40,489 nucleotides of DNA, from NCBI RefSeq assembly GCF_010548245.1, contig NZ_JAAGLR010000875.1, forward strand, positions 1 through 40,489, written 5' to 3'. Of this stretch, positions 1 through 40,489 are shown one piece after another; the stretch's first letter is position 1, and the number at the start of each line of letters is the position of its first letter. The translations under genes were made by a program, and so were the position numbers. Source of the DNA: Streptomyces sp. SID11385 (lineage in GTDB: Bacteria; Actinomycetota; Actinomycetes; Streptomycetales; Streptomycetaceae). The notes beneath the pieces were generated by a model, which did not search any database, was not told the origin of the DNA, and worked only from the letters and a program-made list of their open reading frames with translations.

Positions 1-31
<31 letters not shown>

Positions 32-39
32 AGCCCCAC

Positions 40-597
40 ATGGCGCGCGGCCACGGACGCATCCTCACCACCATCTGGGAAGACCCCGACTTCCTCGCGC
101 TCAGCGAGGCGGCACAACGCTTGTACTTCTTCCTCATCTCGCAGCCCAACCTCAGCCACGCCGGGCTGTTGCCGCTCACCGCGCGGCGCTGGGCATCGAC
201 GGCACGTGCGCTCACCGAAGACCTCGTACGCGAGCGCCTCGCCGTCCTCGACGCTGCCGGGTTCGTCGCCGTCGACCCCGACGACGAAGAGGTCTTCATC
301 GTCGACCACTTCACGCACCACGGCACCGGCCTCAACCCGCGGCTCGCCGCAGCCGCGTACGACGCCATCACGGTGTCCGCGTCGCCGCGCCTGCGGTCGC
401 TTGCCTCGATGCAGTTGGGCCTCGCTGTAGCGAAGTCTCCTGACACCGCGCCGCGCGGCGTGCGGGCTCTCGTCCTGGAGCGGGACGGCTGGCAGTGCCG
501 CCACTGCGGCTGGCAGCCCGGCGACCCCGTACCCGCCGCACCCACCGGCCGACCGCTCGCCCGCTGCCTGGAGCTCGATAAGGGGGCTCGGATCTGA
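40..597 (+). CDS. Phage replication-type winged-helix protein with truncated HNH tail
   Basis: 185 aa. Residues 1-110 resemble the winged-helix N-terminus of phage replication-initiation proteins (HGRILTTIWEDPDFLALSE, then a TxRRWAS helix and a VDHFTHHG segment). Residues 140-160 begin an HNH nuclease (RDGWQCRHCGW, first CxxC pair). The domain stops at LELD-KGARI, so the HNH histidines and the second CxxC pair are missing. The KGAR end resembles the RKGAR that normally follows the second cysteine pair, suggesting an in-frame internal deletion. GGAG lies 9 bases before the ATG. The stop overlaps the next start as TGATG, so the two are probably translationally coupled. A DNA-binding role is inferred; nuclease activity is unlikely. 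Confidence 0.75.
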   Translation: MARGHGRILTTIWEDPDFLALSEAAQRLYFFLISQPNLSHAGLLPLTARRWASTARALTEDLVRERLAVLDAAGFVAVDPDDEEVFIVDHFTHHGTGLNPRLAAAAYDAITVSASPRLRSLASMQLGLAVAKSPDTAPRGVRALVLERDGWQCRHCGWQPGDPVPAAPTGRPLARCLELDKGARI

Positions 598-1616
598 TGT
601 GGGTCCGGCTAGATGACCGCTTCCCCTCCCACCGCAAGATCGCCCTGCTGTCGGACGCGGCTTTCCGGCTTCACGTCTCGGCGCTGTGCTGGTCGGCCGA
701 GCACCTGACGGACGGCCGGATCGGCGACCGCGAGCTGCCGCTCGTCGCCCGGGTCCGCAGCCTGAAGGCCACCGCGCGTCGGCTGGAGGCGGCCGGGCTG
801 TGGCTGCGGCAGGAGGACGGGTGGCTGATCCACGACTACCTCGACTTCAACCCGTCGCGCGAGCAGGTCGCCGAGCAGCGGCGGAAGAGCGCGGCCCGTC
901 AGGAGGCGTACCGGCGCCGCCACCAGACCGCGCCCCCGGAACCGGCCGAGCCCCACGAGCCGGTCGAGCCCCAGGAACTCCGCGAGCCGGGCGAGCGCCC
1001 TGAGCCCCCTGAGCCGCCTGAGCCGGGTGACATCGCGCCCCGTGACGGAGGTACTGACGGCGTCAGTAACGGCGTTACGGGCGAGCCCCCCGAGACCGGG
1101 AAATGCACGACGGCGACACGACGGCGACACGACGGCGACACGAGCGCGCAGCGAAATTGCATCAACGAATCGCAAAACGCGCAGGTCAGCGAGTTGCGTG
1201 ACGGCGTTACTGACAGCGCCCCGTCCCCCACCCCTACCCCTACCTATGTGGCTGACGTAGTAGAGCTCTCTACAGGTAGGGAACATCCCGAGCCGCTGCC
1301 GCTCACTCCGATCGAGATCGACGGCTTCCGGCTCACCGACGCCATGCGCCGCTGGGCCACCCAGACCTACCCCGACGTTCCCCTCGACCACGAGACCCAG
1401 AAGTTCGTCTGGCACTGGCAGGGCAAGGGCACCCGCCACCCGAACTGGTACACCGCCTGGCAGAAATGGATCGCCAACGCCAACCAGTACCTCCACCGTG
1501 CTCCCGCCCGTACGCGCGAGCACGGCCCGCATCTCCCTTCCGGCGACGCCCGGCAGATGGAGCACCAGGCCCTCATCGCGCAGATGCGCGCTCTGGAGCA
1601 GGAGGCCGGGCGATGA
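597..1616 (+). CDS. Phage replication initiator-like protein (DnaD/O-like)
   Basis: 339 aa. The N-terminus (1-110: WVRLDDRFPSHRKI, LSDAAFRLHVSALCW, then RQEAYRRRHQ) is the winged-helix domain common in actinophage replication proteins and is related to the preceding gene. Residues 110-140 are a proline-glutamate-rich linker (repeated EPPEPP-like units). The C-terminus (about 235-330) has an aromatic-rich helical segment (FVWHWQGKGTRHPNWYTAWQKWI) typical of DnaT/DnaD-type replisome loaders. The linker-coding DNA holds short direct and inverted repeats that could be the replication origin. Inferred role: origin recognition and helicase loading. It overlaps the next gene by ATGA. Confidence 0.75.
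   Translation: MWVRLDDRFPSHRKIALLSDAAFRLHVSALCWSAEHLTDGRIGDRELPLVARVRSLKATARRLEAAGLWLRQEDGWLIHDYLDFNPSREQVAEQRRKSAARQEAYRRRHQTAPPEPAEPHEPVEPQELREPGERPEPPEPPEPGDIAPRDGGTDGVSNGVTGEPPETGKCTTATRRRHDGDTSAQRNCINESQNAQVSELRDGVTDSAPSPTPTPTYVADVVELSTGREHPEPLPLTPIEIDGFRLTDAMRRWATQTYPDVPLDHETQKFVWHWQGKGTRHPNWYTAWQKWIANANQYLHRAPARTREHGPHLPSGDARQMEHQALIAQMRALEQEAGR
1041..1218. other. Candidate phage replication origin (iteron cluster inside the initiator gene)
   Basis: Three copies of a motif near CGTTACTGAC occur: direct at 1041-1062 and 1196-1218, inverted at 1061-1079. Between them lies a perfect threefold tandem repeat of the 11-mer CGACGGCGACA (1108-1140) and a locally AT-richer stretch (about 1150-1180, GCGAAATTGCATCAACG). 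This layout resembles lambdoid phages, where the origin lies inside gene O. Repeats are seen directly; origin function is inferred. Confidence 0.5.
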
Positions 1617-2290
1617 CGCTGTCCGAGGCGACGGAACTCCTCGCCTACCTGAGCCGGTTCGACAACCGGCGCCCGTCCGCCGCCGCGTCCGAGGCGTGGT
1701 CGCGGGCTCTCGCCGACGTGCCCCTCGACGCCGACACGAAGGCCGCGGTCGACGCCTTCTACGGCTCCATCCCCCTCGGCGGCGAGGGCTACCAAGCAGA
1801 CCGCAGCCGCTGGATGCAACCGCACCACCTGCGCTACCACCGCCAGCAGATCCGCAAGGCCCGCGCTGACCAGGCCCCGCCCTACACCGGCGTCGGAGGC
1901 GACGTCCGCCAGGAGCTGGTCGCCGCGCGGCAGCACGCCGCCGCAGCAGCCTCCGGACGCCTCCCGCCCGCGCCGGCGCTTCCCCCGCCCGGAGACCAGC
2001 CCCGCTTCGAGACCACCACCCGCGGCGCCGCCCTCGTACGCGCCGCCGCCCGCGTCCCCTCCCGCCGCCCCGAACTCAACGCTCCATGCCCCTACTGCCG
2101 GGCGAAGGCAGGCGCCCCGTGCCGCAACCGGCGCGGCCCCCTCGGCACCGTCCACGACGTCCGTCTGCGCGCCGCCCAAGATCTCGCCGACGGCCGCATC
2201 CCGCCCTCCGCCGACCAGCTCGCCGCCGAGATGGAGCAGCGCCGCGCCGCCTCCGCCGCCGCCCTCACCACCCGCAAGGACCCCGCATGA
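1613..2290 (+). CDS. Zinc-motif protein of replication operon
   Basis: 225 aa, function not recognised. The ATG at 1613 is chosen over upstream starts because it overlaps the previous stop as ATGA. The N-terminal half is helical (MTLSEATELLAYLSRFDNRRP), followed by a charged Ala/Pro-rich middle. At about residues 158-185 lies CPYCRAKAGAPCRNRRG followed by H-DVR. This CxxC-x6-C-H arrangement is shared with the 55-aa protein at 10807 (CPACGARPGELC). It lies in an overlapping four-gene replication operon, so a DNA-replication accessory role is plausible. Confidence 0.75.
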   Translation: MTLSEATELLAYLSRFDNRRPSAAASEAWSRALADVPLDADTKAAVDAFYGSIPLGGEGYQADRSRWMQPHHLRYHRQQIRKARADQAPPYTGVGGDVRQELVAARQHAAAAASGRLPPAPALPPPGDQPRFETTTRGAALVRAAARVPSRRPELNAPCPYCRAKAGAPCRNRRGPLGTVHDVRLRAAQDLADGRIPPSADQLAAEMEQRRAASAAALTTRKDPA

Positions 2291-2877
2291 CCACGAAGCC
2301 CCGAAGCCGCCCCCACCCGCAGCGCGACGAGATCCTGCGGCTGCTCACCGAAGGGCTCAGCGCCGCCGAAGTCGCACGGCGCCTGCGCGCCGACCGCGCC
2401 TCGGTCCGCGCCATCCGCCGCGCGGCCGGGCTGCCCGCCTACGAGAAGCCCCCGCCGCCGACCCTGGAGGAGAAGTGGCAGGCCCGCGTCCACCCCCTCG
2501 ACGGAGGCCACCTGGAGTGGCTCGGCGAGCGCGCACGCGGCGCCACCCCCGTCATGCGCTCCCGGGGGAAGTCCGTCAGCCCGCTCGCGATCGCTTTCAG
2601 GATGCGCACCGGCCGGGAACCGGTCGGTCAGGTCCGCGCCGAGTGCGACGTCCCGTACTGCGTCGCCCCGGACTGTGTCGAGGACGAGCCCGGCCGCCTG
2701 CGCATCCGCGAGCAGCTGCGCTACCTCAAGGGCACCGCCGAGCGACCGCCGTTCTGCGTGCACGGTCACGACCAGGCCGTCCACGGCCGGTACGAGCGGG
2801 ACGGCACGGCCTACTGCCACGAGTGCAAGGTCGCCCAGCGAGCAGCTCGCGCCACCGTCGCCGAGCAGCTCTCGTGA
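2287..2877 (+). CDS. Helix-turn-helix protein with degenerate HNH-like zinc domain
   Basis: 196 aa. Residues 8-45 form a resolvase-like helix-turn-helix (RDEILRLLTEGLSAAEVARRLRADRASVRAIRRAAGL). The middle (about 100-140: IAFRMRTGREPVGQVRAECDVPYCVAPDCVED) resembles the HNH-type fold in which phage nucleases read a Cys pair followed by a Cys-His pair, but the catalytic histidines are unclear. The end has CVHGHD and CHECK, a further zinc site. It overlaps the previous gene by ATGA. Inferred role: DNA binding, possibly nuclease-derived. Confidence 0.75.
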   Translation: MTTKPRSRPHPQRDEILRLLTEGLSAAEVARRLRADRASVRAIRRAAGLPAYEKPPPPTLEEKWQARVHPLDGGHLEWLGERARGATPVMRSRGKSVSPLAIAFRMRTGREPVGQVRAECDVPYCVAPDCVEDEPGRLRIREQLRYLKGTAERPPFCVHGHDQAVHGRYERDGTAYCHECKVAQRAARATVAEQLS

Positions 2878-3067
2878 GGGGGATCAGGAGGCAGCCGACC
2901 GCCTCACGGCCCCGACAGACCCGCTGCGCGCACCCCTACGGCCCGCGCAGCCCCCAGCGGCCCACGGGCGCCCGGATACGCACGCTCGCCCTTCCACGGG
3001 CCCCGTACGGGACGCCCCCGCTCCCGGCCGCAACGACCGGTGCGACAACCACCCCCAGGAGGAAACC

Positions 3068-3505
3068 GTGCTCGCCACCACCGCCCGGACACTACAGACA
3101 CAACCTCCGGACGCCCTGCCCGGACACACCCCGGACGCCCCCGCCGAACCCCGGACACCCCTCCACGACGACGCGCTGACCAGCCCGGACACCGCCCGGA
3201 CACGCACCGGACACGCGCCCGGCGGACACCGGACACCCCGTCAGCTCGCCGCCCGGCGCGCCATCGACCGCGCCTTCGACCTCCCCGGCGACGACGACCC
3301 CACCGCCCTCACCGCGCTCGCCGACCGGATCGAAGACGCACTGCGCACCGTCCCCGTGCACCTCGGCCCGAACGCCCTCGCCCTCCTCCACCACGGTCAC
3401 ACCGTCCCGCTCTCCGGCGGCGAGTACGCAGCCCTCGCCCTCGCCGCCGCGCAAACACTCCTCGCAGACCCCCAACAGCCCCCGCACCTGAAAGCCCGCC
3501 CATGA
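3068..3505 (+). CDS. Hypothetical protein with repeat-rich N-terminus
   Basis: 145 aa. The GTG start is supported by AGGAGG just upstream (3058-3063). Codons for residues 5-60 are built from about eight copies of CCGGACAC, giving Thr/Pro/His/Asp-rich low complexity and forcing otherwise rare ACA codons. The C-terminal half (65-140: RQLAARRAIDRAFDLPGDD through EYAALALAAAQTLLADP) is a normal helical domain of unknown function. The 190-bp gap before it (2878-3067) holds no gene I can support. The stop overlaps the next ATG. Confidence 0.65.
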   Translation: MLATTARTLQTQPPDALPGHTPDAPAEPRTPLHDDALTSPDTARTRTGHAPGGHRTPRQLAARRAIDRAFDLPGDDDPTALTALADRIEDALRTVPVHLGPNALALLHHGHTVPLSGGEYAALALAAAQTLLADPQQPPHLKARP

Positions 3506-4011
3506 TCACCGCCGAAGCCACCGTCGTCCTCGACGGCATCCGCTACACCAGCCGCGCCCTCCTCGACGACACCCTCGCCAACCACCCCGAAGCCCGCGCC
3601 CACCTGCGCCACGACGCCGAGCGCCAGCTCATCGCGCTGATCACCCGGGAACTTCCCGTCACCGTCACCCTCACCGACGGCTCGACCGAGGAACCCCCGC
3701 GTCCACCCCACCACGGGCACACCCACAGCCTCCCCGACCCCACCAGCGGCCTCACAGCCTGCTGCGCCCAGGACCCCCTCAACCTGCCGCTCGGCGACCG
3801 CATCACCACCGAGATCCCGTCCACCTGCCCGGCCAGCACCCTCCAGCACGCCGCCGACCGGCTCATGCAGCCCGGCCCCATCCCCGTCGGCACCCGCTGC
3901 GAGCTGTACGACACCTTCACCGAAGCCGCCCGCCTCGCCCGCGCCACCAAGACCACCGACCACCGCCTCCTCCAGCTCGCCCGCACCCTCATCCCCGCCA
4001 AGGAGAACTGA
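3502..4011 (+). CDS. Hypothetical phage protein
   Basis: 169 aa, no family recognised. ATG at 3502 overlaps the previous gene by four bases. The N-terminus forms a beta-alpha start (ITAEATVVLDGIRYTSRALLDDTLA). The centre carries HHGHTHSLPD and a CC pair, and the C-terminus is helical (YDTFTEAARLARATKTTDHRLLQLARTLI). It is part of the tight 3068-4832 gene run. Cytoplasmic; no signal or membrane segment. Confidence 0.65.
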   Translation: MITAEATVVLDGIRYTSRALLDDTLANHPEARAHLRHDAERQLIALITRELPVTVTLTDGSTEEPPRPPHHGHTHSLPDPTSGLTACCAQDPLNLPLGDRITTEIPSTCPASTLQHAADRLMQPGPIPVGTRCELYDTFTEAARLARATKTTDHRLLQLARTLIPAKEN

Positions 4012-4475
4012 TGGGATGGTCCAGCGCCACCACCGTCTTCACGCCCATCGCCCAAGCCCTCATCGACGCCGGCACCGACGACGCCACCAAGCGCCGCGTC
4101 CTCGCCGGCCTCATCCGCGGCCTCCAGCAAGGCGACTGGGACACCGAAGACGAAGCACTCGAAGACCTCCTCCACGACCCCGCCACGGTCCTCGCCTTCG
4201 CCGACTGCGGCGTCCACCTCCCCGACCGCCGGTGCTGCCGCGCCGTCCTCGCCTCCGACCCCCGCCAGCACATCAAGGCCATGCGCAGCGGCGACGTGCC
4301 CGAAGCCGAGATCGACCAGGCCCTCGACGACTACGCCCACCAGCTCGCCGACCGCCAGCGCGAACACCTGCGAAGCGAGGGATACGACACCGGATGCGTC
4401 TGCGGCGGATGCACCGCGTGCCTCGTCACCGAGGTCATCACGCTCATCGACCCGACCGCGCCGGGCGAGGGGTGA
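4011..4475 (+). CDS. Hypothetical protein with C-terminal Cys cluster
   Basis: 154 aa, unknown. The start overlaps the previous stop (TGATG). The N-terminal 100 residues are acidic and helical (DDATKRRVLAGLIRGLQQGDWDTEDEALEDLL). The C-terminus has CVCGGCTACL (about 130-139), four cysteines that could hold one metal. No catalytic signature. Its place in a coupled operon with other small unknowns suggests an early accessory role. Confidence 0.65.
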   Translation: MGWSSATTVFTPIAQALIDAGTDDATKRRVLAGLIRGLQQGDWDTEDEALEDLLHDPATVLAFADCGVHLPDRRCCRAVLASDPRQHIKAMRSGDVPEAEIDQALDDYAHQLADRQREHLRSEGYDTGCVCGGCTACLVTEVITLIDPTAPGEG

Positions 4476-4478
4476 CCC

Positions 4479-4832
4479 GTGGGCTTCTCCCAGACCGCCT
4501 TCATCGCCTACGGGATCGAGGCGCCCGACGACCGCCTGACCCCAGCGCAGCTAGCCCGCCGGCTCAAGGCGGACCTGCCCGGCCTGAAGACCCGCCTCAG
4601 TGCTCCCGAGGTCGACTGGCTCCAGGCCGGCGACTACGACCAGGACTGGACGTTCCTCGTGACCGAGCACGAGCAGATCGAGCTGGGCCGCTACGGGTGC
4701 GTACACCTCGACGCGAACCGCGGGCGGTACGAGGAGTGGGACCGGCAGCTCATCGCTGTGTGGTCGGCGCTTCGCGGTGGTGGAGCGCCGCAGGGCCGGC
4801 CGGGGTGGGTGTGTGTGCCGGATCTGTCGTGA
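4479..4832 (+). CDS. Hypothetical phage protein
   Basis: 117 aa, GTG start three bases after the previous stop. The sequence begins MGFSQTAFIAYGIEAPDD and contains WLQAGDYDQDWTFLVTEHEQIELGRYG, a soluble alpha/beta pattern of the kind seen in small actinophage early proteins. No domain identified. It ends 58 bp before the first operator/promoter cluster, so it probably closes the preceding operon. Confidence 0.65.
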   Translation: MGFSQTAFIAYGIEAPDDRLTPAQLARRLKADLPGLKTRLSAPEVDWLQAGDYDQDWTFLVTEHEQIELGRYGCVHLDANRGRYEEWDRQLIAVWSALRGGGAPQGRPGWVCVPDLS

Positions 4833-4878
4833 GGCCGGGAGAACGGCAGCCCGCAGGAACGGGACACGACACCCACTT

Positions 4879-4932
4879 ATGCCTAATTGGTTTGCATTGC
4901 ATAGCGAGTAGACATAGTCTTCTCACTAGGCA
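4879..4932 (+). promoter_or_regulatory. Regulated promoter P1 with three in-phase 18-bp operators
   Basis: The -35 TTTGCA (4891-4896) and -10 TAGTCT (4915-4920) are separated by exactly 18 bp, TTGCATAGCGAGTAGACA. Related 18-mers sit directly upstream (4879-4896, ATGCCTAATTGGTTTGCA) and downstream (4915-4932, ending CTAGGCA). Nearly the same core recurs at 19453. A repressor bound here would occlude polymerase. It drives the gene at 4968. Confidence 0.75.
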
Positions 4933-4967
4933 ACGCGCTACACCCGGCAATCAACAGGAGGCATGTC

Positions 4968-5411
4968 ATGGACTTCAAGGACGCCTACGCCCGGCTCGAC
5001 GCGAGCATGACTTGCCCGGCCTGGACCTACGCCAGCACCAGCGGCACCACCCTCACCATTCAGGCATCCGCCTTCCCGGCGGACCCCGACGAGGGGCAGA
5101 TCGACGTCACCCTCACCACCAAGGCGCAACGGGTGCAGATCTCGATCCCCACCCCAGACGTGCCCACGGTCCTCGCCCTCCTCACGCAGGCGGGCGCGGA
5201 ACCCACCACTTGGCACGACCTGACCACGCTGTCCCTCAGCGCCATCGCAGAGCCCGGAGGCCCCCTTCTCCTCTCCGTCACCGGCTGGGACCTCGCAGCC
5301 CCCGAGTGGCCGGAGAAGACCGCCGACGTCCTCATCGACGCCCCCGCCCGGCAGCACATGCTCTCCGCCATGCAGCGCGCCCTCGACATGGCGCGCGCCT
5401 GGGAAGAGTGA
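4968..5411 (+). CDS. Hypothetical protein, first gene of P1 operon
   Basis: 147 aa, unknown function. ATG with an AGGAGG-type site eight bases upstream. It starts MDFKDAYARLDASMTCPAWTYAS and is rich in beta-strand patterns with alternating Thr/Val (VTLTTKAQRVQISIPTPDV, LLLSVTGWDL). Ends with an amphipathic helix. No signal peptide. Being first after an operator-controlled promoter, it is likely silent in the repressed state. A terminator-like hairpin follows. Confidence 0.7.
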   Translation: MDFKDAYARLDASMTCPAWTYASTSGTTLTIQASAFPADPDEGQIDVTLTTKAQRVQISIPTPDVPTVLALLTQAGAEPTTWHDLTTLSLSAIAEPGGPLLLSVTGWDLAAPEWPEKTADVLIDAPARQHMLSAMQRALDMARAWEE

Positions 5412-5445
5412 CTGCCCATCCCGTCCGGGTCTACCTCTAGTCCGC

Positions 5446-5477
5446 CCGGCGGGGCGACGCCCACCTCGCCCCGCCGG
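5446..5477 (+). terminator. Strong hairpin after 4968 gene
   Basis: Perfect 11-bp stem CCGGCGGGGCG / CGCCCCGCCGG with a 10-base loop. No U tract, as is common for actinomycete terminators. It lies between a stop and the ribosome binding site of the 5503 gene, so it may attenuate rather than end transcription. Confidence 0.55.
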
Positions 5478-5502
5478 CGGCCCACCACTTCTGGAGCCAG
5501 CC

Positions 5503-5823
5503 ATGCAGCACTCCTTGTCCACCAACGCCGGACCGATCACCGTCGAGGCCACCGAGCCCGTACCCGGCCTCCGCGTCTTCGAGACCCCGCCGGGGGTCTC
5601 CCCCCTGTCGTCGCACCGCTGGGTCCTCGCCCACCACGACAGTGCCGCCCTCGCCAGCTTCGAGACCGAGGCCGCCGCGACCGAGGCCGCCCACGCCGTG
5701 GCGCCCCTCGCCGACTGGACGCGCGCCTCCATGACGGCGGCCCAGGAGATCAGTTTCGGCGGGAGCGTGGAGCGCCTGACCGTGCTGCTCACCGCGCACG
5801 GCGGCGCCCACCCCAACGCCTAA
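5503..5823 (+). CDS. Hypothetical protein
   Basis: 106 aa. ATG with GGAG 8 bases upstream. Contains VTVEA-type strands and an acidic Ala-rich helix (ALASFETEAAATEAAHAVAPLADW) reminiscent of the small domain that appears in the 8126 and 10971 proteins, where an aligned AAxxHC helix follows a strand. No known family recognised. Confidence 0.6.
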   Translation: MQHSLSTNAGPITVEATEPVPGLRVFETPPGVSPLSSHRWVLAHHDSAALASFETEAAATEAAHAVAPLADWTRASMTAAQEISFGGSVERLTVLLTAHGGAHPNA

Positions 5824-5842
5824 CTGCTCCGAAAGGACCCGC

Positions 5843-6001
5843 ATGAGCACCATCCGCCTGACCTGCCACACGACCGCCAGTGCCGCCGCCGTCGTCGCCG
5901 ACTACTTCGACAAGCGCTGGCCCCTCGACATCGCCGAGTGGGCGAGCGACCAGGGCCACGCCTCCGACGCCCACGCCGCCCGCGCCCTCGCCCAGATCTG
6001 A
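5843..6001 (+). CDS. Small hypothetical protein (52 aa)
   Basis: ATG preceded by GAAAGGA. It encodes a compact helical peptide (MSTIRLTCHTT, then VVADYFDKRWPLDIAEWASDQGH). It follows the 5823 stop by 19 bases and precedes the next start by 20, so it fits the operon rhythm. Function unknown. Confidence 0.55.
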   Translation: MSTIRLTCHTTASAAAVVADYFDKRWPLDIAEWASDQGHASDAHAARALAQI

Positions 6002-6021
6002 CCGAGACTGAAAGAGCGTTC

Positions 6022-6192
6022 ATGTTCAGCAGCGAAAAGTCCCCGGCCGACGAGAAGAACTCCGCCGAGCGGCGGCACCGCGCGAAGCGCGACCCCGACC
6101 GGTACCTCGCGGGTCAGCGCTGGGAGGACGCGGACCGCGCACGCGAGCGCGGCGCCCCGGCCCCGGCCCAGCGCCGGCGCTGGTTCGGCTGA
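6022..6192 (+). CDS. Small highly basic/charged protein (56 aa)
   Basis: ATG at 6022 with a GAAAGAG element upstream. The protein (MFSSEKSPADEKNSAERRHRAKRD through APAQRRRWFG) is strongly charged and probably disordered, with an Arg-rich C-terminus that could bind nucleic acid. The next gene begins 4 bases after its stop. Function unknown. Confidence 0.55.
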   Translation: MFSSEKSPADEKNSAERRHRAKRDPDRYLAGQRWEDADRARERGAPAPAQRRRWFG

Positions 6193-6196
6193 CAAC

Positions 6197-6877
6197 ATGC
6201 CCAGCCGCCCGTACGTCGCGTCAGCTGCCTTCTGGCACTTCGCCGCCGTGACGCCCGCAGATCCCGTTGCGGAGGCCGACCGCCGCACATCGCTCGCCGA
6301 CGCGCGCACCGGGATCTGCCTCGCGGCCGGCGCCAATCCCGCTGACGTCGACCCGGCGACCGGGTACAACCTGTCGCGCCACGCGTACGAGACCGCCCGC
6401 GCCTCGTGGCTGGCACACATCGAGCACCACGGCCTCACCGCGCACCGCCGCCTGCGGCTGGACCAAGCCTGCAACCTCTGGGCCGCCCGGCGGCCCCGCT
6501 TCGTCGCGGGCGACGACTGGACGGCACGGGCTTCCGCGCTGCACCGCAAGTACCAGGCGAGCAGGGGCCCCTGCGGCGACGCCTGCGAGATCTGCACCCC
6601 GAAGGAGCCCCACGCGATGGCTGACACCACCGAGCCCTACTGCCGTGGCGACCGGTGCGCCGACTGCGAGCCCCCCGCCCCCGACGACGTCCACGGCGAG
6701 GACGACTGCTGCGAGGCCACCTGCGGCCTGTGCCCGCGTGTCAGGGCCCACGGAAACTGCTTCCTCCGCCGAGGCAGCGAGGACGACAGCAAGTCGTGCG
6801 ACCAGCACGGCGAAGGCTGGCTGTCCCCCCGTAGTCCCGAAGCCGAGCACGCCTACCAGATCCTCCGCAACACCTGA
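6197..6877 (+). CDS. Cysteine-rich hypothetical protein
   Basis: 226 aa. The N-terminal 120 residues are helical (YNLSRHAYETARASWLAHIEHHGLTAHRRLRLDQACNLWAARR). The C-terminal half is very rich in cysteine (CGDACEICTP, CRGDRCADCE, CCEATCGLCPR, SCDQHGEGW), enough for two or three zinc sites. No family recognised; an N-terminal adaptor plus zinc-binding C-terminus is the simplest reading. Confidence 0.65.
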   Translation: MPSRPYVASAAFWHFAAVTPADPVAEADRRTSLADARTGICLAAGANPADVDPATGYNLSRHAYETARASWLAHIEHHGLTAHRRLRLDQACNLWAARRPRFVAGDDWTARASALHRKYQASRGPCGDACEICTPKEPHAMADTTEPYCRGDRCADCEPPAPDDVHGEDDCCEATCGLCPRVRAHGNCFLRRGSEDDSKSCDQHGEGWLSPRSPEAEHAYQILRNT

Positions 6878-6892
6878 CCGAGAGAGCACACG

Positions 6893-7912
6893 ATGACGCT
6901 GAACGAACTGATCGAGGCTCTGCGCGCCGTCGACCCGACCACGGTCGTCGAGCGCGGGTTCCACCACCCGCACAGTTACAGGGGGTTCTACGAGGAGCTG
7001 GCCTTCGAGCCGACCGGCCGGACCACGGTCGGAGAGATGCTGGCCGCCGCGCTCGACGCGCACGGCACGACCTACGTGGGCTGGAAGGGTGGGGAGTACA
7101 TCACGATGCACGGCGGCTCGCTGTGCTGGCTCGCCTTGGAGGGGAGCGCGGGCGGTGAGGAAATCACGGCCGAGTTGCTGACCGAGCTGCTCGCGGACGT
7201 GGTGCGGTCGGCGGCCGAGACACCCACGGGGCCGCCTGGAACCCGCGCCTTCACCCGCGATCAGCTCGCCGACATTGGCGTGCCGTTCGAGCTGGACGGC
7301 GACGAGGGGACCGCTCAGGAGCTGTCCAACCGGATCGTGGGAAGCGAGCGGTGGACGGACGTCCGCGAGCTGGTGTTCCGCGCTCCCGACGACGGCCTCG
7401 CCTACCGGGTCACCTACGAGGTGGGATCGACCGAGAGCGTGGACGGCGTCGAGCCGTTCCATCGTGCGGGCCCTGTCGTCTTCGCCGAGCACGTTGAGGA
7501 GCGCGCGGTCGTGACGCGCGAGTGGCGGCCGGCCGTGGAGCGGCCCGCGCGCGGCCGGGAGGTGTCCCGGGCGCTCACGGAGGTGCGTACCGTCCTGTCC
7601 CGCGCCGAGAGCGCGCTCCTCGGCGACGGGCCTACGGAGTACCTGTACGAGAGCGACGGGCGCGGCCTTCTCATGGACGCGGCCGGGGAGTGGGTGGCCG
7701 CGTACGACCCGGAGCACGAGGAGATCAACGCGGCGCTCCAGGACGTGATCGCGCTGCTCGGGCCGTGGCAGCGGACCGGCCGCCCGAAGGGCACCGAGCA
7801 GCAGCGGCAGGCCGCGCTCAAGGGTGTGCCGTGCGCGTGCGGGCGCCTCTGGGCGGGGCGGGTCGCCACCGGGCACAGCCAGCACGGCGCGCGGTGCGCC
7901 GCCACCGAGTAA
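6893..7912 (+). CDS. Two-domain phage protein sharing a module with the 13803 product
   Basis: 339 aa. Residues 1-105 (MTLNELIEALRAVDP, HPHSYRGFYEELAFEP, TVGEMLAAALD, YVGWKGGEYITMH) form a domain I associate with small actinophage proteins of unknown function. Residues about 118-215 begin FTRDQLADIGVP and match the start of the 13803 protein (FTVSELDDLGVP), including a LVFRAPDDGLAYRVTYEV / RVIFVAPDGRTYAVEYE strand pair. The end has CACGRLWAG and a His-Cys pair, possibly zinc. It looks like a fusion of two mobile phage modules. Function unknown. Confidence 0.7.
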   Translation: MTLNELIEALRAVDPTTVVERGFHHPHSYRGFYEELAFEPTGRTTVGEMLAAALDAHGTTYVGWKGGEYITMHGGSLCWLALEGSAGGEEITAELLTELLADVVRSAAETPTGPPGTRAFTRDQLADIGVPFELDGDEGTAQELSNRIVGSERWTDVRELVFRAPDDGLAYRVTYEVGSTESVDGVEPFHRAGPVVFAEHVEERAVVTREWRPAVERPARGREVSRALTEVRTVLSRAESALLGDGPTEYLYESDGRGLLMDAAGEWVAAYDPEHEEINAALQDVIALLGPWQRTGRPKGTEQQRQAALKGVPCACGRLWAGRVATGHSQHGARCAATE

Positions 7913-8125
7913 CTTCCGCCACATTCACCGCAATTCGACGCGGGCTCGCTCGGCGACCTGACATGCTGTCACCAGCCGTGCACCGCACGACACCCCCCAC
8001 TGGCGCGTGCGTCCTACCGCGCCCGGGCGAGCGCCAGGCCGTGAAGCCCCACCGGCCCGCTCGCCCCTCCCGGCCGCCGAATCCGCGCGGCCAGCCTTCC
8101 CGCAAGCACGTCTTGGGAGACCCCC

Positions 8126-8800
8126 ATGTCCGAACACCTCTCGCGCGAGGCCCTGCGCCTCGTCAAGCTCGCCCACCGCTTCAGCTACGGCGACGGCGCC
8201 GACCCCGTCGCCGGCCAGGCCCTCGCGACCGAGGCCCTGGTCTACGCAACCCTCGCCGCCCACACCCCCGCACCCCTCACCGAGGTTTGGCACGCTCAGG
8301 GGCCGGGCATCGCCCCGCTCAGCCTCTACACCCACCAGGGAGCCGCGCGCGACCACTGCCTCCGGTACGCGCGCAGCGTCCGGCCCGAGGCCAGGGACGG
8401 CGACTTCACGTGGTCGACCCCGGGAAGCGGCGGTCCGGAGGAGTTGCTGCACGACGGGACGACGACGGGGGCCTTCGTCGTCCGCCTCTCCGTCTCGGCC
8501 GCCGCGAGCCAGGGTCCCGTCGGTGCCGCCCCCCTGAGCCGTGCCTTCCGGGCGCAGTCGGGTTCTCTCCCGCTCGGTACCTACACCACCGCGCGGGCGG
8601 CGCAGAAGCACTGCGAGGCCGATCTCGCAGACCGCCATCCGGGCGCCGACATCCAGACCGACTGGCTCGGGGACGACTCCGACACCGAGCAGCCGTGGGA
8701 GCTGGTGGCGCGTATCGACGGGGGGCCCGAGCGGCCGGTCGGCTACGAGGTCGTCCCGATCGAAGTCGCTGTCGAGTACGACCCCCTCACCAGCGCCTGA
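8126..8800 (+). CDS. Hypothetical protein with internal domain duplication
   Basis: 224 aa. Residues about 52-110 (EVWHAQGPGIAPLSLYTHQGAARDHCLRYA) and about 150-222 (FRAQSGSLPLGTYTTARAAQKHCEADLA, later VGYEVVPIEVAV) are two copies of one fold: strand, YT turn, helix with AAxxHC, then Trp-containing strand. The C-terminal part of the 10971 protein is a third copy. Start ATG has GGGAGA upstream. The 213-bp gap before it (7913-8125) shows only an inverted TGACA-TGC-TGTCA and no gene. Function unknown. Confidence 0.65.
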   Translation: MSEHLSREALRLVKLAHRFSYGDGADPVAGQALATEALVYATLAAHTPAPLTEVWHAQGPGIAPLSLYTHQGAARDHCLRYARSVRPEARDGDFTWSTPGSGGPEELLHDGTTTGAFVVRLSVSAAASQGPVGAAPLSRAFRAQSGSLPLGTYTTARAAQKHCEADLADRHPGADIQTDWLGDDSDTEQPWELVARIDGGPERPVGYEVVPIEVAVEYDPLTSA

Positions 8801-8813
8801 CCGGCCATCACCA

Positions 8814-8846
8814 GGGGCTCGTCCCGGCCGAATCAGGACGGGCCCC
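8814..8846. repeat. Intergenic hairpin repeat copy A
   Basis: An 11-bp stem (GGGGCTCGTCC / GGACGGGCCCC, one G-U) closes an 11-base loop CGGCCGAATCA. The same hairpin with nearly identical loop occurs at 10757-10787. Both sit between a stop and the next ribosome binding site, suggesting attenuation, RNA processing or a protein-binding site. Confidence 0.7.
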
Positions 8847-8866
8847 GTTCCAAGGAGATCACGACC

Positions 8867-9121
8867 GTGTCCCACTCCCGCTACCCCCTTCTCGTGCAGC
8901 TTCGCGGCGGCCGGGTGCAGCACGCCGCGCGCCGCTTCCAGGACGGCCCCCGGGTGACGACCCTGTGCCGGAAGTCAGGCATCCCCGTTGGCGAGGGGGC
9001 CGACCTCCCCTACTGCCGAGCCTGCTACGCCCGGCCCAATCCGATCTCGCAGCAGGCCGGCGCCGTCGCCCAGTGCGCCAGCGCGCCTTCGGCGAGTCCG
9101 CGATCTCGAGAGGAGTTGTGA
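8867..9121 (+). CDS. Small zinc-site hypothetical protein (84 aa)
   Basis: GTG start with AAGGAG at 8851-8856, just downstream of the hairpin repeat. The sequence (MSHSRYPLLVQLRGGRVQHAARRF, TTLCRKSG, PYCRACYARP) has one cysteine followed by CxxC, consistent with the small zinc-binding proteins common in actinophages. Function unknown. Confidence 0.55.
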   Translation: MSHSRYPLLVQLRGGRVQHAARRFQDGPRVTTLCRKSGIPVGEGADLPYCRACYARPNPISQQAGAVAQCASAPSASPRSREEL

Positions 9122-9122
9122 C

Positions 9123-9386
9123 ATGCACTTCTGCCACTGGTGGGAAGACGAGCACGGCGGCCGGTACCTGATTCCGGGGTGCAACAGCCGTGCCACTGAC
9201 CCGGATTCCACGGCGTGCACGTGCCCGTCCCTCGCTCGACAGCTCGACGCTGCGCGCCGGTCCATCGAGCGGCTTCAGCGCGCCGCGCAGGGGCGAACGG
9301 AGTGGCACGACGCCGTGGTCCGCGCCGTCTACGACCACCCCGACGGCGTCCAGATCATGAAGGCCGCAGCGGACGCGGCAGCTTGA
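9123..9386 (+). CDS. Small Cys/His-rich protein (87 aa)
   Basis: ATG at 9123 with GAGGAG overlapping the previous stop. N-terminus MHFCHWWEDEHGGRYLIPGCNSRA then CTCPSLARQLDAARRSIERLQRA: a Cys/His cluster followed by a helix that could form a coiled coil. Coupled to the 8867 gene. Function unknown. Confidence 0.6.
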   Translation: MHFCHWWEDEHGGRYLIPGCNSRATDPDSTACTCPSLARQLDAARRSIERLQRAAQGRTEWHDAVVRAVYDHPDGVQIMKAAADAAA

Positions 9387-9425
9387 CCGGCCCCTTGACC
9401 ACCCACCCACCCAAGAGCAGGAGAC

Positions 9426-10178
9426 ATGGCCACCGACGTCGAAGCCCACATCCGGCGCCTTCAGGCGCTGCGCTGGACGCAGGAGCAGATCGCTCGCGCC
9501 GCCGGAATGCCGCGGCCTACCGTTTCGAACATCCTCAACCGCCGGGTGTCCGTGACCAGCGCCCGCGCCGACGCCATTCGCCGCATCCGCATCCGCCGCG
9601 CCCCGGCCACCACAGAGGGATGGACCGACCCGACCGGCAGCCGGCGCCGTCTGCGCGCGCTTGCGGTCCTCGGCCACACATCCGCCGCCCTCGGCGAGCA
9701 ACTCGACCTCCACGTGAGCTGGCTGTACCGCATCGCCTCCGGCGAGGCCCGGCATATCGCCGGGGCGGACGCACTCCGGATCGCGGCGCTCTACGAACGC
9801 CTGTCGCAGAAACCGGAGTTGCCCGGCGACGGGGCGGACCGGGTACGCGCTCGGGCCGCTCGCCTCGGCTGGTACGGCCCCGGCGCCTGGGTCGCCGTCG
9901 ACATCGACGACCCCGACTGCGAACCCGCGGGATACCCGCTCACCTTGGGTCCACGGCTGCGGCCCGGTGATGAGCAGATCGTGCGGCTTGCCGCTGAGGG
10001 GCTTTCCACTCCGCAGATCGCCCGGTCCCTTGGCCGCTCTCCCACGGCGATCGCCAGGGCCCGGGCTCGACTTGGTCGGGATGAAGGGGCCGAGGTCAAG
10101 GAGGACGCCTTGTGCTCGCCGGGGGGCGTCGGCGAGCAGGACCGGCGCGCGCTACGCAACGTACGCCTAGCTATTTGA
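9426..10178 (+). CDS. Multi-HTH DNA-binding protein
   Basis: 250 aa with three helix-turn-helix candidates: residues 13-38 (LRWTQEQIARAAGMPRPTVSNIL), about 78-105 (GHTSAALGEQLDLHVSWLYRIASG) and about 190-215 (GLSTPQIARSLGRSPTAIARARARLG). The first two are XRE-like, the last sigma-like. This arrangement is widespread in actinophages. Its coding end runs into the operators of promoter P2, so it could influence that promoter. Candidate regulator; the DNA target is unknown. Confidence 0.7.
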   Translation: MATDVEAHIRRLQALRWTQEQIARAAGMPRPTVSNILNRRVSVTSARADAIRRIRIRRAPATTEGWTDPTGSRRRLRALAVLGHTSAALGEQLDLHVSWLYRIASGEARHIAGADALRIAALYERLSQKPELPGDGADRVRARAARLGWYGPGAWVAVDIDDPDCEPAGYPLTLGPRLRPGDEQIVRLAAEGLSTPQIARSLGRSPTAIARARARLGRDEGAEVKEDALCSPGGVGEQDRRALRNVRLAI

Positions 10179-10216
10179 CTTTGCCTACCGCTTAGGCATT
10201 GAATAGTCACAAGACA
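10163..10216 (+). promoter_or_regulatory. Regulated promoter P2 with in-phase 18-bp operators
   Basis: TTGACT (10175-10180), an 18-bp spacer TTGCCTACCGCTTAGGCA, then TTGAAT (10199-10204). The 18-mer ACGCCTAGCTATTTGACT lies directly upstream and TTGAATAGTCACAAGACA directly downstream, keeping the 18-bp register. The -10 is weaker than in the sister promoters. It drives the gene at 10260. Confidence 0.65.
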
Positions 10217-10259
10217 TTTCCGCCTGGTACACACCCTCGCCACCTGGATGGAGCCCCAC

Positions 10260-10742
10260 ATGCCCGCCACCACCGTCTGGCTCCTGATGAGCGGCGAGGA
10301 CTACCGAGGCGGCCGCGTGCTGGGCGCCTTCGCCACCTACGAACTCGGCATGCCGGACTTCCAGAGCGAAGCCGAACGGCTCCCGCTGGCCACCAGCCGC
10401 ACCACGCGCGGCAAGGACGGATCGGTCCACCTCCACAGCGACGGCGACTGGATCAGCCTCACGCCGCACGTCATCACCACGCAGGCCGAAGACCAGGCCG
10501 ACGCGGACAGCGACTTCTTCCAGGCGGACACCACGTACCGGCGAGGCCGCTGGCTCTTCCAGTGCCTCTCCCTTGCCCCGGACCCCTTCGACGGCGATAC
10601 CTGCGCCGTCGGGTTCATCTACCGCCCCGGCGAGCCCGCCGCCGCGACCGCCTTCGACTCCGGCGACTGGGCCCGTGGCGGCTGGACGGTCGAGGACACG
10701 GTCTCGCGCACCGAGGCCGCCCCCTCACCGGACCACCCCTAA
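10260..10742 (+). CDS. Hypothetical protein, first gene of P2 operon
   Basis: 160 aa. Two in-frame ATGs exist (10248, 10260); 10260 is preferred because GGAG sits seven bases before it. It starts MPATTVWLLMSGEDYRGGRVLGAFATYE, a pattern seen in small phage and plasmid proteins of unknown role, with mixed beta strands and acidic turns. A copy of the intergenic hairpin repeat follows. Confidence 0.65.
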   Translation: MPATTVWLLMSGEDYRGGRVLGAFATYELGMPDFQSEAERLPLATSRTTRGKDGSVHLHSDGDWISLTPHVITTQAEDQADADSDFFQADTTYRRGRWLFQCLSLAPDPFDGDTCAVGFIYRPGEPAAATAFDSGDWARGGWTVEDTVSRTEAAPSPDHP

Positions 10743-10756
10743 CCCCAGCGGGAGCA

Positions 10757-10787
10757 GGGCCCGTCCCGCCCGAATCAGGACGGGCCC
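10757..10787. repeat. Intergenic hairpin repeat copy B
   Basis: Perfect 10-bp stem GGGCCCGTCC / GGACGGGCCC with loop CGCCCGAATCA, the partner of the 8814 element (loop CGGCCGAATCA). The stem differs by a G-U versus G-C pair while the loop is almost unchanged, so the RNA structure looks conserved. Confidence 0.7.
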
Positions 10788-10806
10788 CACTCCAGAAAGG
10801 AAGCAC

Positions 10807-10974
10807 ATGACCACCGACGAACGCGCCCGCGCGCTCCCCCAGCTCCAGGCCGCCTGCCCGGCCTGCGGCGCCCGCCCGGGCGAGCTGTGCACCAGCCACA
10901 GCGGTACGCGGGTCCGACGGCACGACGTGCACCGGGCCCGGCGCGCCGCGTGGGCGAAGGGCGGTGCCGCATGA
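10807..10974 (+). CDS. Small zinc-finger protein (55 aa)
   Basis: ATG with AAGGAAG just upstream. The core CPACGARPGELCTSHSG...RRHDVHRARR has two cysteines, a third after six residues, and a histidine, matching the C-terminal motif of the 1613 protein. Such CPxC...C...H fingers are frequent in actinophage proteins and probably bind zinc. It overlaps the next ATG. Confidence 0.65.
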   Translation: MTTDERARALPQLQAACPACGARPGELCTSHSGTRVRRHDVHRARRAAWAKGGAA

Positions 10975-11561
10975 CCGCCCCGACCTCCGAGCCCCTGACG
11001 ACGCCCCTCACGGCCGAGCAGCGCGCACAGATCGCCTCGCACCTTCGCGAAGCCGAGACCACCGCGACGACCGGCCTGCTCGTCGACCTCGCCGAAGCGG
11101 TTGCCAACTGCCGCAACCACGCCCACCCCAAGTACGCCGACGACATCTTCTGCGAGAACCTGGCGGGCTACATCAGCGCGCGCGTAGGCCCGGTACTGCG
11201 CCGCCTCGTCGACATCGAGGCCGAGGCGGAGCGCCTGCGTGCCGAGCTGGCCGCGCGCCCGTCCCGCGCCACGGTGCTGCGGGAGGCGGCGCCGCTCTCC
11301 ACGACACCCCAGACCGCCCCGACCTTCTGGCTCGCCGACCACGCCGACGACAACCCGACCCTGCACACCTCCCTGGAGGCGGCGCGGGCGGCGTGCGACG
11401 CCAGCTACGGAAGCCCTGCCGAGTGGCAGACCGATCACGACGGCGTGCACCGGCAGGTCGTCACCCACCCGGACGACGACCGGGCGGTCCGGTACACCGG
11501 CCGCGTCGTCTGGGCCATCACCGTCGAGCCCGAGGCCAGCACGGCAGGAGACCCCCGATGA
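10971..11561 (+). CDS. Hypothetical protein with C-terminal module shared with 8126 product
   Basis: 196 aa. Residues 15-100 are helical with coiled-coil character (VLRRLVDIEAEAERLRAELAARP). Residues about 115-190 (TFWLADHADDNPTLHTSLEAARAACDASYG, ending TGRVVWAITVEPE) match the repeated domain of the 8126 protein. Start and stop overlap both neighbours by four bases. Function unknown. Confidence 0.65.
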   Translation: MTAPTSEPLTTPLTAEQRAQIASHLREAETTATTGLLVDLAEAVANCRNHAHPKYADDIFCENLAGYISARVGPVLRRLVDIEAEAERLRAELAARPSRATVLREAAPLSTTPQTAPTFWLADHADDNPTLHTSLEAARAACDASYGSPAEWQTDHDGVHRQVVTHPDDDRAVRYTGRVVWAITVEPEASTAGDPR

Positions 11562-12076
11562 AGGAGGCCCTTCACTCCCACCCCCGCGACTTCCGCTACC
11601 GGGACCTGCACACCGGCATGGCGCACAGCCACATCCGCTGGACGACCGGTGAGCCGCCAACGCCCTACGGCTGCCGCTGGTGCGGCACCGAGCGCGCTCA
11701 CCACGGGATGCAGTACCTCCGCAGCCGGGGCATGCACGTCTGGGAGCAGCCCACCCAGGCGCAAATCCTCGCGCGGATGCGCGCTCGCCGCAACGCTTTC
11801 AAGTCGACGTGCCGGTGCGAGCACCCGTGGCTCCGCGTGGACCCGTATCGCTGCGAGGCCGACGACTGCCTCGGCGTCTTCCCCGAGCTGAACCCGTTCT
11901 CCGGCGGCGGGCGCCCCGCCTGGGAACGGAGCGCGAACGTGTCCCGCCTCTGTGCCACGTGCGGCTGGCGAACGTCGGTGTGGCACGTGGACGACGGCAG
12001 CGCCGACGTGGAGCTGAAGGGGCACGTGATGGGCGCCCACGGCGGCTACGGCGCGAAGGCCGGTGAGCGCTCGTGA
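11558..12076 (+). CDS. Zinc-binding phage protein (CRWCG type)
   Basis: 172 aa. The N-terminal motif is GCRWCGTERAHHGMQYL...W..PTQAQILARMRARR (about 37-80), and the 12360 product is a stand-alone copy of it. The second half carries further Cys groups (CRCEHPW, CEADDC, CATCGW), so up to two more metal sites. RNA or DNA binding is plausible but unproven. Overlaps both neighbours. Confidence 0.65.
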   Translation: MKEALHSHPRDFRYRDLHTGMAHSHIRWTTGEPPTPYGCRWCGTERAHHGMQYLRSRGMHVWEQPTQAQILARMRARRNAFKSTCRCEHPWLRVDPYRCEADDCLGVFPELNPFSGGGRPAWERSANVSRLCATCGWRTSVWHVDDGSADVELKGHVMGAHGGYGAKAGERS

Positions 12077-12363
12077 CCGCGAAGTCCCGGCCCAGCACCC
12101 CCGCCCAGCAGACGTGGAACCAGGGCCGGAAGGACGGGAAGAAGCCCGCGAAGAAGCCGAAGAAGCCGGAGGGCTTGCCTCTCGTGGAGCGCTGCGACCA
12201 CCCCCGGTGCGGGGTGCCCGCAGTGGCCGCCCCGGCCGCCGACATGGTCCGCGTACGCGTCCGAGGGAGCCGCGAGCCCGCCCGCTGGTACTGCGCCGGG
12301 CCCTGCGCCGCCTACGGCGAAGCCCTCGCCGAGATCCGCGCCATCGAGGGAGTGCCCTGGTGA
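12073..12363 (+). CDS. Basic zinc-motif protein (96 aa)
   Basis: GTG start overlapping the previous stop. Residues 15-35 are a Lys-rich tail (GRKDGKKPAKKPKKPEGL) that could contact nucleic acid, followed by CDHPRCG and WYCAGPCAAYG, two Cys pairs. No family recognised. It overlaps the next GTG by four bases, continuing the tightly coupled run. Confidence 0.6.
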   Translation: MTAKSRPSTPAQQTWNQGRKDGKKPAKKPKKPEGLPLVERCDHPRCGVPAVAAPAADMVRVRVRGSREPARWYCAGPCAAYGEALAEIRAIEGVPW

Positions 12364-12521
12364 GCCCTGTAAACGGCTGCCGGTGGTGCGGCCTCCCCGG
12401 GCGAGAGCACGCCCAGCCATGGGAGCCGCAGGTCGGCTGGCACCGATGGGGACTCCCGACACAGCCGCAAATCCTCGCGCGGATGCGCGCCCGCCGCGCC
12501 GCCCGTACGGGGGCACCGTGA
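12360..12521 (+). CDS. Stand-alone CRWCG zinc protein (53 aa)
   Basis: MSPVNGCRWCGLPGREHAQPW then LPTQPQILARMRARRAAR is a clear paralogue of the N-terminal half of the 11558 product: same CxxC, same His, same PTQxQILARMRARR helix. GTG overlaps the preceding stop. A single zinc ligand set (two Cys plus His) is visible. Confidence 0.65.
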   Translation: MSPVNGCRWCGLPGREHAQPWEPQVGWHRWGLPTQPQILARMRARRAARTGAP

Positions 12522-12730
12522 CACTCCCCGCCCTCGCCGCCGAGCCCGAGCGCCCCGCCCCGGGCTCGGCGGCCCACGACCTGACGCACTACTTCTGCTG
12601 CGACCCCGACCGTGCCCTGTGCGGCGCCGTCGTGGCTGGCACGCCCATCGTCACCGCCACCGAGGTCGTCGCGCTCTGCGTCGTGTGCGACGACCTGGCC
12701 CAAGCCCCCTGCCCCCTCTGCCTCACGTAA
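12518..12730 (+). CDS. Small Cys-rich protein (70 aa)
   Basis: GTG overlapping the previous stop. The pattern FCCDPDRALCG...LCVVCDDLAQAPCPLC gives paired cysteines resembling a zinc ribbon, similar to the HYxC..D.ALC proteins found in actinomycete mobile elements. Function unknown. Confidence 0.6.
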   Translation: MTLPALAAEPERPAPGSAAHDLTHYFCCDPDRALCGAVVAGTPIVTATEVVALCVVCDDLAQAPCPLCLT

Positions 12731-12746
12731 AAGGACAACCCCCGCG

Positions 12747-12905
12747 ATGAAGCGCTTCCTCCTCGGCCTCCTCTGCGGCGCCGCGTCCGGCGCCGTCACC
12801 TACCTCGTGCACCCCGCGCCCCCGTGGTGGTGGGTGATCGGCCTCCTGGTCGCCATCGGCATCTGGACCGGCGACCTCCTCCTCGACGCCATCGACGGCG
12901 ACTGA
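12747..12905 (+). CDS. Small membrane protein (52 aa)
   Basis: ATG with AAAGGAC upstream. Two hydrophobic segments, residues 4-22 (FLLGLLCGAASGAVTYLV) and 28-47 (WWWVIGLLVAIGIWTGDLLL), separated by a short Pro-rich turn; acidic C-terminus. Probably an inner-membrane hairpin. Role unknown. Confidence 0.65.
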   Translation: MKRFLLGLLCGAASGAVTYLVHPAPPWWWVIGLLVAIGIWTGDLLLDAIDGD

Positions 12906-12914
12906 CTCACTCGC

Positions 12915-12934
12915 CCGGCCCGTACGGGGGCCGG
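12915..12934 (+). terminator. Short intergenic hairpin
   Basis: CCGGCCC / GGGCCGG stem with a 6-base loop between the small membrane protein and the kinase gene. No U tract. Possibly a weak terminator. Confidence 0.35.
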
Positions 12935-12954
12935 ACCCCACACAGGAGCACCAC

Positions 12955-13440
12955 ATGCCCATCCGCCCCGCCGCCGCCCCCGAGTGGGCCGCCGGCGCCC
13001 TCGTCGTCCTCGTCGGCCCCCCGGCCGCCGGGAAGTCGACCTGGGCCGCCGCCTACCCCGAGACCTGGACCGTCTGCCTCGACACCTACCGCGCCCTCTG
13101 CGCCGACACCGAAGCCGACCAGAGCGCCACCACCGACGCCGTGCGCCTCCAGGACGTCATCCTCGACGCCCGCCTCGCCCGGGGACTGGTGACGATCGTG
13201 GACAGCACCGCGACCGACGCGCACGTACGCCGTACCCTCCTCGCCCGCGCCCACTACTGGCGCCGGCCCGCCTCCGCCATCCTGTTCACCACCTCGCTCA
13301 ACGAGTGCCTCGCACGCAACAGCGCCCGCACCCGACACGTCCCGGAAAGCGTCATTCGACGCAAGCACGATCAGACACCCAGCGCCGCCGAGCTTCACGA
13401 CGAGGGCTTCGACTCGGTCACCACGTGGTGCGCACCGTGA
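12955..13440 (+). CDS. Polynucleotide-kinase-like P-loop ATPase
   Basis: 161 aa. Walker A GPPAAGKST at 21-29; an Asp after the second strand (CLDTYR, D43) where 5'-OH polynucleotide kinases keep their general base; VDST at 82-85; and a lid RNSARTRHVPESVIRRK (121-137) resembling the R-N...R...VP..V lid of T4 Pnk-type kinases. It has no phosphatase domain. Expected reaction: ATP-dependent phosphorylation of a 5'-OH RNA or DNA end. An RNA ligase lies 2.6 kb downstream in the same gene run, which supports RNA repair. Small-molecule kinases of this fold are an alternative. Confidence 0.7.
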   Translation: MPIRPAAAPEWAAGALVVLVGPPAAGKSTWAAAYPETWTVCLDTYRALCADTEADQSATTDAVRLQDVILDARLARGLVTIVDSTATDAHVRRTLLARAHYWRRPASAILFTTSLNECLARNSARTRHVPESVIRRKHDQTPSAAELHDEGFDSVTTWCAP

Positions 13441-13736
13441 CTCAGACCCGCTACTGCGACGCCCCGGCCGGGCACGCGCCGCACGGCGACTGCCCCGGCG
13501 CCCCGACGCCCGCCCCGCACCAGGTGTGGCAGGACATCGACCCGCGCGTGGGCGAGCGCTTCCTGCTCATCACCGCCCTCGACGACGGCAAGGCCCGCGT
13601 CGTACCCGTCGCGTGGAACCCGTACGCCAAGATCGGCGCCCCCCTGCCCGGGGCGCGCACCACCCGTATCCGCGTGGACCGCTTCCACCCGAAGACGCGC
13701 GGCTACGCGTACGTCGCCACCGTGCAGGCCCCATAG
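13437..13736 (+). CDS. Hypothetical protein (99 aa)
   Basis: GTG overlapping the kinase stop. N-terminus has CDAPAGHAPHGDCPG, a possible metal site, then VWQDIDPRVGERFLLITALDDGKARVVPV, a beta-barrel-like segment seen in small phage proteins that start with a VGxRxLxI strand. Ends with VDRFHPKTRGYAYV. Function unknown. Confidence 0.6.
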   Translation: MTQTRYCDAPAGHAPHGDCPGAPTPAPHQVWQDIDPRVGERFLLITALDDGKARVVPVAWNPYAKIGAPLPGARTTRIRVDRFHPKTRGYAYVATVQAP

Positions 13737-13802
13737 CTCACCGTCGCGACACCATTCCCCCTTGGCCCTCAGCGCCGCCACCTTGGAAGGAACGAAACCC
13801 CT

Positions 13803-14300
13803 GTGACTACACGGCAGTTCACCGTCAGCGAGCTGGACGACCTCGGCGTCCCGCCTCACCGCCCCGAAGACGTCGAGGACATCGATACGCTGCTCGCCGA
13901 CGAATACGTCACCACGCTCAAGTACACCCAGCAGCGCCGCGTCATCTTCGTCGCGCCGGACGGCCGCACGTACGCCGTGGAGTACGAGGCTCAACTTGAC
14001 CTCGGTGACTTCGAGCTGGGCGACCCGCCCCCTGACTATGGTTGGGACGGCGACACCGTCGAAGCCGTCGAAGTCAAGCCGGTGCCCACGCTGGCCATCC
14101 GCTGGGAACCGGTCGACGACGAGCCGGGTCCCAACCGGCCCCGCCTCGACGCGCTCACCTCCCTCGTGGCCCTTCACGAAGAGGCCGGCGCCAGCACGTC
14201 CGAAGCGCGCGAGGCCGCCGCGGCGTGGATCGTCGAGCACGGCGCCGAGGTGGCCAACACCTACGACGAGTACCAGGATTCCGCCGAGGGGCACCTGTGA
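13803..14300 (+). CDS. Phage protein of the FTxxELDDLGVP type
   Basis: 165 aa. GTG start with GGAAGGAAC upstream. Residues 5-105 (FTVSELDDLGVP, RRVIFVAPDGRTYAVEYE, VEAVEVKPVPTLAIRWEPV) are the stand-alone form of the module fused in the 6893 protein. Residues 110-155 add a helical tail. I know this module only as an unnamed actinophage family. Overlaps the next GTG. Confidence 0.65.
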   Translation: MTTRQFTVSELDDLGVPPHRPEDVEDIDTLLADEYVTTLKYTQQRRVIFVAPDGRTYAVEYEAQLDLGDFELGDPPPDYGWDGDTVEAVEVKPVPTLAIRWEPVDDEPGPNRPRLDALTSLVALHEEAGASTSEAREAAAAWIVEHGAEVANTYDEYQDSAEGHL

Positions 14301-14659
14301 CGGCCCACGCGCTGCCGCGCGCCGAGCGTCCGTGCAAGCGCTGCCCGTGGCGGAAGGACGTGCCCCCCGGGGAGTTCCCGGCCTCGCGGTACGAGGAGTT
14401 GCGCGTCACGAGCGAGCAGGTCCCCGGGGATGAGCCGGGCCTTGATGCGCCGATGTTCGCCTGCCACAAGACGAAGGAAGGCCGCGAGAAAGCGTGCGCC
14501 GCGTGGCTGGCCGCCGTCGGTCACCGGCACATCGGCGTCCGCCTCGCTGTCGCCCAAGGCCGGCTCCCGGCACAGGCCCTGACGCCGGGCGAGAGCTGGC
14601 CGCCCCTCTTCGCCACCTACGAAGAGATGGCGACCACGCAGGCCGGAGAAGACCGGTGA
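14297..14659 (+). CDS. DUF6283-like Cys-rich protein
   Basis: 120 aa. CKRCPWRKDVPPGEFPASRYEELR, then MFACHKTKEGREKACAAWLAAVGHRHIGVRLAVAQG, the layout I associate with DUF6283: CxxCPWR, a FACH motif, a C-A-WL helix and a final G-x-R-x-A helix. Four conserved Cys/His suggest one metal site. Common in Streptomyces phages and plasmids; biochemical role unknown. Confidence 0.65.
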   Translation: MTAHALPRAERPCKRCPWRKDVPPGEFPASRYEELRVTSEQVPGDEPGLDAPMFACHKTKEGREKACAAWLAAVGHRHIGVRLAVAQGRLPAQALTPGESWPPLFATYEEMATTQAGEDR

Positions 14660-14886
14660 CGGGGCTGACGCACCCGCAAGGCACGCGCACTGCGACGCCG
14701 TGCCGATCATGCCGAGCCCCGAAGCCCGCCCGCCTGTACCTGTGCGGCGCCTGCTGGGCTTCCCTCTCCGAGCCCGCCCGGCGAGCGCTGACCCGCCGCG
14801 ACAACCGCGCCCTCGTCCGGCTCCGCGAACTTCACCACCACATCGACCGCGGGCTGCCGCTCGCACAACTGGAGATCACCCCGTGA
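14656..14886 (+). CDS. Small zinc-motif protein (76 aa)
   Basis: GTG overlaps the previous stop. CRSCRAPKPARLYLCGACWASL gives two CxxC pairs of a zinc ribbon, followed by a basic helix (RRDNRALVRLRELHHHIDRG). Frequent type in actinophages. Overlaps the next gene. Confidence 0.6.
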   Translation: MTGLTHPQGTRTATPCRSCRAPKPARLYLCGACWASLSEPARRALTRRDNRALVRLRELHHHIDRGLPLAQLEITP

Positions 14887-15110
14887 CCGACGCCCCCGGC
14901 GTGCTCGTCGCCGCCGCCGCGGGCCCGCACCGCGCGGTGCACGCCTCACCCCTGATCTACGCGACCACGCGACCCGAGCTGGGCCTCACCCCGTGGAACC
15001 CGCTCTGCGCGACCAGCGTGGTCACGTCCCGCACCGCTGAGCCCGTCACCTGCCGTACCTGCCTCGCCGTCATGCACCGGCGCGGCCTCACCCTCGGAGA
15101 CACCCTGTGA
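14883..15110 (+). CDS. Small hypothetical protein (75 aa)
   Basis: GTG overlapping the neighbour. Contains [17 protein letters not shown], then [23 protein letters not shown], with one Cys and a CxxC. Related small proteins with a VTCxxCL ending occur at 19532 in this same window (VTCRRCLAALAK), suggesting a shared C-terminal zinc knuckle. Confidence 0.6.
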
Positions 15111-15715
15111 CCACCACCGCCCCACAGTGCGGCGACCAACTCACCGAGTGGACGTGCACGCTCCCGCCCGGCCCGCACCGCGACCACCGTCACCTCGACG
15201 AGACGACCGGCACCTGGTGGACGCAGATCCTCCAGCCGGAATCCCTTCGCGAGCGCATCATCTTCGCGATCGGCGAGCACACCGTCAGCGAGTGCAACCG
15301 GTGCGCCCCTGACGAGGCCATCGCCGACGCCGTCCTCGCCATACTTCCCGCGAGTCCCGACCGGGCCGGCCTGGCCGCCGAGATGGAGGGGCTGCGCGAG
15401 CGAGCCGAGACCGCCGAGGCCGAGGTGCAGCGCCTGCTCGCGAGCGCCGCCCCGTGCGCCTGGCCCACCTGCCTACCCGAGACGGAGCAGCAGGCGCTCT
15501 GCGACGAGATCACCCGCGAGGAGCGAGGCGAGCCCACCGCGCCCGCTGGTGACCTCCGTGAGCGCACCTCGGCGCACGGTTGGGACGACGCCGCCGTGGC
15601 GAAGGCGCGCCGCTACCGCGCGGCCATTCGCCGCCGAACCAACGAGACGCCCGCCGACGGGCAACTCACTGGCCTCCGCCCCACCCTCAACTGCACGCAG
15701 GAGCACACCCGATGA
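15107..15715 (+). CDS. Hypothetical protein with coiled coil
   Basis: 202 aa. The N-terminus reads [31 protein letters not shown], a Cys/His-rich motif common in actinomycete phage proteins. Residues about 85-110 ([23 protein letters not shown]) form a coiled coil, followed by [12 protein letters not shown]. Modular adaptor-like protein of unknown function. Confidence 0.6.
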
Positions 15716-16038
15716 AGGTCACCCTGGACCTGCCCGACATCACCATCGACCCGACCGACTACGGCTCGCGCGACAAGGACGGCGCCCCCTACGCATTGCC
15801 CGACTGCCCCCACTGCCACACCGAGTACGACGGCCGCATGGCCAAGACGGCCTACGGCCTCGTCCATGAACGATGCGTTGACGCGTGGCTCGCGCGCCGC
15901 GACGAGCGGGACGCGTGGCGGGTCCTCGCCGTGCACGTCGCCCGGTTCCCCTCCCGGCAGTCCGCCGCGGCGATCCGCGCCACCATCCACGCGCTCCTCG
16001 CCATGCAGCCCGCGCCCACCCCGAAGGAGGGGCGGTGA
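15712..16038 (+). CDS. Hypothetical protein (108 aa)
   Basis: ATG overlapping the previous stop. [30 protein letters not shown] contains CxxC and a distant H..C, likely a zinc finger, followed by a helical C-terminus. It ends within the ribosome binding site of the RNA ligase gene, so the two are translationally coupled. Confidence 0.6.
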
Positions 16039-16631
16039 AGAAGATCCCAACCCTGTTCGTCCGCGATTCCGAGGACCGGAGCCGCGTGCTGCCGGAGGTG
16101 ACCCCGGGATGCGAGTGGGTCCTCGACGGCGCAGGCACCCCCACGCGGAAGTGGGACGGCACCTGCGTCATGCTCGACACCGACGGCTCCTGGTGGGCCC
16201 GCCGCGAGGTCAAGCCCGGCAAGATCCCGCCGCCCGACCTCGTCCTCGCCGAGTACGACACGACCACCGGGAAGGCTGTCGGGTGGGAGCCCGTCGAGCG
16301 GTCGCCGTTCGCGAAGTACCACGCCGAGGCGCTGGCCGAGTTCGCCGCCGAGTCCGTCGCGGGCGACCCGAGCATGAAGCCCCGCACCTACGAACTGCTC
16401 GGCCCGAAGATCAACGGGAACCCCGAGCGGTTCGCCAGCCACCTCCTCATCGCCCACGGCTGGGCCCGCTTCTCCGAGCGCCGCGAACTCGCCGCCACCC
16501 CGCGCGACTTCGACGGCCTCCGCGCCTGGCTCCTCGCCCACCCCACCTGGGAGGGCATCGTCTGGCACCACCCCGACGGGCCCATGGCCAAGCTCAAGCG
16601 CCGCGACTTTCCCGCAGGGGGCCGCTCGTGA
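16035..16631 (+). CDS. ATP-dependent RNA ligase (DUF5565-like)
   Basis: 198 aa. The nucleotidyltransferase motifs are all visible: motif I KWDGT (39-43, Lys39 the expected adenylation site), motif III YELLGPKI (119-126), motif IV EGIVW (173-177) and motif V KLKRRDF (186-192). The start IPTLFVRD and the size fit the small RNA ligases grouped as DUF5565. Expected reaction: ATP-dependent joining of RNA 3'-OH and 5'-phosphate ends via an AMP-lysine intermediate. GTG preceded by GAAGGAGG. With the 12955 kinase and the Ro/tRNA-like locus it suggests RNA repair. Confidence 0.85.
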   Translation: MKKIPTLFVRDSEDRSRVLPEVTPGCEWVLDGAGTPTRKWDGTCVMLDTDGSWWARREVKPGKIPPPDLVLAEYDTTTGKAVGWEPVERSPFAKYHAEALAEFAAESVAGDPSMKPRTYELLGPKINGNPERFASHLLIAHGWARFSERRELAATPRDFDGLRAWLLAHPTWEGIVWHHPDGPMAKLKRRDFPAGGRS

Positions 16632-16837
16632 CCGCCCACCCGCTCGGCTTCCTCGACCAGCTGGAGCGCGACTGGGAGGCCACCCGGACGTGCGCGCCCG
16701 ACCGTGACCAGCGTCTGGACGACATGCACGACGACGCGCTCGTCCACCACTGCGTCCGCGCCGGGATGACCGTCGCAGACGCCCTCCGCGCCGTCACCAT
16801 GGCCCGCCGTGCCATGGAAGCCCACCGCCGCCCCTGA
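16628..16837 (+). CDS. Small hypothetical protein (69 aa)
   Basis: GTG overlaps the ligase stop. Helical: LDQLERDWEATRTCAPDRDQRLDDMHDDALVHHCVRAGMTVADALRAVTMARRAM. One Cys and an HHC motif. Being coupled to the ligase, a partner role is possible but not shown. Confidence 0.6.
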   Translation: MTAHPLGFLDQLERDWEATRTCAPDRDQRLDDMHDDALVHHCVRAGMTVADALRAVTMARRAMEAHRRP

Positions 16838-16858
16838 CCCACCCCGGAAGGCGCACAG

Positions 16859-16948
16859 ATGCCTCCACCCTCGGCTGGCGCCCGCACTGCGCCCATCGAG
16901 ACCCACCTCTCGGCCACCCGGCCGCACCCGAGAAAGGCCACCGCATGA
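16859..16948 (+). CDS. Possible 29-aa leader peptide
   Basis: ATG with GGAAGG ten bases upstream; the stop overlaps the ATG at 16945 by four bases, the same coupling used throughout this region. The peptide (MPPPSAGARTAPIETHL through RKATA) is low in information, so it could equally be non-coding. Confidence 0.35.
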   Translation: MPPPSAGARTAPIETHLSATRPHPRKATA

Positions 16949-17244
16949 CCATCACCCGCGTCGAGGACCTGCCACCCGACGAGCGCGAAGACGCCCACGG
17001 CATCAACCTCCTCCTCGACGAGCCGCCCCGAGAACTCTCTGTCCGCCTCACTGAAGTGAGCACGGCGATCCAGGAGGTCAGGCGCGCGTACGCCTCCGCC
17101 CTATGCCCGGCCCTGGAGGAGATCGCCCGGACGATCCGCGCCCTTCGCGACGCCGGACTCATCGACCAGGACGGCAAGCCGACCCAGCCCAGGAACCGCC
17201 CCGCGTGGCAATCCCCGTACGGGCCGCCGCCGCGCCGCCGCTGA
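16945..17244 (+). CDS. Hypothetical helical protein (99 aa)
   Basis: ATG with GAGAAAGG upstream. Starts MTITRVEDLPPDEREDAHGINLLLDEPPRELSVRL and continues with a long helix (TEVSTAIQEVRRAYASALCPALEEIARTIRALRDAGLID). Basic Pro-rich end. Could be a dimeric helical bundle; no family recognised. Confidence 0.6.
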   Translation: MTITRVEDLPPDEREDAHGINLLLDEPPRELSVRLTEVSTAIQEVRRAYASALCPALEEIARTIRALRDAGLIDQDGKPTQPRNRPAWQSPYGPPPRRR

Positions 17245-17267
17245 ACCACCGAAGGAGAGCGCCCGCG

Positions 17268-17528
17268 ATGACCCGCAGCATCCCCGCCTACGCCGTCGCC
17301 GACACCCTCACCGACACCGGCCACCCCAGCTCCACCCACCGCCACACCTGGGCGCCCGGCCACCGGGTCCACCAGGCGAGCCCCCGCACGGTCCGGCTGT
17401 GGCACGACGGCCCCGACGAACAGCAGCACCTCGACCTGTACGCCGCCGTACTCCGGGCTGCGGGATACATCGTCATCGCCGAGCATCCGCGCGGCCAGCG
17501 TCCGCGTCTTCGCGTCACCCACCGCTGA
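17268..17528 (+). CDS. Hypothetical protein (86 aa)
   Basis: ATG with GAAGGAGAG upstream. The core VRLWHDGPDEQQHLDLYAAVLRAAGYIV is a pattern I have seen in small proteins of Streptomyces mobile elements. No metal ligands or membrane segment. A strong hairpin follows. Confidence 0.6.
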   Translation: MTRSIPAYAVADTLTDTGHPSSTHRHTWAPGHRVHQASPRTVRLWHDGPDEQQHLDLYAAVLRAAGYIVIAEHPRGQRPRLRVTHR

Positions 17529-17542
17529 GCCCGAGCGCAACA

Positions 17543-17581
17543 GGGGCGCGCCTCCGCGTCTCCCCAGACCAGGCGCGCCCC
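17543..17581 (+). terminator. Strong intergenic hairpin
   Basis: Perfect 11-bp stem GGGGCGCGCCT / AGGCGCGCCCC with a 17-base loop, between the 17268 gene and the lipoprotein gene. Likely terminator of the long 12955-17528 operon. Confidence 0.6.
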
Positions 17582-17620
17582 TCCAAACGCCGCACCACAG
17601 ACCGACCTCCAAGGGATCTC

Positions 17621-17944
17621 ATGCTCCGCCCCTACCTCGCCGCCGCCCTGGCGCTCACCGCCGCCCTGCTCACCGCTTGCGCTCCGCAGGCCGAGCACGC
17701 GATGCCCTCTTGCCCGCGCGCGTCGCACAGCGCACGCGGCGACCTCGTCCCGCCGGGCCCGCGCCCGTGTCGCCTCGACGTCAAGGCGCCACCTACAACC
17801 GCCGGGACCAGCTCTCGCCTCCGGGAGGGCGCCGTCGCCCCGGTGCGGCGCGGCGAGGCCCTGCGGAAGACCCGACCTGCCCCGAAGCCCCAGAAGCCGG
17901 CGGCGCCGCTGCGGAAGCCCGCGCCACGGGTTCACCGGCGGTGA
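17621..17944 (+). CDS. Phage lipoprotein
   Basis: 107 aa. Signal peptide MLRPYLAAALALTAALLTAC ends in lipobox LTAC, Cys20 the expected lipidation site. The rest is basic and Pro/Ala-rich (KTRPAPKPQKPAAPLRKPAPRVHRR), probably extended outside the membrane. Phage lipoproteins of this sort often act in superinfection exclusion or lysis; both are inference. AAGGGA lies before the ATG. Overlaps the next gene. Confidence 0.7.
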   Translation: MLRPYLAAALALTAALLTACAPQAEHAMPSCPRASHSARGDLVPPGPRPCRLDVKAPPTTAGTSSRLREGAVAPVRRGEALRKTRPAPKPQKPAAPLRKPAPRVHRR

Positions 17945-18288
17945 ACCGGCTCTCCCGCGTTCTCTTCGGCGCGTACGTCGGCGGCGTCGTGTGGCTGGGC
18001 GCCCTGGTCGTCGGGCTCGTCCTGTACGACGCGTACGAAGCGGCTGTCGGTACCGGCGTGGCCGTGCTCCTCCTGGCGGTCGCCGCGCTGCGAGAGGCAC
18101 TCGCCGCCGAGGACCGCGTCGTACACGCCGACACCCTGCGCAGGCTCGGCGCGCTGGAAAGCGCCGTCGCCGTTCGGCACCGGCAGGAACGTCAGCGCGC
18201 CGAGCACCTCATCGCGACCGCTTGCTGCCTGCCCGCCGCCGTCAGCGGCGGCACCCAGCACGAGTACCCCTGCTGCCCCGACGCGTGA
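17941..18288 (+). CDS. Membrane protein with Cys-rich tail
   Basis: 115 aa. Two transmembrane segments, about 8-28 (LFGAYVGGVVWLGALVVGLVLY) and 33-53 (VGTGVAVLLLAVAALREAL), then a helical linker and a tail with TACCLPAA and YPCCPDA. GTG overlaps the lipoprotein stop, so they are probably made together and may act together at the membrane. Confidence 0.65.
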   Translation: MNRLSRVLFGAYVGGVVWLGALVVGLVLYDAYEAAVGTGVAVLLLAVAALREALAAEDRVVHADTLRRLGALESAVAVRHRQERQRAEHLIATACCLPAAVSGGTQHEYPCCPDA

Positions 18289-18395
18289 CCGGACAGTGTC
18301 CGGCCGCCCCCGCGGGAGCGGATTGAAACGGCGCGTCGCGCAGCTCCGACCTGGGCGGACGTGCTGTCCGGACGGTCCGGACAGCACGTCCGCCC
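18289..18395. promoter_or_regulatory. Palindromic control region with 43-bp near-perfect hairpin
   Basis: CCGGACAGTGTCCGG (18289-18303, 7-bp arms, one-base centre) starts right after the previous stop. At 18353-18395 lie perfect 21-bp arms around a single G; the left arm ends CTGTCCGGAC and the right begins GTCCGGACAG. Both share the TGTCCGG/CCGGACA unit. Between them lies a segment ending GGATTGAAAC. The long hairpin may be a terminator or a protein-binding site; the repeated half-sites favour protein binding. Confidence 0.7.
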
Positions 18396-18419
18396 CGTGC
18401 CAGGAATGGAGAAGAACAG

Positions 18420-18653
18420 ATGCACCCCACGACCCCCTCGCTTCCCCCGTTCTCGGGCTGGGAGAAGCGCTGCCCGAAGTGCGGAGCCGACGGCCCCCGC
18501 GCCCTGTACCGATTGCCCTTGCGCCCCGGCGCGCTTCTCGCGGTCGACAGTGGCCAGCAGCGGCGTGGGCCGCTGCCCGAGCGCCTGGAGCGCGAGTGCG
18601 CCACGTGCTCGTACACCTGGGACGAGGCACTCGCCGAGGAGCCGCCCCAATGA
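18420..18653 (+). CDS. Zinc-ribbon protein (77 aa)
   Basis: ATG with GGAGAAG upstream. CPKCGADG...ECATCSYTW gives two CxxC pairs spaced as in a zinc ribbon, with a W-E start (GWEKRCPKCG) typical of small actinophage ribbons. It lies directly downstream of the large palindrome. Confidence 0.65.
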   Translation: MHPTTPSLPPFSGWEKRCPKCGADGPRALYRLPLRPGALLAVDSGQQRRGPLPERLERECATCSYTWDEALAEEPPQ

Positions 18654-18802
18654 CGCCGTGGTCCACCACCTCGGCGGGCTGTGGCGCCGAGCAGTCCTTC
18701 GCACGCCCAGAGAAGGTGCCTCCCCAGCCCGCCAGTGTGTCGGGCATCACACCCCGTCGGCGCCATCGGACCGGAGCCGCTCCGAGGCGGCGGCAATTCT
18801 GA
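18650..18802 (+). CDS. Possible 50-aa basic peptide
   Basis: ATG overlaps the preceding stop as ATGA, the usual coupling here. The product (MTPWSTTSAGCGAEQSF through RTGAAPRRRQF) is Arg-rich and lacks recognisable structure. It may be chance; listed because of the overlap and the otherwise empty 180-bp stretch. Confidence 0.35.
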   Translation: MTPWSTTSAGCGAEQSFARPEKVPPQPASVSGITPRRRHRTGAAPRRRQF

Positions 18803-18831
18803 AGATGCAGAACCACAAAAAGAGGAGCCCC

Positions 18832-19317
18832 ATGAACCCCCAGCAGAAGCAGCACCCGGCAGTCCAGGCCGCCGTCGCGTACGCGGCCCTCACCGCAGCT
18901 CACGAGGTGGGCGACTACATCATCCAGCGCGACGCCGACGCCAAGGCGAAGGGCAAGCACGGCCCGGCCGGCGCCGCGGCCTGCGCCCGACACGTTGCCT
19001 CGTACACCGCGACCCAGGCGGTCGCGCTCCTCGCAGCCGACCGGTACCTCCGCCTCGGCCTGAGCTGGCGCCGCGCCGCCGCAGGACTCGCGGCGAGCGC
19101 CGCCACCCACTACGTCGCGGACCGCTGCGCTGGCCACTGGGCCGACGACAGCAAGGGCGCGCCGTTCCTGGTGCGGGCCGCGCACGCAGTCGGGAAGGGG
19201 GGCTGGCTCAAAGCTGACCCCACTGCTGGCCCGCTGCTCGACCAGGCGTGGCACAAGGGCTGCATCGCGGCAGCAGCTCTGATCGCTGCCGGTCCCGCCC
19301 CGCAGAGCGGGCGCTGA
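18832..19317 (+). CDS. DUF3307-like membrane protein
   Basis: 161 aa. ATG with AGAGGAG upstream. Contains AHEVGDYIIQRDADAKAKG, CARHVASYTATQAVALLAADRYL and ATHYVADRC, matching the DUF3307 pattern in which a His-Asp-Gln motif is followed by a second H...Y helix and H-x-x-x-D. Weakly hydrophobic helices suggest membrane association. Common in actinophages, function unknown. Confidence 0.65.
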   Translation: MNPQQKQHPAVQAAVAYAALTAAHEVGDYIIQRDADAKAKGKHGPAGAAACARHVASYTATQAVALLAADRYLRLGLSWRRAAAGLAASAATHYVADRCAGHWADDSKGAPFLVRAAHAVGKGGWLKADPTAGPLLDQAWHKGCIAAAALIAAGPAPQSGR

Positions 19318-19440
19318 TCGGGGCGAAGCGGACGCCGCAGCCGACGGTGCGCGCATGGAGGCCGGATCGACGCCTGGGAGTGCGGTCGCGGCCTCCGCGC
19401 TGTGCGAGTGGCGATAGTTCGGGCGGCAGAACCGAGCCAT

Positions 19441-19494
19441 ACGCCTACCTTGTTTGCATTGCCTAGCGCTTAGACATAGTCTTCGCGCTAGGCA
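19441..19494 (+). promoter_or_regulatory. Regulated promoter P3 with three in-phase 18-bp operators
   Basis: TTTGCA (19453-19458), spacer TTGCCTAGCGCTTAGACA, TAGTCT (19477-19482). Upstream 18-mer ACGCCTACCTTGTTTGCA and downstream 18-mer TAGTCTTCGCGCTAGGCA continue the register. It is almost identical to P1 over the core although the surrounding DNA differs, so selection on the operator is likely. Drives 19532. Confidence 0.8.
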
Positions 19495-19531
19495 GTTCAG
19501 TTGCGGCGAGCCGCACCACGGAGGAGTCCCC

Positions 19532-20140
19532 ATGGCCAAGATCTACACCCGCACCGAGAACGGCACGACCGCCACCATCACCCAGGCCGAGGGCCTCGCG
19601 GAGATCAACAACGCGATGATGAGCGGCCGACGCCAGGTCCGGACGATGTCCTCCATCACCGCAGGCACCGACTACGCCATCGAGTACAAGGACGGCCGGA
19701 GCGTCCGCCTGGTCCTGGTCGACGCGCCCGCACCGGAGGCATTCACCCAGGGCCAGGCGGTATTGGTGCAGCGCCCCGGCCAGGCCCCGCGCACAGGCAC
19801 CGTTGCCCACATTCACACCGCACCCGGGTACGTGGCCGTCCTCGACGACAAGTACCACTCCGTCTCCAGCTACCCGATCAAGTTCGTGACGGCCGTCGAG
19901 TCCGAGAAGGAGTCCCCGGAAGAGCTGGCCGAGAAGCCGCCCGCGCGGCCGAACATCCAGACCCACGCGGGCACCGTCCACGCCCCTGGGCGCTACGACA
20001 AGGTCTTGAAGACCGAGGCGCCGAAATGCTGCGCCAGCCGCTCGGCGCTCCTCCGGTACCACTACCTGGTGCCCGTTGATGTGCCGGTCACCTGCCGCAG
20101 GTGCCTGGCCGCCCTGGCGAAGGAAGCCTCCCGCAGCTAA
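19532..20140 (+). CDS. Hypothetical protein, P3-controlled
   Basis: 202 aa. ATG at 19532 with GGAGGAG upstream, 43 bases into the predicted transcript. Residues 1-75 (MAKIYTRTENGTTATITQAEGLAEINNAM... DYAIEYKDGRSVRLVLVD) resemble a phage beta-rich domain; 80-130 are SH3-like (GQAVLVQRPGQAPRTGTVAHI...YVAVLDDKYHSVSSYPIKFV). The C-terminus CCASRSA...VTCRRCLAALAK is a zinc knuckle. Followed by a terminator hairpin. Function unknown. Confidence 0.65.
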   Translation: MAKIYTRTENGTTATITQAEGLAEINNAMMSGRRQVRTMSSITAGTDYAIEYKDGRSVRLVLVDAPAPEAFTQGQAVLVQRPGQAPRTGTVAHIHTAPGYVAVLDDKYHSVSSYPIKFVTAVESEKESPEELAEKPPARPNIQTHAGTVHAPGRYDKVLKTEAPKCCASRSALLRYHYLVPVDVPVTCRRCLAALAKEASRS

Positions 20141-20145
20141 CCGGA

Positions 20146-20171
20146 GAGGCGGCCCGGTGGCGGGCCGCCTC
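20146..20171 (+). terminator. Terminator of 19532 gene
   Basis: Perfect 11-bp stem GAGGCGGCCCG / CGGGCCGCCTC with tetraloop GTGG, starting six bases after the stop codon. The 20172-20389 stretch beyond it holds no supported gene; a -10-like TAGACT lies at about 20294. Confidence 0.65.
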
Positions 20172-20389
20172 CCTCACCCACGCCAGAAGCCCGCATGGAA
20201 GCCTGCCGCACCGCCCCCCCACCGCTCGACCTGGACGGCGGGGTGTTGCCCACTCGCGCCCGGTAACAACCCGCCCCTCCTTGGGGCAGCCCCTAGACTC
20301 AGGCGCGAGGTCCGGCTCGCGACGAGCGAACGGCACGAAGCCGCTGACAGCCCGCTGACCAACCGCCTCTGTTGAGAAGGAAGCAGATA

Positions 20390-20722
20390 GTGCTCACCGA
20401 AGAAGCCGCCCGGTCCCTCCGCGACGCCCTGGCCGACCAGACACCGATGCGGGCGCACAACCTCCTCACCGCCGTCGCCGAGGCCCTGCTCTCCCTGAAG
20501 AGTGAGCCGGAGCCGACTCGACAGCAGCAGCTCCTCGCCCTCATTCGCTCCGAAGGCGGGGAGTGGACCCGCGAGCGTGCCCGCGCGGCGTACCGGATGC
20601 TCGGCCACACGCACCCCAACGGAATGGAGCTGCGGCTGTCCGACGCGACGGCCGATCTTCAGGACCTCGCCGACGCGGGGCTCATCAAGCAGTACGGGAA
20701 GATGCGATTCGGGAGCGTCTGA
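20390..20722 (+). CDS. Small winged-helix-like protein
   Basis: 110 aa. GTG at 20390 is preferred to the in-frame upstream TTG because GAAGGA lies 10 bases before it. Residues 45-110 (QQQLLALIRSEGGEWTRERARAAYRMLG, ATADLQDLADAGLIKQYGKMRFG) look like a winged helix with its wing at YGKMRFG. Probably a DNA-binding regulator or recombination accessory; target unknown. Downstream 20735-20880 has an open frame (CTENGRLLPGGKAL...) without a usable start, perhaps a gene remnant. Confidence 0.6.
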   Translation: MLTEEAARSLRDALADQTPMRAHNLLTAVAEALLSLKSEPEPTRQQQLLALIRSEGGEWTRERARAAYRMLGHTHPNGMELRLSDATADLQDLADAGLIKQYGKMRFGSV

Positions 20723-20905
20723 CGCCCTGACACCGGGTTTGCACGGAGAACGGCCGGCTTCTCCCCGGCGGCAAGGCGCTTCCTCCGCCAGGCCACCTCA
20801 CCGCTGAGCAGCAAGCTCGCGGAGCGGAAGCCGCACGGTGCGCAGAACGGATCGCGCGCGAGGCTCGTCGGCGCGGCGTAGATCACTGAGGTTTCACTGC
20901 AACCC

Positions 20906-20957
20906 TCGGCGCCCGCCGCTGGTCATCCAGGCACTGCCGCTTACTGGCGGGCGCCGA
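20906..20957 (+). promoter_or_regulatory. Structured leader upstream of 20973 gene
   Basis: A perfect 12-bp stem TCGGCGCCCGCC / GGCGGGCGCCGA encloses a 28-base loop and ends 16 bases before the ATG, just ahead of the GAGGAG ribosome binding site. Such a leader could control translation or transcript stability. Confidence 0.5.
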
Positions 20958-20972
20958 CAGCAGAGGAGCCAC

Positions 20973-21134
20973 ATGGAACAGAACGCAACCCAGCAGGCAT
21001 ACAAGCGATGCGCCGACTGCGGCGCGCCCGGCCTCCGCGCCGACAGCGTGCACACCGAATGCCGTCACTGCCGCAAGTGCTTCCAGCCCGCCAACTGCGG
21101 ATACGACCACGACCAGTGGGCTGACAAGGCATAG
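20973..21134 (+). CDS. Zinc-finger protein (53 aa)
   Basis: ATG with AGAGGAG upstream. MEQNATQQAYKRCADCGAPGLRADSVHTECRHCRKCFQPANCG contains three CxxC or CxxxxC groups, enough for one or two zinc ions. Last rightward gene before the convergent terminator. Confidence 0.65.
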   Translation: MEQNATQQAYKRCADCGAPGLRADSVHTECRHCRKCFQPANCGYDHDQWADKA

Positions 21135-21214
21135 CCCGAGCGCGGCGACGCCCCCGCATTGCGCTGGTGGGGGCCCCAGCTGAGCGGTCTCTGGCGCCGG
21201 ATGGGAACGAAGAA

Positions 21215-21253
21215 CGGCCGGGCCCCTGCGGATTATCCGCAGGGGCCCGGCCG
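21215..21253. terminator. Bidirectional terminator
   Basis: A perfect inverted repeat with 19-bp arms around a single T (left arm starts CGGCCGGGCCCCTG, right arm ends GGGGCCCGGCCG). It lies between convergent genes, so it likely stops both transcripts. Confidence 0.8.
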
Positions 21254-21267
21254 CCGTCGCGCGCGCG

Positions 21268-22044
21268 TCAGGTCGACGAGAGCAGCAAGCGAAGATCGCG
21301 CGCCGCGTGCCCGTGGGCCTGCCGCTGGAGCGCCGTAGCTGCGGCGTTCACGGGATCGCTCGGCTGACAACCGTGGGAGATCCCGCGCTCCCTCCGCACC
21401 AGCCACGCCGTCACGTCGGCGTGAACGCGGGTGGGTTGCGCCTCATCAGCGACGGCCTTGGCGTGACGCCAGAAGGCCGCTGCGGCCTGCGCGGTGACGA
21501 GGCGACGCAGGAGCGTTACCGCGTCGCTTTCGCAGGGCGGGGTAGCAGTAAGCCGTTCCTTCGTCCAGATGTTCCGGGCGGTCGCCGTCGCCGCGCGCCC
21601 CCGCGCTGCGAGCGCCGCTCGGACGAGGTCGTCCGTCTTCGTAGTCGTGGTACTGCGCACGGTCGCTTCTTTCGACAGGGCCGAAGCCTCGGCGGGGGCG
21701 GGGAGGGAGGGATCAGAGGCCGGGTGGGCTTCGCCCAGCAGCACGCCAAGGCGGACCCGCTGGCAGCCGTTCAGCTCGCGCTTGGCGGCGGTCCAGACCT
21801 CATAGCGGTAGGGCTGCTCGCCACGTGCGAGTGCGTCGTCGCGCGCTTGGCGCGCGCCCGGGGACCGGCACGGCTGGCGGCGCAGGAGCACGTGGTCATC
21901 GCCGTGGCGCGGAGCTACCCACCACGTCAGCTCGATAGGCGCCTGTGTGACGACCTGTCCATGACGCTGTTGTTCCTCGGAGTCGGTCCAGAAGATCCAG
22001 GCGCCTCGGGTGAAGGGGGCAGAAGGAAGCGGGCGGCGGGGCAT
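21268..22044 (-). CDS. Hypothetical protein, last gene of leftward operon
   Basis: 258 aa. ATG at 22044 with GGAGG upstream. Begins MPRRPLPSAPFTRGAWIFWTD and contains WWVAPRHGDDHVLLRR, then a long Ala/Arg/Thr-rich helical C-terminus (LVRAALAARGRAATATARNIW). No domain recognised. The 28-base gap to the upstream gene and the shared strand place it in the operon read from the P4 promoter. Confidence 0.6.
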   Translation of the reverse strand: MPRRPLPSAPFTRGAWIFWTDSEEQQRHGQVVTQAPIELTWWVAPRHGDDHVLLRRQPCRSPGARQARDDALARGEQPYRYEVWTAAKRELNGCQRVRLGVLLGEAHPASDPSLPAPAEASALSKEATVRSTTTTKTDDLVRAALAARGRAATATARNIWTKERLTATPPCESDAVTLLRRLVTAQAAAAFWRHAKAVADEAQPTRVHADVTAWLVRRERGISHGCQPSDPVNAAATALQRQAHGHAARDLRLLLSST

Positions 22045-22072
22045 GGTGATGTCCTCCAGGCGGGGTTCCGGG

Positions 22073-22291
22073 TCAGGGGTTTTTGCGGCGGCGCCAGGCG
22101 GAGACCGTCCTCACCGGGTCGGTGACCAGGAGCAAGGTGAAGAGTGCGAGCAGGCGAGGACGGGTCGTCCACCGATCGAGGTGGAAGCGGACCTGCCAGT
22201 CCGCCCAGTCGGCGAGGCGGTCGTACGGGCGCGTGCGGCCAGCCATGTAGCCCACGATCAGGGCGGCGAGAAGAAGTGCGAGCACGTACAA
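22073..22291 (-). CDS. Small membrane protein
   Basis: 72 aa from a TTG at 22291 preceded by GGAG; an ATG at 22348 would extend it into the upstream gene, so I prefer the shorter form. One strong transmembrane segment (YVLALLLAALIVGYMAG) is followed by a basic amphipathic stretch and a second hydrophobic patch (LLALFTLLLVTDPV). Function unknown. Confidence 0.5.
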   Translation of the reverse strand: MYVLALLLAALIVGYMAGRTRPYDRLADWADWQVRFHLDRWTTRPRLLALFTLLLVTDPVRTVSAWRRRKNP

Positions 22292-22311
22292 GATCGTCTC
22301 CGTCGGATGGG

Positions 22312-22608
22312 TCAGTCGTCGCCGAGCAGGGCGTCGGCGACGGCGCATCGGGTCTCAGCAAGGGCGCGGCGGCGGGCGCGGTGGTGGAGGTAGCGCTTCC
22401 CCCCGTCGCCGGTGATCTCGTCGTCCCAGAAGCCGAGTCCGGCGCCACGTGCGCGGAGGGAAATGCCGGAGCTGCGGGGGCGGCGGCGGCCGGGGCGGCG
22501 TGAGGCGGCGTTCGCCTCGGCGGCGAGGGACGGCCTCTTCTCCGGTCCCGCCACGAGGGTGACGTGGGCGACGGGCACGGGGAGCGGGGACGTAGCGGCA
22601 AGCTTCAT
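22312..22608 (-). CDS. Hypothetical protein (98 aa)
   Basis: ATG with a strong AAGGAG upstream. MKLAATSPLPVPVAHVTLVAGPEK leads to an Arg-rich segment (RRPGRRRPRSSG) and GFWDDEITGDGGKRYLHHRARRRALAE. No family recognised. Third gene of the leftward operon. Confidence 0.6.
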   Translation of the reverse strand: MKLAATSPLPVPVAHVTLVAGPEKRPSLAAEANAASRRPGRRRPRSSGISLRARGAGLGFWDDEITGDGGKRYLHHRARRRALAETRCAVADALLGDD

Positions 22609-22652
22609 AACGACTCCTTCCAGAGGGGCGGACAGGTGCGGCGCGTTGGGGG

Positions 22653-22775
22653 TCAGGCGGTGCGGGAGTGGACGGGGACGGTGCCGGACGGTCGCATCAG
22701 GAAGGGGTCGTCGCTGGGCTCGCCCTGCACGAAGACGTGGATCGTGCGCCCGGGGAGGGTGGTGGGGAGTTGCAC
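22653..22775 (-). CDS. Small hypothetical protein (40 aa)
   Basis: GTG at 22775 with AAGGAG five bases upstream. The product MQLPTTLPGRTIHVFVQGEP, ending VPVHSRTA, is short but follows the codon bias and sits in the operon between a hairpin and the 22608 start. Function unknown. Confidence 0.55.
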   Translation of the reverse strand: MQLPTTLPGRTIHVFVQGEPSDDPFLMRPSGTVPVHSRTA

Positions 22776-22798
22776 GGCGTCTCCTTCGGTGGAGTGGT

Positions 22799-22826
22799 GG
22801 GGCGGGCGCTGGCGGGCGCCCGCCCC
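22799..22826 (-). terminator. Internal operon hairpin
   Basis: Perfect 10-bp stem GGGGCGGGCG / CGCCCGCCCC, 8-base loop, between the first and second genes of the leftward operon. Probably partial termination or a processing site. Confidence 0.5.
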
Positions 22827-22839
22827 GTGTGGGGGTCGG

Positions 22840-23190
22840 TCAGGCGGCGAGGGTGAGCATCTGGGCGGCGGCGACGTGGTAGCAGCGGCGGCCCTGGTGC
22901 CCGGCGGGGCAGGTGCAGTGCCCGGCGGCGGTGGTGAGGTGGAGGGCGGTGCCGTCGGTGCTGACGGCGCGGTAGACGAGGCCGATGCGGGTCTCGCGGG
23001 TGGCGACGATGCCGCCGTCCTCGATCAGCTCGCGGGCGGCGTCGAGCTGGGCGGGCTTGAAGTCGGGCAGCTCGGTGCGGGTGGCGCGGCGGATCTGGCG
23101 GATGCACTTGGAGCCGTAGCCGGTGCGGCGGGCCTGCTCGCTGCGGACGGGGCGGCCACAGCCGATGCAGTGCGTGTAGGTGGTGCTCAT
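22840..23190 (-). CDS. SWIM zinc-finger protein with DUF6011-like N-terminus
   Basis: 116 aa from ATG 23190 (GGGAGG upstream). Residues 8-35 (CIGCGRPVRSEQARRTGYGSKC) form a DUF6011-type zinc site. Residues about 90-110 (CTCPAGHQGRRCYHVAAAQ) are a SWIM finger, CxCx(n)CxH. SWIM domains bind DNA or proteins. First gene downstream of P4, so it is operator-controlled. Confidence 0.75.
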   Translation of the reverse strand: MSTTYTHCIGCGRPVRSEQARRTGYGSKCIRQIRRATRTELPDFKPAQLDAARELIEDGGIVATRETRIGLVYRAVSTDGTALHLTTAAGHCTCPAGHQGRRCYHVAAAQMLTLAA

Positions 23191-23234
23191 GGTGGCCTCC
23201 CGTGCCGTTGCGGTCTGGGCGGCGCCCTGACCTG

Positions 23235-23288
23235 CTGACAAGAGAAACTTTATGCCTAGATACTAGGCAATGTCAAAGCACTAGACAT
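23235..23288 (-). promoter_or_regulatory. Regulated leftward promoter P4 with tandem operators
   Basis: On the minus strand TTGACA (23276-23271), 18-bp spacer TTGCCTAGTATCTAGGCA, TAAAGT (23252-23247): the best consensus promoter of the set. An in-phase 18-mer ATGTCTAGTGCTTTGACA overlaps the -35 upstream. It drives the 22840-21268 operon. Confidence 0.85.
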
Positions 23289-23336
23289 TGCATGGTGTGT
23301 CGACACTCACTACGCGCCCGGCAGTGCCGACACGCA

Positions 23337-23354
23337 AGGCATAGCAAGTAGGCG
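23337..23354 (+). promoter_or_regulatory. Operator copy upstream of 23378 gene
   Basis: AGGCATAGCAAGTAGGCG matches the P1 operator TTGCATAGCGAGTAGACA at 14 of 18 positions. It lies 24 bases before the ATG of the small DNA-binding protein, as expected for autoregulation. A perfect GTGTCGACAC palindrome lies at 23297-23306 in the same divergent region. Confidence 0.55.
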
Positions 23355-23377
23355 ATCCGCCGTGCGAACATGACGAC

Positions 23378-23677
23378 ATGAGCACCGACGACAACGCCGG
23401 CTACGGCCGACCCGAAGACCTGCCCGACCTCCCACTGGAGGAGCACTACGCCGAGATCAAGAAGGCCCAGAAGCGCGCGGCCGAGCTGGAACGCAAGGCA
23501 GAGGAAGCCCGCGTCGCGCTGCGCCGCGCGATCCACGCGACCTTCCCCGAGAACCACGGGCGCCGCATCCAGCGAGGGGTCCTCACGAAGGTCATCGAGC
23601 TGAGCAGGTACTCACGGCAGACCGTCACGGACATCCGCGACGGCAAGATCCCCGCCGAGAAGCCGGCGAAGAAGTAG
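23378..23677 (+). CDS. Small DNA-binding protein, candidate element repressor
   Basis: 99 aa. Residues 20-55 (EEHYAEIKKAQKRAAELERKAEEARVALRRAI) form a coiled coil for dimerisation. Residues 60-92 (RRIQRGVLTKVIELSRYSRQTVTDIRDGK) form a helix-turn-helix with the typical SRQTVxxIxxGK recognition helix. It is divergent from P4 and flanked by the operators shared by all five promoters, which makes it the best candidate for the regulator binding them. No consensus -10 or ribosome site is obvious. Confidence 0.7.
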   Translation: MSTDDNAGYGRPEDLPDLPLEEHYAEIKKAQKRAAELERKAEEARVALRRAIHATFPENHGRRIQRGVLTKVIELSRYSRQTVTDIRDGKIPAEKPAKK

Positions 23678-23685
23678 CAGCGCGG

Positions 23686-23886
23686 CTACGCGCCCGGCAA
23701 CAGAGACTCCCAGTCCCGCACCTGGCCGCGGCCGTCGCAGTCCTGGCACTCGACCGTCACCGGCTCGCCCCAGCACAGCGCGCAGTCACCATCGTGCGCG
23801 TAACGATTGACGACTCGCCCCATGCCGTCGCACCCCCAGCAGATGACGAGCGGGGGCAGTGACGCGGCAGCGGACCGATGAGCCAT
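23686..23886 (-). CDS. DnaJ-like zinc-repeat protein (66 aa)
   Basis: ICWGCDGMGRV...DGDCALCWGEP...VECQDCDGRGQVRDW: two CxxCxGxG motifs flanking a CxxC, like a miniature DnaJ central zinc domain. Convergent with the 23378 gene, stops eight bases apart. ATG at 23886 without a clear ribosome site. May bind zinc and act as an accessory chaperone or nucleic-acid factor. Confidence 0.65.
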   Translation of the reverse strand: MAHRSAAASLPPLVICWGCDGMGRVVNRYAHDGDCALCWGEPVTVECQDCDGRGQVRDWESLLPGA

Positions 23887-24022
23887 GCCCGCATCATGAC
23901 GCCAAGGCGCCCGTACGCACAGGGGAGTTCAGGAGCCCGAAGGTTGTGCCGGATGCACGTCCGGCGCACTCGACGAGGGCGCACGCCTCCCCGCGCTGGC
24001 GCGGCTCGCAGCCAGGAAAACA

Positions 24023-24056
24023 GCGAGGGCCCCCACCTTGCGATGGGGGCCCTCGC
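24023..24056 (-). terminator. Terminator of the Ro gene
   Basis: Perfect 13-bp stem (GCGAGGGCCCCCA / TGGGGGCCCTCGC) with an 8-base loop, 23 bases beyond the Ro stop codon. Confidence 0.75.
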
Positions 24057-24079
24057 CTCTCCGCGTCAGCCGCTGCCCT

Positions 24080-25726
24080 TCACTCCCACGGCCAGGCGGC
24101 GTCTCGCCCGCGCTCCAGGAGCGGGATCATCCGGAAGGCCGCGTCCGTGAGCCCGCCGAAGGCGTGCCGGTTCCGACCGCCCGAGGGCGCGTGCCCACGC
24201 TCGTACCCGGCGAGGTTCCACGTGTACATCGGCACCGCGGCGGGGATCGCCGTGTTCACCTCGGCCGGGTCGGCGCCGGACTGCTCGTCCGTGACGATCA
24301 CGACGCGGTCATGCCCCCGGTACAGCTCGCGCAGGGCCGCCGCCGTGTCCGTGCCGCCGCCGAGGAAGTATCCGTCCCGGTCCCATCGCTCGACCGCCCG
24401 AAGCAGCGCCTCGCCGCCGCGCAGCGGGAAGACGCGCGTCTTCGCTCCCGGCGCGTCGCGCAGGTAGTAGCGCGCCGAGGAGTACGACACCACGTCAGCG
24501 CTCGCGCAGCGCTGCCCGAGGGCGATCCCGAAAAGCGCGGCGGCGTCCCAGCGGGCCACCGTCCCGTCCTTCGAGAAGCCCTCCTGCATCGAGGTGGAGG
24601 TGTCGACGAGAACGAGGGTGCGGCCCGGCAGCTCCGGCACGGCGGCGAGGGACGCGGCGAGCGCCTTCTCCAGGGCGTGCCCCCACCGCAGTGACGGGGC
24701 GGCCTTGTAGGCCGAGTAGAACCGCATGGGGAGCTGGCGGGAGCGCGCCACCTCCTCCGGGTCGCCCAGGCGCGCGGCGACACGCTCGGCGACCTCGTCG
24801 CGGACGCCGGCCTCGTCGAGGTTCCGGAGGTTGCGCAGGAGCGCCATGTACCCCATCGACGGGACCACGGCCTCCCACGCCGCCGCGTCCATGGGCCCCT
24901 GGAGCCACCCCGCGAGCGCCTCCCAGGTCATCCCGGCGTGAGACAGCCGCTCCGGCTCGCGAAGCACCTCACGGCGCTTGGCGACGGGCAGCGCGGCGAG
25001 ACGCTCGCGCTCGACGAGGAGGCGGAGCGCGGCCGGAGTTCCCTCGCGGCCGTGGCGCCGGTCGATGGCGTGCTTGAAGAGGTCACCCTGCGTGGGCCGG
25101 TCGGCGGCCGGGCGCGCGTGCACCAGCTCCAGGACGTCCCCGAAGCGGAAGCCGCGCGAGGCCGTGTCGTACTTGAGCAGGGACCGCTCGGTGTAGAGCC
25201 GCTGGACGGCGTCCGCGACACCGCGCTTCACAGGCTGGGGCAGGCGGGCGCCGAACCGGCTTCGCCAGTAGGCGAGCAGCTCCCCCGGCTCGTCCGCGCG
25301 CTGGAGCACGGAGGCGATGAGGCGGCGGTTCGAGTACGGGACGGCGCCGGTGACGGCGATCGGTCCCGGGCGGAGGGAGGCGGCGCGCTCGGCCTCCAAG
25401 CGGGCATGGACGGCCTCGGCGGCGCCGACGAGCGCGGCGGTGCGCAGGTTGCCTTCGCCACGCAGCCAGCCGAGGAGGCCGGCTGCCCAGACCGGGTCCT
25501 CGACGGCCAGGCGTCGCACGAGCTGGGTGAAGCGGTCGTCGCGCGTCTCGGCCGTCTCGTAGGAGGTGTGCTGCCCGACGAGGTTGGTGACGGCCAGGAG
25601 GAAGAGTTCCCCGCGCGGGTCCCGGGCGTAGCCGACGCCGCCCTCGTGCGTGCGTGCGGGGCCGGGGATGGTGGCGACCGGCGACGTGGCGGCCGTGCGG
25701 ACGGCGGGACGGTTGAAGCGGGACAT
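24080..25726 (-). CDS. rsr: Ro60/Rsr family RNA-binding protein (TROVE + vWA)
   Basis: 548 aa from ATG 25726 (AAGGAGG upstream). Residues about 10-350 are the TROVE domain (GGVGYARDPRGELFLLAVTNLVGQHTSYE; WAAGLLGWLRGEGNLRTAALV; MTWEALAGWL). Residues 370-545 are a von Willebrand A domain with an intact MIDAS: DTSTS (375-379), GGGTDT (457-462), TDEQS (489-493). Family knowledge: Ro proteins form a HEAT-repeat ring that binds misfolded RNA through its channel and Y RNA on its outer face. Three structured RNAs, two of them tRNA-like, lie directly upstream on the same strand, as for bacterial rsr loci. Role inferred: RNA quality control or repair during infection. Confidence 0.9.
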   Translation of the reverse strand: MSRFNRPAVRTAATSPVATIPGPARTHEGGVGYARDPRGELFLLAVTNLVGQHTSYETAETRDDRFTQLVRRLAVEDPVWAAGLLGWLRGEGNLRTAALVGAAEAVHARLEAERAASLRPGPIAVTGAVPYSNRRLIASVLQRADEPGELLAYWRSRFGARLPQPVKRGVADAVQRLYTERSLLKYDTASRGFRFGDVLELVHARPAADRPTQGDLFKHAIDRRHGREGTPAALRLLVERERLAALPVAKRREVLREPERLSHAGMTWEALAGWLQGPMDAAAWEAVVPSMGYMALLRNLRNLDEAGVRDEVAERVAARLGDPEEVARSRQLPMRFYSAYKAAPSLRWGHALEKALAASLAAVPELPGRTLVLVDTSTSMQEGFSKDGTVARWDAAALFGIALGQRCASADVVSYSSARYYLRDAPGAKTRVFPLRGGEALLRAVERWDRDGYFLGGGTDTAAALRELYRGHDRVVIVTDEQSGADPAEVNTAIPAAVPMYTWNLAGYERGHAPSGGRNRHAFGGLTDAAFRMIPLLERGRDAAWPWE

Positions 25727-25732
25727 GAAGAA

Positions 25733-25752
25733 CCCCTCCTTCGGGGGAGGGG
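25733..25752 (-). promoter_or_regulatory. Hairpin sequestering the Ro ribosome binding site
   Basis: CCCCTCC pairs with GGAGGGG across a 6-base loop CCCGAA, burying the ribosome binding site seven bases before the ATG. Ro translation may therefore depend on opening this hairpin, or on processing of the upstream RNAs. Confidence 0.6.
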
Positions 25753-25766
25753 AGGCGAGCAGCAGT

Positions 25767-25914
25767 GGGGCGCCCGAGATCGGAAGTGACGGCGGAGACG
25801 AGGATGCTGGGCCGCTGCACCACGGCCCGACGCATGGTCGAGCCGCCGGGATTCGAACCCGGGTCCCCTGTGTGAGAGACAGAAGTATCCGCATGTCGGC
25901 GCACCGGGCGCCCC
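25767..25914 (-). ncRNA. Structured RNA 3: permuted tRNA-Glu-like RNA with closing stem
   Basis: About 148 nt. The outer stem is GGGGCGCCCG / CGGGCGCCCC (10 bp perfect). Inside lies the conserved asymmetric loop, 5' GTGCGCC and 3' CGATCT, then an inner stem (GCGGA/TCCGC plus GAC/GTC), then a full tRNA fold in permuted order. An alternative local hairpin (GCACCGGG/CCCGGTGC) competes with the outer stem. It ends 40 bases before the Ro start. Likely a Y-RNA-type Ro ligand; expression not shown. Confidence 0.75.
25803..25883 (-). tRNA. Circularly permuted tRNA-Glu (CUC) body
   Basis: Order 5' to 3': anticodon arm TCTGT-CTCTCAC-ACAGG (anticodon CTC at 25876-25874, U33 and A37 in place), variable GGAC, T arm CCGGG-TTCGAAT-CCCGG, 3' acceptor CGGCTCG, ACCA, TGCGT, 5' acceptor CGGGCCG, TG, D arm GTGC-AGCGGCCCA-GCAT. 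The acceptor strands pair over 7 bp with one G-U. ACCA matches discriminator plus CCA. The D loop is like actinomycete tRNA-Glu. A standard tRNA would need cutting at the acceptor ends and joining at the D/anticodon border. Confidence 0.75.
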
Positions 25915-25924
25915 GGTGCTGGTG

Positions 25925-25994
25925 CCTCCCGAGATCAAGGCGACGTGCGGCGGTTCACGAGAAGAAGTAGCCGCGGTGTCGGCGCACCGGGAGG
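25925..25994 (-). ncRNA. Structured RNA 2: short hairpin of the same family
   Basis: About 70 nt between the two tRNA-like RNAs. Outer stem CCTCCCG / CGGGAGG; the same internal loop (5' GTGCGCC, 3' TGATCT); inner stem GAC...GCGGC / GCCGC...GTC; terminal loop starting TACTTC, a sequence also found at the equivalent point in the other two RNAs. It lacks the tRNA-like part, so it defines the minimal shared element. Confidence 0.65.
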
Positions 25995-26007
25995 TGCAAG
26001 TTGTGGT

Positions 26008-26137
26008 GTCCAGAGATCGAGTTGGAGCGGGTAATAAGCGCTCTGCCGTTGAGCTACACCACCCGAGGTGGTGACGGGATTCGAACCCGCAGCCTCTCCA
26101 TTACCAGTGGAAGTAACCCGCGCCTTCGCACCTGGAC
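26008..26137 (-). ncRNA. Structured RNA 1: permuted tRNA-Thr-like RNA with closing stem
   Basis: About 130 nt. Outer stem GTCCAG / CTGGAC; conserved internal loop (5' GTGCGAAGGC, 3' CGATCT); inner stem GCGGGT / ACCCGC; then a permuted tRNA fold. An alternative longer pairing of AGGTGC-G-AAG with CTTGCACCT (a stem with a bulged G, reminiscent of the Ro-binding stem of Y RNAs) uses bases just outside. An AT-rich GATAAAAAC about 45 bases upstream could belong to its promoter. Confidence 0.75.
26039..26112 (-). tRNA. Circularly permuted tRNA-Thr (GGU) body
   Basis: Order 5' to 3': anticodon arm TTCCA-CTGGTAA-TGGAG (anticodon GGT at 26105-26103), variable AGGCT, T arm GCGGG-TTCGAAT-CCCGT, 3' acceptor CACCACC, loop TCG, 5' acceptor GGTGGTG, TA, D arm GCTC-AACGGCA-GAGC, G26. 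The acceptor stem is 7 bp perfect, and all conserved bases (U8, A14, G18G19, U33, T-loop TTCGAAT) are present. The three-base acceptor loop leaves no room for CCA, which favours a tRNA mimic over a charged tRNA. Confidence 0.75.
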
Positions 26138-26266
26138 GAGGTGAACGTACCGCCTCAACTCGGCCTTGCGCACTCGTTTTTATCGACCGCTCACCCGGAC
26201 GGGTGAGGGGAGTGAGGGAGATCACTCGGCCTCCGCGACTCGCTCGCGACGCCAACACGCTCGACA

Positions 26267-26308
26267 TTGAATAGCGCTTTGACATTGCCTAGTGGTTAGG
26301 CATAACGT
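26267..26308 (+). promoter_or_regulatory. Regulated promoter P5 with tandem operators
   Basis: TTGACA (26279-26284), 18-bp spacer TTGCCTAGTGGTTAGGCA, TAACGT (26303-26308). The in-phase upstream 18-mer TTGAATAGCGCTTTGACA overlaps the -35, as in P4. Drives 26345 and probably 26655. Confidence 0.85.
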
Positions 26309-26344
26309 GTTCTCTGTAAGGCCCACCGGCCAGAGGAGGCACCC

Positions 26345-26614
26345 GTGGCACGCATCCACATCACCAGCACCGAAGACGCCGTCGCCGTCATCGCCGCCTA
26401 CAGCACCCGCGCGATCGCGCAGGGGGACCACCCCGGCCACGACCTGACCACCGTGGGCACCCACCTCACCTCCGACCTCGTCTTCAACGCGATCCGCGAC
26501 GCCTACGAGCGCCACATCGCCAAGGGCGCGACGCCGAAGGACGCGATCATCCGCGTCGGCCAGGCCCTCATCGCCGCCTACTGCACCCGCGCGAACATCC
26601 CCGCCACCCGCTGA
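26345..26614 (+). CDS. Small helical protein, first gene of P5 operon
   Basis: 89 aa. GTG with AGAGGAGG upstream. Helical: STEDAVAVIAAYSTRAIAQGDHPGHDLTTVGTHLTSDLVFNAIRDAYERH, with PKDAIIRVGQALIAAYCTR at the end. No motif recognised. Its strong, tightly operated promoter suggests it is induced together with the phosphatase downstream. Confidence 0.65.
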   Translation: MARIHITSTEDAVAVIAAYSTRAIAQGDHPGHDLTTVGTHLTSDLVFNAIRDAYERHIAKGATPKDAIIRVGQALIAAYCTRANIPATR

Positions 26615-26654
26615 CCCGGCCCTCCGGCCGCACCTCACAGATCGGACCCTCACG

Positions 26655-27410
26655 ATGCGCACCTACGCCACCGCCCAAAACGTCGGCCTCCGCCAGTACC
26701 AGTGCGACGCCACGGCCTTCCGTACCGACCCCGTCAGCGGCGCCCGCGCCTACGTCGTGCTCGACGGCATCGGGGACCGCCCCGACATCCGCGACTGGGT
26801 CCGCACCGCCGCCGCGCGCCTCGCCCGCGCCGCCGCCCGGCGCCGCGACGCCGAGGCCGGCCTGCGCGCCGTCTACGACGCGTACGCCGCCGACCCGCTG
26901 CGCCAGGACGACTACACCCGTCGCTATGAGCCCAGCGCCGCCGCGATCGTCGCCGTGCACCTCCCGGGTCAGCCGCTCGCGATCGCGTGGGCCGGTGACT
27001 GCCGCGCCTACGCGATCCAGTCGGGAACTGCACGCAGGCTGACGCAGGACCACAATCTCCGCCGCGTCTACCCCCCATGCGAGTGGCGCGACGGCGGTAA
27101 CCGGAACGTCATCACCAGCTACCTCGGAAACAACCTCTCCGACGAACAGGCCCGGACCGAGTACCCCCACCCCGCCATCGAGACCGCGACGGTTTCGAAC
27201 CCGTCCGGCCTGCGCCTCCTGCTGGCGAGCGACGGAGCGTACGAGCCCCACGAGGACGCCGGACACGCCCTTCCCGATCTCCTCACGGGTACGCCGGGCG
27301 AGGCCGCGCGCCGCTTCGTGACCACCGCCGTCGAGACCTCCCTGAAGACGTCCGAGGACGACGGCCGCCAGTACGCCGACAACGCGACGGTCCTCGTCGC
27401 CGACCTCTAG
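26655..27410 (+). CDS. PP2C-type Ser/Thr protein phosphatase
   Basis: 251 aa. Visible PPM motifs: VVLDGIGDRPD (motif with the metal-binding Asp, about 34-44), AWAGDCRAYA (about 113-122), LTQDHN, ITSYLGNN, LLASDGAYE and a final ADNATVLVADL, where DN binds metal. Expected activity: Mn/Mg-dependent dephosphorylation of Ser/Thr-phosphoproteins. An N-terminal Cys/Gln stretch replaces the usual RxxNEDR element, so catalytic detail may differ. A phage PP2C could reverse host kinase signalling or antiphage kinases; this is inference. Confidence 0.8.
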   Translation: MRTYATAQNVGLRQYQCDATAFRTDPVSGARAYVVLDGIGDRPDIRDWVRTAAARLARAAARRRDAEAGLRAVYDAYAADPLRQDDYTRRYEPSAAAIVAVHLPGQPLAIAWAGDCRAYAIQSGTARRLTQDHNLRRVYPPCEWRDGGNRNVITSYLGNNLSDEQARTEYPHPAIETATVSNPSGLRLLLASDGAYEPHEDAGHALPDLLTGTPGEAARRFVTTAVETSLKTSEDDGRQYADNATVLVADL

Positions 27411-27420
27411 CCCCCCTTCG

Positions 27421-27446
27421 CCGGGCGCGCGCCGACGCGCGCCCGG
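27421..27446 (+). terminator. Terminator after PP2C gene
   Basis: Perfect 11-bp stem CCGGGCGCGCG / CGCGCGCCCGG, 4-base loop CCGA, 10 bases after the stop. Confidence 0.65.
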
Positions 27447-27465
27447 CCCCGCCAAGGAGAACCCC

Positions 27466-28194
27466 GTGCGAACCAACGGTCCCCTCGTCCTCATCCCCTG
27501 CTCCGCGAGCAAACTCCCCACTCCGAAGCCCGTCCCCGCCCGGGACCTGTACACCGGCGGCTACCACCGCGCCGCCCGCCGCACCGCCGAAGCCCTCACC
27601 GCCGCCGGAGGAACCGTCCAGGTACTGTCCGGCCGCCACGGCCTGGTGAGCCTCGACACCCCGCTCCTCCCGTACGAGACCCGCATCACCGACCCCGACG
27701 CCATCACCCCCGCCGAACTCCGCGCACAGGCCGCCGCCCTCGGCCACGCCGACGCCCCCGTGGTCATCGTCCTGGCCGGGGCCGACTACGTGTCCGCCGC
27801 CCGGGAGGTGTGGCCGCACGCCTCCGCGCCGCTCCTCAACCTCGGGATCGGCCAGCAACTCCAGCGTCTCGCCGAGATCCGCGACACCGCGAACGCTCCC
27901 CGCAGGCCGATCCAGGACGTTGCGCACGACGCCCTGGTGTCCCACCGCGTCCCCTTCGCCCACATCGAGTACGTGGGTGATGACGATTTCCTCTTCCACA
28001 CCTCGGGCGTGAAACTGTATGGTGCCGACGCCGACGGGGTGTGGCTGGTCGCCCACGGCAGCGACGAGGTGAGCCCGTTCGATTTGGACTCGGTGGAAGG
28101 GCTTCTTCGTGCACGAGCGCGTACGGCGCTCGCCTGCGCCGGGCTGACCGCGAACGGTGATGCCGACGACCACTTCTTCCGCATCACCCGCTGA
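27466..28194 (+). CDS. DUF6884/YaaA-like protein
   Basis: 242 aa. GTG with AAGGAGA upstream. The N-terminal 140 residues (LVLIPCSASKLPTPKPVPARDLYTGGYHRAARRTAEAL; VQVLSGRHGLVSLDTPLLPYE; VIVLAGADYVSAAREVW) match the PCS-xK...A.dLY pattern of DUF6884 and distantly YaaA, folds proposed to bind nucleic acid or act near DNA damage. The C-terminal 100 residues (VAHDALVSHRVPFAHIEYVGDDDFLFHTSG) are an added domain. The partner substrate is unknown; phage homologues often lie near DNA- or RNA-modifying genes. Confidence 0.65.
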   Translation: MRTNGPLVLIPCSASKLPTPKPVPARDLYTGGYHRAARRTAEALTAAGGTVQVLSGRHGLVSLDTPLLPYETRITDPDAITPAELRAQAAALGHADAPVVIVLAGADYVSAAREVWPHASAPLLNLGIGQQLQRLAEIRDTANAPRRPIQDVAHDALVSHRVPFAHIEYVGDDDFLFHTSGVKLYGADADGVWLVAHGSDEVSPFDLDSVEGLLRARARTALACAGLTANGDADDHFFRITR

Positions 28195-28237
28195 CGACCC
28201 CGCCAGCACGGCATGGCGCGGACGAGTCCGTGCGGAA

Positions 28238-28264
28238 GGCCCCGACATCCCCCGTGTCGGGGCC
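28238..28264. terminator. Convergent terminator
   Basis: 10-bp stem GGCCCCGACA / TGTCGGGGCC, 7-base loop, then TCTTTC on the plus strand. It lies between the 27466 gene and the convergent lipoprotein gene and may serve both. Confidence 0.75.
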
Positions 28265-28282
28265 TCTTTCGTTTCCGGCCGG

Positions 28283-28747
28283 TCAGCTGGCCGTGCGGTC
28301 CACCTCGGACACGCGCACGGAGCGGATATCCGTCATCTTCCCGTTCCGGATCTCGACGTCGAGCGGCGCCGTGTCCCCCGTGCTGGTCTTCCCGGCACCG
28401 AGCTTGTCGGCCGTGATCCCCGTCGTCCCGAGCACGTCCTTGTCCGCGTCCAGGAATTCGAGCTGCGCGAAGTAGCCCGCCGCACTGCGGCCGTGGTTCG
28501 TGATCTCGTAGTGGACGACGTACGCGCCGGGCCCCCAGGTCGGGTGGTTTTCCACGCCGCTCTTCACGATCCGTACGTCGGCGCTCGCGGCCGGCGCCTC
28601 CTTCACCGGAGCGGGGAGGCTGCTGGTGGTCTTGCGGGGTGCGGCGTCGCCGGTGGTCGCCGGGGTGGAGCTGGAGCAAGCGGCGAGCGCGAGCGCTGCG
28701 CCGAGCCCGCAGGCGGCAACGACTGCCGCCTTGAAGTGGATGTGCAC
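28283..28747 (-). CDS. Secreted lipoprotein with FxLD-like domain
   Basis: 154 aa from GTG 28747 (GGAGG upstream). Signal peptide with lipobox LAAC about residue 24 (AALALAACSSSTP). After a Ser/Pro/Thr linker comes a beta-sandwich-like domain (VRIVKSGVENHPTWGPGAYVVHYEITNHGRSAAGYFAQLEFLDADKDVLG) like FxLYD domains of actinomycete lipoproteins. Cell-surface location expected. In a prophage such lysogenic-conversion or exclusion lipoproteins are common; the specific role is unknown. Confidence 0.7.
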   Translation of the reverse strand: MHIHFKAAVVAACGLGAALALAACSSSTPATTGDAAPRKTTSSLPAPVKEAPAASADVRIVKSGVENHPTWGPGAYVVHYEITNHGRSAAGYFAQLEFLDADKDVLGTTGITADKLGAGKTSTGDTAPLDVEIRNGKMTDIRSVRVSEVDRTAS

Positions 28748-28907
28748 TGGTCCTCCGGTAGGCAGGTTCGAACGGCGGGACCGTACCGGCAGCCAGGGGC
28801 ACAAAGAGGCTTGTTCGAGGGCGAGTTACCCGAAGGAGCGATTACCCGCAGTCACCCGTACCGAGGGCGCTCACGCCCCTTCCCGGGGCGCAGGGCATCG
28901 GTCTACC

Positions 28908-28927
28908 TTGACGGTTAACCGGTCCAA
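28908..28927 (+). promoter_or_regulatory. Candidate GntR autoregulatory site
   Basis: A perfect palindrome CGGTTAACCG (28912-28921) is flanked by TTGA and GTCCAA. It lies 18 bases before the GTG of the GntR gene and differs from the 18-bp operators, so the GntR protein probably has its own regulon. Confidence 0.5.
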
Positions 28928-28939
28928 TCGGAGGTTGTC

Positions 28940-29653
28940 GTGGCTGTGCTGAAGTACGAACAGATCGTGGACGCGCTACGGGCGCGCATCACCGGGGGCG
29001 AGTTCGGGCCCGGCGACCTCCTGCCCTCCGGACGGGACCTCGCCGAGGAATGGGACGTATCGCGCGCGACCGTCGTAAAGGCGATGGACGTACTCCGCGC
29101 CGACGGCGTGGTCGTCGCCCGGCAAGGCGCGGGCTTCGTCGTCGCCGAGCAGCCCCTCGCCCGCCCGGCAGGCAGGCGCGGACCGGGCGCACGCACCACC
29201 GGGGCCACCGCATACCGCATCCTGGGCACACCCGCCGAGGAGGTCCCGCCCGCCGACGTCGCAGCCGCCCTCGGCCTCCCGGACGACGGACCCGCCCTTC
29301 GTCGTACGCGGCTGCTGCTCCTGGAGGACGGCACCCCGCTCTCCCTCGTCGACGCCTGGTTCCCGCCCGCCGTCTCGGCGCGGTGCCCGCGCCTCACCGA
29401 CCCCACCCCGCTGGCCGAGGGCACCACCCGGTACATCGCGCAGCGCACCGGCCGAACGCCCGCACAGGGCACGGACGTGACGACGGCCCGGCTCGCCACC
29501 ACCGCCGAGACAAGCACGCTCGGACTGCCCGCTCCGGCGACCGTCGTGACGACCCTTCACCACGCCCGGGACCGTGAGGGCCCTCTCGTCTGCGAAGTCG
29601 GCGTGACCCCGGCGGAGCTGTGGGAGGACACGCAGACCTACCCCATGGGGTAG
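28940..29653 (+). CDS. GntR-family regulator (HutC/UTRA type)
   Basis: 237 aa. GTG with GGAGG upstream. Residues 1-75 are the winged helix (VLKYEQIVDALRARITGGEFGPGDLLPSGRDLAEEWDVSRATVVKAMDVLRADGVV). Residues 85-235 are a UTRA effector domain (TAYRILG, RTRLLLLEDGTPLSLVDAWFPP). KorSA and TraR of actinomycete mobile elements belong to the same family and control transfer and replication; here it lies directly upstream of the packaging genes. Confidence 0.85.
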   Translation: MAVLKYEQIVDALRARITGGEFGPGDLLPSGRDLAEEWDVSRATVVKAMDVLRADGVVVARQGAGFVVAEQPLARPAGRRGPGARTTGATAYRILGTPAEEVPPADVAAALGLPDDGPALRRTRLLLLEDGTPLSLVDAWFPPAVSARCPRLTDPTPLAEGTTRYIAQRTGRTPAQGTDVTTARLATTAETSTLGLPAPATVVTTLHHARDREGPLVCEVGVTPAELWEDTQTYPMG

Positions 29654-29708
29654 GTGCCGCGCGCTGGCCGACTCCGCTCGGTCGGCACACACTCATACAC
29701 TCCGTGTC

Positions 29709-30215
29709 ATGGCCAGTGACGCAGAGTCCCCCAAAGGCACCGGCGGCCGCGGTGCCAACGGCAGGTTCATCCGGACCCCCGAAGGTGCCGCGCGCGACGC
29801 CCTCGCCGCGCGCCTCCGCGCCCAGGGCCGCAGCTTCCAGCAGATCGCCGACGAGCTGGGCCTCAAGTCGAAGTCATGCGCGCACGAGGCCGTGGGGCGC
29901 GCCCTCCACTCGATCGTCGCCGACGACGCCGAAGCGCTCCGCCAGCGTGAGGCCGCCCACCTTGACGCCCTCACCGAGGAGGCTCTCACCGTGCTGGAGC
30001 GCACCCACTACGCGCACTCCCACGGCCGCCTCGTCCTCGACGCCGACGGCGAGCCGCTCCTCGACGACGGACCGAAGCTCGCCGCGCTACGGGAGCTGCG
30101 CGCGATCCGCGAAAGCTACCGGCGCCTCCACGGCCTCGACAGCTCCGCGAAAATCGAGATGGGCGGCGAGCTGCGGTACGAGGTGGTCGGTATTGACCCC
30201 GCCGACCTCGTGTGA
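29709..30215 (+). CDS. Terminase small subunit-like protein
   Basis: 168 aa. Residues 25-70 carry a helix-turn-helix (ARLRAQGRSFQQIADELGLKSKSCAHEAVGRAL), then an acidic helical region (LRQREAAHLDALTEEALTVLERTHY) and RAIRESYRRLHGLD near the end, the layout of phage small terminases, which bind pac/cos and recruit TerL. Its position just before TerL supports this. A TACACT -10-like hexamer lies 10 bases before the ATG, suggesting a near-leaderless transcript. Confidence 0.75.
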   Translation: MASDAESPKGTGGRGANGRFIRTPEGAARDALAARLRAQGRSFQQIADELGLKSKSCAHEAVGRALHSIVADDAEALRQREAAHLDALTEEALTVLERTHYAHSHGRLVLDADGEPLLDDGPKLAALRELRAIRESYRRLHGLDSSAKIEMGGELRYEVVGIDPADLV

Positions 30216-30335
30216 CTACCCATCAACAAGCTTCGTCGCAAAGGCACTTACAGGACAGCAAGGTAGAATTGCACACGAATAACCCCGGCGGGTGCGGGAA
30301 CACCCCCGGGGCGTGACCGACTGGTTGGAGTCGAT

Positions 30336-31112
30336 GTGCTCAAGCGTACCTGCGGTGTGCCCGGGTGCCCCCGCTTGCATCTGGCGAAGGGCTACTGTTC
30401 CGCGCACTATCAGCGTTGGATCAAGACCGGCGATCCGGGAACGGCAGCCGTGAAACAGCAGCACAACCGCTGCTCAGTCGAGGGGTGCGCCCTGCCCCAC
30501 TACGGCAACGGCTTCTGCGCGGGCCACTGGCGCCGCTGGCGGCGCACCGGCACTCCGGGGCCGCTGGCACTCCCAGGCCCCCGACGGCGGGGCGCCTGCT
30601 CAGTTGAGGGGTGCGAGGACCCGCACTCCGCCCGAGACTTGTGCGGCAGCCACTACGCACGGTGGCGGAGGTCTGGCAGCGCTGGAGGGGCCTTCACCGT
30701 CCGCCGCCGGAACCCCAGCCAGCGAGACGCGGAGGGGCGCAAGCAGTGCCGAGGCTGCGACCGCTGGCTCGAAGAGACGTGCTTCAACCGAAAGCGCGGC
30801 ACCTCAGACGGACTGGCCGCCGAGTGCGGCGACTGCGTGCACGCCCGCGTGATCAGCCGAAGGTACGGCGTCGATCTGACGTGGTATCTCGCGACTCTGG
30901 AGAGCCAGGAGGGTGGCTGCGCCATCTGCGGCTCGCGATCGAACGGCAGGCGTCTGCACATCGACCACGACCACACCCACTGCGGGCCGCGTCGGGGCTG
31001 CGCAGGCTGTGTCCGAGGGTTGCTGTGCTCGTCCTGCAACACCGGGGTCGGGAACTTCCGGGACAATGTGGATCTCCTGAAGGCTGCGATCAGCTACCTC
31101 GAACGGGAGTGA
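30336..31112 (+). CDS. Endonuclease VII-type HNH nuclease with three zinc repeats
   Basis: 258 aa. GTG with GGAG upstream. Three N-terminal repeats (6-35, 46-75, 88-116) follow C-x-V-x-GC-x4-H-x4-C-x2-H/HY-x-RW, each a small zinc knuckle. The C-terminus is the recombination endonuclease VII domain: CAIC (195-198), HIDHDH (208-213), VRGLLCSSCNTGVG (226-239). Known role of the family: cleavage of branched DNA or homing. It is inserted between TerS and TerL, a common HNH site in phages, and its 120-bp leader is less GC-rich than its neighbours, which suggests separate acquisition. Confidence 0.8.
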   Translation: MLKRTCGVPGCPRLHLAKGYCSAHYQRWIKTGDPGTAAVKQQHNRCSVEGCALPHYGNGFCAGHWRRWRRTGTPGPLALPGPRRRGACSVEGCEDPHSARDLCGSHYARWRRSGSAGGAFTVRRRNPSQRDAEGRKQCRGCDRWLEETCFNRKRGTSDGLAAECGDCVHARVISRRYGVDLTWYLATLESQEGGCAICGSRSNGRRLHIDHDHTHCGPRRGCAGCVRGLLCSSCNTGVGNFRDNVDLLKAAISYLERE

Positions 31113-31113
31113 C

Positions 31114-32583
31114 ATGAACGGCACCGTCGTCAGGTACGAGCCTCGCGGCGGTGCTGTGAAGCTGCTGACCTGCCGGGACGCGGAGGTACTGATCTGCGGC
31201 CCGGCAGGCACCGGCAAATCTCTCGCCATGCTCCAGAAGCTCCACTTCACCTGCCTCGCCGTCCCCGGGCTGCGCGCGCTTCTCGTCCGGCAGACGCACG
31301 CCTCCCTCACCGGCACGACCCTCGTGACCTTCGAACGGACCGTCGTCGGCGAAGCGATCGCCGCTGGCCTCGTGCGGTGGTTCGGGGGCAGCGCCCGACA
31401 GCCACCCGCGTACCGGTACGCCAACGGCTCCGAGATCCTGGTCGGCGGCCTCGACAGGCCCGAGAAATTTCTCAGCTCAGAGTTCGACCGCATCGCTGTG
31501 GACGAGGCCACCCAGATCAGCAAGACCGCGCACGAGACACTGATCACCCGGCTGAGGGGTGGCGCGCCCACGTACAAGCAGATCGTGTGCGCCGCGAACC
31601 CGGCCCAGCCCACGCACTGGCTCAAGCAGCGGGCCGACACCGGCACCATGCGGCTGATCAACTCCCGCCACCGGGACAACCCCGCGTACATCAAGGCTGA
31701 CGGCTCCCCCACGGAGATCGGAGCCGCCTACCTCGCGAAGCTCGACGCCCTGTCCGGAGTCCGGCGCCTGCGTCTGCGAGATGGCCAGTGGGCCGCCGCC
31801 GAGGGCATGGTCTACGACGGCTGGGACGACGCGGTCCACCTCGTCGACCCGGCGCCGATCCCGAAGGAGTGGCCGCGCTGGTGGGTGGTCGACTTCGGCT
31901 TCACCAACCCCTTCGTCCTCCAGTGCTGGGCGGAGGACCCTGACGGCCGCTTGATCATGTACCGGGAGATCTACCGCACCCAGCGCCTCGTCGAGGACCA
32001 CGCCCGGGACATTCTGCGCCTGGTCCGCGCGTGCGCGCAGTGCTGCGGGTCGAAGCGCGAGGCGCACGACTGTCAGGCGTGCAAGGCGTGCCGGCTGGAG
32101 TGGACGGAGCCGCGCCCACAGGCGGTGATCTGCGACCACGACGCCGAAGACCGCGCGACGCTGGAACGGCACCTCGGGCTCGCGACGACGCCGGCGAAGA
32201 AGGGGAAGTCGACGGGTATTCAGGCTGCGCAGGGACGGCTGAAGGTGGCGGGCGACGGACGGCCCCGGCTGATGCTGATGCGCAGCGCGCTCGTCGAGCG
32301 GGACCAGGCGCTCGACGAGGCGAAGAAGCCATGCTCGACGGAGGAGGAAGTGCCCTCGTACGTCTGGGCTGTGAAGCCGGGCGGCGAGGAGAAGGAGGAG
32401 CCCGTCAAGCGCGACGACCATGGCATGGACGCCATGCGGTACATGGTGGCACAGCGGGACCTGGTGGGAGACACGCGGGTGTCGTCTCCGGCGGTCGCGC
32501 GGCAAGCGCCGCGCGTGGGTACGGGAGTTGCTGGACGGTACGGCCGGCACATCAGTGGAGGGGCCGGGCCCCGCACGGCGTGA
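31114..32583 (+). CDS. terL: Terminase large subunit
   Basis: 489 aa. Walker A GPAGTGKS (29-36), Walker B RIAVDEATQ (126-134), then the RNase-H-like nuclease with WVVDFGFTNPF (D260) and DHDAED (D341), and a final RDDHGMDAMRYMV. ATP-driven DNA packaging motor plus genome-cutting nuclease. An unusual cysteine cluster (C307, C310, C311, C320, C323, C326) is inserted between nuclease strands and could bind zinc. Starts one base after the endonuclease stop codon. Confidence 0.92.
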   Translation: MNGTVVRYEPRGGAVKLLTCRDAEVLICGPAGTGKSLAMLQKLHFTCLAVPGLRALLVRQTHASLTGTTLVTFERTVVGEAIAAGLVRWFGGSARQPPAYRYANGSEILVGGLDRPEKFLSSEFDRIAVDEATQISKTAHETLITRLRGGAPTYKQIVCAANPAQPTHWLKQRADTGTMRLINSRHRDNPAYIKADGSPTEIGAAYLAKLDALSGVRRLRLRDGQWAAAEGMVYDGWDDAVHLVDPAPIPKEWPRWWVVDFGFTNPFVLQCWAEDPDGRLIMYREIYRTQRLVEDHARDILRLVRACAQCCGSKREAHDCQACKACRLEWTEPRPQAVICDHDAEDRATLERHLGLATTPAKKGKSTGIQAAQGRLKVAGDGRPRLMLMRSALVERDQALDEAKKPCSTEEEVPSYVWAVKPGGEEKEEPVKRDDHGMDAMRYMVAQRDLVGDTRVSSPAVARQAPRVGTGVAGRYGRHISGGAGPRTA

Positions 32584-32739
32584 GCGGCGAGGACGACTGA
32601 CCGGTACGTCCCCAGGGGTGTCGCCACCATCCGTGATGTGCGGGAGATTTTGCGGCCCAACCATCATTGAACAAAAGAATCTTTCGCATGACGCTACGAT
32701 CGGGCCTCGCAAGCCAGAAGATCCACTGCGGAGGTCCAC
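32584..32739 (+). promoter_or_regulatory. AT-richer intergenic stretch with possible promoter
   Basis: 156 bp between TerL and DUF1360. 32664-32700 is AT-rich for this genome (TTGAACAAAAGAATC) and ends in a -10-like TACGAT (32695-32700). No well-spaced -35. May hold a promoter for the head genes. Confidence 0.3.
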
Positions 32740-33081
32740 GTGATCGCGCTCACCACCCTCGCCCTCCTGGCCCTCGCCGGATATCGCGCGACCCGGCTCA
32801 TCGTGGCTGACTCGATCCTCGACCCGCTCCGGGACCGACTCTTCGCCTGGCACGAAGCCCGGCTCGACTCGAAGGCCCGGGACTTCGTGATCACCCTGCT
32901 CTCGTGCACCTACTGCATCGGCTGGTGGCTCTCGGGCGCGATCCTCGCGACGTACCTCTTCGCATCGGGGCAGTGGCACGACGCCCCGGTGCTCGTGCAC
33001 GGCGTGGAGTGGCTCGCCGTCGCGGGCGGGCAGGCGCTCCTCTCCCGCATCGACGACACCCTGCCGACCCGGGACGCCTGA
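32740..33081 (+). CDS. DUF1360 membrane protein
   Basis: 113 aa. GTG with CGGAGG upstream. Pattern LAGYRATRLIVADSILDPLRDRL...DFVITLLSCTYCIGWWLSGAILATYLF matches DUF1360: an R-x-x-R-L-D helix, then a C-x-x-C-xGWW membrane segment. Found in actinophages close to the terminase. Function unknown. Confidence 0.8.
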   Translation: MIALTTLALLALAGYRATRLIVADSILDPLRDRLFAWHEARLDSKARDFVITLLSCTYCIGWWLSGAILATYLFASGQWHDAPVLVHGVEWLAVAGGQALLSRIDDTLPTRDA

Positions 33082-33203
33082 TGGGGAGCAACCTCACGCT
33101 CGTGCTGTGCCTCGGGCTCGCCACCGCGTACTGGGCGTGGACAGCCTGGCTCGACAAGCGCCCACCGCGCCCGCGCCGCCCGCGCCGCAGGGACCGCCGA
33201 TGA
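33081..33203 (+). CDS. Single-pass membrane peptide (40 aa)
   Basis: ATG overlaps the previous stop by one base. MGSNLTLVLCLGLATAYWAWTAWLDKRPPRPRRPRRRDRR: one transmembrane segment followed by a strongly basic tail. Stop overlaps the portal start. Such small proteins occur in phage head modules. Confidence 0.6.
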   Translation: MGSNLTLVLCLGLATAYWAWTAWLDKRPPRPRRPRRRDRR

Positions 33204-34900
33204 CCCGCGAACTCGTCAGCGCGGCCGCCCGCTACACCACCCGCACGGCGAAGACGACCGCGCAGAACCCGGCCCGCTCGCAGCAGGCGCGCGCCTGGGG
33301 CTTCTACCGCACTCCCGAGGTGCGGTCCTTCGCGAACTGGATCGGCAACGCGATGAGCGGCGCCCGCTTGTACGCCGGCCGCTACCGACCCGACGGGAGC
33401 ATCGAACCGGCGCCCGACGGCCACCCCGCCGCCCTGCACGTCGCCGGCATCGCCGGAGGCGCCGACGGGCAGTCGCAGCTCCTTCGGGAGTACGGCCGTC
33501 ACCTCGCGGTCGCCGGGGAGGGCTGGACGGTCATCCGCCCACGCGAGGACGGCCGCGCCGACTGGCACGTGGTGTCCGTGCTGGAGATCTCCTCGAAGGG
33601 CTCCAGCGGCCTCGAAGCGGAGATCGACGGCCGGCCCGTGGCCATCCCGGCGCACGATCCGGACGTCGTGGTCCCGGATCTCGCGCCGGTCGCGATCCGC
33701 GTGTGGGACCCCAGCCCCGAGCGGCACCTTGAGGCCGACAGCCCCGTGCTCGCCGCCCTTGACGAGCTGGAAGAGCTGCGCCTCCTGGGCGCCGTGGTCC
33801 GCGCCGTGGCTCAGTCGCGCCTCACCGGGCGCGGCGTCCTCCTCATCCCGCAGGGCACCCGCTTCCCCACCTCGCCGGGGCAGTCGGACGCGGAGGACGA
33901 CCTCCTCGATGTCTTCATGCAGGTCGCGGAGACCGCGATCCGCGAGCCGGACTCGGCTGCCGCGACGGTCCCGATCATCCTCGAAGTCCCGCCGGAGTCC
34001 ATCGGCCAGATCCAGCACCTGGTCCTGCGGACGGACTTCGACGAATTGGCGATCAAGCTCCGCGAGGAGAACATCCGCCGCTTCGCAACCGCTGCCGACA
34101 TCCCCGGCGAATTCCTCCTCGGCCTTGGTGACGTCAACCACTGGGGCGCCTGGGAGCTCACCAGCGAGGCGATCCGTCTCGGGATCGAGCCGCGCCTCCG
34201 TGTCGTCGCCCATGCCTACACCGAGCAGTGGCTTCGCCCACTTCTGGAGGACGAGGGCGTACCCGACGCCGTGGAGTGGATGGTCCTGGCCGACTCCTCC
34301 CCGCTCCGCGTCCGCACCAACCGCTCCAGCACGGCGATCGAGGTCCACAAGCTCGGCGCCATCAGCGACGCGGCCCTACGCCGCGAGACGGGCTTCGACG
34401 AAGCCGACGCACCGACCACCGCCCCCGCTGAGCAGACGGAGGACACCGTGCCCACCACCCCCACCACGCCGCTGCCCGCCGACGAGGCCACCGACATCCC
34501 CGACACCCTCCCGGCCTCCGCCCACGCGCCCGCCCCGGCGCCGGGCGACCCGCTCGTCGCCGCCGTTGACGGACTCCTGTGGCACGCCCTCCACCAGGCG
34601 GGGGAGAAACTTCGCCGCTCCGGAGCCTGCCCGCGCGACCGCCGAGCGGAGGCGCGCCGCATCACCGCGTCCCGCCGCCACACCGTCTACCCCGTCACCC
34701 GCGAGGAGGTCGACGCCCTCAACCTCCTCGACGGCGTCCTCGACCGCGCGCCGGAGATCGCCGCCCGCTACGGCGCCGACCCGACCTGCCTCCAGCGAAC
34801 CCTCACCGCCTACCTCCGCGAACTCATGGCCGCTGGGGTGGAGTACGACCACACGCACGTACGCCCGGTCGTCGCCGGGTGCCTCACGGAGGCCGCGTGA
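33200..34900 (+). CDS. Portal protein
   Basis: 566 aa. ATG overlaps the previous stop by four bases. Portal features: GFYRTPEVRSFANWIGNAMSGARLYAG near the start; LLREYGRHLAVAGEGWTVIRP; WDPSPERHLEADSPVLAALDELEELRLL; LTGRGVLLIPQG; and RFATAADIPGEFLLGLGDVNHWGAWEL. It forms the dodecameric DNA channel at the head vertex. The last 150 residues (after about 410) are a Pro/Thr-rich linker and a helical extension not typical of all portals. Confidence 0.85.
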   Translation: MTRELVSAAARYTTRTAKTTAQNPARSQQARAWGFYRTPEVRSFANWIGNAMSGARLYAGRYRPDGSIEPAPDGHPAALHVAGIAGGADGQSQLLREYGRHLAVAGEGWTVIRPREDGRADWHVVSVLEISSKGSSGLEAEIDGRPVAIPAHDPDVVVPDLAPVAIRVWDPSPERHLEADSPVLAALDELEELRLLGAVVRAVAQSRLTGRGVLLIPQGTRFPTSPGQSDAEDDLLDVFMQVAETAIREPDSAAATVPIILEVPPESIGQIQHLVLRTDFDELAIKLREENIRRFATAADIPGEFLLGLGDVNHWGAWELTSEAIRLGIEPRLRVVAHAYTEQWLRPLLEDEGVPDAVEWMVLADSSPLRVRTNRSSTAIEVHKLGAISDAALRRETGFDEADAPTTAPAEQTEDTVPTTPTTPLPADEATDIPDTLPASAHAPAPAPGDPLVAAVDGLLWHALHQAGEKLRRSGACPRDRRAEARRITASRRHTVYPVTREEVDALNLLDGVLDRAPEIAARYGADPTCLQRTLTAYLRELMAAGVEYDHTHVRPVVAGCLTEAA

Positions 34901-35244
34901 CCACCCCCATCTACGACGCCCCGGTCGGGCACAGCCGCGCCGCGCACCGCGTCCACGGCTGGTGCTCGCACTGCCCTGGCCGAACGGCGGCGGAGGAGGT
35001 CATCGCGTGGCGGTCCGAGGCCGCCGACCGTCATGCCGCTGAGGACTGGATCGGTGACGAGGGCGGGCCCTTCGACGCGTCCACCGCCTGGCGGAAGTGC
35101 CCGGAGTGCGGCGTCGCCGGCGCCCTCTCCGTCGTCACGGTGACGGTCCAGTCCACCAGCAGCCCGAAGCGAGCGGGCGGCTGGGCGTACTGCCTCAACT
35201 GCGAGGCCGTGCCGCAGGAGCGGGGGGTAGCCCATGCCGGGTGA
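34897..35244 (+). CDS. Zinc-motif protein downstream of portal
   Basis: 115 aa. GTG overlaps the portal stop. The N-terminus GHSRAAHRVHGWCSHCPGRTAAEEVIAWRSE is repeated in the next gene. CPECG and CLNCE near the end form a second, ribbon-like site. Unknown role, but located among head genes. Confidence 0.6.
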   Translation: MTTPIYDAPVGHSRAAHRVHGWCSHCPGRTAAEEVIAWRSEAADRHAAEDWIGDEGGPFDASTAWRKCPECGVAGALSVVTVTVQSTSSPKRAGGWAYCLNCEAVPQERGVAHAG

Positions 35245-35422
35245 CCCTCAGCGCGCTGTCGTCCTGCACAGCCGTCCCGCGCACCGCGCGCTCGGCTGGT
35301 GCGGGCGGTGTCCGGGCCGCGACCTGGGTGACGAGGTCAGGGCGTGGCGGGATCGTGAGGTCTCCCGCATGCTTGCCGTGAGCACCTCCGTACCGGAGGA
35401 GGCCGCCCGTGCCGGATCGTGA
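35234..35422 (+). CDS. Paralogue of the preceding N-terminal domain (62 aa)
   Basis: LHSRPAHRALGWCGRCPGRDLGDEVRAWRDRE aligns with the N-terminus of the 34897 product, indicating tandem duplication. It overlaps both neighbours (11 bases with the preceding gene, 14 with the next). CxxC present. Confidence 0.6.
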   Translation: MPGDPQRAVVLHSRPAHRALGWCGRCPGRDLGDEVRAWRDREVSRMLAVSTSVPEEAARAGS

Positions 35423-38400
35423 CGCCCTGCTGGCCCAGGCCGAGGACGACATCGCCGCCGAGGTACAGGCCGTCCTCGACGAGGTCACCGCCGACTTCGC
35501 CACCGAACTCGACGCGGCTACCGAGCTGGTCGCCGCCCGGTTCTCCGTGGCGGCCATCGGCCGCATGTGGAGCCGCCAGGTTCCGCGTCTCGTGCGCCGC
35601 CTCCTCGGCATCACCGAGGCAGCAGCACAGCACGCCGCCGGCACGGTCGACGCCGAGCTGCCCGAAGGCTGGGAGAACCTGCCCGGCCGCTACGACAGCG
35701 ACCGGCTCCCGGCTGGGCTCGGCGCCTACGTCGAGACGACCGAGCACCTGCTGCGCGCAGTCGGTGACCGTCTCTCCAGCGCGGCCGTCACGGAGCTGGC
35801 GGCCGGGCTGGACGCGGGCGAGGACATCGAGGCGCTGCGGGCCCGCCTGCGGGCGGCCTTCGGCCGGGAAGGCGCGCAGCTCGGCCACGCCCGCGAGGAA
35901 CGGATCGCGCGGACCGAAGCGGTCCGGGCCTGGAACTCGGCGACGCTCGCCGCAGGCATGGCACTCACGGGCCGGGACCGGCCGCTCGTGAAGCAGTGGC
36001 TCACCCGCGGGGACTCGACGGTCCGGGACGCCCACGAGGACGTGGCCGGGCAACTGCGGCTGCTGAACGAGCCGTTCACGGTGGGCGGGGTGGAGATGTC
36101 CGGCCCTGGCGACCCGGGCGCCCCGCCCGCTCTCACTGTGAACTGCCGGTGCGTCCTTGCATTGGCGCACGCGGACCGTTCCGCAGCCATGGAATCCAAA
36201 ACGATCTCCCGTGCCGCGTCTTTGAATCGAAAGGATCTCGCGATCATGGAGTCACTGACCGCCGCGAGCGGCGAGCACACAGGCGCGATGATCGCGCTCC
36301 TGCCCACCCCAGCCGACGCCGCCGGCCTCGCCATTGACGAAGGCGAAGACGTCAGCGAGCTGCACCTCACCCTCTACTACCTCGGCGAGAGCGCCGACTG
36401 GTCCGACGGCGAGCGCGCCGAGCTGGCCAACGCCGTCCGCGCGCGACTCGCCGACATCCCCGGCCCGCTGCCCGGCTACGCCTTCGGCGCGAACCACTGG
36501 AACAGCAACGGCGACGACCCGTGCTGGGTCTGGGCAGTCGGCGACGACCGCGACGCGAACGAGGACGGACCCACCCTCACCACCGTCCGCGCTGCCGCCG
36601 CCGACGCGCTGCAAGAGGCTCACGGCCCTGAGATTCCCCGGCAGCACAGCCCGTGGGTGCCGCACGTCGCCGCCGCCTACTCCCCCGATCCCGCGCTCCT
36701 CGCCGAGCTGGAAAGCCGCCTCGGCCCGATCATCTTCGACCGGGTCCGGCTCGCCTTCGGGGGCGAGCACATCGACATCCCCCTCGGCCCCGCTGATGTT
36801 CCCGCCGAGCAGACCGCCGCCGCGCCGGTCGCCCTCCTCCCCCGCCCCTGGTCCACCCCCGGCGACGCGGCCCTCGCATACGAGAACACCGAGACCGGCG
36901 ACGGCCGCATCTTCGCGCCCGGCTCCGTCACCTGGGGTACCGGCCCGTGGCCCCTCCAGTACGCCGACGAGATGCTGTCCGGCCACGAGGGCGCTGAACT
37001 GGCCGGGTCCATCCAGGAAGTGAGCCGCGACGGCGACCGCATCGCCGGTGCTGGAGTCCTCTACCCCGGACGCCCCGCCGGCGCCGACGCCATCCTGCTC
37101 TTGGAGGACGAGGCACCCCTCGGCGTCAGCGTCGACCTCGACGACGTCGACGTTGAGTTCATCGACCGGCGCCCGCCCGAGGAGCAGCCGCAGGACGACG
37201 AAGTGCTCCTCGTCGCCTCCCTCGCCTCCGCGTCCGTGCTGCGCCTCGCCGACGGAGGGTGGATGGTCCGGGCCACCGCCGCCGCGCAGTGGACCGCGAG
37301 CGGGCAGGCCATGCTCCGTACGAGCCACGCCGCCGAGTGGACGACCGCGGCCGACGGCACCGTCCCCGTCAAAGCCGTACGCGCCGCGCTCACGGACGCG
37401 CGGATCACCGCTGCCGCCGGTGACCCCGACGATCCCGAGCGCGGGGAGCTGGTCCACCAGGAGTCCGCAGGCGATGTCCTCATGCGGATCACCCGCGCCC
37501 GGCTGCGCGGCGCGACTCTCGTCGCCATGCCCGCCTACGACCGGGCCCGCATCGTCCTCGGCCCGGAGCCGGACCCCGAGCAGACGGCAGCCTGCACTCC
37601 CACGGTGCAGGCCGCCGGGGACGCGATGACCCGCGTCATCCGCTACGTCTCCGGTGCCCCCGTCGCCGTCACCCCCCGCGAGGTCGCCGAGGCCCTGCGC
37701 ATCCCCCTCGCGCAGGCCCGGTCCCTGCTTGCCCGCGCGGTCACCGCCGGGCACCTCGTACGGCTCGCGCGCGGCCTGTACGTCGGCGCCCCCGACCTCC
37801 CCGAGGGGGACGTGTCGGCCTCGATGTCGGGCGACCTCTCTCTTCCCGTCCATCCCGACCGGGACGCCCCCTGGGACGGCGACGCCGCCGCCTCCCGCGT
37901 TCTCGCCTGGGCCACCGCCGAGGACGGCACCGTGAACGGCCAGCGCCTCGGCGCGGCGTTCCTCTACCGCGACGACACCGCCGATCCGGCCACGCTCGCC
38001 GCGTACAAGCTCGGCACCGCCGACGTCTTCGACGGCGAACTCCACATCGTGCCGGGCGCGGTCTTCGCGATCGCCTCCGTTCTCCAGGGCGGCCGAGGCG
38101 GAGCCGACATCCCCGAGACCGAGCAGGACGACCTCCGCGCCCGCGTCGAAGACCTCTACGCCCGGCTCGCAGACGCACTGGACGACCCGACGCTGCGCGC
38201 CCCCTGGGACGACGACGAAGAGGAGACCGGCATGCGCGAGCTCGAAGCATCTGCCTGGAACGCGATGAGCCAGGCGCCCCCGATGCCCGCCGCGTGGTTC
38301 CGCGAGCCGACCGAGGAGGAACTGCCGCCCGGCTCCGGCGGCGTCCACTACAAGGACGGCAGGGTGTACGGCTGGGTCGCCCAGGCCGGAGAGCCGCACG

Positions 38401-39128
38401 CCGGATACCCGGGCAAGAACCTGACGATCGAGAGCCTGGGGCGCATCGACACCACGCATTTCCTCCGCGCGCGGTTCCGCCTCGACGACGGCAGCACCGT
38501 CAAGGTCGGCACCTTCACCATGAACGTGGGGCACCACCGCGACGGCGCGGAGTGCGAGACCGCCGTCTGCCAGTTCGACGACACGCGCACCGTCGCCGGA
38601 ATCGTCACCGTCGGCATGAACCAGCGCGGCATGTGGTTCAGCGGCGCGGCATCCCCGTGGCTCGCCGAGTGGGACCGTGCCGTTTTCCAGGCGTGCCAGC
38701 CGAGCTACCACATGCGGCAGGGCCGGGGCGGGGCCTGGCAGCTCCGCGCCGTCCTGTCCGTGCCTGTGCCCGGACACAGCTCTCCGCTCCTCGCGTCCGC
38801 CGTCGCTGAGCGCTCGAACCTCGCCCTCGTCGCCTCCATGTCCGCGCTCGTGACCAGCACGGACACCCCGGCCGGACAGCCGGACACCACCCCAGGCGGA
38901 CAAGCTCCGGACCTGCCCGGACAGGCTCCGGACGAGTCGGCCACCAGCGCCCTGGCAGCCGCCCTCGCCTCCCCTCCCGTCCTGGACCGGCTCCTGGACG
39001 CCCTGGACCAGCGCGCGGCGGATCGGCAGGCAGCGCGCGCCGAGATCGAGCAGCTCACCCAGCGGCTCGCCCCTGCCCGGATGGACCTGGCCGCATCCTT
39101 CGCGGCGAAGGTCAAGGAAGGAATCTGA
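35409..39128 (+). CDS. MuF / 2H phosphoesterase / prohead protease fusion
   Basis: 1239 aa. Residues 160-255: MuF-like head morphogenesis domain (RTEAVRAWNSATL, WLTRGDSTVRDAHEDV, FTVGGVEMSGPGDP, VNCRC). Residues 290-430: 2H (LigT-like) phosphoesterase with HLT (319-321) and HVA (419-421), the second motif having Ala where Ser/Thr is usual. Residues 495-730: prohead protease (GDGRIFAPGSV, GVSVDL with Ser574, ARLRGATLVAMPAYDRARI). Then a winged-helix-like stretch (VTPREVAEALRIPLAQARSLLARAV), a protease-associated domain (YKLGTADVFDGELHIVPGAVFAIASVL) and a C-terminal coiled coil typical of scaffolds. A lower-GC patch at 36176-36246 marks the MuF/2H border and contains ATGs (36189, 36246) that may be internal starts. 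Confidence 0.85.
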   Translation: MPDRDALLAQAEDDIAAEVQAVLDEVTADFATELDAATELVAARFSVAAIGRMWSRQVPRLVRRLLGITEAAAQHAAGTVDAELPEGWENLPGRYDSDRLPAGLGAYVETTEHLLRAVGDRLSSAAVTELAAGLDAGEDIEALRARLRAAFGREGAQLGHAREERIARTEAVRAWNSATLAAGMALTGRDRPLVKQWLTRGDSTVRDAHEDVAGQLRLLNEPFTVGGVEMSGPGDPGAPPALTVNCRCVLALAHADRSAAMESKTISRAASLNRKDLAIMESLTAASGEHTGAMIALLPTPADAAGLAIDEGEDVSELHLTLYYLGESADWSDGERAELANAVRARLADIPGPLPGYAFGANHWNSNGDDPCWVWAVGDDRDANEDGPTLTTVRAAAADALQEAHGPEIPRQHSPWVPHVAAAYSPDPALLAELESRLGPIIFDRVRLAFGGEHIDIPLGPADVPAEQTAAAPVALLPRPWSTPGDAALAYENTETGDGRIFAPGSVTWGTGPWPLQYADEMLSGHEGAELAGSIQEVSRDGDRIAGAGVLYPGRPAGADAILLLEDEAPLGVSVDLDDVDVEFIDRRPPEEQPQDDEVLLVASLASASVLRLADGGWMVRATAAAQWTASGQAMLRTSHAAEWTTAADGTVPVKAVRAALTDARITAAAGDPDDPERGELVHQESAGDVLMRITRARLRGATLVAMPAYDRARIVLGPEPDPEQTAACTPTVQAAGDAMTRVIRYVSGAPVAVTPREVAEALRIPLAQARSLLARAVTAGHLVRLARGLYVGAPDLPEGDVSASMSGDLSLPVHPDRDAPWDGDAAASRVLAWATAEDGTVNGQRLGAAFLYRDDTADPATLAAYKLGTADVFDGELHIVPGAVFAIASVLQGGRGGADIPETEQDDLRARVEDLYARLADALDDPTLRAPWDDDEEETGMRELEASAWNAMSQAPPMPAAWFREPTEEELPPGSGGVHYKDGRVYGWVAQAGEPHAGYPGKNLTIESLGRIDTTHFLRARFRLDDGSTVKVGTFTMNVGHHRDGAECETAVCQFDDTRTVAGIVTVGMNQRGMWFSGAASPWLAEWDRAVFQACQPSYHMRQGRGGAWQLRAVLSVPVPGHSSPLLASAVAERSNLALVASMSALVTSTDTPAGQPDTTPGGQAPDLPGQAPDESATSALAAALASPPVLDRLLDALDQRAADRQAARAEIEQLTQRLAPARMDLAASFAAKVKEGI

Positions 39129-39289
39129 TGCCCTGCTCCTGTGCGAAGAACCGCAAGACCTTCGAGGTCGTCGCGTCCGACAAGGTCGTCTACTCCTCGA
39201 CGTCCGAGCCGACGGCGAAGGCCGTCGCGAAGCGGTACCCGGGCTCCGTGGTGCGCGAGCAGGCGAAGACCGGCGCGAAGGCGTCCTGA
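39128..39289 (+). CDS. DUF7196-like small phage protein (53 aa)
   Basis: MPCSCAKNRKTFEVVASDKVVYSSTSEPTAKAVAKRYPGSVVREQ: an N-terminal CxC and a compact alpha/beta pattern found next to protease or scaffold genes in actinophages. ATG overlaps the preceding stop by one base. It is the last recognisable phage gene. Confidence 0.7.
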   Translation: MPCSCAKNRKTFEVVASDKVVYSSTSEPTAKAVAKRYPGSVVREQAKTGAKAS

Positions 39290-39300
39290 GCCGAGGCGCT

Positions 39301-39333
39301 CCCGGCCAGCCGATGGGCTCCGGCCTGGCCGGG
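39301..39333 (+). terminator. Terminator at the phage/host border
   Basis: Perfect 9-bp stem CCCGGCCAG / CTGGCCGGG with a 15-base loop, 11 bases after the last phage stop codon. Confidence 0.65.
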
Positions 39334-39376
39334 GGCACCTCACCCCCTTCGCACGCCACCCTCTAACATCGAACGC

Positions 39377-39718
39377 GTGAGCGAATCGAGTGGAGTGCCG
39401 CGCATCGAGCTGCTGCGCTTCGCCGAGCGCGTCGCCGAGCAGCACCTCGTCCGCGTGCGCGGCTGGCGCGTCGCCGAAGAACAACGCCTCGCCGCCCAGG
39501 CCCAGCGCGCTCGGCGCCGTCCGCCCGCCCCCGACTGGCTCCTCGAACGCGGCATCGGCGTCGGCGCGCGACCTCAGCTCATTCACAAGGGCGACTGCTG
39601 GGACCTCAACGACCGGTGCCGCCCCATCACCCGCGACGAGGCCAGGCGATGGATCGTCGAGCACATACCCGCCTGCGGGCAATGCCGCCCGGACACGGCT
39701 CTCGAACTGCTGGACTGA
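39377..39718 (+). CDS. DUF6233 protein
   Basis: 113 aa. Matches the DUF6233 layout: Arg-rich N-terminal helix (RFAERVAEQHLVRVRGWRVAEEQRLAAQ), PPAPDWLLERGIGVGARPQLIHKGDCW, then CRPITRDEARRWIVEHIPACGQCRPDTALELLD with a C-x-x-C. This family is abundant in Streptomyces chromosomes and mobile elements. A TAACAT -10 sits eight bases before the GTG, so the transcript is probably leaderless. Confidence 0.8.
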   Translation: MSESSGVPRIELLRFAERVAEQHLVRVRGWRVAEEQRLAAQAQRARRRPPAPDWLLERGIGVGARPQLIHKGDCWDLNDRCRPITRDEARRWIVEHIPACGQCRPDTALELLD

Positions 39719-39892
39719 CGCGCCGGGAAGTGCGGCGGCGCCCAGACAGCGCACCCACGCGCACCGCGCCCTGTACGCGGCCGAGGCTGCCCACCGCTCC
39801 CCGCGTCCTCGCCCTGGGATCGCTATGATCAGTTTGACCGGGGCCCTCAGTGATCCAAGCGCCCCAGCCCCCACCGCCTGGAGACACCACAG

Positions 39893-40489
39893 ATGGCAGC
39901 CGGCCTTCCCCCCGCCCTCGACCGACCGCACTTCATCGGGATCGGTGGGGCCGGGATGTCGGGCATCGCCCGGATTCTCGCCCAGCGCGGGGCGAGCGTC
40001 GCGGGCAGTGACGCGAAGGACTCGGCGACCGCCGCCTCGCTGCGCGCCCTCGGCGCCACCGTCCACCTCGGCCACGACGCGGCCCACCTCGCCGAGGACA
40101 CCTCCGCCGTCGTCGTCTCGTCCGCGATCCGCGCCGACAACCCCGAGCTGGTCCGCGCCCGGGAACTCGGCATCCCCGTCGTGCACCGCTCCGACGCCCT
40201 CGCCGCCCTCATGGCGGGCACGCGGCCCCTCGCGGTCGCCGGCACGCACGGCAAGACGACGACGACCTCGATGCTCGCCGTCTCCCTCACGACGCTCGGG
40301 CTCGACCCCTCGTACGCGATCGGCGGCGACCTCGACGCGCCCGGCTCCAACGCGCGCCACGGCAGCGGCGAGATCTTCGTCGCCGAGGCCGACGAGAGCG
40401 ACCGCAGCTTCCACACGTACGCCCCCGAGGTCGCCGTCGTCCTCAACGTCGAACTCGACCACCACGCCAACTACGCCTCGATCGAGGAG
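39893..40489 (+). CDS. murC: UDP-N-acetylmuramate--L-alanine ligase, partial
   Basis: First 199 codons; runs off the window. HFIGIGGAGMSGIARILAQRGASVAGSD (UDP-binding Rossmann start), VVSSAIRADNPEL, AVAGTHGKTTTTSML (ATP-binding P-loop), FVAEADESDRSF and LNVELDHHANY are the classic MurC motifs. It adds L-Ala to UDP-MurNAc in peptidoglycan synthesis (cytoplasm, ATP-dependent). ATG with GGAG upstream; a -10-like TATGAT at 39824-39829. Marks the host chromosome. Confidence 0.95.
   Translation, partial: MAAGLPPALDRPHFIGIGGAGMSGIARILAQRGASVAGSDAKDSATAASLRALGATVHLGHDAAHLAEDTSAVVVSSAIRADNPELVRARELGIPVVHRSDALAALMAGTRPLAVAGTHGKTTTTSMLAVSLTTLGLDPSYAIGGDLDAPGSNARHGSGEIFVAEADESDRSFHTYAPEVAVVLNVELDHHANYASIEE

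Follow-up and report, generated by a model that had tools for sequence, protein, structure and literature searches.

The purpose of bacterial Y RNAs, which are known to mimic tRNAs, is unsettled. In the sections consulted of a review, YrlA is likened to the D, T and acceptor arms of tRNA, and the mimicry described there stops short of the anticodon; the same source gives Y RNAs a tether role in RYPER and notes modification by DusA and TruB (PMC8394870). The tRNA-like domain of YrlA has been proposed as a possible competitive inhibitor of anticodon nuclease, and YrlA itself is no substrate of the nuclease studied, according to the portion of the report drawn on here (Hughes et al. 2020, PMC7790460). 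Y RNAs have also been found in mycobacteriophages (PMC12282133, citing Chen et al. 2014), and in an excerpted survey TROVE proteins that have a tRNA-like partner are counted as phage RNA-repair genes (PMC7824862). Permutation of the tRNA itself is known from algae and archaea, in which, as far as the source excerpt goes, permuted tRNAs mature through a bulge-helix-bulge motif and a splicing endonuclease (PMC3978253).

Ro-adjacent Y RNAs with a permuted tRNA-like domain, as in YrlA, are thus already known from the sources used here, and the addition described below is an anticodon arm. We found no mention of such an arm in a Y RNA in the literature searched; an earlier description is possible, the founding papers on bacterial Y RNAs lying outside that search.

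A three-unit array beside a Ro gene on a phage-like contig

The window, by which we mean the whole 40,489-nt stretch analysed, is contig NZ_JAAGLR010000875.1 from Streptomyces sp. SID11385. Three tandem Y-RNA-like units on its minus strand precede a Ro gene. An earlier note had described the first of them as a circularly permuted tRNA-Thr(GGU) upstream of a Ro gene and had missed the other two; a Ro/TROVE gene (24080–25726, minus strand) indeed lies downstream of the array.

Read along the minus strand, unit 1 (26005–26138) runs from a closing stem through the anticodon arm, T arm, 3′ acceptor strand, a UCG loop, 5′ acceptor strand, U8-A9 and D arm back to the closing stem. Each arm that the note had listed in this permuted order was found paired and in its place: an anticodon arm UUCCA-CUGGUAA-UGGAG with a Thr(GGU)-type loop (26096–26112), a T arm GCGGG-UUCGAAU-CCCGU with a UUCGAAU loop (26074–26090), an acceptor stem in which the 3′ strand CACCACC comes before the 5′ strand GGUGGUG (26057–26073) and a D arm GCUC-AACGGCA-GAGC (26040–26054), all on the minus strand. 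The acceptor stem has the perfect seven base pairs claimed for it, and U8, A14, G18G19, U33 and TTCGAAT can all be read from the minus strand. The two flanking stems said to close the RNA, GUCCAG/CUGGAC and GCGGGU/ACCCGC, are likewise present, and the minimum-energy structure (ViennaRNA) contains them together with all other named helices and an extra 4-bp helix around the T-acceptor-D part. The folding energy beats that of shuffled sequences modestly (z −1.88; 6 of 200 shuffles as good), and the domain may adopt the L-shaped fold of a tRNA. Our covariance model R1 scores the unit at 126.2 bits, unit 1 being itself one of the 64 R1 training sequences.

A −10-like hexamer, TACGTT, lies upstream of unit 1 (26144–26149, minus strand); a full sigma-70 promoter pair was looked for there and not found. 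Across homologous loci, a TANNNT box precedes the first unit by 6–7 nt in 41 of 137 cases, compared with about one per offset in shuffled sequence, and this fixed distance supports transcription of unit 1, probably from the −10-like box.

Unit 2 (25921–25996, minus strand) is a short hairpin with the closing motifs GGUGCG and GAUCUCGGG and without a tRNA-like domain. Unit 3 (25769–25912, minus strand) holds a second permuted tRNA-like domain, its anticodon arm (25867–25883, minus strand) bearing the Glu(CUC)-type loop CUCUCAC; it scores 93.9 bits with R1, of which it too is a training sequence. All three units carry GGUGCG toward their 5′ end and GAUCUCNGG toward their 3′ end. In unit 3 an ACCA immediately follows the 3′ acceptor strand, and ARAGORN calls an ordinary tRNA-Glu within it (25835–25903). 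Folded without constraint, unit 3 retains its T arm and acceptor, and its anticodon and D arms are drawn differently. With tmRNA and permuted tmRNA (RF00023 and RF04321), unit 3 shares a tRNA-like acceptor and T arm, and it gives weak matches to both models (25.8 and 22.6 bits); these fall below the two gathering scores (47), however, and by this Rfam search unit 3 is assigned to neither family.

The protein encoded next to the array has 548 residues and combines a TROVE domain (PF05731, E 1.8e-14) with a VWA region (VWA_2, 20.4 bits, under its cut-off of 27) that carries a MIDAS-like motif, DTSTS, at residue 375. Its family profile matches the structures 2nvo (Rsr, E 1.1e-12) and 1yvp (Ro, E 9e-13), and the pairing of TROVE and VWA with a MIDAS-type motif places it among the Ro60/Rsr proteins. 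The closest named relative found, from Streptomyces sp. SPB074, is 93% identical. A GC-rich hairpin, picked up as a terminator-like pattern (25733–25752, minus strand), overlaps the likely ribosome-binding site (AGGAGGGG) of the gene and could serve translational control.

Elsewhere the contig is phage-like, with genes for replication initiators, a terminase large subunit, a portal and head proteins. Searches also annotated a PNK-like protein (12955–13440, plus strand) and an RNA ligase (phrog_14301, RLIG1 family; 15885–16631, plus strand), possibly an RNA repair pair. The large head protein (35409–39128, plus strand) contains a MuF region and an internal stretch resembling the 2′-5′ RNA ligase superfamily (PF13563, whose cut-off is 27 bits; the score here is 25.9).

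Conservation of the arms and relation to YrlA

We compared unit 1 with 190 Ro loci, a sample that includes duplicates (L001, L009 and L111 are near-identical, and L037 = L118 and L042 = L124 as contigs). A descriptor for the T arm, acceptor and D arm, which can also match tandem tRNAs, found 217 modules in 160 of these loci; 142 modules, in 127 loci, had the anticodon arm with U33 as well. The same descriptor applied to mononucleotide shuffles of all loci (three times over, 4.67 Mb) found one T-acceptor-D module and none with an anticodon arm. Pairs of closing motifs, some of them overlapping, marked at least one unit in 153 of the 190 loci and at least two in 131, and a frequent layout is a unit of about 122 nt, one of about 55 nt and one of about 120–140 nt, which is also the layout in the window.

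For alignment A1 we took 64 of 70 non-redundant modules that had been picked for perfect anticodon arms and a purine at position 37, leaving out by eye six that were outliers or possible tRNA junctions (L064, L087:3647, L099, L125:1050, L125:1687 and L139). Paired cells make up 94.3% of A1, two-sided changes occur in 26 of 36 pairs, and the covariation score is 0.552 compared with 0.165 after shuffling (0 of 500 as high), while slid pairings reach at most 50%. The terminal closing stem (helix 1), independently of which the modules were chosen, is paired in 99.0% of cells and has two-sided changes in five of its six pairs. Unit 1 and its relatives therefore have the conserved terminal stem, formed from the 5′ and 3′ ends, that marks bacterial Y RNAs. 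For the anticodon arm the alignment says less: RNAalifold did not predict this arm on A1, and two-sided covariation within it is confined to the two inner pairs. Owing to how A1 was selected, the tests of covariation, loop identity and 36–37 coupling that use it lean toward structure, and we dropped A1 covariation as sole proof of the anticodon arm.

Because the A1 modules had been preselected for good tRNA stems, the structure test was repeated on units defined by their flanking motifs alone. No structure was required of this set, in which 177 long units reduced to 120 non-redundant ones, 111 of them with a T loop. At least six of seven acceptor pairs form in 91 of the 111 units (shuffled mean 34, maximum 49). 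A complete five-pair anticodon arm, taken as the best of three registers, forms in 54 of 110 units, whereas shuffling gives a mean of 17.2 and a maximum of 27 and sliding the partner strand gives 3 to 11. Relaxing the requirement to at least four pairs raises the count to 81 of 110 (shuffled mean 62, maximum 74), but slid pairings then range from 24 to 77, so the looser count says little. The remaining 29 of 110 tRNA-like units lack an anticodon arm at the registers tested and resemble ordinary YrlA-type domains. The comparison of arm pairings in homologous Ro loci, which the earlier note had named as a check, thus finds the pairings kept both in A1 and in the motif-only units, and on these counts a chance origin of the unit 1 architecture is excluded by its homologues.

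Unit 1 matches the Rfam YrlA model (RF02553) from end to end, with 40.4 bits and E 1.7e-7 in 601 bases, and falls short of the gathering score of 69 bits. No Rfam family reached its gathering score anywhere in the window, and none of 12 phage or plasmid Ro loci contained YrlA at that threshold. What the unit shares with YrlA is its place beside a Ro gene, a terminal closing stem and the same permuted order of T arm, acceptor and D arm. YrlA, however, has a 4-nt linker before the T arm and no separate anticodon arm, whereas in unit 1 that place is taken by an anticodon arm of 5 bp whose loop is of tRNA type, an arm that is complete in 54 of 110 related units as noted above; the tandem arrays with their short unit are a further difference. 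Given the anticodon arm, we class the RNA as a variant Y RNA and not as YrlA. The suggestion that the element mimics a tRNA, as bacterial Y RNAs do, proved the better of the earlier readings, in view of the end-to-end YrlA match and the Y-RNA-like array beside Ro. Judged by these features, unit 1 is almost certainly a Y-type RNA that neighbours Ro and combines a permuted tRNA-like domain with an anticodon arm.

A separate Y unit, L088 3468–3610, appears by eye to have its tRNA-like part in the canonical order of D, anticodon and T arms, with a UUCG-capped stem in place of the anticodon loop.

Anticodon loops and candidate functions

We compared the anticodon loops of the modules with those of 42 host and 34 phage tRNA species, as parsed. 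In A1, whose selection leans toward the structure, 51 of 64 loops are identical to a real tRNA loop (29.8 ± 2.9 after column shuffling; 0 of 2000 as high), as are 18 of the 31 distinct loops (9.0 expected; 0 of 2000). The motif-only units with at least four anticodon pairs gave a similar picture, 49 of 81 loops being those of a real host or phage tRNA (column shuffle mean 19.3, maximum 29, in 2000). In the window itself the unit 3 loop is the loop of the host Glu(CUC) tRNA, and the unit 1 loop CUGGUAA is absent from the reference list, the host Thr(GGU) loop being AUGGUAA. Positions 36 and 37 show the G36-G37 coupling of real tRNAs in 60 of 64 A1 modules (47 expected; 0 of 5000), and among 58 modules the module body ranks nearer to the cognate tRNA than it does with shuffled labels (0.272 vs 0.423; 0 of 500).

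The loops also vary between units. In a Streptomyces-type subfamily of 24 units, the most variable of 39 positions is 35, and position 34 comes third; this wider pattern was chosen after a first, too strict one had yielded six units and its result had been seen. On one conserved scaffold the subfamily carries mostly Lys, Met, Asn, Ile and Arg anticodons. None of the 12 loci with two scored modules, three of them near-identical, repeats an anticodon. Across the 142 modules of the descriptor set, GUU is the commonest anticodon (24 modules).

Since the relatives carry many different real tRNA anticodon loops, we regard a swappable tRNA decoy held by Ro as a likely kind of role for the family, and we tentatively favour, at somewhat under even chances, the reading that unit 1 itself acts as an anticodon-specific decoy or bait. 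The features that point this way are the permuted and co-varying arms, the array at the side of Ro, the joint occurrence of units and Ro across the genus, the authentic loops in relatives, the variable anticodons of the subfamily, the phage setting and the nuclease inhibition proposed for the YrlA domain (Hughes et al. 2020, PMC7790460). Counting against it are the 29 units that lack an anticodon arm, the weakness of the four-pair count and of arm covariation in A1, the absence of the unit 1 loop from the reference list, the statement by Hughes et al. that YrlA is no substrate of their nuclease, the full-length matches away from a listed TROVE match and a largely negative search for repair or tRNA links in virus records. 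Ro would bind the unit through the conserved closing stem, and the bound mimic would present its anticodon loop and elbow to tRNA-targeting enzymes. The main targets, encountered in the course of phage infection, would be anticodon nucleases or tRNA toxins, with which the mimic would compete or which it would sequester, and different units would bear different anticodons to suit different enzymes. In some actinophages Ro is found amid tRNA genes, a likeness to phage tRNA and RNA-repair systems; those systems replace or mend tRNA, as described in the excerpt used, whereas a decoy would compete for the enzyme instead (PMC7824862). A fuller version, in which phages encode a Ro-scaffolded repertoire of anticodon decoys built as tandem-tRNA-junction Y RNAs, with a fixed elbow and Ro handle and an anticodon swapped against host anticodon nucleases or other tRNA-targeting defences, seems to us rather unlikely as a whole.

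Should the decoy reading hold, it would bear on how phages protect or capture the tRNA machinery, and anticodon-bearing Y RNAs could link Ro to a phage arms race over tRNAs. Genuine, exchangeable anticodon loops in any case make the question of why a Y RNA should mimic a tRNA testable through enzymes that read anticodons.

The units might instead be conventional bacterial Y RNAs, tethers or gates by which Ro steers an exoribonuclease such as PNPase, with a tRNA shape that serves stability or modification by tRNA enzymes only and an anticodon arm that is a neutral remnant of tRNA origin. The end-to-end YrlA match agrees with this, as do the tether role and the DusA and TruB modification described in the review sections cited above (PMC8394870), the tRNA-like units without an anticodon arm in the same loci and the acceptor loops that start with NCCA in 20 of 132 unique modules (3.7 in shuffles). 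A neutral remnant, however, should not keep U33, a purine at 37, the 36–37 coupling and real loops across diverse loci, nor should it vary most at positions 34 and 35. We consider this account a serious possibility, though one we doubt.

An improbable alternative is that the units bait tRNA-modifying or ANN-reading enzymes and so regulate translation rather than block nucleases. One candidate is t6A37 synthesis, which reads U36-A37. U36 is found in 35 of 64 A1 modules and in 10 of 42 host tRNA species (p 0.002, a statistic that ignores kinship), and 22 of the 24 subfamily units keep it. But another base stands at position 36 in 29 of the 64 modules, and the excess could simply stem from an origin in a tandem tRNA-Asn(GUU) junction. 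The U36 excess taken by itself could thus reflect either descent from tRNA-Asn or recognition of ANN-reading tRNAs.

With the permuted tRNA genes of algae and archaea the domain has in common that the 3′ half precedes the 5′ half across a short intervening loop. As those genes are described in the excerpt used, the differences are that the opening of the RNA predicted here lies between the D and anticodon arms and is extended into a long stem and that the acceptor loop of unit 1 lacks CCA (PMC3978253). The earlier designation as a circularly permuted tRNA-Thr(GGU) stands as anatomy; a functional Thr tRNA is unlikely because a 3-base UCG loop closes the acceptor and leaves no room for a discriminator and CCA. 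That the units are true permuted tRNA genes, whose precursor is cut and ligated into a working Thr or Glu tRNA, is very improbable even with all arms and the anticodon intact, ACCA encoded after the unit 3 acceptor and an RNA ligase and PNK-like protein on the contig, for besides the closed unit 1 acceptor a crude scan for patterns fitted a UNCG or GNRA cap to the acceptor ends of 48 among 132 unique relatives, and bacteria are not known to have the splicing endonuclease system by which known permuted tRNAs mature.

Distribution and origin

Among 37 genomes of the same genus, full-length R1 matches above 70 bits occurred in all 23 with a Ro gene and in none of the 14 without one, a count that ignores kinship; location beside a Ro/Rsr gene, as expected of a bacterial Y RNA, is likewise seen in the window, in which the Ro gene adjoins the array. 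At least three full-length matches above 120 bits (G016:C3:297837, G032:C5:44634 and G033:C42:44097) have no listed TROVE match nearby, and these copies are possibly orphan units or lie beside an unrecognised Ro.

R1 also matched near the Ro genes of ten phages, picked from the matches and not sampled (BRock, GiJojo, VanLee, Kela, Atuin, Neville, Sparky, prophiGD43A-5, Magritte and Cashline), and near Ro on a Rhodococcus plasmid. In Atuin the best match is downstream of Ro; annotated tRNA genes surround Ro in BRock, GiJojo and Atuin, and in Kela an RNA ligase adjoins Ro. The mycobacteriophage LeBron has a T-acceptor-D part beside an RNA-binding-protein gene, with no clear anticodon arm and an R1 score of 37 bits.

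Current annotation labels such RNAs as tRNAs in four phage records. Permuted Y units are overlapped by a 'tRNA-Arg(cct)' in GiJojo (L222 2769–2843), a 'tRNA-Arg(tct)' in VanLee (L223 2704–2775), a 'tRNA-Thr(tgt)' in prophiGD43A-5 (L416 2469–2547) and a 'tRNA-Arg(tct)' in Magritte (L417 2471–2547), none of which the Rfam tRNA model recovers at its gathering threshold.

More general associations of Ro were sought in 50 virus records, 25 of 80 Ro loci and 25 of 80 terminase loci, taken from the top of each list with a minimum length of 30 kb; 26 records bear Ro and 24 do not. General links found no support for RNA ligase (phrog_14301 in 1 of the 26 records with Ro and in 0 of the 24 without), for RtcB (0 of 50) or for tRNA genes (RF00005 cut-off passed in 3 of 26 and 1 of 24). 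With so few tRNAs above the RF00005 cut-off in Ro-bearing records, the placement of Ro within tRNA arrays seen in some cultured phages does not hold generally. RF00005 matches at E ≤ 0.001 occur in 13 of the 50 records, and some of them are probably Y units.

In the source genome the only full-length R1 matches are units 1 and 3. Two partial matches cover the tRNA-like part alone, and one of these falls where two tRNA-Asn(GUU) genes meet in tandem, separated by 4 nt (G000:C77:66117–66267, or L412 1453–1604); on its own this junction reaches 58 bits against the tRNA-like part of R1. Many genomes of the genus likewise contain partial R1 matches of this extent. From the junction match, the prevalence of GUU among the modules and the NCCA that follows the acceptor in 20 of 132 unique modules, we infer that the permuted domain may have arisen when a tandem tRNA junction was captured into the loop of a Y RNA, which would suggest a simple route by which permuted tRNA-like RNAs could come from two tRNA genes in tandem.
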